From: Methanobacteriota archaeon
GTDB lineage: Archaea > Thermoplasmatota > Poseidoniia > Poseidoniales > Poseidoniaceae
Direction: 5' to 3'
NCBI GenBank assembly: GCA_018701175.1
Contig: JABIWF010000144.1
Span: forward strand, 1 to 41,998
Length of the DNA: 41,998 nucleotides
Of the stretch, positions 1 to 41,998 are shown piece by piece. Position 1 is the stretch's first letter. The number at the start of each line of letters is the position of its first letter. The position numbers and the translations under genes were made by a program. The notes beneath the pieces were generated by a model. That model ran no database searches. It worked only from the letters and a program-made list of their open reading frames with translations, and was not told the DNA's origin.

Positions 1-658
1 AATTAGAACCTATGAGCCCACCAACCAAAACAACAGATACAAAATATGTCAAAACACCCCAATCGATCATCAATTCACCTGAAACGTTAGCCCCTATCAA
101 ACCCGCAAGCGAGTTAACCCAAATGAACAGAGCCGATGTTGCAGCTGCTGTTTTTGGAGTCGCCCATCCCTTCAGTAACAATATCGGAGATAGGAAAATA
201 CCTCCACCAACACCTATAATTCCACTGAAAAAACCAATTGCTCCACCCCAAGGCATCGCTTTCTTAAACGTCAAATCTTCAGTTTTTGTATTTATTTTGG
301 TTTTGGATAACAATTTCCAAGACGCCCAAAACAACACAAGCGACAACAGTATATCATAATACAAATCATCTATTGAGATATACCCCCCAATAAAAGCCAT
401 AGGAATACTTGCAACAATGAAAGGCATTGTTAATTTTAAATTATGGAAACCATTTCGTTGGTAATAAAAAAAAGCAATTCCAGCAACGACCAAATTAAGT
501 ATCCATGAATGTTGTTTTAGCCATAAACTTTCCATCAATCCATACGACGTCATAGATAACACTGCTAAATATCCAGATGCGCCACCATGACCGACACTCG
601 AATACAGCACAGCCACACAAAAAAGCCCGAATAATAGAATTACGAACTCAAACTCCAT
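1..658 (-). CDS. TauE/SafE-family membrane transporter (partial, C-terminus beyond window edge)
   Basis: Manual minus-strand translation from ATG at 658: MEFEFVILLFGLFCVAVLYSSVGHGGASGYLAVLSMTSYG...PWGGAIGFFSGIIGVGGGIFLSPILLLKGWATPKTAAATSALFIWVNSLAGLIGANVSG; repeated G-rich TauE/SafE half motifs. Missing from the ORF track because it runs off the edge. Confidence 0.85.
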   Translation of the reverse strand, partial: MEFEFVILLFGLFCVAVLYSSVGHGGASGYLAVLSMTSYGLMESLWLKQHSWILNLVVAGIAFFYYQRNGFHNLKLTMPFIVASIPMAFIGGYISIDDLYYDILLSLVLFWASWKLLSKTKINTKTEDLTFKKAMPWGGAIGFFSGIIGVGGGIFLSPILLLKGWATPKTAAATSALFIWVNSLAGLIGANVSGELMIDWGVLTYFVSVVLVGGLIGSN

Positions 659-712
659 AGCAACCGATAATATGTCCCATAACATGAAAGTAAATCTCTT
701 TTTAGGACTTTC

Positions 713-1924
713 ATGGGCAGCGGAACTCCTTATTTCATCCCACTCGAAGAGGCGATAGAAATCACTCTCAAAAGGAGATTATCTCCTGACAGCGAAGTCA
801 TCTCTATCGACGAAGCCTTCCATAGGATACTTTCAGAGTCACTTTCGGCACGAACGAATGATCCACCTTTTGACAATTCTGCAATGGATGGATTTGCTGT
901 TAACTATATAGAATCTAAAAATCCTCCAAATAAATTTAAAATTTCCAATACCATAACTGCCGGAAATAAATTTGATAATTCGATTGTCAGTGGAGAAGCT
1001 GCTCGAATAATGACTGGCGCACCAATACCAGAAGGAGCAGATTCAATCATTCCAATTGAGGCTTGCGAAGTAGATGAAGAGAACGAAACCGTTACCTTAA
1101 ACCATGAATCCAAACCTCATTTTATTCGTAAAAAAGGTGAGAATTTCACAGAAAACGAAATATTGCTCAAAACCGGGACACTTTTGACACCTGAGAAAAC
1201 TTCACTCTGTGCCGCTATGGGGCATAATAAAATCAAAGTCTTCAAACCACTCAAAGTAGCAATAATTTCTACCGGTGATGAATTGAGATTGCCAGGTGAA
1301 GTTTTACAGAAAGGCGAAATCTATGAATCCAATACTTTCGGCCTATCAGGTCTTGTCAAGTGGCTCGGGCACGAGCCAGTAAGATTTTCTTCAGTGGTTG
1401 ATAATTTAGATAAATTGAGAGAAACACTCGATGCTGCAGCAACAAAATGCGACCTAATAATTACCTCGGGCGGAGTTTCAATGGGTGATAGAGACTTTGT
1501 TAGGAAAATAATGGAAGATGAGGGTGAAATTGATTTTTGGCGAATTAAAGTTAGGCCAGGATCACCACCCCTCTTTGGAGCATGGAATGACACGCCAATC
1601 TTTGGACTTCCAGGAAACCCAGTCAGTAGCCATGTTGTTTTCAGAGTGCTTGTTGCGCCGTACTTACGGGCATCGACTTCGGGTGGTGGTTTAGAAGAAA
1701 AGCGTGTCCGAGTGCAGTTAGCAGAACCGTTCAAAACTTCACCCACAGATCTTATTCTTCGACGAATAGTTATTGATACATCAGGGGAAAACCTACTCGC
1801 ATATTCAACCGGATATCAGGGCTCCGGCAATCTCAACAGTTTGGTTTTAGCTGATGGTTTAACGTTACTTGAACCAGGCCACTCCGGTGAAAAAGACACG
1901 TGGTGCGACGCACTCTTATTGTAG
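713..1924 (+). CDS. moeA: Molybdopterin molybdenumtransferase MoeA
   Basis: 403 aa; NDPPFDNSAMDGFAV, GAPIPEGADSIIPIE, STGDEL, SGGVSMGDRDFV, GLPGNPVSS motifs of MoeA. Confidence 0.93.
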   Translation: MGSGTPYFIPLEEAIEITLKRRLSPDSEVISIDEAFHRILSESLSARTNDPPFDNSAMDGFAVNYIESKNPPNKFKISNTITAGNKFDNSIVSGEAARIMTGAPIPEGADSIIPIEACEVDEENETVTLNHESKPHFIRKKGENFTENEILLKTGTLLTPEKTSLCAAMGHNKIKVFKPLKVAIISTGDELRLPGEVLQKGEIYESNTFGLSGLVKWLGHEPVRFSSVVDNLDKLRETLDAAATKCDLIITSGGVSMGDRDFVRKIMEDEGEIDFWRIKVRPGSPPLFGAWNDTPIFGLPGNPVSSHVVFRVLVAPYLRASTSGGGLEEKRVRVQLAEPFKTSPTDLILRRIVIDTSGENLLAYSTGYQGSGNLNSLVLADGLTLLEPGHSGEKDTWCDALLL

Positions 1925-1932
1925 GTGAACAC

Positions 1933-2814
1933 ATGAAATTTACATCCTCTCAGGAACAGACACTTCTCGATGCCCTATCGGAATTCATGAAAGAAACCTC
2001 TCGGGCCAAACTGCGTAAGATGCTTACTGAAGGCCGAATTCAAGTTGATGGAACAATTCAACATAAAGCCAAGTTTCAGGTTGGGAAAGATGTTCAGATA
2101 GAAATTCTAAGCCGAGTCAAAGCCCAAGAAATCACCCCACCCCCAGTACCTAAACACAAACGAATCAATCTCAACGTCATCTGGGAAGACGATGCAATTC
2201 TTGTCGTAGAAAAGCCAGCTGGGCTTCTCTCTATTGCCACCAATAAACTCGAAGTCGATACACTCCACTCACGATGTGTTGACTATGTGAGGCTCGAAGA
2301 TGAACGGAACTGGTGTCATATCGTTCATCGACTGGACCGCGACACTTCCGGAGTTATGGTTTTTGCACGGCATGAGCGGCACAAGGAATACATCCAACTC
2401 CAATTTGCTCAGCGAGCCGTTCACCGTACGTATCATGCGCTTGTTGAAGGTCGACCGAAAAACATTTCCGGTTCGACCAGAGAATGGCTCGTTGAAGATA
2501 AACAACTCCATGTTAAGCGAGTTAAGTCGAGCTTTCACGGCGCTAAAGAAGCCATTACTCATTGGAGTGTTACTGAGACTGATAATTCCATCTCCCTACT
2601 TCAAGTCAGTATTGAGACAGGAAGGCGTCACCAGATTCGTATGGCAATGAGGTCACTGGGCTGTCCAGTCGTTGGAGATGAATTACATGGTGCTGAAACA
2701 AATCCATTAAATCGCGTTTGTTTACACGCATCCGCTCTTGAATTTCTTCACCCTGAAAGCGATGAACCGGTACGATTCGAAGTACCAATTCCTCGCGGCT
2801 TCCATCCTGCTTGA
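1933..2814 (+). CDS. RluA-family 23S rRNA/tRNA pseudouridine synthase with N-terminal S4 domain
   Basis: S4-like N-terminus (SRAKLRKMLTEGRIQVDG) and RluA motif HRLDRDTSGVMVFA. ATG at 1933 preferred to 1900: AGGTGA lies just upstream. Confidence 0.9.
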   Translation: MKFTSSQEQTLLDALSEFMKETSRAKLRKMLTEGRIQVDGTIQHKAKFQVGKDVQIEILSRVKAQEITPPPVPKHKRINLNVIWEDDAILVVEKPAGLLSIATNKLEVDTLHSRCVDYVRLEDERNWCHIVHRLDRDTSGVMVFARHERHKEYIQLQFAQRAVHRTYHALVEGRPKNISGSTREWLVEDKQLHVKRVKSSFHGAKEAITHWSVTETDNSISLLQVSIETGRRHQIRMAMRSLGCPVVGDELHGAETNPLNRVCLHASALEFLHPESDEPVRFEVPIPRGFHPA

Positions 2815-2954
2815 GATTGAATTTATTCAATTTCAGAGTAAAATTACATCAATCAAACATCGCAGATCAGCATGAAATCAATCATGCACCGATTTGCTGT
2901 TGAAAAGCACGACTTGAAGAACCGTTGACTGTCCGTTAAGTATGAGGCGAGTCC

Positions 2955-5891
2955 ATGAGTCAACCAGGTGATGAAGGTTGGATTGAGGTTCGTGGGGCGC
3001 GCACACACAATCTGCAAGATGTTACCGTCAAACTCCCAAGGGGGCAATTTGTAGTTATTTCAGGAGTGTCGGGCTCTGGTAAGTCCAGCCTCGCCTTCGA
3101 TACACTGTATGCAGAGGGCCAACGCCGCTATGTAGAAAGCCTCTCCTCATACGCTCGTCAATTTATTGGGCAGATGAAGAAAGCAGACTGCGACGGTATT
3201 GAAGGCCTATCTCCGGCCATCTCCATCGACCAAAAGCAAGGCTCTCACAATCCACGTTCTACTGTTGCCACAGTTACAGAGATTCAAGATTACTTGAGGC
3301 TGCTATGGGCTCGTATTGGAAAGCCGCACTGCCCCACATGTGGGAGGGAAGTAGCTCGAAGAACCGTCCAGGAGATTGTCGATGATATCGTATGGCACAT
3401 GGAAGGTCACGCCATCGTCTTGTGGTCTCCAGCGGTGAGGGCTCGCAAGGGAACACACCAAGATTTGTTTCGACAACTCGTCGAACAAGGATATTTGCAT
3501 GGCAAGGTAAACGGTCATGAAGTCGGATTTGAAAACCCCCCTGAACTTGATAAGAACTTCCGGCACGATATTGATGTTCGAATCGACCGTTTGCGATGCA
3601 CTCGCGAACGCCGACAGCGTCTCACAGAATCCGTTGAAGGTGCATTGAAAATTGGTGGCGGAACAGTTGCCATTGAAAGCCTCGAAGCACCATTGGAAGA
3701 TGCGACTCTCTCAGAGGGCACACGTTCCCATTTTACAAAACAAGGAGAAACAATCGCATGGTCTGAAGACTTTGCTTGTCCAGACCACGGGGCTTTCATG
3801 CCCGAATTATCTCCTCGCGTCTTCTCTTTCAACTCTCCACTTGGTGCCTGCGGAGTCTGTCAAGGATTGGGTGTAGAACGGCAATTCAACATCGAGCTTA
3901 TCGTTGACGGCACACTAACTGTTTCGAATGGATGTGTTCGCCCATGGCGCCAATCCATGTCACCGTCATGGTATCGCCGACTGCTCGAACAAGTTTGCCA
4001 ACATTACGGCATATCACGTAACACCCCTTTTGAATTACTTGATGACGATGATAAAGACATTCTCTTGAACGGCTCGGGCTCTACTGTTATCAACTTCCAT
4101 TTTGAATCAGATAACGGCTCTGTCTACAAGATGAATCGCCCATGGGAAGGCATCATAGCACGCTTGCAAAAAACATACACGGAAACCACTTCAGAACGCA
4201 CGCGTAGTCGCCTTGTAAGTTGTATGACCGACCTTGATTGTTCTTCATGCGGTGGTGAAAAACTCAATGCTGCAGCGCGGTATGTTTCTGTTGGAGGCAT
4301 TCGCCTTCCTGAAGTGAGCCGCTGCTCAGTTCACGACTCTCTTGCACTTGTTCGTGCTTGGCATCCTGATGGAGACGGCGCCCCTGAGAGTTTTGCTGAC
4401 GTTCTTGAAACGCTTGACGAGCGCAGTTTGTTTATTGGGAAGGACATACTGAAAGAAATCGAAAACCGACTTGGTTTCCTTGACAGCGTTGGCCTTGATT
4501 ACCTCACTTTAGATCGAAAAGCCAACACCCTTTCTGGCGGAGAAAGTCAACGAATTCGTTTGGCAACCCAGATTGGAAGCCGCCTCACTGGAGTCATGTA
4601 TGTACTCGATGAACCTTCAATTGGCCTTCATCAAAGAGACAATGCGCGACTTCTCGCAACACTCCGAGAATTGAGCGACTTAGGGAACACCCTCATCGTT
4701 GTCGAACACGATGAAGATACATTACGGCAAGCCGATTGGTTGTGCGACCTTGGCCCAGGTGCTGGACTTGAAGGTGGGATGATTGTAGCAAACGGCCCTC
4801 CCGAGGTTGCCATGAAAAACAAAGAATCCGTAACTGGGGCTTTCTTGAGTGGCGAGCGCGTCATCGAAGTTCCAAAGAACAGAAGGAAGCCCACCAAGAA
4901 ATGGATTGAAATTAAAGGAGCCCAGCACAACAACCTACAATCCATCAATGCCAAATTTCCAATCGGTTGCATGACGGCCGTAACGGGTGTGTCTGGTTCA
5001 GGTAAGTCGTCACTGGTTTCGGGAATTCTTGCTCCAGCACTTCAACGGCATCTCCACAATTCCGACGGTGTTGCTGGGAAGCACAAATCATTGAAAGGCT
5101 TGGAACATGTCGATAAAGCCATTATCATCGACCAATCTCCAATCGGTAGAACCCCGCGTTCAAATCCCGCGACGTACACCAAAGTGTTCGATGAAATCCG
5201 CATACTTTTCTCGAAAACGACGCTTGCAAAAGAGCGCGGCTACAAACCAGGCCACTTCAGTTTCAACGTGAAAGGTGGCCGATGCGAATCGTGCAAAGGT
5301 GCGGGCTCAATCAAGTTGGAAATGAATTTCCTACCGGATGTTTGGATCACATGCGACATCTGTCAAGGATTGCGATACACTCGCGAGTGCTTGGAAGTCA
5401 CTTGGAAAGGAAAGAACATCAACGAGATTCTACAGATGCCAATAGGTGAAGCCGTTGTTTTCTTTGAGAATCACCGTAAGATCTTCCGCACACTCGATAC
5501 ACTACGCGCAGTCGGCCTTTCCTATGTCCGTCTCGGTCAACCTGCTACAACACTTTCTGGCGGTGAAGCTCAACGAGTTAAACTAGCCAGCGAATTAAGA
5601 CGCCCACCGAACAAACATACCGTCTACATTCTCGATGAACCGACGACAGGCCTATCGTTCTCGGATGTGGAACTGCTCATTAACGTCCTTCTTGAACTCC
5701 GAGAAAAGGGCCACAGTGTCATCGTTATCGAACATCATCTGGATGTAGTCAAATCCGCTGATTGGGTTCTTGACCTTGGCCCTGAAGGTGGAGAGCGTGG
5801 AGGAACCATCCTCGCCAAAGGCACACCAGAAGATATAGCAGCCCATGAGGGCAGTTTTACAGGCCAATATCTGGCGAAACTCCTCAATTGA
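2955..5891 (+). CDS. uvrA: UvrABC system protein A (excinuclease ATPase)
   Basis: 978 aa; two ABC ATPase modules (GVSGSGKSSLAFDT, GVSGSGKSSLVSGIL), LSGGESQRIRLATQIG, LSGGEAQRVKLASEL, CxxC zinc motifs. Confidence 0.97.
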   Translation: MSQPGDEGWIEVRGARTHNLQDVTVKLPRGQFVVISGVSGSGKSSLAFDTLYAEGQRRYVESLSSYARQFIGQMKKADCDGIEGLSPAISIDQKQGSHNPRSTVATVTEIQDYLRLLWARIGKPHCPTCGREVARRTVQEIVDDIVWHMEGHAIVLWSPAVRARKGTHQDLFRQLVEQGYLHGKVNGHEVGFENPPELDKNFRHDIDVRIDRLRCTRERRQRLTESVEGALKIGGGTVAIESLEAPLEDATLSEGTRSHFTKQGETIAWSEDFACPDHGAFMPELSPRVFSFNSPLGACGVCQGLGVERQFNIELIVDGTLTVSNGCVRPWRQSMSPSWYRRLLEQVCQHYGISRNTPFELLDDDDKDILLNGSGSTVINFHFESDNGSVYKMNRPWEGIIARLQKTYTETTSERTRSRLVSCMTDLDCSSCGGEKLNAAARYVSVGGIRLPEVSRCSVHDSLALVRAWHPDGDGAPESFADVLETLDERSLFIGKDILKEIENRLGFLDSVGLDYLTLDRKANTLSGGESQRIRLATQIGSRLTGVMYVLDEPSIGLHQRDNARLLATLRELSDLGNTLIVVEHDEDTLRQADWLCDLGPGAGLEGGMIVANGPPEVAMKNKESVTGAFLSGERVIEVPKNRRKPTKKWIEIKGAQHNNLQSINAKFPIGCMTAVTGVSGSGKSSLVSGILAPALQRHLHNSDGVAGKHKSLKGLEHVDKAIIIDQSPIGRTPRSNPATYTKVFDEIRILFSKTTLAKERGYKPGHFSFNVKGGRCESCKGAGSIKLEMNFLPDVWITCDICQGLRYTRECLEVTWKGKNINEILQMPIGEAVVFFENHRKIFRTLDTLRAVGLSYVRLGQPATTLSGGEAQRVKLASELRRPPNKHTVYILDEPTTGLSFSDVELLINVLLELREKGHSVIVIEHHLDVVKSADWVLDLGPEGGERGGTILAKGTPEDIAAHEGSFTGQYLAKLLN

Positions 5892-5935
5892 TTTCTCCGT
5901 ATTGTTCAAAGAGCGTAGTCTACGGCATTCTCTAC

Positions 5936-5951
5936 GCCCCCTACGGGGGCG
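5936..5951 (+). promoter_or_regulatory. GC-rich hairpin with UACG tetraloop just upstream of purL start
   Basis: CGCCCC-TACG-GGGGCG: 6-bp perfect stem closing a C(UACG)G loop, 11 nt before ATG 5963. Confidence 0.55.
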
Positions 5952-5962
5952 GGTGTAACTCA

Positions 5963-8900
5963 ATGGCAATAACGCGTGTAGAAGTAACGCCAAAACAAGG
6001 TACTGGAATGCGCGATGTCCGCGGCGACGTAGTCCGGCGCCAACTCATGGCCGACCACGGAATTGATGTTTCAGAAGTACGCTCAATAACCGGATTTCTC
6101 ATCAAATCTTCAGTTCCATCCTCTGATATATCGGAACGCGTCAACGACTTGTTCTCAGACCCAATTATTGAAGACGCAGTCACAGACACCCTCTTTCTAA
6201 CATCTCCTCTACATTTCCCAATAGCTCCTGATGCCGCAATTACTGTTGGTTTCAAACCCGGCGTAACGGATAACCCTGGCAGTGCCGCATACGATGGTTT
6301 CAGAACTATTTTCACTCAGGATGAATCGCTGGAAGACGCATCAATTTCAACATATCAAACCTATATTTTCTACGGGCTCCCGAGCGAAGTAACTGCCGAG
6401 TGGCTCGCAACAACACTGCACAACAACCTCATCCAACGAGCAGAGATTGCGGACGGCGAAGCATGCGCTCAAGCACAATGGCCCGCCATCGATTATCCAG
6501 AAAAACCCCCCCAGACCCGAACTCCTCCTCAAGCAATGAACCTAGAAATTCCAGATGAGGAACTTATTGCTTTATCAGAATCTGGCCTTCTTGCACTCAA
6601 CCTTGAGGAGATGCAAACGATTCAGAGACATTATCGAGATGCGGAGATTCAAGCGTCTCGTGCAGCAGTCGGAATAGTCGGTAACGCCCCGACAGATGTC
6701 GAACTTGAGTGCCTAGCACAAACTTGGAGTGAGCATTGTAAACACAAGATTTTTGCATCAAAAATCCATCACGTGGATACTGAAACAGGCGAAGACAGCG
6801 TTATTGATTCAATATTCAAAACACATATCATGAAACCAACTCACGATATGCAAAAAGAAGTCGATTGGCTCCTATCTGTGTTCCATGATAACTCCGGCGT
6901 CATTGCTTGGGATGAAAACTGGAGCGTTTGTATGAAAGCAGAGACCCACAATTCTCCTTCAGCACTTGATCCATACGGGGGCGCTATGACGGGCATTGTC
7001 GGAGTGAACCGCGATATTTTGGGTACGGGCCTCGGCGCTCGACCAATCGCCAATACCGATGTATTCTGCTTCGGACCTCCGAATTGGGAAGGTGAATTAC
7101 CCGACAACCTCTTCCACCCTTCGCGAGTTCTTCGTGGAGTGCATGCGGGCGTACGTGTCGGTGGAAATGAATCAGGCATTCCCACTGTGAATGGGGCCAT
7201 CGTCTTTGATGACCGTTACATTGGCAAACCTCTCGTTTATTGCGGTACAGTCGGAATCATGCCACGCGTTCTTCCTGACGGCCGTGAATCCCACATCAAG
7301 ACTCCAACATCTGGCGACATCGTGTACATGGTTGGCGGGAGGGTTGGTTATGATGGGATTCATGGTGCGACTTTTTCATCGCTTGAACTTACTGAAGAAT
7401 CACCTTCCAGCGCAGTTCAAATTGGCGATCCTATTACACAAAAGAAAATGCTTGACATGGTCCTCGAAGCACGCGACGCTGGCCTGATTACATGCATTAC
7501 AGACAACGGCGCTGGAGGTCTTTCTTCATCCATTGGAGAGATGGCAGAATACACCAACGGTTGTGAGATTGACCTCGCCAAAGTCCCCCTCAAACAACCG
7601 GGCCTATCGGCATGGGAAATTCTTGTATCTGAAAGCCAAGAGAGGATGACTATTGCAGTTAAATCATCAGATTGTGCGGCATTTGAATCGATGGCCAAAC
7701 TGCACGAAGTAGAAGCAACTGCAGTTGCAACATTTACCAGCAGCGGGATGTTCCACGTCAAATACGACACCGACACTGTGGCATACCTCCCTATTGAATT
7801 CCTTCATGACGGCGTTCCTCAACTTCAACTTGAATCCGAATGGCGCACCCCCCAGCAAGCCATCTTCAATCCTGAAAACATCGTGTTGGGTGACGACGCA
7901 GGACACTCTCCGGTTTTGTTGGATATGCTTGCCCGACCGAATATTGCATCCAAGGAGTCATGGGTTCGCCAGTACGACCATGAAGTCATTGCTCAAACAG
8001 CAGTCAAGCCGTTCGTAGGAGTTGAAAGAGACGGGCCGGGGGATGCCGGAGTTATCGCACCACTGCACGGCGACCCGCATGGTTTGGTCATCTCGTGCGG
8101 TATCGCTCCGCGTTATTCGGATTTAGACGCTGGTGCCATGGCCGCAGCTTCGATTGACGAAGCAGTTCGAAATGCAGTTTGCGCCGGTATTGACGTGGAC
8201 AAGATGGCTGGGTTAGACAACTTCTGCTGGCCAGACTCCATCGAATCTGTGAAAACCCCCGATGGCAGATTCAAACTTGCACAACTTGTACGAGCAAACA
8301 GGGAACTTGAGCGCGTATGCCGTGCCTACCGACTTCCTTGCGTTTCAGGTAAAGATTCGATGAAAAACGACTATGGAAGTGGAGAGAACAAGATATCCAT
8401 TCCCCCAACGCTCCTTTACTCGGTATTTGGTGATCAACCAGATGTACGTTTCACTGCAACAAGCGACTTCAAAGGCGCTGGAGAACGCGTTTACCTTGTG
8501 GGCATTTCGAAGGAAGAACTCGGTGCATCTGAACTTTCCTTTATGATGAAGGAAAACGGTCGGGCGGAAGGAATTGGCGGACAAGTCCCCCTCCTTCCTC
8601 ATCCTGAACAAAACATCAAAACTTACCGCGCACTCTCAACAGCGATTCATGCCGGCCTAATTCAGACGGCCCACGACTGTTCTGAAGGTGGCGTAGCAGT
8701 CGCAGCGGCTGAAATGTGCATTGGTGGGCGAATCGGAGCAGAATTAGACATCGACGGAACGGGCGAATCAAGTGTTTGGTCTCGTCTTTGGGGCGAATCT
8801 CTTGGCCGATTTATCGTAGGCGTTCAACCTGAGCATGAAGCCGATTTTATCGAATGGATGGCAGGCCACCCCCTCACATTCCTTGGAACGGTCACTGCTT

Positions 8901-9010
8901 CTCAAGAACTCATTATTTCCGATGGTTATGAACCACTCATCAAACTCAAGATTCCAGCGATGGTTGATGCGTGGCAGAATACCTTGGATATGACAGGGGG
9001 TGTAGCATAA
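5963..9010 (+). CDS. purL: Phosphoribosylformylglycinamidine synthase, PurS-like domain fused to PurL
   Basis: N-terminus ITRVEVTPKQGTGMRDVRGDVVRRQL...V resembles PurS; the rest is PurL (QTWSEHCKHKIF, KAETHNSPSALDPYGGA, GGRVGYDGIHGATFSS, DNGAGGLSSSIGEM). Start moved from 5888 to ATG 5963. Confidence 0.93.
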   Translation: MAITRVEVTPKQGTGMRDVRGDVVRRQLMADHGIDVSEVRSITGFLIKSSVPSSDISERVNDLFSDPIIEDAVTDTLFLTSPLHFPIAPDAAITVGFKPGVTDNPGSAAYDGFRTIFTQDESLEDASISTYQTYIFYGLPSEVTAEWLATTLHNNLIQRAEIADGEACAQAQWPAIDYPEKPPQTRTPPQAMNLEIPDEELIALSESGLLALNLEEMQTIQRHYRDAEIQASRAAVGIVGNAPTDVELECLAQTWSEHCKHKIFASKIHHVDTETGEDSVIDSIFKTHIMKPTHDMQKEVDWLLSVFHDNSGVIAWDENWSVCMKAETHNSPSALDPYGGAMTGIVGVNRDILGTGLGARPIANTDVFCFGPPNWEGELPDNLFHPSRVLRGVHAGVRVGGNESGIPTVNGAIVFDDRYIGKPLVYCGTVGIMPRVLPDGRESHIKTPTSGDIVYMVGGRVGYDGIHGATFSSLELTEESPSSAVQIGDPITQKKMLDMVLEARDAGLITCITDNGAGGLSSSIGEMAEYTNGCEIDLAKVPLKQPGLSAWEILVSESQERMTIAVKSSDCAAFESMAKLHEVEATAVATFTSSGMFHVKYDTDTVAYLPIEFLHDGVPQLQLESEWRTPQQAIFNPENIVLGDDAGHSPVLLDMLARPNIASKESWVRQYDHEVIAQTAVKPFVGVERDGPGDAGVIAPLHGDPHGLVISCGIAPRYSDLDAGAMAAASIDEAVRNAVCAGIDVDKMAGLDNFCWPDSIESVKTPDGRFKLAQLVRANRELERVCRAYRLPCVSGKDSMKNDYGSGENKISIPPTLLYSVFGDQPDVRFTATSDFKGAGERVYLVGISKEELGASELSFMMKENGRAEGIGGQVPLLPHPEQNIKTYRALSTAIHAGLIQTAHDCSEGGVAVAAAEMCIGGRIGAELDIDGTGESSVWSRLWGESLGRFIVGVQPEHEADFIEWMAGHPLTFLGTVTASQELIISDGYEPLIKLKIPAMVDAWQNTLDMTGGVA

Positions 9011-9864
9011 TGTCAGCACCTCGAGTTGCCGTGTTGTTCGGTTTTGGAATCAATTGCGATCATGAAACCGCTGCTGTTTTCAATTTAGTAGGAGGTAATT
9101 CTGAACGCATACACCTAAACCATTTTGTGCAAGGAAATCGAGTTCTCGACGATTTTGATATTCTCGCAGTTCCGGGAGGTTTCTCATTCGGCGACCATCT
9201 TGGTAGTGGCCGTTTAATGGGGAACAGAATGCGTTTCGCTCTTCGCGAACAGCTTCATGCATTTGTTGCAGCAGGTAAACCAATAATTGGCATTTGCAAT
9301 GGCTTTCAAGTTCTTGTGAAAACCGGCCTTTTACCCGGCCCAAACACCTCCAACCCACTTCCAGATTTTGTTCAGCGAGCGAGTCTAACGCTCAACGATT
9401 CCGGCAGATATGAAGACCGTTGGGTCACACTTGAATTTGATCCTGACAGCCCATGCATTTGGACCAAAGGTATCCAGCGGATTGATTGCCCAGTTCGCCA
9501 CGGGGAAGGGAAATTTGTTATGCCATCGTCAACGGACTTCGATGCATTGTCGGCGAACCACCAACTTGCAGTTCGCTATGTTGATCCATCAACTCCGGTA
9601 GGACAAGGAGTGACGGATGACCCCCTCCCATTCCCAATTTCCCCTAATGGGAGTATGCGAAATGTTGCAGGAGTATGCGATTCTACCGGACTTGTTTTCG
9701 GTCTAATGCCTCACCCTGAAGCAGTCTATGCCAAATGGTTGCACCCTCACCACACCAGAGGATCGGCACCAGGCCCACTTTCGAGTGATGTATTGGGCGA
9801 ATGGGAAGGCGAAGGGCTGCAAATGTTCCGCAATGCAATCGAATACGTCATGTCGAAGCGCTGA
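9010..9864 (+). CDS. purQ: Phosphoribosylformylglycinamidine synthase glutaminase subunit
   Basis: PRVAVLFGFGINCDHET, VPGGFSFGDHL, GICNGFQVLVKTGLLPG, MPHPEA; TAATG stop/start overlap with purL. Confidence 0.94.
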   Translation: MSAPRVAVLFGFGINCDHETAAVFNLVGGNSERIHLNHFVQGNRVLDDFDILAVPGGFSFGDHLGSGRLMGNRMRFALREQLHAFVAAGKPIIGICNGFQVLVKTGLLPGPNTSNPLPDFVQRASLTLNDSGRYEDRWVTLEFDPDSPCIWTKGIQRIDCPVRHGEGKFVMPSSTDFDALSANHQLAVRYVDPSTPVGQGVTDDPLPFPISPNGSMRNVAGVCDSTGLVFGLMPHPEAVYAKWLHPHHTRGSAPGPLSSDVLGEWEGEGLQMFRNAIEYVMSKR

Positions 9865-9868
9865 TACA

Positions 9869-10906
9869 ATGTCACAAACAATGCGTATTCCACATATTGA
9901 TTCACTTCGTGGACTCGCAGTACTTCTCATGGTGATGGTGCACGCAGCAGCCACTTGGAATCCATTTAATCAAGTTCAACTGACACCATTGGCGTACGTC
10001 GTCTCAGGATTAGGCGGTCTAGCAGCTCCTCTGTTCGTCACTCTGTTTGGATGGGGTATTGCGAGAGGGCGGATGACCGGTAAACAACGCTTTTTTCAAA
10101 CCATTTTTCTTCTGATTGCACAAGTTGGAGTCAACACAACCTCGCCGCATTTGTTCCATCCATTTACACCAGGTATTCTATCGCTGATGGCCATCTTAAC
10201 TCTCGTACTTCCGCCGTTTATCGAGCGAGTGAACTTGTTAGATATACGATCTTTATCGTTGTTGGTAGGAATCACATTCACATTACAGGTGACAATTCCA
10301 GACCTTCAAGGTACAGGAGTTTGGTCGGATCACATTTCAGACGAATCGTTGTCAACCGTCCTCTCGAATCTCTTTTTCACAGGCACTTATCCAGTCTTTC
10401 CATGGTTTCTTTTCGCTCTTTTAGGAGCAACAGTTGCTCAAAAATCATCGACAGAAGGCAAATCTTTAGATCCAACATCACGTGTATGTTATTTAGCCGC
10501 TCTCGGCGTATTGTTCTGCTTAGCCACTTTGCTTTATTCACAAATGAACGATCTACTTTGGGCTCACCCTACAGCAGATGCAACCCTCACATTCTTTCCG
10601 GCCAACCCTCCATTTCTGGTTGCGGGTCTTACTGGAGTTGTACTGTTGTGGTTGTTTGTCCAGCGTTTTGGACTTTCATTCTTGAACGGTGCAGGCAAAT
10701 TGTCTTTGACGATTTACCTCGTTCATTTTGTGCCCCTAACACTGATGCGTGACCTTGAGGCCACGCACCAGTGGGGATTACAAACGTCGACAGTGGCAGT
10801 GCTACTGTACACCGTTGCCTGGATTCCTATCGCAACCCTATGGCTGCGTTATTGTCCAGGGGTGAGTGCAGAGAAACTACTGCGGGCGATTCGAAAATCA
10901 CTCTGA
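9869..10906 (+). CDS. Multi-pass membrane protein, DUF1624/DUF418-like (acyltransferase-like)
   Basis: Start ATG 9869; RIPHIDSLRGLAVLLMVMVHAA and multiple hydrophobic helices. Confidence 0.65.
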   Translation: MSQTMRIPHIDSLRGLAVLLMVMVHAAATWNPFNQVQLTPLAYVVSGLGGLAAPLFVTLFGWGIARGRMTGKQRFFQTIFLLIAQVGVNTTSPHLFHPFTPGILSLMAILTLVLPPFIERVNLLDIRSLSLLVGITFTLQVTIPDLQGTGVWSDHISDESLSTVLSNLFFTGTYPVFPWFLFALLGATVAQKSSTEGKSLDPTSRVCYLAALGVLFCLATLLYSQMNDLLWAHPTADATLTFFPANPPFLVAGLTGVVLLWLFVQRFGLSFLNGAGKLSLTIYLVHFVPLTLMRDLEATHQWGLQTSTVAVLLYTVAWIPIATLWLRYCPGVSAEKLLRAIRKSL

Positions 10907-11782
10907 AGCAGCAAGTACTTCAGTTGCTTTCTTAGCACCCATCCATGCAACAACACCGAAACCGATCTTGTTGATGATGTCTGCAATGTTGTATGCAACA
11001 GCCATGTATTCTGCGCCGTTGTCAACATCAATCAATGCAACTTCAGGGCTGAAGAGGTAGCCGAGTGGGTAGATGATCCAGCCAACGACGATGAACCAGC
11101 GTAGTGCGTTTGCACTCCACATGAGTTCTTCAGAAATCTTGCTGTTGTCAACCCCGAGTCCGGAGGACCAAGGAGTTCCAGTTGCAACAATAATCATTGC
11201 CCAGCCCATTCCACCGAGGAGGAGTGCGAGGATTTCGTTCATCAAACCAGCTTCACCAGCATATCCGAATCCAATCATGATGAGTGCGCCTAGGAAACAG
11301 ATTCCAGTGAATCCGAGTCCGGCAAACTTTGCATCAGTGATAGCGCCCTTGCCAACGAGGGAAGGGAATTTAAGAGCCATCAATGGAACGGTAATGATCC
11401 AATCCATGTAGCGGTATTCTACGGAGACTTCACCGAAGTCAGCGTAAACGCCACGCATGTAATAGTAGTGGAACGCAGCAATACCAACAATTAGTGCAGA
11501 AATGGTCATTGTGGTTCTGTACTGAGGGGCAACGTTGCTACGCTCGCTCATGAAGAACACGAAAGCGGCGCCCATGGCGATGTATCCTACGAAGAAGAGG
11601 AAGAAGGTCAAAGTTTGCAAACCGTCATCAACGCCATCAGATAGGAAGGCTGGCAATCCGGTCTCTGCATCCATTTCTCCGACACCAGCAGCAGAAACTG
11701 TGGATGCCATGGCAAGGGCAAAAGTGGCAATCAAAAGCAGGCTCGTTGTCTTAGAGAACTTCTCTGTAATCATATTTCTCAA
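10898..11782 (-). CDS. Proteorhodopsin-type light-driven pump
   Basis: Signal-like N-terminus, FHYYYMRGV (His75 region), RYMDWIITVPLMALKF helix C, DIINKIGFG retinal Lys; seven hydrophobic helices. Confidence 0.96.
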   Translation of the reverse strand: MRNMITEKFSKTTSLLLIATFALAMASTVSAAGVGEMDAETGLPAFLSDGVDDGLQTLTFFLFFVGYIAMGAAFVFFMSERSNVAPQYRTTMTISALIVGIAAFHYYYMRGVYADFGEVSVEYRYMDWIITVPLMALKFPSLVGKGAITDAKFAGLGFTGICFLGALIMIGFGYAGEAGLMNEILALLLGGMGWAMIIVATGTPWSSGLGVDNSKISEELMWSANALRWFIVVGWIIYPLGYLFSPEVALIDVDNGAEYMAVAYNIADIINKIGFGVVAWMGAKKATEVLAASE

Positions 11783-11870
11783 ACTACCCTGTCATCATTC
11801 TACTTATAATAGCCTGTAATTCTCCGTAAAAGGACACATTTTCTTACAAAATGGCTTTAATCGGACGCAG

Positions 11871-13709
11871 TCAATTATTCTGTCCAGTTTGAACTGCCCA
11901 CATTCTGGAATAAGTCCCATCAATTTCTATGAGTTCATCATGGCTCCCATCTTCGCGAATACCGCCATTTTCGACCACAAGAATCCTGTCTGCATTTCGT
12001 ACAGTTGAGAGTCGGTGTGCAATGATGACTGCAGTTCGGCCTTGGGTGATTTTGTTAATGGAGCGCTGTAAGGCCGCCTCGGTCTCATTATCGACTGCAG
12101 ATGTGGCTTCATCGAGGATAAGGAGCGGAGCATCTTTGAGGACAGCCCTAGCAATAGCAAGCCGTTGTCTTTGCCCGCCAGAGAGCCTGTGACCGCCTTC
12201 GCCAACCAGAGTGGCCCATTGGTCTGGTAATTCTTCGACGAAGTCAACGACCTCGGCGAGTTTAGCCGCTTCGAGGACCTGTTCATCTTCGGCGTTCGGA
12301 TTGCCGTAACGGATATTTTCTAAGATTGTAGTCGGGAACAGGGTGATGTGCTGATCGACGAGCGCCATTGATGACCGTAACCGTTCTAAATCCCATTCCG
12401 GCAGCGTCTTTCCAGCCCATGATATCGAGCCGTTGTTCGGTTCAGCAAATCTCAACAGCAGTCGAATCAGTGTTGTTTTTCCAGCGCCGGTTGAACCGAC
12501 AACACCAACAGTTTGGCCCTGCACGAGTTCTAAATTCATTTTTTCAAAGACCGGCTCTCGGCCAGGATAGGCGAAATCAACATCCGAGAAAACAATTGAG
12601 GATTGTTCAATGGTTTGTTCATCCGGTGAATATTCCCCCTGCTTAACTTCTGTTGGCGAAGTTAACACATCGAGAACTCGGGTTGAACTCGCCATTGCTC
12701 GTTGATACAAATCAAAAGTTTCTCCGAGTCTTGTGAGTGGCCAAAGGAGGCGTTGGGTCATGAAGACAAGAACTGAATATGCTCCAACGGCGAGGGTGTT
12801 GTCCAACGTCATCCATCCGCCTAACAACAAGGTGGCAGTGAATCCACAAAGAATTGCCATCCTAATGAGTGGAGTAAAAGCAGCAGAAAGACGGATAGCC
12901 TCTCTGTTCGCCTCACGGTAATCGTTACTCAACGCCTCTACACGCTTCATCTCTCTCTCTTCTGCGGTAAACGATTGAATTGTTGACATTCCCGAAAGAT
13001 CGTTCTCGAGCAATGCATTCATTGCTCCTGCAGACTTTCTCACTTCCGCATATCTCGGTTCAAGGCTTCTTTGATACTTGAAAGACCCCCAAAGAATGAC
13101 TGGTATTGGTAGTACTGCAAACAAAGCGACTTGCCAAGATATGAACAGAAAAACCCCTCCAACGACGAGAACAGTCGTACTGACTTGAAGCAAATCGTTT
13201 GCTCCCTTATCCAAAAAACGTTCAAGTTGATTGATATCATCGTTAAGGATTGCTAAAATATCTCCTTTTTGTCGCTCATCAAACCACCCCATTCCCTGCT
13301 TCTGTACATGATTGAAGGTGTCCAATCGTAGTTCGTGTTGAACGGTTTGCGCCAAATTTCTCCACAGTATTCCGTAGAAGTATTCGAACAACGATTCCAA
13401 ACCCCATATAGCGAAGGTTAGAACAGAGAGCAAGATAAGTTGATGCCATGGATCCACTAAACCATAAGAAGCTAGAAACGATTCTTCTTTGAGGACCACA
13501 ACATCAACAGCCAACCCGATGAGGAGAGGTGGAGCAAGATCCCAAATTTTGTTGGTGATTGAACAGGCCGATGCTAAGCGAATCGTACCCTTGTGCGAAC
13601 CCATGTGCCCAAGCAAGCGTCGAAATGGTCCAACTTCCGTCACAACTTCGCTACTTCGAGGAGGTATGAGAACTCTATGCCCATCATTTTCAGCGCATTT
13701 GATGCGCAA
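11871..13709 (-). CDS. ABC exporter (fused permease and ATPase)
   Basis: 612 aa; N-terminal TM region, Walker A GSTGAGKTTL, signature LSGGQRQRLAIARA, Walker B LLILDEATSAVD. Confidence 0.93.
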   Translation of the reverse strand: MRIKCAENDGHRVLIPPRSSEVVTEVGPFRRLLGHMGSHKGTIRLASACSITNKIWDLAPPLLIGLAVDVVVLKEESFLASYGLVDPWHQLILLSVLTFAIWGLESLFEYFYGILWRNLAQTVQHELRLDTFNHVQKQGMGWFDERQKGDILAILNDDINQLERFLDKGANDLLQVSTTVLVVGGVFLFISWQVALFAVLPIPVILWGSFKYQRSLEPRYAEVRKSAGAMNALLENDLSGMSTIQSFTAEEREMKRVEALSNDYREANREAIRLSAAFTPLIRMAILCGFTATLLLGGWMTLDNTLAVGAYSVLVFMTQRLLWPLTRLGETFDLYQRAMASSTRVLDVLTSPTEVKQGEYSPDEQTIEQSSIVFSDVDFAYPGREPVFEKMNLELVQGQTVGVVGSTGAGKTTLIRLLLRFAEPNNGSISWAGKTLPEWDLERLRSSMALVDQHITLFPTTILENIRYGNPNAEDEQVLEAAKLAEVVDFVEELPDQWATLVGEGGHRLSGGQRQRLAIARAVLKDAPLLILDEATSAVDNETEAALQRSINKITQGRTAVIIAHRLSTVRNADRILVVENGGIREDGSHDELIEIDGTYSRMWAVQTGQNN

Positions 13710-13749
13710 CGCCTATGCTGTGCCCGTTGAACGGTGATTCGGGGATGAC

Positions 13750-14565
13750 ATGAGAAAGGCCGATGCTACCACGCTGGAGTATGTGACTTCAACCAATCAA
13801 TCACCGCGCCACGTAACGCTCATTGACCCTGCCAAACAGGACGCGAATACGGCTGCTAATCGGGCCATGGTGGCCGTTGAATGCGGCAGCAGTATGATAT
13901 TCGTAGGTGGTTCTACCGATACGCCTGACGAGGTCGTTCATTCAACCTGTAGGGCAATTCAAGAGGCTTTTGAGTTGAGAGCCTTTGCTGCAAGCCAAGA
14001 TCCAGAATCCGATGAATCCCAATGGTATATTCCAGTTGTCTTGTTCCCAGGTGGGGCTCACGCATTGTCTCCGGCGGCCGATGCGATTACTTTCATGATG
14101 CTGATGAACTCGAAAACTCGACGCTTCCTTGTCGGGGAACAAGTTCGCGGCGCTCCATATTTGGATAAGTTTGGAGTTGAAGCACTTCCAACAGGATATC
14201 TTGTATGTTCGCCAGGCGGCCGAGTCGGAGAAGTTGGAGACGCTGAATTGATTCAACCTGAGGATACTGATTTGACCCATGCTTACGCCCTCACAGCTCA
14301 AATGTTCGGATTCAAACTTCTCTATCTTGAAGCAGGAAGCGGTGCGCATACCCAAGTCAATCCCGCATTGATTGAAAGTGCACGTTCTGTTGAAGGTCTA
14401 ACGTTAGTTGTAGGTGGAGGAATACGCAGTCCTGAACAAGCAACTCTCGCAGCCAAGGCAGGAGCGGATTGGATTGTCACAGGCACACTCACTGAGGATG
14501 CAAGCGATTTGGAAGAACTGCGTCAACGGATCAGCGGAATAGTAAATGCGATTCAGCAGGCTTAG
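13750..14565 (+). CDS. Geranylgeranylglyceryl phosphate synthase family protein
   Basis: HVTLIDPAKQD, SSMIFVGGST, YLEAGSGA, LVVGGGIRSPEQA; PcrB/GGGPS TIM barrel, archaeal lipid biosynthesis. Confidence 0.92.
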   Translation: MRKADATTLEYVTSTNQSPRHVTLIDPAKQDANTAANRAMVAVECGSSMIFVGGSTDTPDEVVHSTCRAIQEAFELRAFAASQDPESDESQWYIPVVLFPGGAHALSPAADAITFMMLMNSKTRRFLVGEQVRGAPYLDKFGVEALPTGYLVCSPGGRVGEVGDAELIQPEDTDLTHAYALTAQMFGFKLLYLEAGSGAHTQVNPALIESARSVEGLTLVVGGGIRSPEQATLAAKAGADWIVTGTLTEDASDLEELRQRISGIVNAIQQA

Positions 14566-15827
14566 TCTTCATCCTCAAAGACAACAGGGTCTCCAGAGCC
14601 GCCTGGTGAAGGCGGTCGAGCGTCCTCGACATCCATACCAGGTTCGATAGCAGTCTCACTCACTTCAAGCGCAACTCTACCGCCATCGGCTAGTTTTGCC
14701 ATATCTTCGGTAGCAGGTGTTGAGAGTTTTCGTTCCATGTCGGGTGCGTTACTGTAAGCATCCCTCTTTGCTTCTCGGGCATCGTGTGTACGTACCAGCG
14801 ATAGAGAGTCAGCAAAGACTCTACCAACGACTTCACGAGTTCTTTCTCCTCTTCGTACCGAATCCAATTCGTGCACCATAGTTTCATGCTGACCCTCAAG
14901 TTCACGCATTTCAGCAGTTCTGTCTTGAAGAGCTGCTTCCATATCTGTGAGTGTAAGTGTAATTTGTTGAATCCGCTCATCCCGTTCAAAGACATCGTTG
15001 TGCAATCGACGCTCACGTCGGCGCAACGAGTCATATTCCCGGTTTCGCTCAAGCAGTCTTCGCTTGAGTTCATCGATTTGCTCAACCAAATAGTCGTGTT
15101 CTGCTGAAACCGAGCGTGGTCCTTGCATGACTCTCTCGAGTTGTTCCTCGAGTTCTCCCAAACGCCCGTCACGGGCATCAAGTAAGCCACGAAGACGGTC
15201 TGCAATGTCTCGTAATCTTTGTCGCTCTTCTTCCAGGGCTTTGTTCGCCGCTTGCTCCGCATCATTTTGGGCTAAAGCAGTGTCGAGTTGTGCTTTTAGT
15301 CGACGAACTTCTTCTGCAGTGACCGAGGTTAACCCAGCATCAGCAGCTCTTTCGAGTGCTTCGACCATTTGGGTGATTCGCCCCTCCATTTCACCAATGA
15401 CTTCGTCTTGTTGAGTTGTAAGGGTTCTCAATTGTTCAACTTCGACCGCAGATGCAGCACGTTCTTCGTGAGACAGCGAAGATTGCTGTGAAGCCAATTC
15501 TTCCCGGACATCACCCAACAATCGTTCAAGGTGAATCACTTTTGCTTCGCTTTCTTGGAGAGCAGAATCCGTCTCAGCCAGACGGGCTACTTCAGGTGCG
15601 ACCATGTCTTCACGCTCTGCTAAATCAAGCTCAAGAACTCGCAAGCGTTGTTTCACAGACACCATTTCTTCATTCCGAGCAGCAAGCTCATTCCAAGCGA
15701 TGAGAACTTCTTCAACCAGTTGCTCTACAGGATATCCTTTGAGCATTCCTTCAAGCGCTGCCCGCTCATCTCCACTTGCATCACCGATACGGTTGATTCC
15801 ACTTGTTCCGGAAGAGTCGAGCGTCAT
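14562..15827 (-). CDS. Long coiled-coil protein of unknown function, same strand and downstream of MamK-like actin
   Basis: 421 aa, continuous Glu/Arg/Leu heptad-like sequence, no TM segment, acidic C-terminus; overlaps the GGGPS 3' end by 4 nt. Confidence 0.8.
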   Translation of the reverse strand: MTLDSSGTSGINRIGDASGDERAALEGMLKGYPVEQLVEEVLIAWNELAARNEEMVSVKQRLRVLELDLAEREDMVAPEVARLAETDSALQESEAKVIHLERLLGDVREELASQQSSLSHEERAASAVEVEQLRTLTTQQDEVIGEMEGRITQMVEALERAADAGLTSVTAEEVRRLKAQLDTALAQNDAEQAANKALEEERQRLRDIADRLRGLLDARDGRLGELEEQLERVMQGPRSVSAEHDYLVEQIDELKRRLLERNREYDSLRRRERRLHNDVFERDERIQQITLTLTDMEAALQDRTAEMRELEGQHETMVHELDSVRRGERTREVVGRVFADSLSLVRTHDAREAKRDAYSNAPDMERKLSTPATEDMAKLADGGRVALEVSETAIEPGMDVEDARPPSPGGSGDPVVFEDED

Positions 15828-15917
15828 ACAAGCGACTATCGCCGCACAACCACACTTGAACTTTCGCCATCAAAAGGCGACTTAGATGGCTGGTTTTCCA
15901 CCCTTGCACAATGCCCG

Positions 15918-15933
15918 GCAATCAATTGATTGC
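15918..15933. repeat. 16-bp perfect palindrome GCAATCAATTGATTGC spanning the stop codon of the actin gene
   Basis: Sequence equals its own reverse complement; actin TGA is at 15922-15924 on the minus strand. Confidence 0.6.
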
Positions 15934-16926
15934 AGTGAACATATCGTCTGGCATTTCACCAGCGAGTTGAAGAGCGCCTGTAGCAACAGCATTGATTGGG
16001 TCGTCAACACACCAAACATTAACATCTCCGATGTCCGAAATTTCGTCTGCCATTCGGGCTGCGATACCTTCGATGAGAGAACCTCCGCCTGAAAGGATGA
16101 TGTTGTTGCGGAGAATAGGTTGGTATTCAGGGTCTGCGCCAGCAACGATTCGCTTGATTGCGTTTCCGATCTTTGGAACAATGAGTTCACATGCCTTGTT
16201 GACCAAATCGCCAATGTCGACAACTTGTTTCTTACCTTCAACAGAAAGTTCGACCATTGCTTCACGGTCATCAGCGCCGACATAGGACACTTCTTCCTTC
16301 CACTTTCGGACCATGTCCTTGGTGACTTGAGCGCCTGTGTACTTCTTTCGGATGAGGGCCATGAGCTCGTTATCGAGCCAATCACCCGCTTCTTGGATGG
16401 TGACTTGGTCTTCATCGGTTGGGAATGTGCCGTAGATACGGGCGATGTCTGTTGTTCCAGCACCGATGTCGACAACGATTGAACTCGCGATTTCGCCAAT
16501 ACCGAATGCGGTTGCGAACGGTTCTGTGACGACCATAATGGCATTTACTTGACCTCGAAGAGTAGCAACGAGGTTTGATTTGTCAGTGAATGAAACGTGG
16601 CTTGGTGAGCAGATGACGCCAAAAACTTCGTCGAATTCTTCAGGGTCTACAGTTTCCAACAGGTGGGAGACAAACGCCTTGGCAGCGGCGAGGTTTGCTT
16701 CATCGTCTTGAGCAACACCAGCAGCCATTGGGCGGTAGAGGTTACATGCGAGCTTGTTCTTCAGAGCATCGTTACCAAACAAAACATCTCTTCCGAGGAA
16801 GTTTCGTGCAACCGGGTCCTTTGGACGTCCGACGACTGTTTCGATTGTATGGCTGATTCCAGCGCTTGATGCAATTGTAGATTGGTAGGTACCCAGGTCG
16901 ATTCCAACATATAGACGGTCACTCAT
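15922..16926 (-). CDS. MamK/MreB-like actin homolog
   Basis: YVGIDLGTYQSTIASS (phosphate 1), VVDIGAGTTDIARIYGTFPTDEDQVT (phosphate 2), ILSGGGSLIEGIAARM (adenosine), VWCVDDPINAVATGAL. Start set to MSDRLYVGIDLGT (ATG 16926) rather than 16980. Confidence 0.9.
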   Translation of the reverse strand: MSDRLYVGIDLGTYQSTIASSAGISHTIETVVGRPKDPVARNFLGRDVLFGNDALKNKLACNLYRPMAAGVAQDDEANLAAAKAFVSHLLETVDPEEFDEVFGVICSPSHVSFTDKSNLVATLRGQVNAIMVVTEPFATAFGIGEIASSIVVDIGAGTTDIARIYGTFPTDEDQVTIQEAGDWLDNELMALIRKKYTGAQVTKDMVRKWKEEVSYVGADDREAMVELSVEGKKQVVDIGDLVNKACELIVPKIGNAIKRIVAGADPEYQPILRNNIILSGGGSLIEGIAARMADEISDIGDVNVWCVDDPINAVATGALQLAGEMPDDMFTAIN

Positions 16927-17039
16927 ATTCTTCACCTTCCGCATTGCGGATATGTTGCCGAGGATGCCACCACCCTTCAAGGTTCACCTTTGAATGCGTT
17001 GCCAGTTTATACGCGCTTTAACATGAAATTGTAACGCTA

Positions 17040-20000
17040 TCACTCGTTTTCACCCATCAAAGCATTACTGTGTTGATAGTCCTCAACATCAAATGCCGGT
17101 CGAACCTTTTTATCACGCTCATCCCTTCGAACATTCCATCCGAGTTGGTACATGAGGACAAACCCTCCAATCACGCCAAAGATGCCCCAAAGAAGCGCTC
17201 TGTTTTGTGAGGCTTCCCCTTCGGCTTGGACATCTTTGCCGTTCGTTCCTCCGTCAAGTAAAGGGTTGTTCCATTGACTGATGAAGATCGCATCATCTCG
17301 CAGTATTACGGTATCGAGTTTTGCTTCGGGTGAGTTGTTTCGAGATTGTACAAACAATTCAATTTGCAGGTCAAGCCCACGAATATCCCATACGGGCAGG
17401 TCTCTTGGTATTTCCCAAGAGCATGAAAAATTACCATTTTCAACATTAACTTTCGTACAACGAGCAATCGAGTATGAACCCCCATCGCTTGAATTGTTTA
17501 GCACGTGAATTGCAGCACCAGTATCGAATGAATCACCATCATTGTCAAAAACCGTCCATTCGACCACTAATTCATCGTACCAAATCCCTCCGTTGTCTGG
17601 AGACAAAGTGAAATCGACAGCCGGCAGAACATCAACAGGCCTACACCCGTTAGCGTCTACAGGCCAGAACACCGATGCGACTTCTGTCAAACAGAGGTCG
17701 AGGTTATCGAGGACCCCATCCCCATCGGAATCATCGATACATCCGTCGCCGTCCGTATCGTAATTTCCAGAGTTGATTTCGGGACAATCGTCGTTCGGAT
17801 CATTCACAGAATCGCCATCAGTGTCGTCAATACAGCCATTGAGATCACTGTCCCAACCCTGTGCGTTTTGGTTCGGGCATTCGTCAACCATATTGACGAC
17901 CCCGTCCCCATCACTATCGCTCCATGCTTGTGAATCGCGTACAACGCCTTCGATCGCTAGTGCGAAACCCATTCTGTTTCCATCAACTCCAACGGAATGA
18001 ACAGAATTTCCTGGGGCTACATATCGGGCACGAACTTCAACATCAATCCATTCTATGCCATCCAAATCATCTTCGGAGAGGGTTATCGCGACCGTGGTCT
18101 CGTTTCGGTTGGGGAATGTTGTTGTGTTGGAGAAGTCGACAATATCGGAGAGGTACAGGGTTGAATCACCATCGTTTTGGTACGAGCCTGCAACTGCATC
18201 TGTGCCGTCTGAAAGTCGTACGATAAGTTGCAGGTCTTCAACCAGGTGCGGTTCGGGTGCTGCTGGCCAGGCTAATCTCACTTCCAAACGTTCACCGTTC
18301 GGTTCAAATCGTTCAGTCCACACTTCGCCTGTTGCAAGGAACGGACCTTTAGCACCCGTGCCGTTCCATGGGGCAGATATCAAATTCTCGAGCGCCTCAT
18401 TGTTTCCTTGACGTTGTGAAAGCCATTCACTTGGCGACCCCTCATCCAAACGATACGAATCATGTATCCAAAGGTTGCTTGCAGGCGAAGCATTCCCTTG
18501 GTGAAGAGAGTTTTCAAGCGCTTCAAAATCAACGAGTTCAGAGAGATTGAGTTGCCCCCAACCATCGTATATGTTTTGAACAGCATAGCCGCCATTTCCA
18601 CCGTTCCTTTCATCTTGGGAGAGTTGAGTTGTAGATAGAGAAAGTAAAGCCCTCAACAATGAGCCAGAAGGAGTAAACCCTTCGGACAGTTGTAGATAAT
18701 TTGTAGAGTTGAGAGTTTCATCAGCCCACACTGGTCGCAGGGATTGAACCTCAACAGATGAACGATTCTCGCTGCCGGAAATCCATCCATCCTCAACCAT
18801 CTGTTGAATCAATGCAGCGGTTCCAGCAGCGGCCGGAGTGGACATACTCGTTCCCGATGAAGAACGCAGTGCATCGTTGTATGAATCAGGTATGCCATCA
18901 GCTCGTGCCGATTGAATAGCAGTGCCGGGAGCTAAAGCAAAGATGCCATTGGTTCCTGCTTCGGTTGGGCCGATAGACGACGATGGCCAAACTGCCAGCG
19001 ACTGAGACTTCATCGATGCGCCAACAGCAACTACATTTCTTCCGTTCGCCGGTTCCAACAACTGTGCGCCGTTGTTTCCAGGTGCGACAAAAGTCATCGA
19101 CCATGGCATCTCTAATGCCCAAGCATCGAAGTCAGCAGTTCGAGCAGTGTATTCCGTGGTTGCATCCCCCCAAGAATTAGAATGAATGACAGCCCCATTC
19201 ATACCCGCCTCGACGAACAACGAATCCACATCAGGTGGAACCCAACCATCAGCGGAAACAATGTCTTGGAAAACGAGTTTACTCTCATATGCCAGCGCCG
19301 AGCCATTTTTTGGTTGTGAGCCTGAGCGCATGTCGTACACATTGTAGCAAGCAAGCGTTCCTGCAACATGAGTGCCATGACGGTAATCAGAATGGCCGTT
19401 CGTATCTCCAGAATCAATGGAATGATTCACAGCCAAGATTTTCCGATGGTTTTCTCCAGGTGTGCCAACACCATCGGTTCCGATCGAACCAATCGCCGTT
19501 GCAGAGGTAGCGTTTCGGAAACACGCGTGATCGTAATCGATACCGGAGTCGGCGGCTGCAACAACTATACCATCCCCACTAAGACCCAGTTCCCAAGCAG
19601 GATTTGCGGTTGTTTTACCGTGCTGAAGCAGAGAGCCTGAAAGCTCATTTCTTGCTTCAGTAGAGAACACCGGTTCGACCCACAGTACCCCATCGACGTC
19701 TTTTATTCCTGATTGTTGGCCAAAGACATTCCAATCGACGATTTCGATATGCGGCAGAGGCATCGAATATTTCTGCGGGTTTGACTCAATACTCAATCCC
19801 CAAGCGAGAAACTTCCGTACAAGCGATGACACGGCATCAGCAGGAAGTCTTGGCTCAAACACTATTTTTGCGAGTTCAACATCATGTTCCAAACCGAACT
19901 TGTATTCTGTATGTGGCGGCTCCTGAGTATGTATCTCGGCGAGCGGAGTGAAATCTGTAGAACGCCAAACGAGAATGTGGCTTGGACTGATCATGCGGAG

Positions 20001-20171
20001 CGGAACATGTCCCGTTGAATCTAAGGAATCCCAGAGCTCCTGACTCCATACCCCGCTCGCAATTTCAAGAACGTATTCCGCTCCATCTTGTGGCTGGACA
20101 GGAATCGTTGTATTCAGGCCTTGAGCAAGAGGTAGCAACAACAGCATTGTGATGAACAAAGCAGGTCGCAT
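17040..20171 (-). CDS. Secreted, membrane-anchored subtilisin-like (S8) serine protease with TSP3-type calcium repeats
   Basis: Signal peptide MRPALFITMLLLLPLAQG; triad motifs ADSGIDYDH, HGTHVAGT, GTSMSTPAAAG; repeats DSDGDGVVNMVDECP / DTDGDSVNDPNDDCP / DTDGDGCIDDSDGDGVLDNLDLC; C-terminal TM helix LLWGIFGVIGGFVLMYQLGW then RRDERDKK. Confidence 0.92.
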   Translation of the reverse strand: MRPALFITMLLLLPLAQGLNTTIPVQPQDGAEYVLEIASGVWSQELWDSLDSTGHVPLRMISPSHILVWRSTDFTPLAEIHTQEPPHTEYKFGLEHDVELAKIVFEPRLPADAVSSLVRKFLAWGLSIESNPQKYSMPLPHIEIVDWNVFGQQSGIKDVDGVLWVEPVFSTEARNELSGSLLQHGKTTANPAWELGLSGDGIVVAAADSGIDYDHACFRNATSATAIGSIGTDGVGTPGENHRKILAVNHSIDSGDTNGHSDYRHGTHVAGTLACYNVYDMRSGSQPKNGSALAYESKLVFQDIVSADGWVPPDVDSLFVEAGMNGAVIHSNSWGDATTEYTARTADFDAWALEMPWSMTFVAPGNNGAQLLEPANGRNVVAVGASMKSQSLAVWPSSSIGPTEAGTNGIFALAPGTAIQSARADGIPDSYNDALRSSSGTSMSTPAAAGTAALIQQMVEDGWISGSENRSSVEVQSLRPVWADETLNSTNYLQLSEGFTPSGSLLRALLSLSTTQLSQDERNGGNGGYAVQNIYDGWGQLNLSELVDFEALENSLHQGNASPASNLWIHDSYRLDEGSPSEWLSQRQGNNEALENLISAPWNGTGAKGPFLATGEVWTERFEPNGERLEVRLAWPAAPEPHLVEDLQLIVRLSDGTDAVAGSYQNDGDSTLYLSDIVDFSNTTTFPNRNETTVAITLSEDDLDGIEWIDVEVRARYVAPGNSVHSVGVDGNRMGFALAIEGVVRDSQAWSDSDGDGVVNMVDECPNQNAQGWDSDLNGCIDDTDGDSVNDPNDDCPEINSGNYDTDGDGCIDDSDGDGVLDNLDLCLTEVASVFWPVDANGCRPVDVLPAVDFTLSPDNGGIWYDELVVEWTVFDNDGDSFDTGAAIHVLNNSSDGGSYSIARCTKVNVENGNFSCSWEIPRDLPVWDIRGLDLQIELFVQSRNNSPEAKLDTVILRDDAIFISQWNNPLLDGGTNGKDVQAEGEASQNRALLWGIFGVIGGFVLMYQLGWNVRRDERDKKVRPAFDVEDYQHSNALMGENE

Positions 20172-20271
20172 AATTGGGCTTGAACCGTCAAACTTTGTCA
20201 ATCTCGTGGTTGAAATCTTCACATTCTACGCGACGGCGCGTTTAAGTCGGGTTTGCGAGTCGCCCACTTTG

Positions 20272-20544
20272 ATGAAGGCCTACCGAGTTTCAGGAATTGC
20301 CCCGTTTGGCAGCATGCGCCAAGAATTTTCTTTGGATTTACCAGCATCTGATGCTGCAGATGCAGAACACCGAACATACTCAATCATGGGTTCCCGTCAC
20401 AAGGCAAATCGCCGCTCTATCGAAATCAAATCCGTTTCCGAGATTGACCCAAGAACTTCTACTGAACCACGAATCATGGATTACTTCCGTGAAGACATTG
20501 CTGCTGCCGGTGGCGCAATTGCTACGGTTGCTGAAGAAGAGTGA
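20272..20544 (+). CDS. rpl18a: Large-subunit ribosomal protein L18Ae / LX
   Basis: MKAYRVSGIAPFGSMRQEFSLDL...EHRTYSIMGSRHKANRRSIEIKSVSEI; LX family pattern, directly upstream of prefoldin alpha and ftsY. Confidence 0.87.
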   Translation: MKAYRVSGIAPFGSMRQEFSLDLPASDAADAEHRTYSIMGSRHKANRRSIEIKSVSEIDPRTSTEPRIMDYFREDIAAAGGAIATVAEEE

Positions 20545-20592
20545 CCTTCGGGTAGTTCTTCAAGGACCACCTCTACGGATTGCGTGAGACGC

Positions 20593-21147
20593 ATGGTTGA
20601 ACGCAGCGAGTTACAAAAGATGGCCCGCACAATCGATGCGCATAGAAAGCAATTGGACGATCTCCATTCACGCATTAACCAAATTACTGCAATCATCGAT
20701 GAACACGACATTACCTCAGGCATTCTTCAAAGTCTGCAACAATCCGTTCAGACCGGACGAGCAGGCGCGCGCTTGTCTATCGGGTCAGGGGTAACGCTTC
20801 ATTACGAACATGAAAACGAAACTGAAGGTACAGCCTTGGTTGACCTCGGGAGCGGTGTCTATGGAGAAAAACCGTGGAGTGAAGCCCATTCAATGACCAT
20901 TGAACGCAAAGAGGGAATCGCACATTTGCATAAAGATTTGAGTGAACAAGCCACAAAATTAGAAGTCCAAATTACAGAATTAGCGCAGGAATTCAACGAT
21001 GCGGCAGCAACTCTCCAGCCAACACAACCCACACCATCGCCCCAACCTGCAACAACAGATTCCCCGCAACCTCCGGCCGAAGACAAACCCCGACGCTCAT
21101 CGCGCCGCGGTGGCCGTTTTGGCAATGAATTAACTCTGGACGACTGA
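20593..21147 (+). CDS. pfdA: Prefoldin alpha subunit
   Basis: Coiled-coil/beta core/coiled-coil pattern (ARLSIGSGVTLHYEHENETEGTALVDLGSGVYGEK); L18Ae-pfdA-ftsY order. Confidence 0.83.
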   Translation: MVERSELQKMARTIDAHRKQLDDLHSRINQITAIIDEHDITSGILQSLQQSVQTGRAGARLSIGSGVTLHYEHENETEGTALVDLGSGVYGEKPWSEAHSMTIERKEGIAHLHKDLSEQATKLEVQITELAQEFNDAAATLQPTQPTPSPQPATTDSPQPPAEDKPRRSSRRGGRFGNELTLDD

Positions 21148-21156
21148 GGGGAAGAG

Positions 21157-22584
21157 ATGGGACTTTTCGACAGATTCAGGAAGCGCGTAACTGAGGTTGC
21201 TTCAGAAGTCGATACCGACGAGTTATCTGCCGAAGAAGACTCTCTGGAAGCCAAAGAAGCATTGGTAGCCGCTGAAAGCCTTGTGCAACCTCTTGAGACG
21301 CCGCATTCTGAGCCGGAGGGTTTCAACACTTCAGTCGAGGACGAGGAATGGGAAGATCTCGACGAAATCAATGAAACTCCAAAACCTTCAGTACAAGAAG
21401 ATGAATGGGATGATTTCGACGATGAAGAGGAAATCTCTCTACCGATCGAAATCTCTCGTAAAGAGAAAAAACGCCTAGACAAAATTCGCCGTGCAGACGA
21501 AAAACGCCTCGCAAAGCAACGTAAAGATTTGAAAAAACGAGGGGCAGTCGAAGTTGCTCGTCCGAAAGGTTCGAATGTTGACCTTTCGGTCATGAGAACG
21601 ACAACAGGGCGGCAACTCGTCAGCGTTCAAAGTGCACCAAAAGGCTCGGTTAAAGAGGCTGAAATCGAGACAGAGGCTGGAACCAAAGTCAAAGTGGAAC
21701 TTGGTGGCGGTGTTGTTTCGGAAGGCGGTCGAGTCATCAAGGCTGGCGGTGCTCTGGACAATCTCCTTGAAGAACTTGAGTGGGTGTTACTCGAATCCGA
21801 CATTTCCAGTGACGCAGTCACCGCAGTTACCCAAGCACTACGCGACAATTTGATTGGTGCCCGCCTAAGAAAGGGGGCAGACCTAGCCAAAGTACTGGAA
21901 GCAGCACTCAAGCGTGCATTGCGCAACATCCTTTCTGCAGGATACTGGGATTTTGATGCCAGTGTTCAATCGTTTATCGATGCAGGTGACACGCCTGTTG
22001 TTGTCATGCTGGTTGGTGTGAACGGTACAGGCAAAACAACGACAGCAGCTAAAATTGCCCAACGCCTACTTGACCAAAACATCTCAGTTGTAGCCGCAGC
22101 AGGCGATACGTTCAGAGCCGGTGCAATTCAGCAACTGGAAAGCCACTGCGAGAACCTCGGAATTCGTTGCATATCCAGCCAAAGAGGGGGTGACACCGCT
22201 GCCATCGCTCGAGACGCCATCGAATCTGCAAAGGCCAAAAACATCGATGTGGTTCTTGTTGATACCGCCGGCCGAATGCAAAATAAGGTCAACCTCATGA
22301 ACGAACTGAACAAGGTCCGCCGTGTCGCAGACCCTCACTTGACGCTGTTCGTCGGCGACTCACTTGCTGGTAATGATGCGGTAGAACAAGCAAGGATGTT
22401 CCAAGAAATCATGAAGTTTGATGGAGCTGTTCTTACCAAAGTGGATACGGATGCTAAGGGCGGCGCAGGCCTTTCAATTGCTTTCTCAACCGGCCGACCA
22501 ATCGTATTTGCAGGCGTCGGTCAAGGCTATCACGACTTGAAACAATTCGACCCTGATTGGTTGCTCGAACAGATGTTCGATTGA
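21157..22584 (+). CDS. ftsY: Signal recognition particle receptor FtsY with extended acidic N-terminal domain
   Basis: GVNGTGKTTTAAKIA, AAGDTFRAGAIQQLE, DTAGRMQNKVNLM, TKVDTDAKGGAGLSI. Confidence 0.96.
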   Translation: MGLFDRFRKRVTEVASEVDTDELSAEEDSLEAKEALVAAESLVQPLETPHSEPEGFNTSVEDEEWEDLDEINETPKPSVQEDEWDDFDDEEEISLPIEISRKEKKRLDKIRRADEKRLAKQRKDLKKRGAVEVARPKGSNVDLSVMRTTTGRQLVSVQSAPKGSVKEAEIETEAGTKVKVELGGGVVSEGGRVIKAGGALDNLLEELEWVLLESDISSDAVTAVTQALRDNLIGARLRKGADLAKVLEAALKRALRNILSAGYWDFDASVQSFIDAGDTPVVVMLVGVNGTGKTTTAAKIAQRLLDQNISVVAAAGDTFRAGAIQQLESHCENLGIRCISSQRGGDTAAIARDAIESAKAKNIDVVLVDTAGRMQNKVNLMNELNKVRRVADPHLTLFVGDSLAGNDAVEQARMFQEIMKFDGAVLTKVDTDAKGGAGLSIAFSTGRPIVFAGVGQGYHDLKQFDPDWLLEQMFD

Positions 22585-22627
22585 ATGCAAGCGATGAGGA
22601 CTTAGACCTCAACTCCCTGGCAAGGAT

Positions 22628-23005
22628 ATGGCGGGCACTTTCAAAGATGAAGAGACTGAACAGTTTTTCCAATTGATTCACATGTTTCAACGCTCATCCC
22701 TTCTACACATGGGCCTCTTACCAGACCAAGAAGGAAACATGATGTTTAATCTCGGTGAAGCGAAAGCGGCTATCGATTTACTCCGGATGCTTCAATCAAA
22801 AACTAAGGGGAATATGACGGATCAAGAGGAACGAATGCTGAAGGGAATCGTCAGCGAACTCCAACTCCAGTTTCTCAAAGCCCCAACGCGCCGTCGACAA
22901 GCAGAGAGCGACGCAGCCCAATCCGCGACAATACGGGAAGCATTCGCAAACCCACAATCTGGGCCTGTTGAAGACCTCTCTTCCCCAGAAGACAGCGAAG
23001 AATGA
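22628..23005 (+). CDS. DUF1844-like protein
   Basis: FQLIHMFQRSSLLHMGLLPD...NLGEAKAAIDLLRMLQSKTKGNMTDQEERMLKGIVSELQLQFL matches the remembered DUF1844 pattern. Confidence 0.7.
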   Translation: MAGTFKDEETEQFFQLIHMFQRSSLLHMGLLPDQEGNMMFNLGEAKAAIDLLRMLQSKTKGNMTDQEERMLKGIVSELQLQFLKAPTRRRQAESDAAQSATIREAFANPQSGPVEDLSSPEDSEE

Positions 23006-23059
23006 CCTCAATTGTGCGGTTGTTTGATGTGCAATAACCTCTTCAGCGGATTGATTCAC

Positions 23060-23743
23060 ATGGCCTATGTCACGGAGACTGCTGAAGAAACCGCTCCAAC
23101 GGTTCTTCTTGTAGACAACAATCCGATGTCACTCATGCGGTTGCGTGAAGTGTTCAAGATTCGAGATTTCAATATCGAAGAATGCCAGGACGGCGACCAA
23201 GCAGTCGATGAATACATTCGCCTTGACCCAGAATTGGTTGTAATAGCTCTCGACATTCCTTCACTCGATGGCCATCTCGCAGCGTTAGAGATGCGTGAAC
23301 ACGGGGGAGAAAGCCGCATTGTTTTCATTGCATCAAGACGCAATGCACGGTTGGCGGAAGACGCAAGCCATTCTGCAGGCGCCGTTGCGTGGCTCGAAAA
23401 GCCGGTGTCATCGACCGCTGTTGGCGAACTCTGGGATCAAATTCTCGGGCCAATTCCTGACGCGCCGGGTCTTGAAGACCTCGACCAACTTTACCCTGAA
23501 GACCGCATTAAACCAGAACCGGATGTCGGGCTCATGCCACTTCCAGCGCTACCGGGAATGCCCCAACTCCCACTTCCCGTAGCAGGCATTGAACCGTTAC
23601 CTGAACTCATTGTTGCAGATATCGATACGCTCGCTAAAGCAAAGCCAAAGCGCCGGGTATTCAAGCTCCTCGTTTTCCTTACTCTTACTGGCGCAGCAGT
23701 GTATGGCGCTTACGCTTTGGGCTACTTGCAGGATTACATTTGA
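23060..23743 (+). CDS. Degenerate CheY-like receiver domain with Pro-rich linker and C-terminal TM helix
   Basis: TVLLVDNNPMSLMRLREVFKIR...VVIALDIPSLDGHLAALEMRE...WLEKPVSSTAVGEL; C-terminal LLVFLTLTGAAVYGAYALGYL. Confidence 0.82.
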   Translation: MAYVTETAEETAPTVLLVDNNPMSLMRLREVFKIRDFNIEECQDGDQAVDEYIRLDPELVVIALDIPSLDGHLAALEMREHGGESRIVFIASRRNARLAEDASHSAGAVAWLEKPVSSTAVGELWDQILGPIPDAPGLEDLDQLYPEDRIKPEPDVGLMPLPALPGMPQLPLPVAGIEPLPELIVADIDTLAKAKPKRRVFKLLVFLTLTGAAVYGAYALGYLQDYI

Positions 23744-23967
23744 GGGCCGTTCTCAGGCGTCATAACCACGTAGGCGTTTTTGGTGATTTGAGTGCCCGGT
23801 GGAACTGCATTCATTTGAGTTATTATTACGCCATCTTCTACGAGCAGTGAACTGTCGTTTTGAGCCAATCGTAAATCTAACATTTTGGCTTTTCTTCCAG
23901 CTCGCCACAGAATCCAGATTGGGACCCCACTTGCTCCAAGAGCAAGAAACCACAAGACAACGTCCAT
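23734..23967 (-). CDS. Small membrane-anchored protein of unknown function
   Basis: 77 aa, N-terminal TM helix MDVVLWFLALGASGVPIWILW; fits in the pyrF-proximal gap; 10-nt convergent overlap with the receiver gene. Confidence 0.55.
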   Translation of the reverse strand: MDVVLWFLALGASGVPIWILWRAGRKAKMLDLRLAQNDSSLLVEDGVIITQMNAVPPGTQITKNAYVVMTPENGPQM

Positions 23968-23976
23968 GACATGACC

Positions 23977-24801
23977 TCACTTGTTACGTTCAATTAAAGC
24001 GTTCCACGAGACTTCCGCGTAAGCTTGAGCTTGCTGTGCAGGATTCTCTGCTTTGTGAATTCCCGAACCAACAATGATACAATCGGAGCCTGCAAGAACG
24101 GCTTCCCTTGGGTCCCCGTACCTTTGTCCCATTTCGCCGTCACCGACTGCCAGGTTTACACCCGGAGTCCAGATGAGTTTCCCGTCTCCAACCGCTTCAC
24201 GAAGTAACGCAAGCTCATCTGGGCGTGAGCCGTTTCCGATGAATCCAAACACTCCTTCATGCGCTTTTCCTTTAGCGACGACTTGTGATGTGTATTCTGG
24301 TTTGAGTAAATTACCTCTGCTGGACATCTGTGCGAGCAACAATACGCCCCCATTTCGGCCAACATCAGACCATCCTGCTTGTAAACCGTCAACAATATCT
24401 GGTCCAGAGATTAAGTGCGCAGTTACCAGATCGGACCAAGCCCGGATGTTGTACACTCCAGCCATCTGTTTGCGACTTATGCCGCCTATATCGGCAAACT
24501 TACGGTCTTCGAAGATCAATAAATCAGCTTTTTGTGCAGCTTTACAGAATCTACCCCAACTCTCTACTGTCCAATCATCGACCAGATCAACATGCGTTTT
24601 GAGTGCTGCAATTGAAGAACCAACCGTCTCAATTAATTCAAACAACCCAGCCATGGTGTTCCGATCTGCTGCTAGGCAAACGAGGGTCTGTTTACGGCAT
24701 GCAACTTCCATGTATTTCCGAGCCATCGCCAGTGTGTTTTCACTCCAACGACGGCCCCACACATGTTCTGCCTGCATGGTAGTTCCAGAGCGTCTCGTCA
24801 C
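23977..24801 (-). CDS. pyrF: Orotidine 5'-phosphate decarboxylase (eukaryote-type family)
   Basis: ALKTHVDLVDDW, LLIFEDRKFADIGG, WTPGVNLAVGDGEMGQRYGDPREAVLAGSDCIIVGSGI. Confidence 0.9.
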   Translation of the reverse strand: MTRRSGTTMQAEHVWGRRWSENTLAMARKYMEVACRKQTLVCLAADRNTMAGLFELIETVGSSIAALKTHVDLVDDWTVESWGRFCKAAQKADLLIFEDRKFADIGGISRKQMAGVYNIRAWSDLVTAHLISGPDIVDGLQAGWSDVGRNGGVLLLAQMSSRGNLLKPEYTSQVVAKGKAHEGVFGFIGNGSRPDELALLREAVGDGKLIWTPGVNLAVGDGEMGQRYGDPREAVLAGSDCIIVGSGIHKAENPAQQAQAYAEVSWNALIERNK

Positions 24802-25818
24802 TCATACCTTACGGCTTAATTCTTCGAGCGATTTCATCGAGTCTTCGAGCGTTTCATCGATGTTACGCAGTTTCATCTTAAGCATCTCCTCGGTGTTCTG
24901 GATGTCATAATTGACATGCCGGCCGGTGGATGACCGAATCTGTTGTACTGTCAACTTGGGGTGGAATGCAGCCATAAGTAAGGCAAAGACGGTCGGCAAC
25001 CGAGTAACTGGCCATTTTCGCTCAGGCAGTACGTCTCTCAATTTTGCGCCCAATTCGTTCATCCATAGTCCTGTTTTGTGAACAATATAACGTCCGCCAT
25101 TTTCACCATATTGTATCGCGTGAATGTGTGCTTGAGCAACATCTCGGACATCAACGAAATTGAGATGAGCGTTGAGTACAAACGGCAACTTTCCCGTGTA
25201 ATGTTTGAGATAAGCCATCGAACCTCGGGTGTGGCGTTTGTGGAAGACCGGCCCAAAAACGATGGATGGATGTACAGTAACCAGTCGTACTTTTCTTTCC
25301 GAATGATGACATTCATCAACAAATGCGCGCATTTTTTGTTCCGCCTCAGCCTTTGCTAAACCGTAAGGGTTCGATTTTAATGTTGCATCGTCGCACCAAT
25401 CTTTCGAAGTAAAGGTTTGACCATTCTCGTATTCCGTCCGACGAATAGCCGCAACAGAGGATGTGTGGATGATGGTATGTATTGACTCATTTAGACGTAT
25501 GGCCTCACACAAGTTTAGCGTACCCGTTACCGATGGGTCTACAACATCTCGCTGAGGATCTTTAACGTCCACCATTAGGCTTGCTGCGCAGTGGATAACC
25601 GTTTTACATCCCTCAACTGCAGCGCGAACAGACTCGCGCTCTAGCAGATCCATTTGAACAATTTCGAGAGAAGAACGCTCATTTTGGGTAAACGACTCAA
25701 GAAATTGAGCGTTCTTAAGGTTGCGAACAGTTGCCCGAACATCGTTACCTTCAGACAATAAGAGTTGAACAACATGAGAGCCAATGAACCCAGCAGCCCC
25801 GGTAACTAAGACGACCAT
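24802..25818 (-). CDS. NAD(P)-dependent epimerase/dehydratase (extended SDR)
   Basis: VLVTGAAGFIGSHVVQLLL Rossmann motif, HTSSVAAI, YGLAKAEAE (YxxxK). Confidence 0.88.
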   Translation of the reverse strand: MVVLVTGAAGFIGSHVVQLLLSEGNDVRATVRNLKNAQFLESFTQNERSSLEIVQMDLLERESVRAAVEGCKTVIHCAASLMVDVKDPQRDVVDPSVTGTLNLCEAIRLNESIHTIIHTSSVAAIRRTEYENGQTFTSKDWCDDATLKSNPYGLAKAEAEQKMRAFVDECHHSERKVRLVTVHPSIVFGPVFHKRHTRGSMAYLKHYTGKLPFVLNAHLNFVDVRDVAQAHIHAIQYGENGGRYIVHKTGLWMNELGAKLRDVLPERKWPVTRLPTVFALLMAAFHPKLTVQQIRSSTGRHVNYDIQNTEEMLKMKLRNIDETLEDSMKSLEELSRKV

Positions 25819-25899
25819 GGTTTGCGATGCGCGCCCACCACTTCATTGATACCGTCAATCAAGCATCACATTGATGGCAAACCCCTGCTTGGCACAACC

Positions 25900-27681
25900 A
25901 TGCGAATCGCAGTATTCCTGTCTATGCTGGTCCTTCTCGGTCCACTTTCGGGATGCTTTGGTAGCGATTCGTCACAAGACGACACATCAGCATCGGCTGG
26001 CTACCCATCGGAATGGGAACGGCATACGCTGGACTGGAACTGGACGGACAGTTATTCTTACGTCCTTGAGCCTGGACCCTACACCGCTCTCGATGTCCAG
26101 GAAGCAACGTTTGAGGTCGATACTTCTGATGTTTGGGAGACAGGCCCTGCTACTTCCAACATCCATCTCTCGTACTGGTTGCCTTCAAACACCGAACTCG
26201 GTGAAAAAGTCCCAGTTATCGCTGTAGTAAGCCCTTACTTTTCTTTCGGCCAACCCGGAGATGAATCCGGCGCAACCTATGTTGTTGGTGCCGGACGTGG
26301 TGAATTCATTTACGACAACTACATTCCACATGGCTACGCCTTTGCTCAAGTTTCAGTTTTCGGCACGGAAGAATCGTCCGGTTGTTTCGATTATCGGGGT
26401 GAAGGCGAGGGATGGGGTATTCACCAAGCAGTCGAATGGCTCGGAACTCAAAACTGGTCCAATGGAAAAGTCGGACTTTACGGCAAATCATACGAAGGCG
26501 CTACGCAATGGGAAGCCGCAGCACTTGGCAGCGAACATCTCGCAACAATCGTACCGATTTCTGGTACAACTGGTCTTCACCCGCTTCTCTACAAAAACGG
26601 CAGTGCTGAAGCGCGAAGTCAAGTTATGCACATGAATTATTTCAGCAGCACCGTCGATTACAACGAAGACGACTTTGACAACATTTGCCCGGACATCATC
26701 GAGGGATTCTTTGCCGGTCCTGTGACCTATGGCGCTGGCGAACTTGACCCGTATATGTCGAACTATTACGATGAACGGGAACATCTGACAAAAGCCTTCC
26801 AAAATTACAACGGCAGCGTTTACTGGGTACAGGGTATGCAAGATTGGAACGTCGATCCGCACCAAGTATTTCCTGGTTATCAGATGTTTGTTGACGGTGG
26901 GTTCGAAGTCCGCGGAATGCTGGGGCAGTGGGAGCACAATTATCCAGACCAATGGTCAAAGCACAACGCGCAAGACAGCGGTTACGGCGGAGAAGCCATT
27001 CAAAACATGACGCGCTGGGACTGGGCTCAAGACCTGTTTGAATGGTTCGAATATTACCTTAAAGGGGTTGGTGAGAAGCCAGAACTTCATGCACAAATCC
27101 AGCGCAACGACGGTGAATGGAGAATCGAATCAACTTGGCCTCCACTTGATGCACAACCCATTGCACAACCCTTGGCTGATTGTTCTCAAACGGGTCAGCG
27201 TGTTGCAGGAGCAAGTGTTGGCGGTGGAGGATTGTCTGGTGTGACCTTCGATTGCCCTGCACTGTTTGAAGAACAAGACGCCCATCTTGCAGGTTTGTTT
27301 ACACTTCACCTCGACGTGACTGCAGCAATGGATGGCGGACAAATTTTTGCGGAAATGCAGGATGCTGAGACCGGTCTCCGACTTGGCCATGCTACCATGG
27401 ACATACGGTATTACCGTGGAGGAAGCGATCCAACAACCGTTCTCCCCGGTCAAAGCCTAACGATGCTGATGGAGTTCCAAGCCATTGACGCTATCCTCCC
27501 CGCAGGACACGGTATCCGACTCGTTCTTACCGAGACAGGAGAGGATTACTTGGCGCCAGCATGCGGCATCCTCTGCCCCGTGACTGTAAATGGAGGGACA
27601 TTGACTGTACACCAGATTATCCGGGACGGAAGTATGACGCTCATCACGCCACAAGGGGAAGACGCTGCCAACAACCAGTGA
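25900..27681 (+). CDS. Secreted S15/CocE-type X-Pro dipeptidyl-peptidase-like lipoprotein
   Basis: Lipobox-like MRIAVFLSMLVLLGPLSGC; GLYGKSYEGATQWEAAA nucleophile motif (GxSYxG); C-terminal jelly-roll typical of X-Pro peptidases. Confidence 0.85.
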   Translation: MRIAVFLSMLVLLGPLSGCFGSDSSQDDTSASAGYPSEWERHTLDWNWTDSYSYVLEPGPYTALDVQEATFEVDTSDVWETGPATSNIHLSYWLPSNTELGEKVPVIAVVSPYFSFGQPGDESGATYVVGAGRGEFIYDNYIPHGYAFAQVSVFGTEESSGCFDYRGEGEGWGIHQAVEWLGTQNWSNGKVGLYGKSYEGATQWEAAALGSEHLATIVPISGTTGLHPLLYKNGSAEARSQVMHMNYFSSTVDYNEDDFDNICPDIIEGFFAGPVTYGAGELDPYMSNYYDEREHLTKAFQNYNGSVYWVQGMQDWNVDPHQVFPGYQMFVDGGFEVRGMLGQWEHNYPDQWSKHNAQDSGYGGEAIQNMTRWDWAQDLFEWFEYYLKGVGEKPELHAQIQRNDGEWRIESTWPPLDAQPIAQPLADCSQTGQRVAGASVGGGGLSGVTFDCPALFEEQDAHLAGLFTLHLDVTAAMDGGQIFAEMQDAETGLRLGHATMDIRYYRGGSDPTTVLPGQSLTMLMEFQAIDAILPAGHGIRLVLTETGEDYLAPACGILCPVTVNGGTLTVHQIIRDGSMTLITPQGEDAANNQ

Positions 27682-27698
27682 GGTTCACTGGTCCTTGC

Positions 27699-27830
27699 TT
27701 AAGGCGCGAACCAATCAATTCGGCTAACAAGCCCATACAGCACGCCTGAATCTGTAATCAATGTCAATGTGGTTGTCCAAAATACCGTTGAAACAACTGC
27801 CCGCGATTGCTAAATCCGGCAATATTGAAG
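27699..27830 (-). pseudogene. Remnant of HTH-CBS regulator 3' end (duplicate of the 29482-30096 gene terminus)
   Basis: Minus-strand translation TLTLITDSGVLYGLVSRIDWFAP* aligns with ELLLVSQRGELVGLVSRIDMIRAL of the intact CBS gene; same convergent position relative to the S15 peptidase end. Confidence 0.7.
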
Positions 27831-28078
27831 CATTATCATTTTCTTCATGGTTTAACGAATACCGAACAATATATTTTTTCACCGCTTCTTTGGCTTACAA
27901 AGTATCTGTCTTTGGTTAATGATAATCGAGAGGTTGAGATTATCTAGACCCCTCACTTCGAATATGATATACAGGGGCCAAGATGTTATCCTGAGTAACA
28001 GCTACACAACAATATTGATGTTCTATTACTGACCCCAACCAATTACACTTATACACCTTTTACTTTCATGATAGGAAT

Positions 28079-28600
28079 ATGGCAAGGACTGATTCTTTCT
28101 TCATCCGAGCAAGCGTATTGACTGACAGCACTAACTTCAATCAAAGTGCCATCGACCTTGGTGCATATGTCGATGCTTTGGGTAAATCCGTTCTACGCAT
28201 CCACAACATCTCCGTTCAATATGGCACTCCTATGGAGGTCATCGGAACACCGGCTGCTGGTAATACATCGAGTGTTGCGTTTCAATTGACTACACAGTCA
28301 CAGGCTGCTATGGTTGACCTAACAAACCGTTCAGTCGTCTCAAGTGGTAAATTGATTCTTGCAGCATCTCAAGACGATGACTTGATTCTTATCAACGACC
28401 AACTCGATGTTGGCCCACAAGATTTCACCGATGGCTACCTCATCGCGGTTGAACAAATGTATCTTGGCGTAGACCAACGAAGCACTGTTACGGCTCAAGT
28501 TTCCGTCGTTCTTGAATGCACAGTCTATGGAAGATATGTTTCCTTCATTGAAACCGCTGCGGACGATCGTAAATCTATACAACAACAAAGAGGCGTTTGA
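28079..28600 (+). CDS. Beta-rich protein of unknown function
   Basis: 173 aa, ATG preceded by a TATA-like element, immediately followed (TGAATG) by the next gene; no TM or signal peptide. Confidence 0.78.
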   Translation: MARTDSFFIRASVLTDSTNFNQSAIDLGAYVDALGKSVLRIHNISVQYGTPMEVIGTPAAGNTSSVAFQLTTQSQAAMVDLTNRSVVSSGKLILAASQDDDLILINDQLDVGPQDFTDGYLIAVEQMYLGVDQRSTVTAQVSVVLECTVYGRYVSFIETAADDRKSIQQQRGV

Positions 28601-29341
28601 ATGACAGAAATCAAAGATAATTTTGAGCACCGAATCAACCCGGCCTCGATTAATCTTACAACCTTAGAATTTCTAAAAGAATACATCGATGATAATGAGG
28701 TATCGAGCATTCTTGAATTCGGCAGTGGAGTTTCCACAGAATTTTGGTCCGAACAATTATCACAAGCTCACGTCATTTCCTACGAAAATAGTAGGAGATA
28801 TCGAAAAATTACTGCCTCTCGAGTCAACAAACTAGCGGATAATATTCACGTTCGATTTGGGCCGCTGAGAAGAATAAAACTTTTTGGACGACATTATATC
28901 TCTTACAAAACCGGCTCATACCTTAGAAAAAATGCACCGGAATCTTTCGATTTGGTATTAATTGATGGACCTCCTGGCTTTCTCTATTCTAGGGAGGCAA
29001 CACTTTTACAAGCAATCGATTACATAAGCGAAAACACTCAAATAATCCTTGATGACGCTCAAAGAGATATCGAAAAAGCGACCATAGCGCGATGGGGGGA
29101 GATGTTCGACATGCATGATTTACAATTCCATCAAATGGGAAAGAAAGAGATAGCAACATTTCGTATCTCACCAACACCTAAATTAGCAAAAATGCCAGAA
29201 TCACCCAACCACAAGTTGAGCAGTTCCATTCGTCTACTACTGACCTTCCACAGGCAGAATATCATGCATAATCTTTGGTTGTTGAAAATGCGATTGCTAA
29301 ACAAAGAACCTTTCCCAGACCAAAAAATGAATGAAGATTAA
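28601..29341 (+). CDS. Class I SAM-dependent methyltransferase-like protein
   Basis: SSILEFGSGVSTEFW (motif I-like), VISYENSRRY, FDLVLIDGPPG, TQIILDDAQR. Confidence 0.72.
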   Translation: MTEIKDNFEHRINPASINLTTLEFLKEYIDDNEVSSILEFGSGVSTEFWSEQLSQAHVISYENSRRYRKITASRVNKLADNIHVRFGPLRRIKLFGRHYISYKTGSYLRKNAPESFDLVLIDGPPGFLYSREATLLQAIDYISENTQIILDDAQRDIEKATIARWGEMFDMHDLQFHQMGKKEIATFRISPTPKLAKMPESPNHKLSSSIRLLLTFHRQNIMHNLWLLKMRLLNKEPFPDQKMNED

Positions 29342-29374
29342 ATCCTGAACCAATAGATCAACTGCTCTCTCGAC

Positions 29375-29485
29375 ATCTCTTGTCCAATCACCGTCAATGG
29401 CGGGACCCTTTCCATTCCACACATCATGCGAGATGGAAGCAATGTCCTCATCACCCCTCAAGGTGAAGATGCTGCCAACAATTAG
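29375..29485 (+). pseudogene. Remnant of S15 peptidase 3' end (duplicate of the 25900-27681 gene terminus)
   Basis: Translates to CPITVNGGTLSIPHIMRDGSNVLITPQGEDAANN* versus CPVTVNGGTLTVHQIIRDGSMTLITPQGEDAANNQ* (26/34 identical by manual count). Confidence 0.85.
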
Positions 29486-30096
29486 CCCTGAGAACTATCT
29501 CTTCTTAGTGCACGAATCATATCGATTCTGCTGACAAGTCCGACCAGTTCACCTCGTTGACTCACTAACAAGAGTTCAGAACCATCCAACAACCTCCGAG
29601 CTTCGCCAATGGAAACCTCAGCATCAATCAATGTAAAATCAACTCTCATCACTTCCTCGACCAGAGCGTTTTTCGATACGTTTTCTTTCAACAGACTCGA
29701 TTCAGATACCAAACCTATGACTGAACCGTCAGCATTCAATACGGGTAGATGGCTAATGCCGCCAGTAACCATCTTGTCGATGGAGGACTGGACCGTGTCG
29801 GTTTGAGCCAGTGTTGTAATCTCGCTGACCATAATGTCTCCAACAGTGTGCGCCTTACCTGGGCTTTCTTCCCTTTTGAGCGCACGAACCATTTTTCGTA
29901 AAGTGGAAACCCTTGGATCAACGACTTCATTCTCAACTTTCGCTATTACAGATTGCGTGAGTCCAGAGCGTTCAGCCAACATAGATTGTGTAAGGCCCAA
30001 TGACTTACGCCACTGACGCAGATAACCTCCCGTTGGGATTTCCATTATCCTGCCCTGATTGCCCGAGGACATGAGTTCACCGGTCGGCGGAGTCAA
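29482..30096 (-). CDS. HTH (XRE-type) and tandem CBS-domain transcriptional regulator
   Basis: YLRQWRKSLGLTQSMLAERSGLTQSVIAKVENEVVDPRVSTL plus two CBS motifs (SSIDKMVTGGISHLPVLNADGSVIGLVSES; LLLVSQRGELVGLVSRIDMI). The start may be internal, at MEIPTGGYL. Confidence 0.88.
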   Translation of the reverse strand: MTPPTGELMSSGNQGRIMEIPTGGYLRQWRKSLGLTQSMLAERSGLTQSVIAKVENEVVDPRVSTLRKMVRALKREESPGKAHTVGDIMVSEITTLAQTDTVQSSIDKMVTGGISHLPVLNADGSVIGLVSESSLLKENVSKNALVEEVMRVDFTLIDAEVSIGEARRLLDGSELLLVSQRGELVGLVSRIDMIRALRRDSSQG

Positions 30097-30311
30097 AACC
30101 CTCTAAATTTGGAAGAACCATCGTCTTGTTCAAATGTCTACAGAACCATAAAACCGGCGAACAGATGAATAAACCTCGACGCGCTCTATATGTATTTTAG
30201 TGTGCATTTGAGTGAAATATTGAAGCATAGAATATCATTTGACAAATAAAAAACGGAAAACATTGAGCGTATGTTTGATATACCGTCTCGGCAGGCAACG
30301 GGGTGATACCC

Positions 30312-31325
30312 ATGATGGATAAAGCAAAACTAGAGTACATTTGGCTCGACGGATATTTCCCAACTCAAAACATGCGAAGTAAGACGCTCGTGAAGAAAGA
30401 TTTCACAGGAACACTCGAAGAGTGCCCAATGTGGAACTTTGACGGCTCGTCAACCAAACAAGCAGAGGGAAACTCCTCGGACTGCCTTCTCAAACCAGTT
30501 GCTATCTATCCAGACCCACAGCGATTCAACGGTTTTTTGGTCATGTGCGAAGTTATGAATGCTGATGGCACACCCCACTCGAGCAACGGCAGAGCTACTA
30601 TTGAAGACGACGATGAAGATTTCTGGTTCGGATTTGAACAAGAATATTTCATCATGGATACAGAAACCCAACTTCCTCTTGGATTCCCAGTTGGTGGATT
30701 CCCAGGGCCTCAAGGAATGTACTACTGTTCAGTTGGTGGTAGGAATACTCACGGACGTTCTTTAGTCGAAGAACACGCTGATCTCTGCCTTGATGCTGGA
30801 ATAAACTTTGAAGGAATCAACCAAGAAGTAGCATGTGGTCAATGGGAATTCCAAATATTCGCCAAGGGCGCTAAGAAAGCTGGTGATGAACTTTGGGTTG
30901 CACGATACCTTCTCGACCGCCTTACTGAAAGCTATGGATGTTACATTGAATATCATCCAAAACCGGTCAAGGGCGACTGGAACGGCTCCGGCATGCACGC
31001 GAACTTCTCTGATGGAAAAATGCGTGATGAGGGTGGCGAAGAACTCTTCACCAAGATTTGTGAAGAATTTGGCAAGAACATCAAGAAGCACATGGACGTC
31101 TATGGTGAATACAACGACCAACGTCTTACAGGCCTTCATGAGACTCAATCGATTGATCAATTCTCATTCGGCGTTTCAGACCGCGGGGCATCAATCCGAA
31201 TCCCAGTAACCGTCCCCGAAGACGGCTGGGTGGGACGCCTTGAAGATCGCCGACCAGCATCGAACGGTGACCCATACAAGATTGGTGCAGTGATAATTTC
31301 GACCACGAAAGCATCTTACAACTGA
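30312..31325 (+). CDS. Type II (eukaryote-type) glutamine synthetase
   Basis: PMWNFDGSSTKQAEGNSSD, WFGFEQEYF, GPQGMYYCSVGG, NGSGMHANFS, HETQSIDQFSFGVSDRGASIRIP. Start at ATG 30312 or 30315 preferred to GTG 30303. Confidence 0.93.
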   Translation: MMDKAKLEYIWLDGYFPTQNMRSKTLVKKDFTGTLEECPMWNFDGSSTKQAEGNSSDCLLKPVAIYPDPQRFNGFLVMCEVMNADGTPHSSNGRATIEDDDEDFWFGFEQEYFIMDTETQLPLGFPVGGFPGPQGMYYCSVGGRNTHGRSLVEEHADLCLDAGINFEGINQEVACGQWEFQIFAKGAKKAGDELWVARYLLDRLTESYGCYIEYHPKPVKGDWNGSGMHANFSDGKMRDEGGEELFTKICEEFGKNIKKHMDVYGEYNDQRLTGLHETQSIDQFSFGVSDRGASIRIPVTVPEDGWVGRLEDRRPASNGDPYKIGAVIISTTKASYN

Positions 31326-31600
31326 GACTCGGCTTCGCTTTTGCGAACTCGGTAGACGCCGATAATGACGGCGCCAATAACAGTAAGCGTCATGATGTTT
31401 GCAGCAATCATGGCAAACGAGTCCACCAATATGCCGTAGAGCAGCCATAGTCCGAGTGCGAAGGAAACAACGGCAAAGGTAGCCAATGAAATCCCATCGT
31501 GCCGTTTGTGTACCCAAACTTGGATTATTTGCGGAATCCACGCGATGATTCCAATGACTCCAGCCAGAAGCCCTATCGCCTCAATCCATGCTTCCGCCAT
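31316..31600 (-). CDS. SemiSWEET/PQ-loop family small membrane protein
   Basis: MAEAWIEAIGLLAGVIGIIAWIPQIIQVWVHKRHDGISLATFAV: PQ-loop with three TM helices. Start set to 31600, which removes overlap with the upstream gene. Confidence 0.8.
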   Translation of the reverse strand: MAEAWIEAIGLLAGVIGIIAWIPQIIQVWVHKRHDGISLATFAVVSFALGLWLLYGILVDSFAMIAANIMTLTVIGAVIIGVYRVRKSEAESQL

Positions 31601-31644
31601 GTTCTTTGCCGATAAAGCAACCCTCATCAAACCTCGTGACGAAG

Positions 31645-32568
31645 TCAGATGTTCTTCGCCCATGAAGCGGGTGGTTTTGATACATTGATGTGAGTTATGT
31701 TTGCCCAATCCACTTTGCGTGGAGATTTCTCCCCCACAACATGCATTTCGAGTTTCAAATCATAGGGGATTTTTGCGACGATGTTCTTGCCACCTGTCTT
31801 CAGTGTAACTTCACTCGGGTTGTTTGAAAAGAGAGAAAATAACGACCGCTGATGCGTCGCAGTCGCTTCTACTTTCTCTTTACGGGTTGCAAACCATGAG
31901 CGCAATTGCTCACTCAGGCCCAACGCATACACATCTCCCTTGAGCATGAGGCCGCCATGCAAGTGGACTTCATCCCAAGTGTTGAATCCCTCGAGCGTCT
32001 CGACCAAGTCTGGATTCATATCTCCCGGTGCGGTCGTTTCCAAAATCTTGATGAAACCCGCTTCATCGACCATTTTTGCTGCTAAATCGTCCGGGATTTC
32101 AGGCCAGTCGAGCCGTTGGTGCGTCATTGCAACGATGACATCAACATCCAACGGATCTTCGGTATGCGATGCTGCAGGGGGTTCCAGCCGTTTGTCGTGA
32201 AGGGCGGTGAGAATTCTTGCTTTACGAGCGATTCGGTCTGCTACTCCGTCGTGGTTGTGCTGCGTACCGTTGTTTCTGTTCTGAACAAAATGATGCTCAT
32301 CAGTGATGACAAATGAGCCGGCCCAGTGCTTTTGTTCGACCACCAGCATTGTATTCCCTCCGATAACAACCATGTCAATTTCTCGACGGCCACCATCGGG
32401 GTCCGGAATCCGTACAGATTCGTAGATTTTCCATCCGTTATCTCGCCCGGCTGCTCTTGAGAGTTTACACAATCGCATTTCTGCCAATTCACCTGCACGG
32501 TGTATGTCATCCGGTGGATGCTTCAAGCGGCGAGAACGCCACCAATTCCATCGGACTTTAAACGACAT
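31645..32568 (-). CDS. NERD (nuclease-related) domain protein
   Basis: GELAEMRLCKLS...REIDMVVIGGNTMLVVEQKHWAGSF matches the NERD core (E...ID...V.E.K.W). Confidence 0.8.
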   Translation of the reverse strand: MSFKVRWNWWRSRRLKHPPDDIHRAGELAEMRLCKLSRAAGRDNGWKIYESVRIPDPDGGRREIDMVVIGGNTMLVVEQKHWAGSFVITDEHHFVQNRNNGTQHNHDGVADRIARKARILTALHDKRLEPPAASHTEDPLDVDVIVAMTHQRLDWPEIPDDLAAKMVDEAGFIKILETTAPGDMNPDLVETLEGFNTWDEVHLHGGLMLKGDVYALGLSEQLRSWFATRKEKVEATATHQRSLFSLFSNNPSEVTLKTGGKNIVAKIPYDLKLEMHVVGEKSPRKVDWANITHINVSKPPASWAKNI

Positions 32569-32576
32569 AAATCACA

Positions 32577-33365
32577 TCACCGTAACAGTTCGTCTACGCT
32601 CTTGACGATAACAGTTGGCTGCTGTTCAGCCCCTTCCTCAAGCTCGTTGACATCGTCCATGGTCGCTTCTCCAGATAGAACCAAGACGCCTACACAACCT
32701 GCTCGGGTCGCCATAGCGAGGTCAGTATACAGCCGATCGCCAACCATGGCACATCGAGCCGGGTCGAGGCCCAGGGCTTCGATTTTATGTAGAATCATGC
32801 CAGCGTTCGGCTTTCCTGAGATGTGTTCTGGGTCAACACCGGTCGTTACTTTGAGCATTGCTAAGTAGGCACCAACGTCAGGCAATCCCCCGTCAGGAGA
32901 TGGACATACCATGTCTGGATGGCTTGCAACCAACGGTACGCCAGCGTGCATGAATATGCTGGCTTGAGATATTTTGTTATAGGAAATTTCAGTATCGTAG
33001 CCGAGAACAACGTATTGCGGCTCTTCGCTTTCCGTTTCAATTCCTTTTTCTTCGAGCATTTCCCTCATGCCTTCGGTTCCAATCAACCATGTTTTGGTGA
33101 TGTTGTTGGCGCTAAGCCATGACAGTAAGTCGTGCGTTGAAAGCAGCACATCCTCTTCTTCTGCAGGTATTCCAAACGCCTGTAATTTTCTCACATATTG
33201 CTTAACTGAACGGCTTGAATTATTGGAAAGAAAGTATCGCTTCACACCCTTTTCATCGCAGCGAGCGAGGAAGTCAAGTGCCCCTTCAATGAGTTCACCG
33301 CCCAAATAAATCGTTCCGTCTAAGTCAAGAAATACAGCGTCAATTTCTTTGAGTTGCGCATCCAT
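32577..33365 (-). CDS. HAD-superfamily (NagD-like) phosphatase
   Basis: AVFLDLDGTIYLGGELIEGA, FLSNNSSRS, GKPNAGMILHKIEALGLDPARCAMVGDRLYTDLAMATRAG. Confidence 0.93.
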   Translation of the reverse strand: MDAQLKEIDAVFLDLDGTIYLGGELIEGALDFLARCDEKGVKRYFLSNNSSRSVKQYVRKLQAFGIPAEEEDVLLSTHDLLSWLSANNITKTWLIGTEGMREMLEEKGIETESEEPQYVVLGYDTEISYNKISQASIFMHAGVPLVASHPDMVCPSPDGGLPDVGAYLAMLKVTTGVDPEHISGKPNAGMILHKIEALGLDPARCAMVGDRLYTDLAMATRAGCVGVLVLSGEATMDDVNELEEGAEQQPTVIVKSVDELLR

Positions 33366-33373
33366 TTAATCAC

Positions 33374-34771
33374 CTAGAAGAGCAATGTTTTCATCATGAA
33401 CCAAGGAGAATGAAGGTTTTCTTGCGCCTCTTTACTTGCAATCATTTCCGTCATCATTTCTTGAAGAGCGGGCTTCTTTTCCGCCTTACCAACAAACCAG
33501 TTGAGTAGCCATGAACGGCGACTTAATTTTTGCATTCGGAAAGAATTCTTCAATTCTGGGCCGAGTACCTTCCAAACTTCATCTTGATATTCCATAAACG
33601 GTAATTTTTCTTGGATATGGCGAGCAGCCATTTCTCCTGTGACCAGTGCGTTCCCGACCCCTTCTCCCGAGAACGGGTCAACTAAGGATGCAGCATCTCC
33701 GACCAATCGAATTCCGTTCATACTGGAACGGCGAGGCTGACGGTCCGCCTTCTTGCGCGGAGAGCCAAACGGTAATTGCCACCCTTTTGCAGAACCAGGT
33801 ACCATTTCAGCGTCTGCAAATCGGTCTTTGAACATGGGATGGTTAGCAATAACATCTGCTTGAAGAGCTTTGAGTTTCTTCTTCTGCTTATCCATCAACC
33901 CCATCACCATGCCGATTCCGACGTTGACTACATTTTCTGAAACGGGGAACAGCCAGAAATAACCAGGAATTACGGTATCAACAAAGTGGATTTCAATATC
34001 TCCAGAACTTTCTCCGCAACCCTTGACGTTTCTCCAATATTCACGGTATCCACCACAGTAGTGGTCTCTGTCAACCATTTCTTCACCGTACGACGATTCG
34101 ACTACAGAGCGTGCGACAGGGCATCTGTACCCACCGGCACCGACCAGCTCACGAGAGTGGAACGTTCGTTCTTCGCCTCCTCGGCCACCTATACGGACAA
34201 CAAGTCCCGAGGCATGCCGTGCATCTCCACTGCCTTCGCCAGGATCTTCGCCGCCATTTCCATTATCGAACAAGACGGAGCGAACTTCTCCACCTTGGAT
34301 AACCGAACCACCAGCATCTCGAACGAGCTTTTGGCAGCGGTTGAATAAGAGCGAATCGAACTGGGCTCGAGGCAATGCATACCCTGCTTCTAAACGCTGC
34401 ACGTCTTCTTCAGGCAAGGGGACTCGAACCGAATTTCCTTTTGGGGAGGAGAACATAATTCCTGTTACGCGAAAGTGAGGTGTCGACTCTAAATCTGCCT
34501 TCACTCCAAGTTCTTGAACGTGAGAGAGGGATTTTCCTCCAACAGCATCTCCACAAATCTTGTCTCGTGGCCAGACTTCTTTCTCGATGAGCAGAACTTT
34601 AGCGCCGGATTTAGCAAGATATCCGGCTGCAGACGAACCACCAGGTCCGCCGCCGACGACAATTGCATCGAATACATCGCCACTTTCTGGCATCTGTCCA
34701 GTCTCAATTGGTTGCTCCCACGAGCGCACATCTTGCACACCTTTCGCCGTCATGGTGTTCACACACCGCAT
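33374..34771 (-). CDS. Geranylgeranyl reductase family FAD-dependent oxidoreductase
   Basis: IVVGGGPGGSSAAGYLAKSGAKVLLIEKEVWPRDKICGDAVGG; VGDAASLVDPFSGEGVGNALVTGEMAA. Confidence 0.92.
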   Translation of the reverse strand: MRCVNTMTAKGVQDVRSWEQPIETGQMPESGDVFDAIVVGGGPGGSSAAGYLAKSGAKVLLIEKEVWPRDKICGDAVGGKSLSHVQELGVKADLESTPHFRVTGIMFSSPKGNSVRVPLPEEDVQRLEAGYALPRAQFDSLLFNRCQKLVRDAGGSVIQGGEVRSVLFDNGNGGEDPGEGSGDARHASGLVVRIGGRGGEERTFHSRELVGAGGYRCPVARSVVESSYGEEMVDRDHYCGGYREYWRNVKGCGESSGDIEIHFVDTVIPGYFWLFPVSENVVNVGIGMVMGLMDKQKKKLKALQADVIANHPMFKDRFADAEMVPGSAKGWQLPFGSPRKKADRQPRRSSMNGIRLVGDAASLVDPFSGEGVGNALVTGEMAARHIQEKLPFMEYQDEVWKVLGPELKNSFRMQKLSRRSWLLNWFVGKAEKKPALQEMMTEMIASKEAQENLHSPWFMMKTLLF

Positions 34772-34857
34772 TCACCCCTTGAGTCTTAGCGTTCAAGCGG
34801 TTGTAAACCATCCATCTCTACCGTTATACTCATTCGGCGGAACTTCTGCCATTAGAT

Positions 34858-35832
34858 ATGGGGGAACAGGTTTCGATTGCGCCAACAGCGTTCGATGCCA
34901 AAGCCCTGCCTCCGTCTGAGCGTAGAAAGGCATTGTTGGCACTCCTCGTCGTGACTTCTGTGTGGGGGGCCACATTCATTTGGATGAAACAAGCCCTCAA
35001 CACACTTGAGCCTGAAATACAATCACAAGGTCGTTTTCAGATCATTGCACTTTTGGTTGCAGCACGGTTCATCATCGCTGCAATTGTCATGTTTTTGTCC
35101 TTCTCCAAAGCAAGAGCCGCTTTGCGTGAATCTGAACAATGGAAAGGAGGTCTACTCCTTGGCAGCATAATGCTGGTTGGTTTTGTGACACAAATGATTG
35201 GTCTCGACGATATTTCTCCTTCAGTATCAGCTTTCTTGACATCTCTCTACGTCGTTTTTACGGCCCTCATTACAATACTGTTCTCAAAGTCGAAACCAAC
35301 CAAGATCCTCCTTTTTGGAGTTCTCCTGACCACTTTTGGAGCCGGGTTCATCCAAGGACCACCCCATCTTACATGGGGGGTCGGCGAAATTCTCACCGTT
35401 GTATGTGCCGTGTTTTTCGCTCTCCATATTATTTACACGCAAAAGGTCACTCAACAAATTGACCCAATAGGAGTCACGCTCACATCATTCGTCGTTATTG
35501 CTGCAGGATCAGTCCTCCTTCTGTTCGCTTTTGGAGGCGGTAGGACCGCTGAACAATGGGGTTTGATTTTCCAAGATGGGGTCTTTTTGCAAGTCCTATG
35601 TTTAGGGGTTGGCGGCTCATTCTTTTGCCTCCTTTTACTCAACCTCTATCAGCGATACTTGAATCCAATTCAAGCAGCCATCATTTACGCGCTTGAGCCG
35701 GTTTGGGCTACAATTTACGGCCTAAGTTTGGGTTTAGACCAATGGACTGGATGGATTCTTGTCGGTGGTGGAGCATTGTTCATGGGCAATATCATTGTTG
35801 AACTTTTCACGGCTGCCCATGAGGAAGAGTAA
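34858..35832 (+). CDS. EamA/DMT-family transporter
   Basis: Ten hydrophobic segments; LLVVTSVWGATFIWMKQAL N-terminus; ALEPVWATIYG in the second half. Confidence 0.9.
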   Translation: MGEQVSIAPTAFDAKALPPSERRKALLALLVVTSVWGATFIWMKQALNTLEPEIQSQGRFQIIALLVAARFIIAAIVMFLSFSKARAALRESEQWKGGLLLGSIMLVGFVTQMIGLDDISPSVSAFLTSLYVVFTALITILFSKSKPTKILLFGVLLTTFGAGFIQGPPHLTWGVGEILTVVCAVFFALHIIYTQKVTQQIDPIGVTLTSFVVIAAGSVLLLFAFGGGRTAEQWGLIFQDGVFLQVLCLGVGGSFFCLLLLNLYQRYLNPIQAAIIYALEPVWATIYGLSLGLDQWTGWILVGGGALFMGNIIVELFTAAHEEE

Positions 35833-37053
35833 ATGGCAGTCAACACTTCGCAAACTTTGAGGGGTACTATGGCGGCCGGCAAAAAAGACAATCTTAGTGG
35901 ATTCGGAAGTAAGGCAGTTCACAGCGGAACGAACCACATTGGTGATGCAGTTAACACTCCAATTTTTCAATCATCTACATACAAATTAACGGATGAGCGC
36001 TATGCTGGATGGGCAGCAGGCGCACAACACACTCTTCTTTATGGCCGCCTTTCCAGCGTTAATTCTGATGCAGTAGCACAGAAGCTAATCGCCTTAGAAG
36101 ATGGCGAAGACGCAGAAGTTTTTGCTTCAGGCATGGCAGCGATTTCAACAACGCTACTTGCATTTCTTTCCGCTGGCGACCACATTGTTGCATCTCCGGA
36201 TGTTTACGGTGGTACATACGGCCTCTTAACCGAAGAACTCCCTCGTTTTGGTATCGAAGTCACGATGGCAGACATGCGTGATCCTGCGTCCTACGAGGCT
36301 GCAATTCAACCGAACACCAAAATTATCTATATTGAAACTCTTACAAATCCAGTTCTCAAAGTGTGTGATATCCCGGCGATGGTCGATATTGCACAGCGAC
36401 ACAATATCATGTGCATAATTGACAATACTTTCGCATCCCCTTGGGCGTGCCAACCACTCTCGATGGGCGTAGATTTAGTCATCCATTCAACTACGAAATA
36501 TCTTGGTGGGCATTCAGATATCATCGGTGGCGCTGTTGTCGGCGGTAAAGATCACATCTCGCAAATTTTTGCTCGTAAAATCCATTTTGGCGGAAGTCCA
36601 GATCCACACAATTGTTACTTGCTTGAGCGAGGAATGCGAACCCTCCATGTTCGTATGCCACTGCTGAGTGCGAACGCTATGGAAATTTCCAAGCGCCTTG
36701 AAGCACATCCTTTGATTGAGAAAGTGAACTATCCGGGTCTTGAATCTCATGATGATTATGAAGTCGCTCAGCGCGTTATGCCTCGTGGCTCGGGAATGGT
36801 TGCCTTCGTCGTTAAAGGCGGAGATGCTGCTGCATTGAAGTTCATGCGTGGACTTGACATCATCTATGAGGCTACGAGCCTTGGTGGCGTTGAATCACTC
36901 ATCGAATGTCCTTTCAATTCCAGTCACATGATGATACCTGAAGAGGTACGTCACGCTGCAGGACTCGTGCCAGGCTTCGTTCGTATGAGCATCGGTATCG
37001 AAGATCTCGAAGACCTCTGGAACGATATCACTACCGCTCTTTCGACCCTTTGA
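35833..37053 (+). CDS. Cys/Met metabolism PLP-dependent enzyme (cystathionine gamma-synthase/lyase family)
   Basis: SKAVHSGTNHIGDAVNTPIFQSSTY, FASGMAAISTTLLA, VDLVIHSTTKYLGGHSDIIGG (PLP Lys), RMSIGIEDLEDL. The start may be at ATG 35869. Confidence 0.94.
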   Translation: MAVNTSQTLRGTMAAGKKDNLSGFGSKAVHSGTNHIGDAVNTPIFQSSTYKLTDERYAGWAAGAQHTLLYGRLSSVNSDAVAQKLIALEDGEDAEVFASGMAAISTTLLAFLSAGDHIVASPDVYGGTYGLLTEELPRFGIEVTMADMRDPASYEAAIQPNTKIIYIETLTNPVLKVCDIPAMVDIAQRHNIMCIIDNTFASPWACQPLSMGVDLVIHSTTKYLGGHSDIIGGAVVGGKDHISQIFARKIHFGGSPDPHNCYLLERGMRTLHVRMPLLSANAMEISKRLEAHPLIEKVNYPGLESHDDYEVAQRVMPRGSGMVAFVVKGGDAAALKFMRGLDIIYEATSLGGVESLIECPFNSSHMMIPEEVRHAAGLVPGFVRMSIGIEDLEDLWNDITTALSTL

Positions 37054-37075
37054 AGCGATTTACGGCGGTATTGCA

Positions 37076-37678
37076 ATGGATGAAACAGCTTTCGTAGCAT
37101 TGCTTGTTTTTATTGTGCCAATGTGCTTTACCCCTGGGCCGAATAACATGTTATGTGCCGCTCACGGCTCACAGCACGGCTTCCGAGCCACTATACCGCT
37201 CACGCTTGGGATGCTGGTCGGCTGGTCAACTCTCGGGATTGCAGTGGGATATGCCACGGTAACAATCGAGTCCAACATTGCTATTTTTGAAGCGCTAACA
37301 TACGTCGGCGCCGCATACATTGCATACCTCGGAATAACACTCGCTCGCAGCCCTGTTAAACCGGCAGGGGAGGCGTTGGAAACCGAACGTCTCGGGTTCT
37401 ACACTGGAGCAATGCTCCAACTTGTGAATGGTAAAGCATGGGTCCATTTTCTTGTCCTTATGGCGACGTGGGGGACATTGTTTGGTACTGGATTCATGAG
37501 CAAGGCTTTACTGGTAGCAATCAACGCTGGAGCGGGCTATCCTGCAGTCCTCACATGGTCTATGTTCGGCTCCATTTTGAGCACATTGCTTACTTCTCCA
37601 GAGAACGGTAAGCGCCTCAACATAGCATTGGGAATATCGCTTGTTGGTGTAGCCATATGGGTTGCAATGCCGCATTGA
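37076..37678 (+). CDS. LysE/RhtB-family exporter
   Basis: FIVPMCFTPGPNNMLCAAHGSQHGFRATIPLTLGMLVGWSTLG; LysE pattern. Confidence 0.9.
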   Translation: MDETAFVALLVFIVPMCFTPGPNNMLCAAHGSQHGFRATIPLTLGMLVGWSTLGIAVGYATVTIESNIAIFEALTYVGAAYIAYLGITLARSPVKPAGEALETERLGFYTGAMLQLVNGKAWVHFLVLMATWGTLFGTGFMSKALLVAINAGAGYPAVLTWSMFGSILSTLLTSPENGKRLNIALGISLVGVAIWVAMPH

Positions 37679-39433
37679 TTAATTCGCTTCACCGGTAACT
37701 GTTTTCAGGGCTGCGAACGCTTCAAGCCATTCGCTTTGAAATCCGTCCACATCATCTTGTTCACAATTGAATAATCTCGTCCCAACGTCCAAAAGTTGTT
37801 TTGTTGCACCTAACCATGCTCCACCTCGGTCTCTCGCATTTATTTCAAAATGCCATTCTTGCCCGGTTGAACGGTTTGCCGCAAGCAACCACGCCCACGC
37901 AGCAGCTGCAGAATCAATTGAATCATGGCGTTGTGTTGCGGTGCGTTCAGCCTTACCAGCGCCTTCGAGTAAGCCTTGTAAAATGAGATCGTGAACGGCG
38001 CCAGTTGCTCCAGTAACACCGCTGTCCAGAGTTGGGAACCGCGATACTTTTTGCGCAGTTTCTCGCGCAGAATCTAATCCTTTGAGGAACGTTCCGAATG
38101 GTTTTGGTTTCTTGAGTTGCTTTTTCCAAATTTCTTCGGCTTCGATTCCAGAGATTCCTAGCCCTGCCAATCCATCCATTCCCCATTTCTCCCATAGAGC
38201 GCCGAGAATATTGCCACAACTCGTACCAGTCATAACCTCGAGCGCTGCTGCTTTTCTTTCTGAAACATCGCCCTTTGCAGTTATTCGAAGCCCTTCACCA
38301 TCGGTTGAACCTTCTTTCATTGAGGCGAACAACATGTGGGCGGTAAGGTGACGTTCATCGTTTGAACCTGAGTGTGCTTGAAGGGCGCTTTCGATGTCTT
38401 CTAGGTTGTCACCTGCAACCCATGAATCGCCGACGACTAAACCGGAATCTATGGAATCAAGAACCGCTCTTTTTAGGGCTAAAGAAATAACTCCTTCATT
38501 CATTGTTAGCCCCTGCCATGCGTCGATAATCTTGTCCATGCCTTCACCAGCAGCATCGGGAAGCGGGGTATCTTCGCCCCATCCTGCTGGTGCCCAGTTT
38601 GCATCTATGGTGAGGATAGAGGGTAGGAACGGCGGCAGCATTGAAAGGGCCAGGTGGTGAATGAACGATGATTCTTTCTTGGTGGTTTTCGAGAGCACAT
38701 CAAAACCGATAGCAAGCACTGGCCCGTGCTTGAGCGTGAAACGAAGATAACCTTCTCCACTCGGCTTGAAATCGAGAACCGATTGAGCATCTATGCCTTC
38801 AGTAACCCAAACGGGCTGAGATAAATCTTCAACTTTGGTGAATGTAAATCTTGAGCGGCCTAGAACATCGTCAAGCCATTCGTTAGGCGGGGTTGGCTCG
38901 GGCCCCGTACATACAAATCCACCTTTCCAAGTGAAGAAATACATACCCCTCTTGGCATGGTCTTCCCAAGGAAGCATACGTAGGGTAAGGTTGGAGTAAT
39001 TCTGTAGGCCAGCAAGGTAGCCTTGCTTTCCATCGCCTCTGCGTATGAATGAAGCTGAGCCAAATGAACCCGATGTGAAGTTTCCGACCATCGTAATATC
39101 TTCGTCATGTGCAGCGTGAAGTGAGCCAGCGAACGCCTTGGCAACAGGATCGCCCCGTTTCGACATCATGCGCTTACCGAGCCAAGCGACGTTGTCTTTC
39201 TTGCGGATGATGTTCTCCAATTCCTTCATGGTCTTCGTTACGGGGTCGGTTCTCCCCCAACTGAGCTTACCTTTCCACGTCATCACGGGCAGGTGTGCTC
39301 GAGGGTTTTCAAGCAAACTTGCCAGCTCTCTCTTGAGTTTATTTGCAGTTGCTTCGTTGGCATGTTTTGTGCCACGCATCCTTACACGCTGCTTTTTTTG
39401 GCCGGGGAATTCTACTTTCGACGGACCGGCCAT
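37679..39433 (-). CDS. Uncharacterised 584-aa protein divergent from AAA ATPase
   Basis: Long intact ORF without a recognised family; 141-bp divergent intergenic region shared with the AAA ATPase. Confidence 0.85.
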   Translation of the reverse strand: MAGPSKVEFPGQKKQRVRMRGTKHANEATANKLKRELASLLENPRAHLPVMTWKGKLSWGRTDPVTKTMKELENIIRKKDNVAWLGKRMMSKRGDPVAKAFAGSLHAAHDEDITMVGNFTSGSFGSASFIRRGDGKQGYLAGLQNYSNLTLRMLPWEDHAKRGMYFFTWKGGFVCTGPEPTPPNEWLDDVLGRSRFTFTKVEDLSQPVWVTEGIDAQSVLDFKPSGEGYLRFTLKHGPVLAIGFDVLSKTTKKESSFIHHLALSMLPPFLPSILTIDANWAPAGWGEDTPLPDAAGEGMDKIIDAWQGLTMNEGVISLALKRAVLDSIDSGLVVGDSWVAGDNLEDIESALQAHSGSNDERHLTAHMLFASMKEGSTDGEGLRITAKGDVSERKAAALEVMTGTSCGNILGALWEKWGMDGLAGLGISGIEAEEIWKKQLKKPKPFGTFLKGLDSARETAQKVSRFPTLDSGVTGATGAVHDLILQGLLEGAGKAERTATQRHDSIDSAAAAWAWLLAANRSTGQEWHFEINARDRGGAWLGATKQLLDVGTRLFNCEQDDVDGFQSEWLEAFAALKTVTGEAN

Positions 39434-39574
39434 AGATTCCCCTCAAGACAGTCCACGAGCACCTCTCGTTTGACTCCTTCGCGCCTTCATATACTCTGGA
39501 ATTGTTAGCATTGTGCGACAGAAGAACACCCATTGGCCACACAGTGGGGGGCTCTATCGCCTTGAGGGAAAACT

Positions 39575-41038
39575 ATGGCTGACGATTTTGAATACGAAGA
39601 GGAATACACAATGGAACAACATTACGAGCAAGAGGCAGAACAGGGCATTTCAGATGTTGACCCTGCCACCATGATTGTCAATATACAAACTCCAATGGGC
39701 CCAATTACTGTTGATATGAAGCAACTTGAGGATGCGAAAAAGGCCGTTGCTGCAACTCGTGCCAAGGAATCTCCACTGCCTCTTGGTGACCAGATGATGA
39801 ACAATTTCATCGGTACTAAGCACAAGCGCGATTCTCGGTACTGGAGGGGTAAACTCGGTGTTTTGATGAAATTACATTTTGATATATACCTCGCTGAAGA
39901 GTTTGAGGTCGTTGAAGAGTTCATGATTGACCAGGGGAAGATGAGGGCAGCAATCCACGAAAGCATTGAATTGCAGGACGGGCAACGCCAACGCTTCCTA
40001 GCCGCAGGCACCCGTTTTTACAAATCCAAAACACAAACTGGACACCATTTAGTTACTGTTTCCAGTGTTGACCACGATGGTGACCAGCGCATCTCTGTTT
40101 ACACCAGCACCTTGCAACCGGTCGAGGTTCATGGCAAGAGCGCTGAGGAACTCATCAGTGATGTTGAAGCCGATTTTTATCAGACCGGAGTCCTCAAAGG
40201 GGCTTTCTTTGACCTGCAATACAATTTTATCGCTCGTGATAAGCAGATTGATGATTTGATTGCTTGGGATGAAGACGTGAAAGAAGCTCTTTGGCGAGAC
40301 ATCATCAGTTTCCAGAAAGCCATGCCAAAATTGAGGGCATCCGGCGTTCCTAATTCACGAGGCGTCATTCTCGCAGGGCCGCCAGGCACTGGAAAGACCA
40401 TGATTGCAAAATGGCTTGCAGCACATTCAGACATCACCTGTGTGCTGATTTCAGCTGAAATGATTACCGGCCGAAACGACATCAAGTCATGTTTTGAAAT
40501 GGCTCGTAAACTCTCACCAACCCTCCTCATCATCGAGGACATTGATACTGCTGGCGCCCTTGACCGTCGTGCTTCTGACCATCCTTTGCTGGGTGAGTTC
40601 TTGCAGTCTATGGACGGTATCGTCCCGAATCACGGTGTCATTACACTTGCAACCACCAACCACTCCAACAAGATAGACCCAGCCATTGCCGACCGTCCAG
40701 GTCGTTTTGACCGCATCATTGAGGTTGGTTTGCCAGGTAAAGACCAACGTTTCCATATCTTCCACCATTTGCTCAAGAAGCTTGACCTCTCTCGCAATGT
40801 CACTCTTGAGGTCAAAGAGAAGTTGGCTAAGATGACTGAAGGTTTGACCGGTGCTTGGATTCGAGCAGTGGTTCAGGACAGCCTCATCCTTGCTTTGAGT
40901 AAGGATAAGGACAAGATTGCTAAGGAGCATTTGTTTGCTGCTCTCAAGGATGTCATGGAACGTCGTGGTATGGCTTACCGAGTCGCACCCTACGCTCCTC
41001 CACAAGCCAAGGCAAAGGCAGATGTCTACGTACAGTGA
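39575..41038 (+). CDS. AAA+ ATPase, BCS1-like
   Basis: GVILAGPPGTGKTMIAKWLA (Walker A), LLIIEDIDTAG (Walker B), ATTNHSNKIDPAIADRPGRFDRIIEVGLP (sensor 1/SRH); N-terminal non-ATPase domain and very acidic first 25 residues. Confidence 0.9.
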   Translation: MADDFEYEEEYTMEQHYEQEAEQGISDVDPATMIVNIQTPMGPITVDMKQLEDAKKAVAATRAKESPLPLGDQMMNNFIGTKHKRDSRYWRGKLGVLMKLHFDIYLAEEFEVVEEFMIDQGKMRAAIHESIELQDGQRQRFLAAGTRFYKSKTQTGHHLVTVSSVDHDGDQRISVYTSTLQPVEVHGKSAEELISDVEADFYQTGVLKGAFFDLQYNFIARDKQIDDLIAWDEDVKEALWRDIISFQKAMPKLRASGVPNSRGVILAGPPGTGKTMIAKWLAAHSDITCVLISAEMITGRNDIKSCFEMARKLSPTLLIIEDIDTAGALDRRASDHPLLGEFLQSMDGIVPNHGVITLATTNHSNKIDPAIADRPGRFDRIIEVGLPGKDQRFHIFHHLLKKLDLSRNVTLEVKEKLAKMTEGLTGAWIRAVVQDSLILALSKDKDKIAKEHLFAALKDVMERRGMAYRVAPYAPPQAKAKADVYVQ

Positions 41039-41080
41039 ATGAACTGAAGGATTGATGATAGCTGTCGCTTTGGGGCAACC

Positions 41081-41926
41081 ATGGTCGAAGTAACGGTGCT
41101 CGGGGTCGCTCAAGACGGCGGCCACCCCCAGCCTGGCTGTTTGAGGCCATGCTGCGCCAATGTGACTGAACAGCACTATCCGGTTTCACTGGGTCTTCGT
41201 AGTGACGATGGCACAAACATCCTCATCGAAGCAACCCGTCACTTAGGCGATCAATTCACTTTGTGGGGTCAAACGAATGTCCACCACTTGCTGTTGACCC
41301 ATGCACACTTTGGTCACATCGATGGCCTTGGATTGTTCGGCCGTGAAACACTTGCATCACGCGGCATCGATTTCCATGTCTCTGATGCGATGCATCAACT
41401 TGTCAATCAAACACCGCAGTGGAACCTCATGGTTCAGCAAGGCGTTTTTGATGTTCAAACATTCAATCATGACGAGCAATTGTTCAATGCTGGAAACCTC
41501 GTCATTGAGGCTGTTCAAATTCCACACCGTGATGAATTGTCAGACATGCATGCTTTCATTGTTCGTGGCCCAAACAAGTCACTGTTGTTCCTACCTGACC
41601 ACGATACATGGGAGGAAACGCTCGCAGTCCATTCTGTCTCATCGATACGTGAATGGCTTACTCAAATGCAGATTGACATTGCACTGCTCGATGGAACGTT
41701 CTGGTCGAAAGACGAACTCGGAGGACGGGACCAGTCCAAAGTTCCCCACCCACCAGTCCTTCAAACGCTGAACATGCTTGGAAACCGTGAAGATGGCGAC
41801 CCCGAAGTGTATTTCACCCATCTTAATCATACTAATCCGTTGTACGATGCAGAAGGAGAACAGATGAAACAGGTCACATCACTTGGTTGGAAGGTCGCCC
41901 AACAAGGTCAGCGATTCACTCTTTAA
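41081..41926 (+). CDS. PqqB-like metallo-beta-lactamase-fold hydrolase
   Basis: VTVLGVAQDGGHPQPGCLRPCC, LLLTHAHFGHIDGLGLFG (HxHxGHxxG). Confidence 0.82.
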   Translation: MVEVTVLGVAQDGGHPQPGCLRPCCANVTEQHYPVSLGLRSDDGTNILIEATRHLGDQFTLWGQTNVHHLLLTHAHFGHIDGLGLFGRETLASRGIDFHVSDAMHQLVNQTPQWNLMVQQGVFDVQTFNHDEQLFNAGNLVIEAVQIPHRDELSDMHAFIVRGPNKSLLFLPDHDTWEETLAVHSVSSIREWLTQMQIDIALLDGTFWSKDELGGRDQSKVPHPPVLQTLNMLGNREDGDPEVYFTHLNHTNPLYDAEGEQMKQVTSLGWKVAQQGQRFTL

Positions 41927-41998
41927 TCTCAATTACAGTGTATTCAAGAGCAATGAGTTCGATGACATAGTCGACGTTTTCGCCGTTGTCGGTATGCG
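41916..41998 (-). CDS. C-terminal end of an unidentified protein (partial, start beyond window)
   Basis: Minus-strand open frame HTDNGENVDYVIELIALEYTVIEIKE* running off the edge; convergent 11-nt overlap with the PqqB-like gene. Confidence 0.45.
   Translation of the reverse strand, partial: HTDNGENVDYVIELIALEYTVIEIKE

Follow-up and report, generated by a model that had tools for sequence, protein, structure and literature searches.

A MamK-like actin and a linked coiled-coil protein as a candidate filament-plus-adaptor module in probable Marine Group II archaea

Marine Group II (MGII) archaea are reported to outnumber all other planktonic archaea at the ocean surface (PMC6461757). A genome probably belonging to this group (about 1.9 Mb) encodes, side by side, an actin resembling the magnetosome protein MamK and a long coiled-coil (CC) protein. 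We asked to which actin family the first protein belongs, whether the second is its partner and what the two might do together. The locus lies in a stretch of 41,998 nucleotides (hereafter the window), in which three genes follow one another on the minus strand: a subtilase (Pfam S8, 1060 aa with a C-terminal transmembrane segment; 17040..20222), the actin, here copy A (334 aa; 15922..16926), and the CC gene (421 aa; 14562..15827). A convergent GGGP synthase gene (13750-14565) lies downstream of the CC gene, and a rhodopsin gene (10898-11782) is also present in the window. The host is an archaeon, and its probable assignment to Marine Group II (Poseidoniales) is drawn from the GGGP synthase, the archaellins, the set of FtsZ genes, the rhodopsin, the genome size and the occurrence of archaellins throughout the genera of one family and in some of a second, all of which agree with the description in PMC6461757. 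Both the actin and the CC open reading frames described in the first-pass annotation were recovered at these positions on the minus strand, separated by 94 nt. Copy A extends from an ATG at 16926 to a stop at 15922, and a start at the in-frame TTG at 16980 would lengthen it by 18 aa. Both are real genes, kept across 15-18 genera.

Among the NCBIfam profiles, copy A scored highest with MamK (338 bits, E 5e-101), followed by BeeR (212 bits), MreB (88 bits), Salactin (33 bits) and ParM (22 bits). The cut-offs of MamK (NF040964, 400), BeeR (530), MreB (293) and Salactin (400) all exceed these scores, and copy A is by NCBIfam a strict member of none of the four families. BeeR carries an N-terminal extension of 30-50 aa (PMC11929497), and a long extension of this kind is absent from the copy A ORF. 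With Pfam, the MreB_Mbl profile (94 bits) scored above Actin (59 bits), and the scores for FtsA and Hsp70 (20.1 and 14.4 bits) fell under the gathering score. Sequence matches among solved structures gave the same order (MamK, E 3e-63; BeeR, 3e-38; MreB, 1e-13). The AF2 model of copy A, built from a 44-row alignment (pLDDT 94.3, pTM 0.90), matched the MamK filament subunit 5ljv best in Foldseek (TM 0.94/0.96, 1.5 Å), ahead of BeeR (TM 0.90) and MreB (about 0.8). The residues corresponding to MamK E143 and D161, namely E135 (codon 16522..16524, minus strand) and D153 (codon 16468..16470, minus strand), are invariant in the 44-row alignment, as are the G/D/T motifs; mutating either E143 or D161 abolishes the ATPase activity of MamK (PMC5059902). 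The actin ATPase fold, with its phosphate-1, phosphate-2 and adenosine motifs, is indicated by these invariant positions, by the AF2 model and by Foldseek alike. Sequence and model point to a member of the actin superfamily, probably of the polymerising type, which would form filaments with ATP.

To place copy A more precisely, we scanned named genomes for relatives of the actin, which yielded 477 matches, and examined the best 80 of the 477 as loci. These included magnetotactic MamK proteins, 50-96% identical to their Magnetospirillum counterpart, as well as a second set, for the most part at 40-44%, whose hosts are Nitrospirota, Desulfobulbaceae, Acidobacteria, Gemmatimonadota, Planctomycetota, Latescibacterota, Methanoperedens and a single Thermoplasmata genome. 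In the tree, the MTB MamK proteins were monophyletic to the exclusion of the window actin (98/99), and copy A and a second MGII paralogue, copy B, were sisters (96/99) placed among the other MamK-like proteins; copy A grouped with MamK and MamK-like proteins, with BeeR and MreB outside (96/94 and 100/100). An AU test did not reject a joint clade of the MGII copies and MTB MamK (P = 0.26) and marginally rejected the grouping of copy A alone with MTB MamK (P = 0.04). Since the MTB MamK clade is separate and copy A stands among the MamK-like proteins, copy A is a MamK-like actin and not a magnetosome MamK. Judged from its sequence, it belongs to a non-magnetosome, MamK-like family broadly defined, which is sister to BeeR and excludes MreB. 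The earlier view that the protein resembles MamK more than crenactin was borne out by the profiles, the sequences of solved structures, the fold and the tree, the comparison with crenactin being made via the Pfam Actin profile only; crenactin, Ta0583, ParM and Salactin are absent from the tree and were judged by profile score. Nor does the actin group with Hsp70 or FtsA, a placement that had been named as one which would speak against a cytoskeletal reading.

The magnetochrome domain (PF18509), a single marker that is weak in deep-branching relatives, was found in 3/3 alphaproteobacterial MTB-type controls and in 0/13 archaeal genomes. A magnetosome role for the window actin was accordingly ruled down, the magnetochrome gene not having been found. 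No match over the cut-off was obtained in 24 genomes of the second set either, but sub-threshold matches occurred in a Riflebacteria genome (L182) and three genomes of the MTB MamK clade also had no match over the cut-off, so that magnetochrome alone is no proof that the second set is non-magnetotactic. A search of viral contigs for MamK returned no match.

Actin matches were found in 174 of the 293 genomes of the order. Nearly all genomes of one family (f1) carry the actin, usually as two copies, A and B, while in the other (f2) it is confined to genera g15, g17, g19 and g22 and is missing from many complete genomes. The CC gene follows the same genus pattern, the pair being present or absent together; in the remaining f2 genera, the few CC-like matches (E ~1e-7 to 1e-11) appear to reflect generic coiled coil. 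Elsewhere in the phylum, a MamK-like gene was seen in one non-Poseidoniales genome only, SG225.bin14 (G358; Thermoplasmata); as 0/11 other genomes of its class have one, this occurrence in 1/12 class genomes may be a transfer or contamination. One f2 genome of g15 (G007, 91% complete) has archaellins and neither actin nor CC gene, while most of its genus-mates have both; it is a candidate for natural loss of the pair, or for an assembly gap. Copy B, on another contig (G000:C85:16187-17179, L002; equivalents in further genomes), is 48% identical to copy A and scores higher than it on the MamK profile (about 344-376 bits, still below 400). Its neighbours include a thiolase-like gene and the gene of a conserved zinc-ribbon protein, but no coiled-coil gene. 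In a single-contig genome, two ORFs make up copy B (G002:C1:1175447-1176441, L109), either because the gene is broken or through a sequencing error.

The first-pass annotation had drawn the partnership of the two proteins from one adjacency. Among the matches listed, in 133 of the 137 genomes holding both, the CC gene follows downstream of copy A and shares its strand and contig; the gap is below 200 bp in 124 of the 133 (median 99 bp), and the nine larger gaps include some with inserted genes. The pairing thus extends well beyond the window, and the synteny, whose loss would have told against the proposal, is retained in related genomes. The subtilase was found upstream of the actin by Pfam in 5/5 tested genera and is a probable member of the gene cluster. 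Its tail was also considered as an anchor for the actin and rejected, the cytosolic tails not being conserved. Taken from gene content and order, the CC gene is a genuine candidate partner of copy A.

The CC protein matched no Pfam or NCBIfam family above cut-off. It had been described as coiled coil over nearly its whole length, with an acidic tail; the kind of protein was correctly recognised but the extent was slightly overstated, as 47% is coiled coil by a COILS-type score (reconstructed matrix), compared with 42% for the prefoldin subunit of the window and 0% for the actin, and the AF2 model (single-sequence, pLDDT 70) is helical over residues 19-359 and disordered over 360-421. The model helix is broken at 31-33, 125-127, 165-170, 236-240 and 326-327. 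Conserved blocks that are not coiled are also present. The head, residues 24-72 (RxALxxML..Y...QLVxEVLxAW; 15612..15758, minus strand), has a mean pairwise identity of 63% over 12 homologues, and the stretches on either side reach 31% (residues 1-23) and 43% (73-120). A second block, residues 237-285 (SAEHDYLVEQIxELKRRLLERNREYxxLRRRERRLHxxVFERDER; 14973..15119, minus strand), is near-invariant (88%, compared with 53-55% in the flanking coil), and residues 326-346 reach 67%. The disordered acidic tail (360-421; 14565..14750, minus strand) ends in PGGSGDPVVFEDED; pLDDT is about 41-50 over 361-421, and the motif PGG[ST] is kept in 12/12 homologues. Islands of conservation in coiled coils usually correspond to binding sites, and those of the CC protein may likewise be regarded as candidate sites of this kind.

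We further analysed the neighbours of MamK-like actins elsewhere. In the 80 loci (best of 477), coiled-coil ORFs made up 14 of ~160 neighbours, compared with 5 of 570 background ORFs, an approximately tenfold enrichment (P = 1.5e-6, which overstates independence because neighbouring loci are related). Such neighbours occur in deep-branching MTB, Methanoperedens, the Thermoplasmata genome and Latescibacterota; BLASTP detected no homology of the window CC protein to the CC partners of Latescibacterota, Methanoperedens or Thermoplasmata. The commonest neighbour in unrelated bacteria and archaea is a membrane amidase, and otherwise a CC protein. The amidase, an Amidase_3 (N-acetylmuramoyl-L-alanine amidase; one call by Pfam, the rest by BLASTP to that one or by sequence), lies directly upstream of the actin in most Nitrospirota, Desulfobulbaceae and Acidobacteria loci and in some others. 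The amidases of loci L154-L197, from several phyla, contain a conserved cytosolic N-terminal peptide, ILRGVYEDNL, near residues 11-30 and ahead of the transmembrane segment.

A peptide of the form phi-phi-x-x-phi-phi-x-[DE]-N is common to many of these partners. Counted as phi-phi-x-x-phi-phi-x-[DESNAQ]-N, it was found in 33/42 upstream and 2/37 downstream neighbours (35/79 together), compared with 7/313 background ORFs; the upstream P-value (3e-21) overstates independence, since most upstream matches belong to one amidase family. The pattern was written after about twelve loci had been seen, and L182 and L195 are non-amidase loci found later. In the CC-type partners the peptide lies near the C-terminus, for example LLDQLFQANV (L190), VLLEIFESNL (L179), IFQRLIDDNV (L197), ILKKIVDDNI (L182), IYKGILEENI (L189) and LFSKILSDNR (L159). 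These listed partners have no detectable homology to the amidases and mostly none to one another (L190 and L199 pair up, as do L182 and L197). Among MamJ and other neighbours of MTB MamK, the peptide was present in 1/66, MamJ being without it. A putative copy in the zinc-ribbon neighbour of copy B was rejected as a weak match at one locus in an apparently folded region.

In the window CC protein, residues 333-344, VVGRVFADSLSL (14796..14831, minus strand), fit the pattern with S in place of N; the fit is kept in 12/12 homologues and is the sole such window of the alignment. In the AF2 model, the segment sits in a separate C-terminal helix (328-359) beyond the coil. The relaxed N/S pattern, which 3.4% of proteins contain, was shaped by the CC sequence itself, and the peptide's PSSM score (6.2) lies inside the shuffled range; we therefore treat docking as a hypothesis, in which VVGRVFADSLSL is a candidate actin-docking peptide. 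As a tentative generalisation, to which we give rather less than even odds, the large non-magnetosome MamK-like family may bind unrelated partners through a common helix (phi-phi-x-x-phi-phi-x-[DE]-[NS]), placed N-terminally in amidases and C-terminally in CC proteins. If this is true, an actin using a common peptide would direct envelope enzymes in bacteria and a CC adaptor in Marine Group II. The peptide offers a testable binding hypothesis and a handle on cargo, also for the membrane-amidase partners of bacteria.

The reading that we favour, with a probability of roughly 0.6, is that the pair forms a module of an ATP-driven filament and a CC adaptor that positions cargo or envelope proteins. 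MamJ and McaA/McaB tether cargo to MamK or tune its turnover. By analogy, we infer that copy A, as a member of the non-magnetosome MamK-like family, would polymerise with ATP and that the CC protein would interact with it physically, as a dedicated adaptor or cross-linker of the filament: its short C-terminal helix would supply the docking site, its central block would probably be the site of cargo binding or bundling, and the protein would hold cargo on the filament or adjust filament turnover. A membrane-associated cargo or envelope protein would thereby be positioned and shared at division. Copy B may co-polymerise with copy A or run a filament of its own. The combination of a MamK-related actin and a conserved CC gene, with no sign of a magnetosome, suggests filament positioning outside magnetotaxis.

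The first-pass annotation had also proposed a role in shape or division. Such a cytoskeleton would consist of an MreB/FtsA-like actin, the CC protein as an envelope scaffold and the subtilase processing the coat at sites set by the filament. The membrane-anchored subtilase directly upstream of the actin in every genus examined fits this reading, and the many bacterial MamK-like genes directly downstream of a peptidoglycan amidase hint at a link between envelope hydrolases and actins. However, MGIIa and MGIIb are both reported as cocci of ~0.7 µm with similar morphology (PMC6864105), which ruled down a rod-shape role, and 25/25 genomes carry FtsZ irrespective of the actin (up to two good genes, usually with a divergent third of 110-163 bits), which ruled down the actin as sole division machinery. 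Moreover, the actin is missing in many complete f2 genomes, the cytosolic tails of the subtilase vary, and the bacteria with MamK-like genes that were tested for MreB mostly retain a canonical one. We consider a shape or division role unlikely, and this part of the earlier interpretation, which as a whole is partly supported, finds no support here. Partnership itself could also be illusory, the two genes being mere neighbours that are, for instance, only co-expressed. In genus g9 they lie on separate contigs, with the actin beside the subtilase and the CC gene near the GGGP synthase, so that adjacency is not obligatory, and genes have been inserted between them in several genomes. Nevertheless, the linkage spans two families and outlasts insertions, the pair is shared or missing by genus, and CC proteins recur beside MamK-like actins elsewhere; we regard mere neighbourhood as decidedly unlikely.

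Two further explanations assign the filament other cargo. It might partition chromosomes, as ParM does plasmids and perhaps Salactin in haloarchaea, whose nearest subfamily is reported to be MamK and which may act in DNA partitioning under chromosome limitation (PMC10746226). This we judge improbable, given the low Salactin and ParM scores of copy A, the lack of any ParR-like or DNA-binding neighbour at the locus and the many sister-family genomes without the actin. The filament might instead place a motility or adhesion apparatus, such as the archaellum or a polar cap, and archaellins, found in all f1 genera and part of f2 (see also PMC6461757), have a superficially actin-like distribution. 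Genera g14 and g21 of f2, however, have archaellins without actin, as does G007, whereas in G017 and most g17 genomes the actin is present and archaellin was not detected. Over 293 genomes co-occurrence was unsupported and the mismatched distributions largely refute it, making this explanation very improbable.

The filament-plus-adaptor module may be compared with known systems. Copy A shares with MamK (5jyg, 5ljv; NF040964) the fold (TM 0.94), the ATPase residues, the length, ~35% identity and coiled-coil or acidic partners encoded nearby, but differs in lying outside the magnetotactic clade, in scoring 338 against a cut-off of 400, in having no magnetochrome gene and in its archaeal host. 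BeeR of Verrucomicrobiota (8r2n) is likewise MamK-related, non-magnetosome and filament-forming, as copy A presumably is, but copy A reaches 212 bits on its profile and BeeR is an outgroup in the tree. Crenactin with its arcadins is an archaeal actin with small partner proteins, and is closer to eukaryotic actin; copy A, unlike it, scores lower with Pfam Actin (59 bits) than with MreB_Mbl (94) or MamK (338). Salactin resembles copy A as a euryarchaeal actin reported nearest to MamK (PMC10746226), and non-magnetotactic relatives of MamK had thus been reported already, BeeR among them (PMC11929497). Copy A differs from Salactin in giving 33 bits on its profile. We know of no coiled-coil partner of Salactin. 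In the open-licence literature, we found no paper on MGII actins, their CC partner or MamK-like genes beside amidases. Should the module prove real, positioning would be the general role of MamK-type filaments, and magnetosome MamK would be one specialised case of it.

By description, a close parallel is found in Desulfovibrio magneticus RS-1, where MamK works with Mad28 and coiled-coil Mad proteins to organise magnetosomes (PMC12748827): an actin-like pair and CC partners are likewise present, and a positioning role, which we assume for the window, is shared, but the Mad system is magnetosome-specific and has several CC proteins rather than one. Two Latescibacterota loci (L158 and L175) repeat the window's order of subtilase, MamK-like actin and CC gene, with CC proteins that are not detectably homologous. 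A deep-branching locus of MTB type (L167) contains, arranged in tandem, an actin-like gene, a gene for a 161-aa CC protein with a hydrophobic N-terminus, and MamK.
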